Source: a virus
Direction: 5' to 3' (one strand)
Virus record (IMG/VR): IMGVR_UViG_3300026518_000066
Location: 1-21,196 of that record
Length of the DNA stretch: 21,196 bases
The translations under genes and the position numbers were made by a program. This document shows positions 1-21,196 of the stretch, one piece after another. The notes beneath the pieces were generated by a model. The model was not told the origin of the DNA and did no database searches. It worked only from the letters and a program-made list of their open reading frames with translations. Each line of letters starts with the position of its first letter. Within the stretch, counting starts at the first letter, position 1.

Positions 1-209
1 TAGATGCAAAATCAGCTAGACGAAGAAGTTGTGCTAATTGTGACTATGGAAACATTGACCCAGAATATTTGAAAGCTATGGAACATGTACCTTATAATAG
101 TTTTGACAAGGATGGTGGTATGAGAGTTTGGTGCGATAAGTTTGATTTTATATGTCATGCCACTAGAGTATGCCAAGCTTGGGAGGATGAAGATGGAACA
201 AGTGATTGA
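1..209 (+). CDS. Cys-rich (putative zinc-binding) protein, C-terminal part
   Basis: An open frame enters from the left edge (first full codon at 3) and stops with TGA at 207-209, giving 67 residues without the true start. It carries a CANC pair near the start and then three more Cys in WCDKFDFICHATRVC, a spacing typical of small zinc-ribbon or knuckle proteins. The acidic tail EDEDGTSD ends the protein. The stop overlaps the start of the next gene, so the two are probably translated together. The C-x-N-C and C-D-K-F elements resemble those in the Cys-rich protein at 20882-21094, which may be a distant relative. Function is unknown; zinc binding is inferred from Cys spacing only. Confidence 0.6.
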   Translation, partial: DAKSARRRSCANCDYGNIDPEYLKAMEHVPYNSFDKDGGMRVWCDKFDFICHATRVCQAWEDEDGTSD

Positions 210-486
210 ACAAGTAGATAGTGGAATACTTTACTTATCTATTGTAGGATTAGTAATATCTATATATTATAGTATTAAATATAAACATTTATACTGTAAA
301 CATTGTCCATATTTTTTAAGTTTTATGTTATATACTCAAATATTTTATACTGTATCAGCTACTATATTTAGTGGTAATAAAATAATATCTGATATATCAG
401 ATTTAAATTATGATACTGTATTTTTCATTTTTCCTTTATTGCTTATGTTTTGTAATTTTTTTAAAGAGGATTGTAAATGCCATTAA
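193..486 (+). CDS. small membrane protein of the lysis cassette
   Basis: This 97-residue protein has about three hydrophobic stretches: residues 12-28 (ILYLSIVGLVISIYYSI), 38-58 (PYFLSFMLYTQIFYTVSATI) and 75-90 (VFFIFPLLLMFCNFF). A CKHC pair lies between the first two and CKCH ends the protein. The open frame extends back to 142, but a strong GGGAGG at 181-186 sits six bases before the ATG at 193, so that start is chosen; ATG 187 abuts the GGGAGG. Its last codons overlap the start of the LydA-type holin. Position and topology fit a second holin, antiholin or lysis accessory protein, but I recognise no family. Membrane location is well supported; the lysis role is inference from its neighbour. 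Confidence 0.65.
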   Translation: MEQVIEQVDSGILYLSIVGLVISIYYSIKYKHLYCKHCPYFLSFMLYTQIFYTVSATIFSGNKIISDISDLNYDTVFFIFPLLLMFCNFFKEDCKCH

Positions 487-791
487 AACACTTAAATGAT
501 GTACCACAATTTAACAGCCTATTCGTTTTATTATTAGGCTTATGGGGTGCAGTTATGAACTACTTAAAAAGAAAGCACGATAAATATACTACTATTAAAA
601 AAGTAGGTTTTTTTATACTAGATGTACTTACTAGCGGTGGTATATCAATAGTTACATATCTAGTGCTATATGGTTATACAGGTAATGAATTTCTTAGTGT
701 AGGTGTTAGTGGTGTATTTGCACATCTAGGTACTAGAGCGTTTTATATATTTGAACAGATAGTAGTACAAAAACTAGGAGTTACGCTATGA
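477..791 (+). CDS. holin, LydA-like (holin superfamily III)
   Basis: This 104-residue membrane protein has hydrophobic segments at about residues 14-28, 42-66 and 73-95. The C-terminal half, with GNEFLSVGVSGVFAHLGTRA followed by FYIFEQ, matches the conserved G-x-x-x-H-x-G-T-R-A pattern of phage P1 LydA-type holins. Such proteins form lesions in the inner membrane that let the endolysin reach the cell wall. The ATG at 477 has AGAGGA (465-470) six bases upstream and overlaps the end of the previous membrane protein gene. Its stop overlaps a lysozyme start in an ATGA junction at 788-791, the usual holin-endolysin coupling. Family assignment comes from motif memory and context. Confidence 0.75.
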   Translation: MPLKHLNDVPQFNSLFVLLLGLWGAVMNYLKRKHDKYTTIKKVGFFILDVLTSGGISIVTYLVLYGYTGNEFLSVGVSGVFAHLGTRAFYIFEQIVVQKLGVTL

Positions 792-886
792 AGCAATTAA
801 TAGAAACCATAAAAAAACATGAGGGATTTAGTTCTATTCCATATACAGATAGCAAAGGTTACCCAACAATAGGTAAAATAAAATAA
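788..886 (+). pseudogene. truncated lysozyme (GH24) N-terminal fragment
   Basis: This frame encodes 32 residues, MKQLIETIKKHEGFSSIPYT followed by DSKGYPTIGKIK, then TAA. It is the start of a T4-type muramidase: Glu12, Asp21 and Thr27 keep the exact E-8aa-D-5aa-T catalytic spacing. After Thr-Ile-Gly (codon ending at 874) homology stops, where a lysozyme should read Tyr-Gly-(Thr/His). AGGAG at 776-780 and the ATGA overlap with the holin stop mark this as the original endolysin start, still likely to be translated. An HNH endonuclease gene follows and then a complete lysozyme. The simplest reading is a gene broken at its active-site codons by arrival of the endonuclease cassette. The residual peptide cannot be a working enzyme. 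Confidence 0.75.
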
Positions 887-905
887 AATGATGACACTAT
901 GGGTC

Positions 906-940
906 TTTAAACTTAATTATGGTACAATAATAAAAAAGGA
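906..940 (+). promoter_or_regulatory. possible promoter and RBS before HNH gene
   Basis: An extended -10 element, TGGTACAAT, occupies 920-928, and AAGGA (936-940) lies six bases before the ATG at 947. No convincing -35 element is present at the expected distance, as is common for extended -10 promoters. This would let the endonuclease and the lysozyme behind it be expressed apart from the upstream lysis genes. Sequence match only. Confidence 0.35.
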
Positions 941-946
941 TTTGTT

Positions 947-1651
947 ATGAGTACAATAGTTAAAATTAAAGATTTTCCAGATTATGGAGTAACTAAAGAT
1001 GGGAAAGTATATAGTTACAAAAGAAAAAGATTTTTGTCAGAATATGTTGGAAACAATGGGTATATAGAATATTCACTAGGCAGAGGAAATAAAATTTTAG
1101 GACATAGGCTCGTAGCTAAAGCTTTTTTGCAAATACCTGAAGAGGCAAACAAATGGAAAAGAATTATTGTAAATCATATTAATGGAATAAAAACAGACAA
1201 TAGAGTAGAAAATTTAGAGTGGTGTTCGGACTCTCATAACAATTACCATGCCTATTCAACTTGCGGTAAAAAAGTTTCAAATAAAGTAATCGAATCAATT
1301 GTAAACAGTGCGAAAAAAAGAAAAGGCACAAAAATATATAAATTAAGAAAAATACAAAAAGAAGATGAAAAAAAACTATGTGGATTATATTTATCTGGTA
1401 AAACAATAAAAGAAATATCAAAAAAATATAATGTATCAACAACTGTAATCAAAAAAATATTGAAAGAAAACAATATAAAGACAAGAACCAGAAAAGTAAA
1501 AGTTATATCAATAGATAAATATGGTAATGAAGTTATCTATGATAGTATAGCGACAGCATCTAAGAATACTCGTACTCAAAGTACAAATATACAAAAAGTT
1601 TTAAAAGGACATAGAATAAAAGCAGGAGGATATAAGTGGAAAACCTTATAA
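947..1651 (+). CDS. HNH homing endonuclease (NUMOD4-HNH-HTH-NUMOD1)
   Basis: This 234-residue protein has the modular build of phage homing endonucleases. Residues 1-30 (KIKDFPDYGVTKDGKVYS) form a NUMOD4-like DNA-binding element. Residues about 52-103 carry the HNH_3 nuclease signature: HRLVAKAF, VNHINGIKTDNRVENLEWC and HNNYHA. Residues about 142-175 look like a helix-turn-helix (GKTIKEISKKYNVSTTVIKK), and 183-234 form a NUMOD1-like repeat ending AGGYKW. Such enzymes cut a conserved target in an allele lacking them and spread by repair. The gene lies between a truncated and a complete lysozyme, so the target is probably the lysozyme active-site region. Its end overlaps the second lysozyme by 16 bases. 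No intron structure was found, so it appears free-standing. Confidence 0.9.
   Translation: MSTIVKIKDFPDYGVTKDGKVYSYKRKRFLSEYVGNNGYIEYSLGRGNKILGHRLVAKAFLQIPEEANKWKRIIVNHINGIKTDNRVENLEWCSDSHNNYHAYSTCGKKVSNKVIESIVNSAKKRKGTKIYKLRKIQKEDEKKLCGLYLSGKTIKEISKKYNVSTTVIKKILKENNIKTRTRKVKVISIDKYGNEVIYDSIATASKNTRTQSTNIQKVLKGHRIKAGGYKWKTL
1624..1638 (+). promoter_or_regulatory. Shine-Dalgarno and GTG start embedded in HNH gene
   Basis: AGGAGGA at 1624-1630 lies five bases before a GTG at 1636-1638, which sets the start of the complete lysozyme. The same bases encode the Gly-Gly of the conserved NUMOD1 ending AGGYKW in the endonuclease. The lysozyme ribosome binding site is therefore made from a conserved part of the mobile gene, locking the two genes together. 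Confidence 0.7.
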
Positions 1652-2085
1652 CAAAAATAAAAAGACATGAATCATTTTCTAGTATGCCATATATAGACCC
1701 GATAGTCGATGTTGATGAAAAATTTAAGAAAGAATATGGGAAAAAATTATCATCATTAAATTTAACTATTGGTTATGGAACCAAACTAGGCATTAGTAAA
1801 GAGGAAGCAGAATGGCTACTAAAACATAGATTAAAAGGAATGGTGTTTAAAGTAGATTATAGATTAAAGTTAGAAGATATAAATGTATCTGATAATGTAA
1901 AACAAGCTTTATACAATATGGCATACAATCTTGGAGTTGATGGATTATTCAAGTTTAAAAAAATGTTACAGGCTCTTAAAGACAAAAACTATGAGTTAGC
2001 CAGTAAAGAAGCTTTAGATAGCAAGTGGGCTAAAGAAGTTGGTTCTAGGGCTACAGAAATAGCTGGTATAATAAGAAAAGGATAA
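1636..2085 (+). CDS. endolysin, GH24 lysozyme (muramidase)
   Basis: This 149-residue protein is a T4-type phage lysozyme that would cut the glycan strands of peptidoglycan once the holin opens the inner membrane. The catalytic Glu12 (KRHESF) and Asp21 (PYID) are present. The catalytic Thr44 stands in TIGYGTKLGIS, then EEAEWLL, and the C-terminal core with W130 and A-T-E-I-A-x-x-I-R-K-G closes the fold. Between Asp21 and Thr44 lie 22 residues, against five in canonical members and in the broken copy at 788. No signal or anchor sequence is visible, so export depends on the holin. The GTG start overlaps the HNH gene. Its N-terminus parallels the upstream fragment but is clearly diverged, so it is not a fresh duplication. 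Confidence 0.85.
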   Translation: MENLITKIKRHESFSSMPYIDPIVDVDEKFKKEYGKKLSSLNLTIGYGTKLGISKEEAEWLLKHRLKGMVFKVDYRLKLEDINVSDNVKQALYNMAYNLGVDGLFKFKKMLQALKDKNYELASKEALDSKWAKEVGSRATEIAGIIRKG

Positions 2086-2088
2086 TAG

Positions 2089-2709
2089 ATGAGTTCATCA
2101 AGCTATGTAGGTTATGCAGCTGGAATAAGTGCAGTATCTAATATTTTTCAAAGTATAGCTGCTACATCAGCATTAAAAAGTCAATTGAAAGCAGATACAA
2201 ATGCAAAAATAACTAATGCTTCAAATACTGTTGATACATATGCTTATCAGAGAGAATTAGCAATAGAGAATATTAATAATCTAAATCAAGTTCTTGGCGA
2301 TAAGATGTCTGAAAGAGGATTAACTAGATTAAAAGAAACAGCACTACTTAAAGCTGCTAGTGCTGAAACAGGAACAACAGGTGGTACTACTGATTATGCT
2401 ACACAAGAAGCTTTTTTAACAGAACAAATGGATAAAGCTAATATCAAAGCACAAGGAAATCAACAACTTAAACAATTATATAGTAACATGGAAAGCAATA
2501 CATTAAATACAAGAAATAAAATAGACAGTATATTAATTGGTGGTGGAGTATCAATAGAAACTAATCCATTATTACAGGGAATACAAGGTGGACTAAGTAT
2601 AGCTACAAATACAATAGGACTGCTACCTGATAGTGAGAAAGCTAAATTGTTTGGTATAGTTCCTGAAAAGAATGTATTAGATAATTATAAATCAGTATTG
2701 GAGAGATAA
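2089..2709 (+). CDS. internal virion protein, T7 gp14-like
   Basis: This 206-residue, Ala/Ser/Thr/Asn-rich protein starts with a hydrophobic Gly/Ala helix (VGYAAGISAVSNIFQSIAAT) followed by long amphipathic helices (residues 27-150). That is the build of T7 gp14-family core proteins, which leave the capsid on infection and form a pore in the outer membrane for DNA entry. T7 gp14 has 196 residues, and here too the gene is followed by proteins of gp15 and gp16 size in the same order. It starts three bases after the lysozyme stop. A Gly/Thr-rich segment (TGTTGGTT, near residue 98) resembles loops in the family. Assignment rests on size, order and composition rather than on a signature motif. Confidence 0.65.
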   Translation: MSSSSYVGYAAGISAVSNIFQSIAATSALKSQLKADTNAKITNASNTVDTYAYQRELAIENINNLNQVLGDKMSERGLTRLKETALLKAASAETGTTGGTTDYATQEAFLTEQMDKANIKAQGNQQLKQLYSNMESNTLNTRNKIDSILIGGGVSIETNPLLQGIQGGLSIATNTIGLLPDSEKAKLFGIVPEKNVLDNYKSVLER

Positions 2710-2713
2710 GAAT

Positions 2714-4945
2714 ATGAAAACACAAGGACTAAATACAATAGCAGGAACTAGAAGAACTACAACTGCTCCTAATGCCAATATGATTAATAGTAATATAGCT
2801 TCTGCAATAGTGCAACCAACTAAGCAGGTGGACAATACACAAGCTTTAATAGGTGATATAGGTAAAATGTTAGGTGGACTTGTAAAAACTCACCAGAAGG
2901 CTTCTAAGGTAGCTGGTGAACGAGTAGGAGTTGATAATCTAATAGCATATAAGAATGAAATGGATACTCTTAATCAACAATATGCTTCAAAGAAAAATTT
3001 AACTTCATCAGACTTTATAAATAAGACAGCACAAGAAAAACTAATATATGATAAGTATATGGAAAAAGGTGTATTTAAAGATAATGAAATAGCTAATCAA
3101 GGTTTTAAAGATACTTATGGTATTCCAGCAACTAAATTACTTATGTCAAAGAAATTACAGAATATAAATAACCAAAAGAAACTATTTATAAAAGAAGAAG
3201 TAACCGATATATCTAATTCAGTACATAATTTAGACTTTATGCTAAACAAAACAATAATAGATGGATTTAAAAAGAGATATGCAGACATAGGACTAGACCC
3301 TAAAGATGTAGATAAAATGGTGTTACAAAGAAGAAGTACAACCCTAGCAACAGAAATAAAAAATAACACAAGTGAATATTTTACTGCTGGAGGACAAATA
3401 AAGCAAGATAAAATTGATGCTTTAATTGGCGATACATATTCTACATACATAAATAGTAAAGATAGTGAACTTATATCTAAAATAAATAAATCAAAAGAGC
3501 AAGTAAACAGCTATATTGAGACTAGAGCTAATCAGGCAAAGAGAGATTATTACAATAGTGCAGTAAGTGTAGCTTCAGCATATACATTTAAAGGTGTACC
3601 ATATACAGATGAAAATGGTATAACTCATCACTTTGCTAATCAAAAAGAATATGAGAATATGTTGTCTGTACAATTTCCTGAATTATCAAAAACAGACCAT
3701 ACTAAACTAATGGATAAATATAAAGACTTAACAACAGTAAAAAATGCACAAGCTAGTATAAAAATATGGAAAAATAATTTTGATGAAAAAGTAAATAAAA
3801 TATTAAATGCTGGATTTACTCCTGATAAAGATACAGTACAATCACTAATAAAAGAAGCTGGTATATTAATCAAAAGCAAAACATTAACATCAACACAAGA
3901 AGCTACTATCAAGATAGAACTAGAAAAAGCCAAAGCAATACAATCGGGGAATAATATAGTAAATGGAATTATAGACAATGTAGTTGATGGTAAAACAACA
4001 ATAGAAGATGCTATAGACACCATAAATAGAGGAATGGTTAATCCATTTAATAATAAACTTATAAGCCATACACAATTTAATACAATAGCAGAAAAAAGAA
4101 TATCTGATATATCACAAAATATAAGTAATATAAAAATGGATAAAGATAATATACCTAAATTTCATAATAAACTAAAAGAATTGAATAAGTTAGAAAAACT
4201 AACCACAGGAGATACACCTAGTTTATTTAGTCGTTTTGATAATATCCTTAGAGATAAAACAAACATAGATAATATGTCAATGAATGATATACATCAATTT
4301 ATAGAGTATATAAAATATCAACATGATAATAATCCTAGTGGTATATATCAAGCATATTTTGGTGATGTTGTAGCAGTACAACAAAAACTAAATGATTTAG
4401 CACTTGATGCTAAAACACCATCATCAGAGAAACTAATAAATGCTAAGGTATATATGAAGAATATGTTAAAATTTCCCAATGTACCACCTAATGGAAGAAT
4501 ACTTATGGCTAAAGCTGTTAAGAATTATATAGGGGATAAAGGTTTTAATGAGACTACGGCACAAGGTATATCTCATGTATTGATGACATTATATACAGGT
4601 GCAAATTATAGTAATGATAATCTTAAAAAGTTTATTAATACATTTGAAACATACGATATGCCTAGTGCAGGACATATATTTAGTAATAAAAGAATAATCA
4701 AAAGTCAGTCATTTAAAGACTCACATGTTGAGTGGCTTATAAATGCAGAAATTAAAGCATATAATAAAGATATACATCATACAAAGATAGGTTTAAATGA
4801 TGTAGAGCCAATAGCATTTACTAAAACAAAGAATGGTGAAGCAACAGGAATTGCATATTATCTAATGGTAGAAACACCAAATGGTATGCAAAGTATAGGA
4901 GAGTTATCAGAAGATGTATATAAAAAAGCATATAGGAAACAATAA
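2714..4945 (+). CDS. internal virion protein, T7 gp15-like
   Basis: This 743-residue protein is soluble-looking, largely helical and rich in Lys, Asn and Ile, with no clear membrane segment or enzyme motif. It lies between the gp14-like and gp16-like genes, and its length is almost that of T7 gp15 (747 residues), which forms the periplasmic tube of the ejection complex. Residues 40-80 resemble N-terminal helices seen in such core proteins. The ATG at 2714 follows a purine-rich GGAGAG near 2700. The stop shares one base with the next start (TAATG at 4943-4947), which implies coupled translation and matched amounts. Identification is by position and length; no residue-level signature was recognised. 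Confidence 0.6.
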   Translation: MKTQGLNTIAGTRRTTTAPNANMINSNIASAIVQPTKQVDNTQALIGDIGKMLGGLVKTHQKASKVAGERVGVDNLIAYKNEMDTLNQQYASKKNLTSSDFINKTAQEKLIYDKYMEKGVFKDNEIANQGFKDTYGIPATKLLMSKKLQNINNQKKLFIKEEVTDISNSVHNLDFMLNKTIIDGFKKRYADIGLDPKDVDKMVLQRRSTTLATEIKNNTSEYFTAGGQIKQDKIDALIGDTYSTYINSKDSELISKINKSKEQVNSYIETRANQAKRDYYNSAVSVASAYTFKGVPYTDENGITHHFANQKEYENMLSVQFPELSKTDHTKLMDKYKDLTTVKNAQASIKIWKNNFDEKVNKILNAGFTPDKDTVQSLIKEAGILIKSKTLTSTQEATIKIELEKAKAIQSGNNIVNGIIDNVVDGKTTIEDAIDTINRGMVNPFNNKLISHTQFNTIAEKRISDISQNISNIKMDKDNIPKFHNKLKELNKLEKLTTGDTPSLFSRFDNILRDKTNIDNMSMNDIHQFIEYIKYQHDNNPSGIYQAYFGDVVAVQQKLNDLALDAKTPSSEKLINAKVYMKNMLKFPNVPPNGRILMAKAVKNYIGDKGFNETTAQGISHVLMTLYTGANYSNDNLKKFINTFETYDMPSAGHIFSNKRIIKSQSFKDSHVEWLINAEIKAYNKDIHHTKIGLNDVEPIAFTKTKNGEATGIAYYLMVETPNGMQSIGELSEDVYKKAYRKQ

Positions 4946-7900
4946 TGGATAATAGAGATTTTACTGATTTAGAAAGATTTAATACTGTTACTACTCCATC
5001 AATAGGTAATACTTCTGCTGATATAAATCTTATACAAGAGAATGTTACAGCTGAAAGAAATAAAAGAGAACAAGCTATAAATAAACTACAAGTAGATGCA
5101 AGACAAGCTAATCCTGATAGGTTTAATAAAGGTGGTGGACAATCAATAAAATATATATTAGACCATAGAGGAGAAACTAATACAGACAATAAAGAAGCTA
5201 CAAAATACATAGATGAGAAGTGGAAAGCAACCAAACAAGTAGCTAAAGAAGGAAATTACATTTTTAAATGGTTGGATAGTAAAGAAAGAGATAATAGAAT
5301 AAAAAAAGCAGATACATCTCTAAATGCCAATCCTATAAATATAAAAGATACTATGGCTATGGATATACTTAATAAACAAGGATTACCATTAGAGTATCTT
5401 AAATATATAAGAAGTGCTAAAACAGATAAAGGGTTAGAAACAACTATTGAATGGGCTAAAGAAGATGCTAAAACAAAAGGATTAATAGCTAAAACAATGT
5501 CTAGTAAAGAGATAGCATTAACAACAATAGCTAGTTCATTGCTTACCCCAGATATGGTTATACCCGTAGCTTTACCATCTGCTATATATAAAGTAGCAAG
5601 AATAGGTGAGGCATTAGATAAAGCAAGTATAGCATATAAGGCTAGTCAAGTAGCTAGAACAACTAAATTTATAGCTGGTACTGAATTTGGAGCACAAGCA
5701 GCCACATCATTCTTTCACCATAATATAGATAAAGACTATACAACTGCTGATGCAATAACTGATACATTAATTTATGGAACTATTGGAACAGCTATCACTA
5801 GATTTGTAACACCTAAAGCACTGGAAGATATAGCTAACAATACTATATATGGTAATGAAACTAAAGTACATAAATGGTTTAAAACTGAAGCAGAAGCAAA
5901 AGCTTATGGTTTAGAAAAACCAAAAATAAAACCAATAGACACTAAAATAGTAACACATGAAGCAGAAACAAATATTGCAAAACTAGAGTCAAAAAGAATA
6001 GTAGCTAGAATAACAAGAAAACAAAAACTAATAGAACCAAGAAGTAGATTAGCTAAAGCAGAACAAGAACTTAAAATAGCTAAAACAGAGCAAGATATAT
6101 CTAAAGCTAAGCTAGATATACAACAAGCTAAAGATGATATAAAGCTTATAGAGAGTGAACATAGAAAAATTATGTTAGGTCATCTTAAAAATATTAAAGC
6201 TATAAGAGAATCTATACCACAAGCATTAAAGGTTGAAAGATATACTTGGCACACACAAGAACCAAGTAGCCAATTAGAAAAGATATACCAATCAATAAAA
6301 AAAAATAAAGATATAGGGCATACACAAGTAGTAGAAAAACAAATTGATATAGCTAAAGAGAATTTTCCTGAAGAAACAAAACAAATAGAAGATTTAGTAA
6401 CAGGTAAAAATAGAAGTTTTCTTAATAGTATAGCATTTAAAAAACTATCTAAAACACAAAAAGCATTAGTTATATCTTCAGGTTTAATAGGTACTTCTGC
6501 ATACGCCAGTGGTGGTTCTAGCCAAGATAATACTGCAACTAATATAATCACTGCATTATTAGTTATCGCCTTAGGATATAGCTTTAGAGGCTCTTTAAAT
6601 GCACTATTTAAATCTCAGACAGGAATAGGTGGATTAACAGAAGGATTAAAGAATAGTTTAGTAAAAGCTTCTAAAGATATAGTACATGAAGAGAGCATGG
6701 TAGATGCTGGAGCATTAAGAAGAACATCTACTAGTTTAGCTGAAAAAGCATATACTCAATTTCTGTCAACATCTGCTCCATTTGTTAAAGCTGGTGGAAA
6801 AGCAAAAGAGTTTATAACTAAAATGTTATTTAATAAAGATTTTGGAGATGGAGCATTAACTTTAAAAACAGAATGGACTAAAGAAAGAATATCTAATTAT
6901 AATATAGCTGAAAAAAAATGGTTTAGAGTATGGCAAGAAGAAAATAGTTTAGGTAGAAATATATTGGCTATGAACCAAAATGATATGAAAAGGTTTAGAG
7001 AACTTGTCATGAATGTTAAAGAGGGAGTTATTGATAGTGATAGTAAAGCTATACAAGGATTATTAGATGAAGCAATACATAGTGGAATGGAACATATGGT
7101 TGAGGTTAATAAAACTTATGGTACACATGGATTTGATAAAATAAAATATGAAAAAAACTATGTACCAAGATTATGGAGAAATTCTAATATAAATACAATA
7201 TTATCTACAATGACAGATACACAAATAGAAGCATTTAGACAAGTGTTAATAAAATCAATAGAGAGTAAGAATGCTATAAAAGAAGCAGATACTTTTATAA
7301 AAAGTTGGAGAAGTAAAATATATAATGCTAGTGAAAGCAGTAAAGCAGATATAGTGGGTATGTTGTCTAATCAGGGCTTATTAAAAGATGGAGAAGATAT
7401 AGATACAATACTTGATGCCATTACCGGTGTAGGTGATAGAACAGCAAGAGCTAAGTATAAAGTTAAGATGAATATGAGAACCCTAAAGGAAGGATTAGAT
7501 GAGCTAGGAATAGAAGGTCTAGGCTTTAATGATATACTTGATAGGAATTCTGCATCTATTATGGATAAACTAGCTAATCAAATGTATGGCACTGCTGCAA
7601 TGTCTAAATCAGGATATACTTCATCTGTTAAGCTATCAAATGCTATTAAGGCAGTAATGGAACAAGATAGTGAATTAGGTAAACAAGCACAACAAATAGC
7701 AGATATTGTTAAAGGTGTGCCTTTGGAAACAGATAATAAACTACTGCAAGATTTATCTGGTGTAGCTAAAGACCTTACAATAGCAACTAGACTTCCTACT
7801 GTAATATTTTCTATGCCACCAGAAATGTTGCAAACATTGTTTTCTAATGGTTTTTTTAATGGTCTTAAAAATGTAGGTAAAGCAATAAAAGTTAAAATAG

Positions 7901-8754
7901 GTAAAGGAACAGAAGCAGAACAACAACTAGCACAAATAGGTGGACTAGGTAGAAGTACAGACATGCTAAATCTTAGATATGCTCATAGAGGATTTTCAAA
8001 TGAGTTTTTAGAAAGTGGTAGTGGAGCATTTAATGAATTTAGAAAAGGTACTATGTTAATGAGAGATTTAGTTGTGTATTGGTCTGGATTAGCTGGCATA
8101 GGTGATGTATTGCAATTAGCTAATAAATTTGCACATACAGAACAAATAGCCAAGATAGCTAATAACTTAGAGCATAGTATCCCTAGCGAAAGATTTATAG
8201 AATTTGGTATTACTAAAGAAAGAATAGCTAGACTTAAACAGCATATGAAGTTTGATAAAGACGGTAATCTTTTAGCAATAGATTATGGCAAAATGGGTAT
8301 TAAAGCACAAGATGATTTAAAGGCTATGTTGTTTAATATGAACCAAGCTATAACACCTGAAACAACAGTAGGCGAAACTGCATTGTTTGCACATACTAGC
8401 TCACTTGGTAGAGTAATGAGCAGCCTAGTGTCTTATCCTATGCAACAGTTTAATATACAAGGCATACAAGGTGTTAAAAGAATGGATAAGTATAGTGCTA
8501 TACAATTAATGGCTGGTATAGGTGGAACATATTTAGGGTTAAGTGCTAGAAATTCTCTGTTTAATAAAGGAATGTCAGAAGAAGATACATTAAAATATTC
8601 TTTGCTTAATTCACCTCAATTATTGGCTGCTGGTGTTATAAGAGCTAATGCTAATCCTGCACCAATGAAAACAATACAGAATATTACATCACAAATATCA
8701 AACCTAATGCAATTTACTGATAGTAGTTATGGGAGTAAATATATAAATGAGTAA
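4945..8754 (+). CDS. internal virion protein, T7 gp16-like ejection protein
   Basis: This 1269-residue protein is the largest in the window and takes the gp16 place (T7 gp16 has 1318 residues). Such proteins line the inner-membrane part of the DNA ejection channel. Hydrophobic stretches occur near residues 190-215 (after SSKEIALTTIASSLLT), 506-524 and 533-547 (NIITALLVIALGYSF). Residues about 340-410 form a charged helical segment with repeated KAEQELKIAKTEQDISKAKL-like units, probably coiled coil. T7 gp16 starts with a lytic transglycosylase domain; I see no such catalytic Glu motif here. The gene overlaps the small terminase candidate by 8 bases. The assignment rests on order, size and membrane pattern. 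Confidence 0.65.
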   Translation: MDNRDFTDLERFNTVTTPSIGNTSADINLIQENVTAERNKREQAINKLQVDARQANPDRFNKGGGQSIKYILDHRGETNTDNKEATKYIDEKWKATKQVAKEGNYIFKWLDSKERDNRIKKADTSLNANPINIKDTMAMDILNKQGLPLEYLKYIRSAKTDKGLETTIEWAKEDAKTKGLIAKTMSSKEIALTTIASSLLTPDMVIPVALPSAIYKVARIGEALDKASIAYKASQVARTTKFIAGTEFGAQAATSFFHHNIDKDYTTADAITDTLIYGTIGTAITRFVTPKALEDIANNTIYGNETKVHKWFKTEAEAKAYGLEKPKIKPIDTKIVTHEAETNIAKLESKRIVARITRKQKLIEPRSRLAKAEQELKIAKTEQDISKAKLDIQQAKDDIKLIESEHRKIMLGHLKNIKAIRESIPQALKVERYTWHTQEPSSQLEKIYQSIKKNKDIGHTQVVEKQIDIAKENFPEETKQIEDLVTGKNRSFLNSIAFKKLSKTQKALVISSGLIGTSAYASGGSSQDNTATNIITALLVIALGYSFRGSLNALFKSQTGIGGLTEGLKNSLVKASKDIVHEESMVDAGALRRTSTSLAEKAYTQFLSTSAPFVKAGGKAKEFITKMLFNKDFGDGALTLKTEWTKERISNYNIAEKKWFRVWQEENSLGRNILAMNQNDMKRFRELVMNVKEGVIDSDSKAIQGLLDEAIHSGMEHMVEVNKTYGTHGFDKIKYEKNYVPRLWRNSNINTILSTMTDTQIEAFRQVLIKSIESKNAIKEADTFIKSWRSKIYNASESSKADIVGMLSNQGLLKDGEDIDTILDAITGVGDRTARAKYKVKMNMRTLKEGLDELGIEGLGFNDILDRNSASIMDKLANQMYGTAAMSKSGYTSSVKLSNAIKAVMEQDSELGKQAQQIADIVKGVPLETDNKLLQDLSGVAKDLTIATRLPTVIFSMPPEMLQTLFSNGFFNGLKNVGKAIKVKIGKGTEAEQQLAQIGGLGRSTDMLNLRYAHRGFSNEFLESGSGAFNEFRKGTMLMRDLVVYWSGLAGIGDVLQLANKFAHTEQIAKIANNLEHSIPSERFIEFGITKERIARLKQHMKFDKDGNLLAIDYGKMGIKAQDDLKAMLFNMNQAITPETTVGETALFAHTSSLGRVMSSLVSYPMQQFNIQGIQGVKRMDKYSAIQLMAGIGGTYLGLSARNSLFNKGMSEEDTLKYSLLNSPQLLAAGVIRANANPAPMKTIQNITSQISNLMQFTDSSYGSKYINE

Positions 8755-8968
8755 ACAAGAAGAGTTAAAACAATTAGATGATTTGCTTAGAAGCAAAATG
8801 ATAGAATGTTTGCAAGATGATGGGGATATATCTATATTAAAAGATTTATCACCTATCGTAATGTATCTTAGTAAAAATAATACAGTAGCAGAGAAAGCTA
8901 GAACTACTGAAGAAGATATTATAAAACAAAGAATAAGAGAAGCAGAAAAGAGAAGAAAAAATAAATGA
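8747..8968 (+). CDS. probable small terminase subunit (DNA maturase A)
   Basis: This 73-residue protein starts with helix-forming LKQLDDLLRSKMIECLQDDG and ends with the basic tail RIREAEKRRKNK. The layout (a short helical N-terminus, an acidic turn, then a helix and basic tail) resembles the very short small terminases of T7-like phages, such as T7 gp18 (89 residues), which recognise DNA and regulate the large subunit. Its position directly before the large terminase, with an ATGA overlap at 8965-8968, supports this. No helix-turn-helix is obvious. It could also be an unrelated small structural protein. Confidence 0.55.
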   Translation: MSKQEELKQLDDLLRSKMIECLQDDGDISILKDLSPIVMYLSKNNTVAEKARTTEEDIIKQRIREAEKRRKNK

Positions 8969-10698
8969 TAGATTTCGTTACAGCTACACCAGAAGAAACA
9001 ATAGAATATTTTACCCAAAATAAATGGGGAAATGTATATGATGATGATAAATATTTTAGAGACGAAGAGTTAGAAGATAATTTCATAGTCTTTTGTACTT
9101 ATGCTTTTGCTTGGCAAGGATTACCTAGACCTACCTATAATCAATATATGATAGCACTACATCTATATAAAAAAGAAAATCAACACAGAATGGTATGGGC
9201 GAGCAGAGGATTAGGAAAGAGTTACTTCTCACAATTATATGTAACTTGGAGATTATTAAATAATCCTAACGAGCATATATTAGTAATGTCTGCTTCTACA
9301 AGTAGAGCTAGTAATTATACAGGTTTTGTAAAGAAGCTGATAGGTCTATTGCCTATAACTAAACCAATGATGCCACAACACAATAAACAAAGAACTTCAT
9401 CTCTTGCATTTGATGTTGTAGGTGCAGAAGCTAGTGATAGTCCATCATTGTATGCTGTTGGTGTAGGCACTGCTGTAACAGGTTTTAGAGGTACTTTGGT
9501 TATTGCAGATGATATAGAGAGTAGTGTTACAGCTCAATCTACTACACAAACAGAAACAACTTTACAACAATTCTATGAAGCAATGAACTTGCTTATAAGT
9601 GGTAAAGATGAAAGTATTATATTAGCTACTCCTCACTCTATTAGTAGTTTATATATTGAACTATTAGATAGAGGTTGGAAGCTATTAGCTTTACCTGCTG
9701 AAGTACCTGGTAGTGATAGTGCTTACTTTGGTGGTTTATCACCCCATATTAAAGATATGATAGATAAAGGTATGATAGGTATAGCAGTAGATGAAAGACT
9801 TAATAAAGACTTCTTGTTATCCAAAAAGATGAGAATAGGTAAGTCTAACTTTAAATTACAATACCAATTAGATGTATCAGATAGTGATGATTTAAAATAT
9901 CCATTAAAGCTATCAGACTTTATAGTTATGGATGTAGATAATGAAGGTGCTCCATTAAAAGTAAATCATTCATCTATGCCTGATAAACAATTATATATAA
10001 AACATCATGGTTTTAAAGCTGATAGATTTTATAGTCCATCTTATATTAGTAATGAAACTGCACCTTATGAAATGAAATTAATGAGTATAGACCCAAGCGG
10101 AAAGGGTAAGGATGAAATAGGTATCTCCATTATATATTCTTTAAATACTAGATTATTTATTAAAAAGATAACAGGTATTCAAGGTGGCTATGAAGATGAT
10201 AATATGATACAGATAGCTCAATTATGTAAAATACATAATATAGATACTTTGCTATTAGAAGAGAATTGGGGAGGTGGTATGTTTACTAAAATGTTAGAAC
10301 CTCATCTAGTCAGAATAAGTCCTAAGACAGAGATAGATGAAGTTAATGTTCGAGGACAAAAAGAAATTCGTATTATAGAAGCACTAGAACCACTCTTAAA
10401 TCAACATAGATTAGTTATTGATAAAGATACACTAGATAAAGACTTTAACGCTTCAGCAGTCAATAGCTTTACTTACCAGCTATCTAAGATAACTAAAGAA
10501 AAAGATAGTCTAAGACACGATGATAGATTAGATAGTTTAGCTAATGGTGTAATTTATATGATAGATAAAATGAGTGATAATGAAGAGTTTGGAATAGAGA
10601 AATGGAATGAGAAAGAGGGTAAAAATAATTTAGATTTTACCCTCTCAATGTTTGACAACAGAAATATAGTTAATTCTAATTATGGCTTAGTCTTCTAA
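8965..10698 (+). CDS. large terminase subunit (DNA maturase B, T7 gp19-like)
   Basis: This 577-residue packaging motor has an ATPase half with Walker A ASRGLGKSY (residues 79-87), Walker B LVIADDIE (178-185) and a coupling motif ILATPHS (219-225). The nuclease half has MSIDPSGKGKDEIG with Asp376, a second acidic site LLLEENWGGG (429-438) and LRHDDRLDSLANGV (517-529) supplying the late acidic residues. Such enzymes cut concatemers and pump DNA into proheads. The ATPase spacing and the D-P-S-G-x-G-x-D pattern match the T7 gp19 branch. It is the last gene of the rightward block, and its TAA overlaps the stop of the leftward adenine methylase by four bases. Confidence 0.92.
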   Translation: MIDFVTATPEETIEYFTQNKWGNVYDDDKYFRDEELEDNFIVFCTYAFAWQGLPRPTYNQYMIALHLYKKENQHRMVWASRGLGKSYFSQLYVTWRLLNNPNEHILVMSASTSRASNYTGFVKKLIGLLPITKPMMPQHNKQRTSSLAFDVVGAEASDSPSLYAVGVGTAVTGFRGTLVIADDIESSVTAQSTTQTETTLQQFYEAMNLLISGKDESIILATPHSISSLYIELLDRGWKLLALPAEVPGSDSAYFGGLSPHIKDMIDKGMIGIAVDERLNKDFLLSKKMRIGKSNFKLQYQLDVSDSDDLKYPLKLSDFIVMDVDNEGAPLKVNHSSMPDKQLYIKHHGFKADRFYSPSYISNETAPYEMKLMSIDPSGKGKDEIGISIIYSLNTRLFIKKITGIQGGYEDDNMIQIAQLCKIHNIDTLLLEENWGGGMFTKMLEPHLVRISPKTEIDEVNVRGQKEIRIIEALEPLLNQHRLVIDKDTLDKDFNASAVNSFTYQLSKITKEKDSLRHDDRLDSLANGVIYMIDKMSDNEEFGIEKWNEKEGKNNLDFTLSMFDNRNIVNSNYGLVF

Positions 10699-11597
10699 AA
10701 TAAGCTTTTTATGTTATGTTCTTTATTACAAAATAACTTTTCTACCACTTTGTTATTTGCTGCTCCTGATAAAGTGCATCTATGCTTAAATTCTGCTACA
10801 CAAGGTAAATCAAACTCATAACTACTCACATAAATTTTATATGGACTTTGTTTTATATAGTCCATAAGCTCTTTATAATTTAAATCCTCTTTATATTTTG
10901 CAGTACCATAGTATGGTGGGTCAAGATAAATAATTGTTTCATTTATTGGAGTATCTATAACAACTTCATCATAAGATTTGTTTTGTATCTCGAGCTGTTG
11001 GAGCTGTTGGAGCTGTTGGAGCTGTTGCAGTCGTTCTAGGTGTTGCAGTCGTTCTAGGTGTTGGAGGTCTATTATTCCAACTTGTTTTTTTAACATTGCC
11101 ATAATAGTTATTCTATCTTTACCCATGTAACTTTTATCTATCATTTCTTTTTTATATAAATTATTAAAAGCCTGTCTTGATTTTTCGCATTGATTTATGA
11201 CTATTTCATGCAATAACCGCTTAGGCTCTTCGATGTCTCTACCAAACAAATAATCTTTTTGATTATTCCCAAAACTCCAAACAACCGCACAAAGTCCACC
11301 AAACCAAGTATTGTCGTTTTTATGTTTATTAAAAGTATCTCTATCTGCCCATTTGTAAAACTCTTTAGCTACACCTTCCTTTTGTATTTTTTTTAGTAAC
11401 TCAACTACTCCAGTATTTAACTCATTATAGATAACCCTTTTAATCTTTTTTCTCCTCAAAGCTTCAAAACTTATGGCTCCACCACCACCAAACAAATCAT
11501 AGAAGTATTTAGTATTTGGATTGGCTTGTAATATCTTATCTATAATTGGTTTTGCTAATTTTCGTTTACTGCCCATATATGGCATACATAACTTCAC
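10695..11597 (-). CDS. DNA adenine N6-methyltransferase (Dam / D12 class)
   Basis: This 300-residue enzyme transfers a methyl group from SAM to adenine in DNA. PYMGSKRKLA (residues 6-15) and DLFGGGGAIS (34-43) form the SAM-binding region; IIYLDPPYY (222-230) is the catalytic D-P-P-Y motif IV. Between them, in the target recognition region, residues 178-203 are a run with Leu every third position (HLERLQ units, then QLQ units). No partner restriction enzyme is nearby, so protection from host restriction or marking of phage DNA is likely. The chosen start is GTG at 11597, six bases after AAAGGA; its TAGTG overlap couples it to the gene before. An ATG at 11585 is the alternative. Confidence 0.88.
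   Translation of the reverse strand: MKLCMPYMGSKRKLAKPIIDKILQANPNTKYFYDLFGGGGAISFEALRRKKIKRVIYNELNTGVVELLKKIQKEGVAKEFYKWADRDTFNKHKNDNTWFGGLCAVVWSFGNNQKDYLFGRDIEEPKRLLHEIVINQCEKSRQAFNNLYKKEMIDKSYMGKDRITIMAMLKKQVGIIDLQHLERLQHLERLQQLQQLQQLQQLEIQNKSYDEVVIDTPINETIIYLDPPYYGTAKYKEDLNYKELMDYIKQSPYKIYVSSYEFDLPCVAEFKHRCTLSGAANNKVVEKLFCNKEHNIKSLF
10992..11060 (-). repeat. in-frame tandem repeats inside the adenine methylase
   Basis: Two perfect 18-bp copies (11025-11042 and 11043-11060, each coding HLERLQ) adjoin three perfect 9-bp copies (10998-11006, 11007-11015, 11016-11024, coding QLQ) and a partial one. Both periods are multiples of three, so changes in copy number keep the frame. The peptide has Leu at every third residue, not a heptad zipper. 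Confidence 0.9.
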
Positions 11598-11791
11598 TAC
11601 TTATCCTTTACAGTCTTATGTTGTTTCATCTCATCAACTATACTTCTTATCTCTGATACAGGTAAATCATTAATACCAGCTATATACCCTTCTAAACCTA
11701 ACAGAGCAGTAAACAACTGACTATCATTGTCTGTTTCTATATTAAACTTAGCTCTGTTCTTTTTGTCAAATTCTATATATATCTTTCCCAT
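11597..11791 (-). CDS. small hypothetical protein
   Basis: This 64-residue protein begins MGKIYIEFDKKNRAKFNIET, which looks like two short beta strands, then has a helical middle (SQLFTALLGLEGYIAGI) and a charged end. AAAGGA lies seven bases before the ATG, and the stop overlaps the GTG start of the adenine methylase (TAGTG). A non-coding stretch of 98 bases lies upstream. I recognise no family; it has the feel of a small conserved phage protein. Its existence as a gene is supported by the ribosome binding site and coupling. Confidence 0.65.
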   Translation of the reverse strand: MGKIYIEFDKKNRAKFNIETDNDSQLFTALLGLEGYIAGINDLPVSEIRSIVDEMKQHKTVKDK

Positions 11792-11810
11792 TTTGTTTTC
11801 CTTTGTGTTT

Positions 11811-11820
11811 ATGGTATAAT
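11811..11820 (+). promoter_or_regulatory. possible plus-strand extended -10 element
   Basis: ATGGTATAAT is a near-ideal extended -10 (TGnTATAAT) on the strand opposite to the flanking genes. The -35 region is weak (TTGTTT at 11793-11798). A transcript from here would run into the hairpin at 11860-11883, giving a short RNA of roughly 60 bases antisense to the leftward operon. It may be a chance match in AT-rich DNA. Confidence 0.25.
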
Positions 11821-11859
11821 TTCAATACCTTTTGATTTGAAGACTTCTTACATCTTCTA

Positions 11860-11883
11860 GGGATAGGAGTAATTACCTATCCC
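11860..11883. terminator. 8-bp perfect hairpin, possible terminator
   Basis: GGGATAGG (11860-11867) and CCTATCCC (11876-11883) form a perfect stem with an 8-base loop, in the only gap between 10695 and 13501. It lies just after the stop of the leftward 67-aa gene. Neither strand has a clean U-run after the stem (plus strand: CTCCTCTT), so it may be an RNA processing or regulatory hairpin instead. Confidence 0.4.
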
Positions 11884-11889
11884 CTCCTC

Positions 11890-12093
11890 TTAAACTAATT
11901 CACTAATACATTGCGTAGCAAACCTACTTAAACCTCGTCTATCTATTAACTGATAATACATACCTATACCATCTTTACCAAATACATCTTCAAGTAAATC
12001 TTGTATCTCTTTTTTTGTTATACAGGCATCTACCTTAAACAAATCTATACAATCCTCTTTATAGTTTAAAACTACTAAGTATTTATTCTTCAT
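11890..12093 (-). CDS. small hypothetical protein
   Basis: This 67-residue protein, MKNKYLVVLNYKEDCIDLFK and onward, has a strand-like start, a probable helix at residues 26-40 (TKKEIQDLLEDVFG) and a mixed end. GGAAGGA lies five bases before the ATG, and the start overlaps the end of the GIY-YIG-like gene by four bases (ATGA type). A hairpin follows its stop. I recognise no family. Confidence 0.6.
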   Translation of the reverse strand: MKNKYLVVLNYKEDCIDLFKVDACITKKEIQDLLEDVFGKDGIGMYYQLIDRRGLSRFATQCISELV

Positions 12094-12506
12094 ATCAATC
12101 CTTCCATTGCATTATCAAAAAACTTACCACCAATATTCTTATTATTAAAATTATCATTAAACAGTACATCTTCTTGAAATAATAATTTCTGTTCCAAATA
12201 AGTAGCAGTTCTTTTATTTGAGGTAAAATATAATATCTCTTTTAATATCAATTTCTTACCCTTATTCTCTTTACTAGAACCAACATACTTTATAAAAGGT
12301 AAATCTTTTAGCTCTACTCTCTTATAGTTCTTTCTAATAGCTAATTGCTTTTTGGTTGGTTTAATCTTTCTTATAGCTCTTACAGTCTTATACCCTATAT
12401 ACATAGTCATATCTTCATAATATAACTTATATACGATATGAGTACAGTTATCAGGTATATCATTATGAGATAATACTCTTTCTCCTTTATATATCCAATT
12501 AATCAA
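12090..12506 (-). CDS. GIY-YIG-like endonuclease (SegE-like)
   Basis: This 138-residue protein has the marks of a compact phage GIY-YIG nuclease: HIVYKLYYEDMTMYIGYK (residues 23-40) covers the GIY and YIG strands. A central LPFIKYVGSSKE matches the W-x-x-Y-x-G-S-S element of the family, and YLEQKLLF and the later Asn-rich NDNFNNKNIGGKFF match its acidic and terminal elements. Such proteins cut DNA as homing enzymes or act in processing phage DNA. The first motif reads VYK rather than GIY, so activity is not assured. The start is an uncommon TTG at 12506, set by AGGAGGA just upstream inside the previous gene. Location beside SSB suggests a DNA metabolism role. Confidence 0.55.
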   Translation of the reverse strand: MINWIYKGERVLSHNDIPDNCTHIVYKLYYEDMTMYIGYKTVRAIRKIKPTKKQLAIRKNYKRVELKDLPFIKYVGSSKENKGKKLILKEILYFTSNKRTATYLEQKLLFQEDVLFNDNFNNKNIGGKFFDNAMEGLI

Positions 12507-12783
12507 ATAATCCTCCTATTTCACTATCTATTTTCTCTGATAGTTTATCGATAGCATCAGTACCTAATTTATCAAATAAATAACCTATAAGACTATTCTT
12601 ATCTTTATCAAAATGTATAAACACTTTACTTTGATAATCATAAGCACAAAAGAAAGGACTAGATTTACCAGTCCAATCTTTTTTCACAATATAGATTACT
12701 TTACCATTAATAATACTAGAGTTAGTTTTAGTTAATCTTTTTATCTCTGGCTCATAGACTTTACATTTATCTATATCTCTCAT
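12499..12783 (-). CDS. hypothetical protein
   Basis: This 94-residue protein has a central beta-rich segment (INGKVIYIVKKDWTGKSSPF) and a helical end with SLIGYLFDKLGTDAIDKLSE, closing with GGLFD. It begins two bases after the SSB stop and overlaps the start of the GIY-YIG-like gene, whose ribosome binding site lies within its Gly-Gly codons. No strong Shine-Dalgarno precedes its own start, so translation probably depends on that of SSB. I recognise no family; a replication accessory role is only suggested by the neighbours. Confidence 0.6.
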   Translation of the reverse strand: MRDIDKCKVYEPEIKRLTKTNSSIINGKVIYIVKKDWTGKSSPFFCAYDYQSKVFIHFDKDKNSLIGYLFDKLGTDAIDKLSEKIDSEIGGLFD

Positions 12784-12784
12784 T

Positions 12785-13501
12785 TTAAAAATCTATTTCA
12801 TCATCTTCGTCTATTTCTGTCTCTTTTGTTTCCTCTAGCTTAACTCTCTTTATAGCTTTATCACTATTAAGAAAGTTCTCTGTATCTTTCATCATTTTAG
12901 GTTCTTTTTCTTTAAGTACCTCTATCGGTGCTAATCCATCTTTAGTGAATACACCATATAATTTCTTGTCATAGTATGGATTACCATTACTGTCTCTAGC
13001 TATATCAGTCTTATCTACTTCACCATTAGTATAAGCATACTTCTCTTCCTCTCTAATCGCTATATATAAATCTTTACCTATTAAATCAATAATAGTTTCA
13101 CCTTCTACTTCTACTGTTTTGCCATAGTTTTTATAGCTAATAGTTTCTTCTTTGGTTTTCATATCTTCTAAAGATAATGCTTCACCAGTAGCTACAAAAT
13201 ATAATTGTTTAAACATTTTGAAGTCTGGTAAAGATACAGTCTTACCATTCATTTGACAAGTAGTTATTAGTTTACCACCTTTGTTGCTAACAATATACAA
13301 TACTAAGTTAATAGCATTACTACCACCAAAGATAAGGTTACAAGCTATACCTTTTTTCTTTGTTTTAGTTAAAAATGCTTTTTCTATGGTTGTATAATAT
13401 ACTCCGCCTTTATCTATAAATCCTCCACCTTGATTACTGTCCATATCATTCTTTGTTACTTCTTCACTTGCTTCTATTACATTTTTTAACATACTACTCA
13501 T
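12785..13501 (-). CDS. single-stranded DNA-binding protein
   Basis: This 238-residue protein has a beta-rich core (residues 28-105) starting GGGFIDKGGVYYTTIEKAFL and including LPDFKMFKQLYFVATGE, as in phage SSB-like proteins. It ends with the acidic tail EIDEDDEIDF. A flexible acidic tail with a terminal aromatic residue is the hallmark of SSBs (E. coli SSB, T7 gp2.5) and recruits replication and recombination partners. It would coat single strands during phage replication. The ATG follows AAAGGA by six bases, and the gene follows the methylase and ERF genes in the same operon. The tail is clear; the exact SSB family is inferred. Confidence 0.7.
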   Translation of the reverse strand: MSSMLKNVIEASEEVTKNDMDSNQGGGFIDKGGVYYTTIEKAFLTKTKKKGIACNLIFGGSNAINLVLYIVSNKGGKLITTCQMNGKTVSLPDFKMFKQLYFVATGEALSLEDMKTKEETISYKNYGKTVEVEGETIIDLIGKDLYIAIREEEKYAYTNGEVDKTDIARDSNGNPYYDKKLYGVFTKDGLAPIEVLKEKEPKMMKDTENFLNSDKAIKRVKLEETKETEIDEDDEIDF

Positions 13502-13575
13502 TTAATATCCTTTATAAGAGTTTTTATATCTAATCCATACAAATATATAGATAAAGATAGTTCGTTTAATCTAGC
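13498..13575 (-). other. short open remnant upstream of SSB gene
   Basis: The 96-base gap before SSB holds an open frame without a normal early start codon, reading RLNELSLSIYLYGLDIKTLI and then KDIK, stopping in an ATGA overlap with the SSB start. Its first part shares an exact 18-bp stretch (13553-13570) with 18124-18141, in the 69-aa gene, which there encodes LNELSL in the same frame. It may be a remnant of a related gene or a shared DNA site. Confidence 0.3.
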
Positions 13576-13597
13576 TTATCCTAGACACCTTTAACTA

Positions 13598-14221
13598 TTA
13601 AAATAAACCATTATGTACTATAATTGGTTTTTCCAACATTCTCTCAAAGATATATAATCCTATTTCAGGATTAACCATGTTTCGTAATATTTGTCGTTTA
13701 TTGTCTATTTTAATTTTAGACAAATTAACTCCATATACCGTGCTATTGTCTTTTATATTCATATGCTTTCTTTTATCTTTTATTTTACAAAAAGGTATCT
13801 TAAAATTACTCCAAAGAGGATGCCTGTGTAAAACAACATCAGGTTTTATTAAGTATTGATAGTACGGTATTACATTCTCGATTACCCATCTTGTATTTTT
13901 TTTAGCAAAGTGTTGCAATAATATAATCTCTTGATAAATGGTCATATCCGGATATAATGCTTTATATTGCCCTGAATGCACTCCACATCTTCTTATATCA
14001 CTATGAGTAGGACAAGGTGGACTAGCCCATATAAAATCAAATTCCTTGTAATTATTCAAAAGATACTCGTGAGCATCTGCAACTATAATTTTATCATTAG
14101 GATATAAATCTTGATATACATTGGCTATATCTTTGTTGTATTCAACTGCTGTTATATCATGTTCATCTCCCCACAACTTACGATTACCACCAATACCTGC
14201 ATATAGATTAAGTATTTTCAT
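13598..14221 (-). CDS. DNA cytosine C5-methyltransferase, compact
   Basis: This 207-residue enzyme shows the C5-methylase motifs in order: motif I LNLYAGIGG (residues 4-12), motif IV WASPPCPTHS (65-74) with catalytic Cys70, motif VI RWVIENV (111-117) and motif IX/X-like RQILRNMVNPEIGLYIFERM. It would methylate cytosine at C5 using SAM. Typical bacterial enzymes exceed 300 residues; here the target recognition part is reduced to roughly residues 130-170, as in some marine and uncultured phage versions. No restriction enzyme is nearby, so anti-restriction is the likely purpose. It starts where the ERF gene ends, with overlapping stop and start. Confidence 0.82.
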   Translation of the reverse strand: MKILNLYAGIGGNRKLWGDEHDITAVEYNKDIANVYQDLYPNDKIIVADAHEYLLNNYKEFDFIWASPPCPTHSDIRRCGVHSGQYKALYPDMTIYQEIILLQHFAKKNTRWVIENVIPYYQYLIKPDVVLHRHPLWSNFKIPFCKIKDKRKHMNIKDNSTVYGVNLSKIKIDNKRQILRNMVNPEIGLYIFERMLEKPIIVHNGLF

Positions 14222-14784
14222 TACTTAATAACTCCATCATTATCATCTTCAGCAGCTATCATAAATAATGCTTGTATAACATATCTTCTAGCATAAGTAC
14301 AACATATTCCTATTTGTTGAGGAGCTGATAAAGATTTACTACTAGATAATGGTATCTCTAAAGTAGATTTAAACCATTCTCCACTTTCATGCAATACTGT
14401 TGTATGAGTAGCTACATTAGTGCCTATAAGTTGATGAGTTTGCATTATAGCTAATCCATTCTTGGCTAATATAGGTCTAACTAAGTCTACTAAGCTATCA
14501 AGAGTTAAATACTTGTAATTGTATCCTTCCTTGTTTTTAGCTCCATTAGACATTTGTCCAATAGCTTTAACAAGTGCTTTAGATATATTAGATATGTCTT
14601 CACTCATAGTTTCATTGCTACTAGCTACTACTGTTTCTACTTTAACCTCTTCTTTTTTTTCTTTTATAGCTATAAACAAATCTCTCATTTGTTCTTTAGT
14701 GTAATCTTTATCTTCAACAGTATAACCTACGCTTGTCTTAATGGCTTCATATATTTTACCATCTGATTTACTTTTAACTTTCAT
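14221..14784 (-). CDS. erf: ERF-family single-strand annealing recombinase
   Basis: This 187-residue protein ends with the ERF superfamily signature: NYKYLTLDSLVDLVRPILAK (residues about 89-108), then APQQIGICCTYARRYVIQAL and AAEDDNDG. ERF proteins, named from P22, anneal complementary single strands and help phage DNA recombine or form concatemers. The first 75 residues are a poorly conserved, Lys/Glu-rich lead. The gene lies between the YopX-like gene and the cytosine methylase, with the exonuclease at 18197 as a likely supplier of single strands. Assignment is strong from the Y-A-R-R-Y and D-D-x-D-G motifs. Confidence 0.87.
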   Translation of the reverse strand: MKVKSKSDGKIYEAIKTSVGYTVEDKDYTKEQMRDLFIAIKEKKEEVKVETVVASSNETMSEDISNISKALVKAIGQMSNGAKNKEGYNYKYLTLDSLVDLVRPILAKNGLAIMQTHQLIGTNVATHTTVLHESGEWFKSTLEIPLSSSKSLSAPQQIGICCTYARRYVIQALFMIAAEDDNDGVIK

Positions 14785-14787
14785 CTT

Positions 14788-15054
14788 CTACTCCTTATTT
14801 AAATATTTGCTTTGTGGTTGCGGTAACCATATCTCACTGCCATCATACTCATATCCCATAAATTGTTCAATAGTGTCAGATTTAATATGTTGTTTTTTTA
14901 GAATATTAAACCATCCTCCATTTCCAAAAGATGTTTGAATAATCCAATGTCTTGTATGTTGTTTTGGTTTGTGTTTAATAAATCTATTGGTTGCAACCAA
15001 ACTTCCTACCACCCACTCTCCTTTTTTATTTTTACCTCTAAATTTAATTTCCAT
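14788..15054 (-). CDS. YopX-like phage protein
   Basis: This 88-residue protein opens with MEIKFRGKNKKGEWVVGSLV, the I-x-F-R-G-K-x-x-x-G-x-W-V-x-G pattern of YopX-family phage proteins, and later has IEQFMGYEYDGSEIW, matching the family's T-x-G-Q-x-T-G-x-x-D-x-x-G-x-x-I-x-E region. The family is common in phage early regions and has no settled function. The frame extends to an ATG at 15072, but AAAGGG six bases before the ATG at 15054 favours the shorter form. It is shorter than usual, lacking the E-G-D-I tail. Confidence 0.65.
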   Translation of the reverse strand: MEIKFRGKNKKGEWVVGSLVATNRFIKHKPKQHTRHWIIQTSFGNGGWFNILKKQHIKSDTIEQFMGYEYDGSEIWLPQPQSKYLNKE

Positions 15055-15064
15055 CTTTAACCCT

Positions 15065-16474
15065 TTAATCAAATAAACCTAGAAGTTCCATCTTCTCTTC
15101 CAGTGTTCTTTCTTTGGTAGCTTTCTCTTCTTTAGCTACAACTTCCTCTATCTCTTTTTCTACTTTTTTGTTTTTCTTTTCTACAAAATAATATGGTACG
15201 CCTTTTACTAATGTTTCTTCCCAAAGATAACCTCTTTCACTACTAAGTTCTTTAGCTAAATCTATATACTCTTGTATCTTCTTTGTCCAAGTATTTGGTA
15301 TAAACGGATAGTTTAACATAGTTTGTGATGTTACTTTTTTATCTTCTAATAATAAACTATCAAGTAATCTTTCATGCTTAGGTTTAACTCTTCTTAATAC
15401 AGCTAATACTTTACTAGACTCCTTAATTACCTCAAATGCTTCTTCCATATGTCTTTTAGATATCTCATCTTTGCCTTCAAAAAAAGCATATATACCTGCT
15501 AACTTAGCAGTCTTAAAGTTTCTCTCTGCCATATCTGCTTTTACTGCTGGTTCTAATCCTTTGGTATCTAATATATAATTATCTCCATCAGCTTTGATAG
15601 TAGCCCAATAAAGTTTAGCTTCATTGCTTAAATGCAATACCTTATTAAGATTATCTTTACATATAAGAGATTTAATATACTCTCTATCTTTTTCTCTTTT
15701 AGCTACAATGCTATTAGATATATCCATTTCCCTTACTACTTCTTCTGGTGTACTTCTTTTGGGTTTAGTATTATCATCTATAAATATCATCCTCCTGCCA
15801 TACCCCTCGTCTAGTAGTTTTAAGAAAGAACTTTCTACTGCATCACCCTCAAAAAGTCTAGCTTTATTGCCAAAACAATATAGATTAACACTTAAGCCTT
15901 TAACACTCATAGCATCAGGGTCAGTTCTTTTGGCAATAGGGTCAAAGATACCATTATCATAAGGCTGTAATAATATCTCAAACAATTCAGCTTTGCTCAT
16001 AACTGCTATTCCTATCTCATCTACTTCAATATTAATACCTCCTATCTTGGTTAGCGAATAAGTTTCTGCATAAGCAAATAAACCTGAAGTAGTAGCATTG
16101 CTTAGTCCTTTAGTCCAATTATGTAATGGTCTAGTTTTCTCTTCTGTTTCTAACACTTTTAAAGTTTTACTCTTATATTTAGGATATACCACATCCCCTA
16201 AATAATTAAATGCTTCTTTGAAGTAAAAGTTATCTATTAGGCTAAGACTAGCTCCTTTCCCTCCACCACTATTAAGCAATAAGAGTTGATATATATTAGC
16301 TGGAGTTTTACCAAATCCTGACATAGTATCTATCTGCACTCTTAATTGACTACATATATTCGCCATCTTATAGTTAGCTACCCCAATAGCTGTAGCTAAA
16401 GGTATAGATGGTCTAGCTATCATTAAATCTTCTGCTATTTGTAAAGCAAATTTATTTAGTTTTTGTTTATTCAT
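15065..16474 (-). CDS. P-loop ATPase, DUF3987-like replication helicase candidate
   Basis: This 469-residue protein has a P-loop-like NSGGGKGAS (residues 68-76) and a Walker B-like GGINIEVDEIG (145-155). A sensor-like LYCFGN (199-203) and GYGRRMIFID (224-233) offer possible arginine fingers. The order and spacing resemble DUF3987/RecA-AAA proteins that act as replicative helicases or helicase-primases in phages and plasmids. The P-loop is odd: Gly follows the Lys where Ser or Thr is normal. The last 60 residues are a charged helix (EKEIEEVVAKEEKATKERTL). With the AEP-type primase upstream it probably forms the replication initiation pair. Confidence 0.55.
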   Translation of the reverse strand: MNKQKLNKFALQIAEDLMIARPSIPLATAIGVANYKMANICSQLRVQIDTMSGFGKTPANIYQLLLLNSGGGKGASLSLIDNFYFKEAFNYLGDVVYPKYKSKTLKVLETEEKTRPLHNWTKGLSNATTSGLFAYAETYSLTKIGGINIEVDEIGIAVMSKAELFEILLQPYDNGIFDPIAKRTDPDAMSVKGLSVNLYCFGNKARLFEGDAVESSFLKLLDEGYGRRMIFIDDNTKPKRSTPEEVVREMDISNSIVAKREKDREYIKSLICKDNLNKVLHLSNEAKLYWATIKADGDNYILDTKGLEPAVKADMAERNFKTAKLAGIYAFFEGKDEISKRHMEEAFEVIKESSKVLAVLRRVKPKHERLLDSLLLEDKKVTSQTMLNYPFIPNTWTKKIQEYIDLAKELSSERGYLWEETLVKGVPYYFVEKKNKKVEKEIEEVVAKEEKATKERTLEEKMELLGLFD

Positions 16475-16477
16475 TGT

Positions 16478-16834
16478 TCAGTCCTCTAAGTGCAATGGTT
16501 TCATATCTGGGTCAATATCTAAGTTTTCAAATACAATATCTGCAATGCTTCTTCTTGATTGTTGTCGGCAATCATTGTATAGTTCAAAGAAAAAATCATA
16601 ATATTCTTTTGTTTTAAGAATATACTGAAAACCTCTTCCTTTATCTTCTTTGTTTTTTTGAAAGAAAATAGTAAGAATATCTGTATTGAACTCCAAATCA
16701 TATTTAAGTTCTATTGCTTTAAAGTTATCAAGTTTATACCCTAAATCAATAGGACTTTGACCTTTAGTCTTAGAAGCTTTACTTTTTGCTTCCAACATCA
16801 ACCATTCAAGTTTTTGTTTTGTTTGTTTCTGCAT
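16478..16834 (-). CDS. hypothetical protein downstream of RHH gene
   Basis: This 118-residue protein starts MQKQTKQKLEWLMLEAKSKA, a helical segment, then has a beta-rich core (residues 33-75, with FNTDILTIFFQKNKED) and a helical, acidic end. Its start overlaps the end of the 50-aa ribbon-helix-helix gene by 29 bases, and it has no strong ribosome binding site of its own, so it is probably translated with that gene. Such overlap recalls antitoxin-toxin pairs, but nothing in the sequence matches a known toxin fold. The next gene is the replication ATPase. Function unknown. Confidence 0.6.
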   Translation of the reverse strand: MQKQTKQKLEWLMLEAKSKASKTKGQSPIDLGYKLDNFKAIELKYDLEFNTDILTIFFQKNKEDKGRGFQYILKTKEYYDFFFELYNDCRQQSRRSIADIVFENLDIDPDMKPLHLED

Positions 16835-16958
16835 CTTTATTTACCAATACTCTGACAGCTTGACTTTTACTGTTAAGATAATGTTTACTAACATATTTAT
16901 CTAATAAGTCTAAAGTCCGCTTATCTAAGCTAAGAGTAATTTTAATTTTCTCTTGCAT
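16806..16958 (-). CDS. ribbon-helix-helix DNA-binding regulator, 50 aa
   Basis: A 50-residue frame begins MQEKIKITLSLDKRTLDLLD and continues KYVSKHYLNSKSQAVRVLV before a polar tail. The pattern is that of CopG/Arc/MetJ proteins: a short strand (KITLSLD) that inserts into the major groove as a dimer sheet, helix 1 (KRTLDLLDKYVSK) and helix 2 (SKSQAVRVLVN). The ATG at 16958 has AAAGGA ten bases upstream. It is the first gene after a 190-bp non-coding region containing palindromes and 11-bp repeats, the natural place for its operator. It could control the replication operon, or act in replication initiation. Its end overlaps the 118-aa gene. Confidence 0.78.
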   Translation of the reverse strand: MQEKIKITLSLDKRTLDLLDKYVSKHYLNSKSQAVRVLVNKDAETNKTKT

Positions 16959-17148
16959 TTTTTTGAGTTCCTTTCTTAAGATATTAAAAGTATATCATAT
17001 ACCACCTTAATACTATCTTAGTACTGCTTAATCCTTGAGGTTTCCTTGAGGTTTCCTTGAGGTTTCCTCTTCTTAGTATTAGATATAGATTATTATTACT
17101 ATTAGATTAGTGTTACTTTTTATAATAAAAAAAAATTTTTAAACAACA
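16959..17148. promoter_or_regulatory. control region or replication origin candidate
   Basis: This is the longest clearly non-coding stretch in the leftward block. From the RHH gene outwards it holds the palindrome GTATATCATATAC (16990-17002), the inverted repeat TACTA-TCT-TAGTA (17011-17023), three 11-bp direct repeats (17033-17065), TTAGAT-like repeats (17075-17110) and an A/T-only core (about 17120-17143). On the minus strand a TATGAT -10 candidate lies inside the first palindrome. Iterons plus an AT-rich run are also typical of origins. The layout is seen; the role is inferred. Confidence 0.5.
17033..17065. repeat. three perfect 11-bp tandem repeats (iteron-like)
   Basis: CCTTGAGGTTT occurs three times head to tail without mismatch (17033-17043, 17044-17054, 17055-17065), followed by the first four bases CCTC of a partial copy. 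The period of 11 bp is close to one helical turn, so each copy presents the same DNA face, as expected for cooperative protein binding. The unit is far more GC-rich than its surroundings. Confidence 0.92.
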
Positions 17149-17997
17149 CTACCCTATATATCCACATACATATTTCATAGCTTCAACCATACTCATACTA
17201 TGATATTCTTTGAGCACACTAATTACATCACCATACCAACCAGACCCATAATCAGTAATAACTAAACTTTTATAGCTTATAGTTGCACTACTTGTTCTCT
17301 CCTCTCTTAACTTAAATTTATTCTTTCTAACTTCATAACCAATAGAAGTTAATATATCTACAACTATTTCAAATGTTAATTGTTCTTTAATTGCTTGCAT
17401 AGATAGTCCTCTGTATGTTGGTAACATATCTTTATCTATAAGTATCTTCTCTGCTTTTTCTGTCTCTAGTTGCTTACTAGCTACTTCACTATAAAGAAAC
17501 ATATCTACTGCTTTACCTTGATTATAAATTACAATAGCATCATCATAACCCAAGAATGAAGAAGTCTTGGTTAAAGTTTGTAAATCTGTATCAGGACAAA
17601 ACAATTCTACACTTCTAGCATATATGTCTATATTGTGATTTATATTTATAGCTTTAAAGATTACTCTATATCTATCACATACTAAATTATGTTTGTCTTT
17701 TTGATGAGATTTAGTAGTTCCTAGTATATAATCAAAACTACTGTATCTTTTTTGAAAGTCTGATATAGATAAACCATTGTCTATATCTAAAACTATAATA
17801 TCCTGATTGTTGTTACTCCAATTATCCATAGTCTTATAACCATTCCTCCAAGTAAAAGGACTGTATTGTATTTTACTATTAGTCATAAGTTTATATACAT
17901 CAGTCCATAATACTTGTTTACTTCTCCAACCTTTTTTGGTTTGTTCATAGTTATCAACTATATTCCCTTTAAGTTTTAAGAATGATAGATTAATCAT
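17149..17997 (-). CDS. AEP-type DNA primase with zinc-less CHC2-like tail
   Basis: This 282-residue protein shows the archaeo-eukaryotic primase motifs: DIIVLDIDNG (residues 66-75) with the Asp71/Asp73 metal pair, GTTKSH (93-98) as the S-x-H motif, and RYRVIF (109-114), with PDTDLQ (135-140) as the likely third acidic site. It would make primers for phage replication. The end (residues 226-282), with RTSSATISYKSLVITDYGSG and GDVISVLKEYHSMSMVEAMK, mirrors the CHC2 zinc domain of DnaG (T-P-S then G-D-x-I-x-F) but has lost the Cys/His ligands. AAAGGAG seven bases before the ATG sets the start. It ends where the iteron region begins. Confidence 0.75.
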   Translation of the reverse strand: MINLSFLKLKGNIVDNYEQTKKGWRSKQVLWTDVYKLMTNSKIQYSPFTWRNGYKTMDNWSNNNQDIIVLDIDNGLSISDFQKRYSSFDYILGTTKSHQKDKHNLVCDRYRVIFKAININHNIDIYARSVELFCPDTDLQTLTKTSSFLGYDDAIVIYNQGKAVDMFLYSEVASKQLETEKAEKILIDKDMLPTYRGLSMQAIKEQLTFEIVVDILTSIGYEVRKNKFKLREERTSSATISYKSLVITDYGSGWYGDVISVLKEYHSMSMVEAMKYVCGYIG

Positions 17998-18203
17998 CTT
18001 TTAACTCCTTTGAACTCATAAGACTTTACTTGAAACAATTTAGTTATTTTTCTCATATAGTCAATAGATACTCCAGATTGAGCTATAAGCTCTCTCATTA
18101 GTTGTCCATATGATTTATCGTCTAAAGATAGTTCGTTTAATTTTACCCCCTTAGAGGTCATTAAAACACTATGTTTGAGTTTATCTATCTTAACATCTAC
18201 CAT
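17994..18203 (-). CDS. small hypothetical protein
   Basis: This 69-residue basic protein, MVDVKIDKLKHSVLMTSKGV and onward, contains LNELSLDDKSYGQLMRELIA and a possible helix-turn-helix-like stretch (SGVSIDYMRKITKLF) near its end. Its ATG overlaps the end of the exonuclease gene, and its stop overlaps the primase start by four bases. The LNELSL coding DNA is shared exactly (18 bp) with the gap before SSB. I recognise no family; lying between exonuclease and primase, it may be a replication accessory. Confidence 0.6.
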   Translation of the reverse strand: MVDVKIDKLKHSVLMTSKGVKLNELSLDDKSYGQLMRELIAQSGVSIDYMRKITKLFQVKSYEFKGVKR

Positions 18204-18997
18204 TCTTCATCCTTATAAGGGTCATAATATTGTATTTCCTTAATAACCTCTTCCATAGTAATTAGTTTTAATTTACCTTTGCTATCCCATTGGTTCATTC
18301 TTACGAGCTGATTGGTTAATAGACAATCTTGCGGAGTTTCATATAGATTTATATAATCATTATAGTTTTTAGTTCCAGCTTTAAGCTCCTTTATAAATTT
18401 AGTAGCTCCAACCTTGCCTATTTTCTTAGCTCCCTTAATACCATCAGTAGAGTCTCCCGTTAAAGATTGATATATATACCATTCCTTAATCTCTTCATCT
18501 GTTTTAGCATTATTCCATTCTGCTTTCTTGTAATTAAAAGATATAGTAGGTATAGCATTAACAATATCTTTGTCTATTGCTGCAACCATATATCCTTTAT
18601 AAGCATATCTAACACAAATATCATCTGCTTCAAATGTACTAGATACCAATACAATAGGCTTAACCCTATTATAAATCAATTTCTTTAACTCTTTAGTGTT
18701 TTGCACCAATAACTCTTGTTCGTTTGTTTTAGATGCCCTAGAGGCTTTATAATCACTATATATGTTATATCTAAAGTTGGTTTTAGAAGTAAATGCTATT
18801 TTTAAATCATTTAACTTAGATACTTTATCATAACAAGCTGTTCTTATAGTGCCTATTCTTTCCATAAAATTCATATATGCTAATTCTATGTTATAGTCTT
18901 CTCTAAATTGATAACAACTAGCAAAAAGTAAACTATCGGCATCGATTATAATACTGCCTGTATCTTCTCTAGCTATTAATTCATCTAACATTCCCAT
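18197..18997 (-). CDS. 5'-3' exonuclease, FEN/T7 gp6-like
   Basis: This 266-residue nuclease belongs to the FEN/PIN group. The metal-binding acids appear in order: IIIDADSLL (residues 16-24), DYKASRASK (82-90), the hallmark TFEADDICV (121-129), AIDKDIV (140-146) and LTGDSTDGIKGAKKIGKVGA (179-198), whose last part is the helix-three-turn-helix that grips duplex DNA. Relatives such as T7 gp6 and T5 exonuclease remove RNA primers and resect ends; with ERF this gives a recombination pair. The ATG follows AAAGGA by six bases. Length fits the family (T7 gp6 about 300, T5 291). Confidence 0.9.
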   Translation of the reverse strand: MGMLDELIAREDTGSIIIDADSLLFASCYQFREDYNIELAYMNFMERIGTIRTACYDKVSKLNDLKIAFTSKTNFRYNIYSDYKASRASKTNEQELLVQNTKELKKLIYNRVKPIVLVSSTFEADDICVRYAYKGYMVAAIDKDIVNAIPTISFNYKKAEWNNAKTDEEIKEWYIYQSLTGDSTDGIKGAKKIGKVGATKFIKELKAGTKNYNDYINLYETPQDCLLTNQLVRMNQWDSKGKLKLITMEEVIKEIQYYDPYKDEEW

Positions 18998-19007
18998 ATA
19001 TTATCCT

Positions 19008-19253
19008 TTATATTTCGTGTAATTCTTCAGCTAAGGTTAAATAGTTTCTACCGTCTTGGTAACTATCAATTAGCGTATCTCCTTTAGCTGTAATTGTTCT
19101 GCTTATTTTCAATAATGACATCATATTTGCTACTTGGTATGGTTGTATATTGTGGTCTAAATATATACTCCATAGTCTAGCTATTCTTGTAAAACTAGAC
19201 TTTGGAGTACCATAAGATTTAGCTCTCTCTTTTAGTATCTCTTCATCATTCAT
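19008..19253 (-). CDS. DUF6378-like phage protein
   Basis: This 81-residue protein has the pattern of a small phage domain often labelled DUF6378: ILKERAKSYGTPKSSFTRIA near the start, then VANMMSLLKISR and a closing DSYQDGRNYLTLAEEL. The function of the domain is not settled; the helical layout with scattered acidic residues recalls nucleotide-pool enzymes, but no catalytic set is clear. A frame from an upstream TTG (19268) exists, but TCCT-complementary AGGA seven bases before ATG 19253 favours the shorter form. That start follows the stop of the 39-aa membrane peptide by one base. Confidence 0.6.
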   Translation of the reverse strand: MNDEEILKERAKSYGTPKSSFTRIARLWSIYLDHNIQPYQVANMMSLLKISRTITAKGDTLIDSYQDGRNYLTLAEELHEI

Positions 19254-19254
19254 A

Positions 19255-19374
19255 TTATTTTCCTGCAAAGATATTAACTATGACAGCTAAAGTAATTACT
19301 ACTCCAGCTAAAATTATTGGTGCTACCATAAAGCCTATATATAATAATATACCTGCTCCTATTACTTCTAACAT
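19255..19374 (-). CDS. 39-aa membrane peptide
   Basis: The gap between two leftward genes encodes MLEVIGAGILLYIGFMVAPI followed by ILAGVVITLAVIVNIFAGK, almost wholly hydrophobic with one Glu near the start and one Lys at the end. It would span the inner membrane once or as a hairpin around Pro19. AAGGAG lies five bases before the ATG, which shares a base with the stop of the HTH-like gene (TAATG), and the next gene starts one base after its stop. The tight packing and ideal ribosome binding site argue that it is real. It could be a small membrane effector made early, such as a superinfection or host-inhibition peptide; no family is recognised. Confidence 0.72.
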   Translation of the reverse strand: MLEVIGAGILLYIGFMVAPIILAGVVITLAVIVNIFAGK

Positions 19375-19595
19375 TACAACTCCTTGTCGTTATAATATTT
19401 ATCAGTTACATATCTGATATTTTTTGTTTCAGGAAATATTATCCCTAGCCTATCTCTTTCTTCTTTTGATAGTAAATCTTTCTCTTTTGCGATGTTATGA
19501 TATTTAGTTGTGGATATATTACATATTCTTTTTATCTCTGGTTGTTTTATACCTTTGTTTTTAAGATAAATAAATATCAATTTATCTCTAGTCAT
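19374..19595 (-). CDS. HTH-like small protein
   Basis: This 73-residue basic protein starts MTRDKLIFIYLKNKGIKQPE and continues IKRICNISTTKYHNIAKEKD. That is a plausible helix-turn-helix (GIKQPEIKRICNISTTKYHNI, residues 15-35), like the DNA-binding heads of small recombinase-type and regulator proteins. The rest is polar. It starts directly after the dUTPase stop, and its own stop couples to the 39-aa membrane peptide. A role as an early regulator is possible but unproven. Confidence 0.5.
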   Translation of the reverse strand: MTRDKLIFIYLKNKGIKQPEIKRICNISTTKYHNIAKEKDLLSKEERDRLGIIFPETKNIRYVTDKYYNDKEL

Positions 19596-20255
19596 TTAGT
19601 CATCCTCCATTAAATATTTATCAATCATTTGGTCATAAGCATAATCTGGGTCTTCCTCTAACACATAATGATAGTTTTCCTTAATCCATTCCTCTATCAC
19701 ATCATCTACATCTTTGCCATCTCTGGCATAATCTATAAAATACATTAAATCCTCTCTCTCTGCTTTATCTTTAACTTCATCCCAATCAGGATACACTTTA
19801 ATCATTCTCTTCATTGTTGACTCCTTATCAGTTGAGCCAAAACCACCTTCACCTCTTTGTGTTGGCTCTAATTCTTCTACTTCATTTAAGTATATTTTTG
19901 GTCTATATACTAACATCATCTGACATATTCTATCACCTTTTTTTATTGGTCTTGGAAATGATGTTCCCTTATGAGATACTAGTTTTATCTTTACTTCTCC
20001 TATAAAACCACAATCTATTACTCCAACAGAATTACTTAGTGTTGTAAGGTCTTTAAAGCCCATTCCTGACCTGCTAAACAACAGCAAAGCATAATCTCGT
20101 GGTACTTCAATCTTAAAGCCTAGAGGTACTTCTGCTGTAAAAACATGTCCATTAAACTTCCATTCCACATCTTCTCTAGCTCTACAATCCATGCAAGCAT
20201 CTGTATCGTGTGCATATGTTGGTTTACAATCTTTGTCAAGCAACTTTATTTTCAT
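19596..20255 (-). CDS. dut: dUTPase with acidic C-terminal extension
   Basis: This 219-residue protein starts with a trimeric dUTP diphosphatase (residues 1-145), which turns dUTP into dUMP and keeps uracil out of phage DNA. The five motifs are seen: DACMDCRA (19-26), LLFSRSGMGFKD (58-69), LSNSVGVIDCGFIGEVKIKL (73-92), GDRICQMM (107-114) and the mobile TQRGEGGFGST (132-142). About 75 further residues are added, strongly acidic and helical, starting YPDWDEVKDKAEREDLMYFI; they are not part of the usual fold, whose length is about 140-160. The gene starts inside the end of the upstream gene after AAGGAG. Confidence 0.92.
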   Translation of the reverse strand: MKIKLLDKDCKPTYAHDTDACMDCRAREDVEWKFNGHVFTAEVPLGFKIEVPRDYALLLFSRSGMGFKDLTTLSNSVGVIDCGFIGEVKIKLVSHKGTSFPRPIKKGDRICQMMLVYRPKIYLNEVEELEPTQRGEGGFGSTDKESTMKRMIKVYPDWDEVKDKAEREDLMYFIDYARDGKDVDDVIEEWIKENYHYVLEEDPDYAYDQMIDKYLMEDD

Positions 20256-20664
20256 TTTCCAACTCCTTAATCATTTTATTTGTACTCTTTACCCACTCAA
20301 CCATTCTCTTACTACCTGTTAAAGGAAATTCGTATTTATGGTCTAAAAACAGAGAACCAGTAACAAAAGAGTTTATTGTTCCATTTGTTACTCCCTGCAC
20401 CTTAGCTACTGCTCTTACAAGTGTATACTCTTTGTCATATACATCTAATAGCTTGTAATAATTCTCTTGTGCTTGGTTCTGCAAAGCTTTATTCTTAGAT
20501 ATTATATTGTTAAAATAATCCACATCTATATATAGCTTATTGTCTTCTTTTTTAAATCCTTGTAAATGAGGACTGTTATAGCTCCTAAATTGGTTATGCT
20601 TTACATACAAGTTTGTTCTTATATTATGTTCTCTAGCATAATCAGTAACTCTAACCCATCTCAT
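20236..20664 (-). CDS. putative DNA-binding hypothetical protein
   Basis: This 142-residue protein starts MRWVRVTDYAREHNIRTNLY, resembling the start of excisionase- or regulator-type domains. After a central segment (YIDVDYFNNIISKNKALQNQ) comes TLVRAVAKVQGVTNGTINSF, a possible second helix-turn-helix, and a basic helical tail. It starts at a TAATG overlap with the previous gene and overlaps dUTPase by 20 bases. It may be an early regulator, but there is no firm family. Confidence 0.5.
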   Translation of the reverse strand: MRWVRVTDYAREHNIRTNLYVKHNQFRSYNSPHLQGFKKEDNKLYIDVDYFNNIISKNKALQNQAQENYYKLLDVYDKEYTLVRAVAKVQGVTNGTINSFVTGSLFLDHKYEFPLTGSKRMVEWVKSTNKMIKELENENKVA

Positions 20665-20882
20665 TACTTAATCCTTTCGTCATTTATTACTCTTTCTAAC
20701 ATTCTATAAGGCACAAACTTTTCTCCAAATTTATTAATGCAATTTTTCATGTGTGCAAGTCCCATATCTTTAATTTTAAGTTTTTTACCATCCTTTGTTA
20801 TCCAATATTTAGAATTTCTCATTTTATGGTAACTTTCCATAAAAGCATCTGCCTCATATTCTATATCTTCAGCTAAACTCAT
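20664..20882 (-). CDS. small hypothetical protein
   Basis: This 72-residue protein, MSLAEDIEYEADAFMESYHK and onward, is helical at the start, with a short beta segment around KYWITKDGKKLKIKDMG and a helix carrying HMKNCINKFGEKF. The pattern W-x-T-x-D-G-x-x-x-x-I-x-x-M-x-x-x-H resembles small phage proteins with an Ile-Met-His core. It begins at a TAATG overlap with the upstream gene, and its last codons supply the ribosome binding site for the next. No function is recognised. Confidence 0.6.
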   Translation of the reverse strand: MSLAEDIEYEADAFMESYHKMRNSKYWITKDGKKLKIKDMGLAHMKNCINKFGEKFVPYRMLERVINDERIK

Positions 20883-21094
20883 TACTTACTCCTTATAAAT
20901 TTGTTACAACAAAAAGTTTCATCACTTTCTATTTCTAAAACAGGACATTTGATAGAAACATATAACTTACAATTTCTACATACTCTATTTTCAAAATCAT
21001 CATAGATTTTATCTATTTTAGTCATTATTTTTCTAGGCTTTCCATATGCATCCCTGTCTTGTCTAAACAATTCTTTTGCCTCTTCTCTTGTCAT
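20882..21094 (-). CDS. Cys-rich putative zinc-binding protein
   Basis: This 70-residue protein has a basic helical first half (TREEAKELFRQDRDAYGKPR) and a Cys cluster in the second: CRNCKLY, then CPVLEIE and TFCCNKF. The C-x-x-C, C, C-C arrangement is typical of small zinc-binding phage proteins. It starts in a TAATG overlap with the upstream gene and ends with IRSK, whose codons contain the ribosome binding site of the next gene. Similar C-x-N-C and C-x-K-F elements occur in the protein at the left edge. Function unknown. Confidence 0.6.
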   Translation of the reverse strand: MTREEAKELFRQDRDAYGKPRKIMTKIDKIYDDFENRVCRNCKLYVSIKCPVLEIESDETFCCNKFIRSK

Positions 21095-21196
21095 TATTTA
21101 CTCCTTAATTTGTATGGATATTCTCTAATTTCATTTGCTTCAATAAATGCAACAGCTTTATTATAGGTATCAAATTTAATATTTTCTAACATATCG
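21094..21196 (-). CDS. partial hypothetical protein at right edge
   Basis: A frame runs in from the right edge and stops with TAA at 21094-21096, overlapping the next ATG (TAATG). It reads MLENIKFDTYNKAVAFIEAN followed by EIREYPYKLRSK if it starts at ATG 21192, but it may extend beyond the window. The RSK ending is set by the embedded AAGGAGTAA ribosome binding site of the following gene. No function can be given. Confidence 0.45.
   Translation of the reverse strand, partial: DMLENIKFDTYNKAVAFIEANEIREYPYKLRSK

Follow-up and report, generated by a model that had tools for sequence, protein, structure and literature searches.

Can an endonuclease gene settle among the active-site codons of an essential phage gene with neither an intron nor an intein to remove it? 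This question is raised by the lysis locus of IMGVR_UViG_3300026518_000066, a fragment of a T7-like podophage (21 kb); the whole stretch of 21,196 nucleotides analysed here is called the window. In this locus, a holin gene is followed by the start of a lysozyme gene, an HNH endonuclease gene and a second lysozyme gene (Table 1). A first-pass annotation had read this arrangement as a resident lysozyme broken by a homing gene that arrived with its own resistant substitute, a self-compensating cassette. It is established that homing endonucleases preferentially target sequences that code for active-site residues (PMC3943268). Moreover, intron-independent homing is known for free-standing endonucleases of phages, and the recipient, having exchanged its own cleavage sequence for that of the donor, is assumed to be resistant afterwards (PMC2988022; PMC12724721). 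In this study, we re-read the locus base for base, finding all the annotated coordinates correct, and compared it with other phage loci that carry homing genes.

Table 1. Features of the window, with the profile matches or sequence characters on which they rest
Feature	Position	Strand	Basis or remark
Holin, superfamily III LydA-type	477..791	+	PF16083 E=7.9e-9; phrog_785
Lysozyme 5' stub	788..886	+	phrog_7 (endolysin) E=1.5e-6 for the 32-aa piece, PHROG scan
Leader between stub and HNH gene	875..946	+	GC 0.21; AAGGA ribosome-site-like sequence
HNH homing endonuclease, I-HmuI-like, C-terminal NUMOD-like domain	947..1651	+	phrog_59 E=5e-33
AGGAGG ribosome site and GTG start of second lysozyme	1624..1638	+	Within the HNH gene's conserved A-G-G-Y-K-W codons
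Second lysozyme, complete, 149 aa, GTG start, T4-lysozyme fold	1636..2085	+	Phage_lysozyme PF00959 E=3.2e-10, 40.9 bits
Putative replacement N-terminus, 21 aa	1636..1698	+	62% identical to stub; sequence comparison
22-codon loop between D21 and T44	1699..1764	+	Usual length 5 codons
Thr-Ile-Gly codons, presumed stub/body junction	1765..1773	+	ACTATTGGT against the stub's end ACAATAGGT, 7/9
Internal virion proteins	2089-8754		
Terminase	8965-10695		

Anatomy of the interrupted lysozyme

The stop codon of the holin gene (TGA) overlaps the ATG of the first lysozyme copy in an ATGA at 788-791. This copy translates to MKQLIETIKKHEGFSSIPYTDSKGYPTIGKIK followed by a stop, that is, 29 canonical codons up to Thr-Ile-Gly (Gly29, ending at 874) and then KIK. 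The stub contains the motif E12-8aa-D21-5aa-T27, and the coupling to the holin, the spacing of the triad and the end of the canonical match are as first annotated. Since the start is well placed and coupled to the holin, the stub could be taken for a functional small protein or a regulator of lysis timing, with the downstream gene acting as an independent second endolysin. We find this very hard to believe of a product of only 32 residues that lacks most of the fold and terminates in a non-homologous KIK.

The HNH endonuclease gene and the complete lysozyme behind it, with its Thr-Ile-Gly ending at 1773, were also confirmed by profile searches (PF13392, PF22083 and PF00959). The HNH protein matches HNH_3 (PF13392) with E=1.4e-8 and 34.7 bits (cut-off 24.8), and the I-HmuI NUMOD-like C-terminus (PF22083) with E=5e-7 and 29.6 bits (cut-off 27). 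Both the nuclease core and the C-terminal domain of I-HmuI-type HNH endonucleases are therefore present by profile, and its activity is predicted. I-HmuI itself is encoded within an intron, whereas the HNH gene of the window lacks a detectable one: the leader contains no intron core, and its promoter signal is not above the shuffled background. HNH genes of this type often reside in group I introns, and excision of 875-1773 with joining of the stub to the lysozyme body would yield a canonical lysozyme. Nevertheless, an unrecognised intron is very improbable. Rfam covariance models gave no match to a group I intron in the window at two thresholds (gathering threshold and E up to 5), and returned only unrelated eukaryotic small-RNA families. 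In addition, the HNH-free sequence amounts to only 72 plus about 120 nt, the latter encoding a lysozyme N-terminus, and the GGT-TAT join lacks the terminal G with which group I introns end.

The second lysozyme seems to borrow its translation start from the HNH gene. The HNH protein ends in AGGYKWKTL, and the codons GCA GGA GGA TAT AAG TGG read in another frame as AGGAGG-ATATAA-GTG. The overlapping HNH and lysozyme genes look established, which argues against a contig error in which the assembler fused two phage strains, one contributing the lysozyme start and the other the HNH gene and its lysozyme. Such an error, conceivable for a single metagenomic contig of which no second copy was found, appears improbable. 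Comparable starts were detected elsewhere. In a split-intein terminase (L264), the frame of the C-half likewise opens at an ATG within the AGGYKWKY codons of the homing gene, and in a thymidylate synthase (thyA) locus (L358) the start codon lies within the terminal GYxW codons. The L264 locus itself (3026-5750, minus strand) encodes a large terminase in two halves, one with an N-intein and the other with a C-intein, separated by a NUMOD1 (HNH-type) homing gene. In L270 (around 12867 of the reverse complement), a 253-codon methyltransferase-like frame opens at an ATG in an AGGYKWKY homing-gene end, behind a GGAGG ribosome site. A general rule that downstream genes start within AGGYKWK codons was rejected, as an open frame of at least 60 codons was found in only 6/66 loci.

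The downstream gene had been described as a complete but diverged lysozyme. Its catalytic residues, predicted from the sequence, are E12, D21 and T44, and the first and last of these are invariant in the 28 lysozymes compared. The canonical triad is thus kept; its spacing is not, as 22 residues instead of 5 separate D from T. This places about 17 extra residues at the very Thr-Ile-Gly codons where the stub breaks. In an AlphaFold model of the protein (mean pLDDT 86.5), both hairpin strands (14-20 and 43-46) are retained; the extra loop between these strands is modelled with low confidence as a lobe that includes a short helix. Foldseek matches of the model were T4 lysozymes and the lysozyme domain of T4 gp5. 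The second lysozyme is therefore predicted to be intact and to retain a T4-type fold. No source of the 22-codon loop was found within the window, nor in phages with a 57-aa query, and a comparable loop was absent from all the other lysozymes compared. A match to PHROG 15410 across the loop was rejected as a shared loop, because ordinary lysozymes match the same region of that profile.

Relatedness of the two N-termini and extent of the putative insert

The stub and the N-terminus of the second lysozyme are related: 13/21 residues and 41/63 bases (65%) are identical, and a tblastn search within the window links them with E=8.7e-6. When compared with 155 other lysozymes, each is the best partner of the other, with a score of 70 against 63 for the next partner of the second N-terminus and 69 for that of the stub. 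We also reconstructed the empty site in silico by joining the stub to the body at YGTKL..., which gave a canonical lysozyme. This joined form scored 80.7 bits with phrog_7, as compared to 50.6 for the second copy as it stands; the intact lysozymes of one Nautiliaceae contig and one phage contig reached 77-78. Similarly, its Pfam score rose from 40.9 to 60.7 bits and the match began at residue 9 instead of 42. As a higher score is to be expected with any canonical N-terminus, these values indicate compatibility of the two parts rather than common descent.

Base composition gives an indication of the extent of the insert. GC content is 0.31 in the holin gene, the stub, the lysozyme body and the next gene, and is lower in the leader (0.21), the HNH gene and the second N-terminus (0.27 each) and the 22-codon loop (0.24). 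Taken together, block 875-1764 has a GC content of 0.26, approximately the lowest 1% of the windows of this phage, as compared to 0.314 for stub plus body. Campylobacterota-type lysozymes (L116 and L038) are among the nearest to both the stub and the body. The confinement of low GC to this block, along with these shared neighbours, is a hint that the mobile block extended no further than the Thr-Ile-Gly codons and that the lysozyme body is the resident's own; in that case only an N-terminal part would have arrived, rather than a whole lysozyme.

Relatives of the phage and exchange of the lysis module

Searches of IMG/VR with the lysozyme, holin, HNH, terminase and internal virion protein as queries revealed no relative that has a matching holin and lysozyme and lacks the HNH gene. 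The relatives found through the internal virion genes carry endolysins unrelated to the lysozyme of the window. In L005, L006, L025, L026, L029, L031 and L032, other endolysins (M15-like peptidases, amidase-like proteins and others) lie upstream of the ivpA homologue. Unrelated endolysins at the same place in related podophages indicate that the lysis module is a hot spot for swapping. This would favour an illegitimate exchange, in which the HNH gene and its lysozyme entered together from another phage at a random point, truncating the old lysozyme without any action of the endonuclease. A random point does not readily explain why the gene is broken precisely at active-site codons, at which the second copy differs too, and we regard such an exchange as unlikely. 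On the other hand, neither a stub nor an HNH gene was present in any of the 163 other lysozyme loci (0/163), which counts against a homing cassette.

Other elements were observed in the window. A free-standing SegE-like GIY-YIG gene (12090-12506, minus strand) overlaps its upstream neighbour and has a 45% identical copy in the related contig L007. Exact tandem repeats with 9-bp and 18-bp units occur within a D12 adenine methyltransferase gene (10992-11063, minus strand) and read as HLERLQHLERLQQLQQLQQLQQL; this region is possibly variable in length. An intergenic stretch (17032-17068) contains 3.4 copies of the exact 11-bp tandem repeat TCCTTGAGGTT.

The same layout in thymidylate synthase

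As no uninterrupted relative of this phage was found, we screened other homing-gene loci. In 62 loci with an AGGYKWK[YF]-type homing gene, the sequence just upstream of this gene was compared with the gene just downstream. Four of these loci (three distinct) contained a thyA gene with the layout of the window: a stub of 25-28 codons, a GIY-YIG/NUMOD homing gene, and a complete thyA starting over or against the end of the homing gene. Another candidate from the screen, L211, was rejected because the two genes on either side of its homing gene are paralogues. The search was then extended to relatives of thyA, which provided 51 distinct loci, 7 with a GIY-YIG homing gene directly upstream and 44 without.

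A 5' stub was present in 5/7 loci of the first group and in 0/44 of the second. Loci without a homing gene have a single intact thyA and no stub, and the same is true of cultured Flavobacterium phages. The comparison with HNH-less relatives proposed in the first annotation is thereby made in a different gene. In L196, L251 and L380, the stub breaks at the active-site Asp-Arg codons, whereas the break directly follows Asp-Arg-Thr-Gly-Thr (DRTGT) in L220 and comes slightly earlier in L374; no stub was detected in L358 and L375, where a homing gene also lies upstream of thyA. These stubs terminate in short unrelated tails, a further point against a functional small protein. The intact thyA is associated with a particular allele as well. 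All seven genes behind a homing gene carry a variant Arg-Asn-Gly motif, as compared to 10/44 of the others (Fisher p=1.7e-4, which is optimistic because the query was of the variant type and the loci are related by descent). DRTGT or a near form is found in 34/44 loci without a homing gene.

The idea of a self-compensating cassette gains partial, indirect support from this independent gene family: among the loci examined, thyA stubs are confined to those with a homing gene upstream, and all seven intact genes behind such a gene are variant at the broken motif. The restriction of stubs to such loci, again with breaks at active-site codons, also speaks against the random exchange of modules. Moreover, the thyA layout recurs across independent assemblies (L341-L344 and L402; L220 and L235), which indicates a real class rather than an assembly error. 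In large phages, the combination of stub, GIY-YIG/NUMOD gene and variant thyA was seen in L196, L220, L235, L251, L341-L344, L374, L380 and L402. A direct parallel is weakened by the fact that the thyA homing genes are of the GIY-YIG type, unlike the HNH gene of the window.

Discussion

The results of our study make it probable that the lysozyme locus is a splicing-free homing cassette, in which the cut 5' end of the resident gene is left as a stub and an altered 5' end is supplied. In such a scenario, the free-standing HNH endonuclease would target phage lysozyme genes at the codons of the conserved active-site hairpin (Thr-Ile-Gly-Tyr-Gly). On repair, the cut gene would receive the low-GC block, composed of the HNH gene and the altered lysozyme 5' end, with transfer running towards the cut allele. 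This 5' end would be fused in frame to the lysozyme body, and the resident 5' end would remain as the 29-codon stub. Given a start codon within the last conserved codons of the HNH gene and an enlargement of 17 residues at the target, the new gene should be expressed and no longer be cuttable. Later rounds of homing may then rely on two homology arms, the stub on the upstream side and the lysozyme body on the downstream side.

One of the closest known processes is the intronless homing of T4 SegF, MobE and their kin (PMC2988022; PMC12724721). As in those systems, a free-standing endonuclease gene (947-1651) adjoins its presumed target, if this is the lysozyme, and the linked allele is presumed uncuttable. 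Here, the linked allele is altered at the target by 22 codons that replace 5 before Thr-Ile-Gly, and its resistance is presumed. In classic cases, the cut takes place hundreds to thousands of bases away (PMC2988022), whereas in the window the break coincides with the insertion point. A break at the very site of the presumed cut departs from the classic pattern and counts against a homing cassette. The upstream stub of the cut gene and the structural alteration of the linked 5' end are further differences.

The nearest precedent lies in fungal mitochondria, in the mORFs described in atp6 of Allomyces and in atp6, atp9, cox2 and nad3 of Glomus, in which an endonuclease ORF carries a foreign host-gene end in frame and the native end is left as a remnant (PMC3630166). 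In the window, both a remnant and a replacement end are present, and GC content and nearest neighbours hint at a resident body. Even the DNA identity of the duplicated ends is similar, 63.5% in the mORF atp6 (PMC3630166) and 65% in the lysozyme of the window. In the fungal mitochondria, however, the replaced end is the C-terminus, with the remnant downstream, whereas in the phage it is the N-terminus, with the remnant upstream. In addition, mORF endonucleases are of the LAGLIDADG or GIY-YIG type and that of the window is an HNH enzyme. The phage cassette is best read as intronless homing in a variant form, mirroring the mitochondrial hybrid genes. A homing gene also interrupts an essential gene at critical codons in split genes, such as Aeh1 nrdA/mobE and T4 gene 60/mobA (PMC2988022), and in the split-intein terminase of L264. 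Unlike in those cases, the 3' gene of the window is complete by itself, so neither assembly of halves nor protein splicing is needed. As no intron was found, the layout also differs from that of introns. We found no description of phage 5' stubs of this type in a non-exhaustive search of the open-access literature.

More tentatively, the lysozyme and thyA loci may represent a general phage class of splicing-free cassettes that replace the 5' ends of essential genes at active-site codons. The stub would provide the left homology arm, and some members would draw a portable ribosome site and start codon from the conserved C-terminal codons of the endonuclease (GGxGGxTAYAARTGG-like). We consider such a class possible, though short of probable. 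If true, it would constitute a third route, beside introns and inteins, by which homing genes enter essential genes harmlessly.

Altogether, our findings suggest that a selfish endonuclease with neither intron nor intein could reside where an essential gene is most conserved, by bringing an altered, apparently working 5' end of that gene. As the layout of stub, cutting gene and replacement is also found in thyA of unrelated phages, homing genes may enter essential genes in this way without killing the virus. The pattern of a gene stub, a homing gene and a complete gene is easily searched for, and it directly provides candidate cut sites as well as natural pairs of presumed-sensitive and presumed-resistant alleles. 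It also carries a warning, since gene callers will annotate the stub as a separate gene. Finally, it links homing in phages to the hybrid genes of fungal mitochondria.
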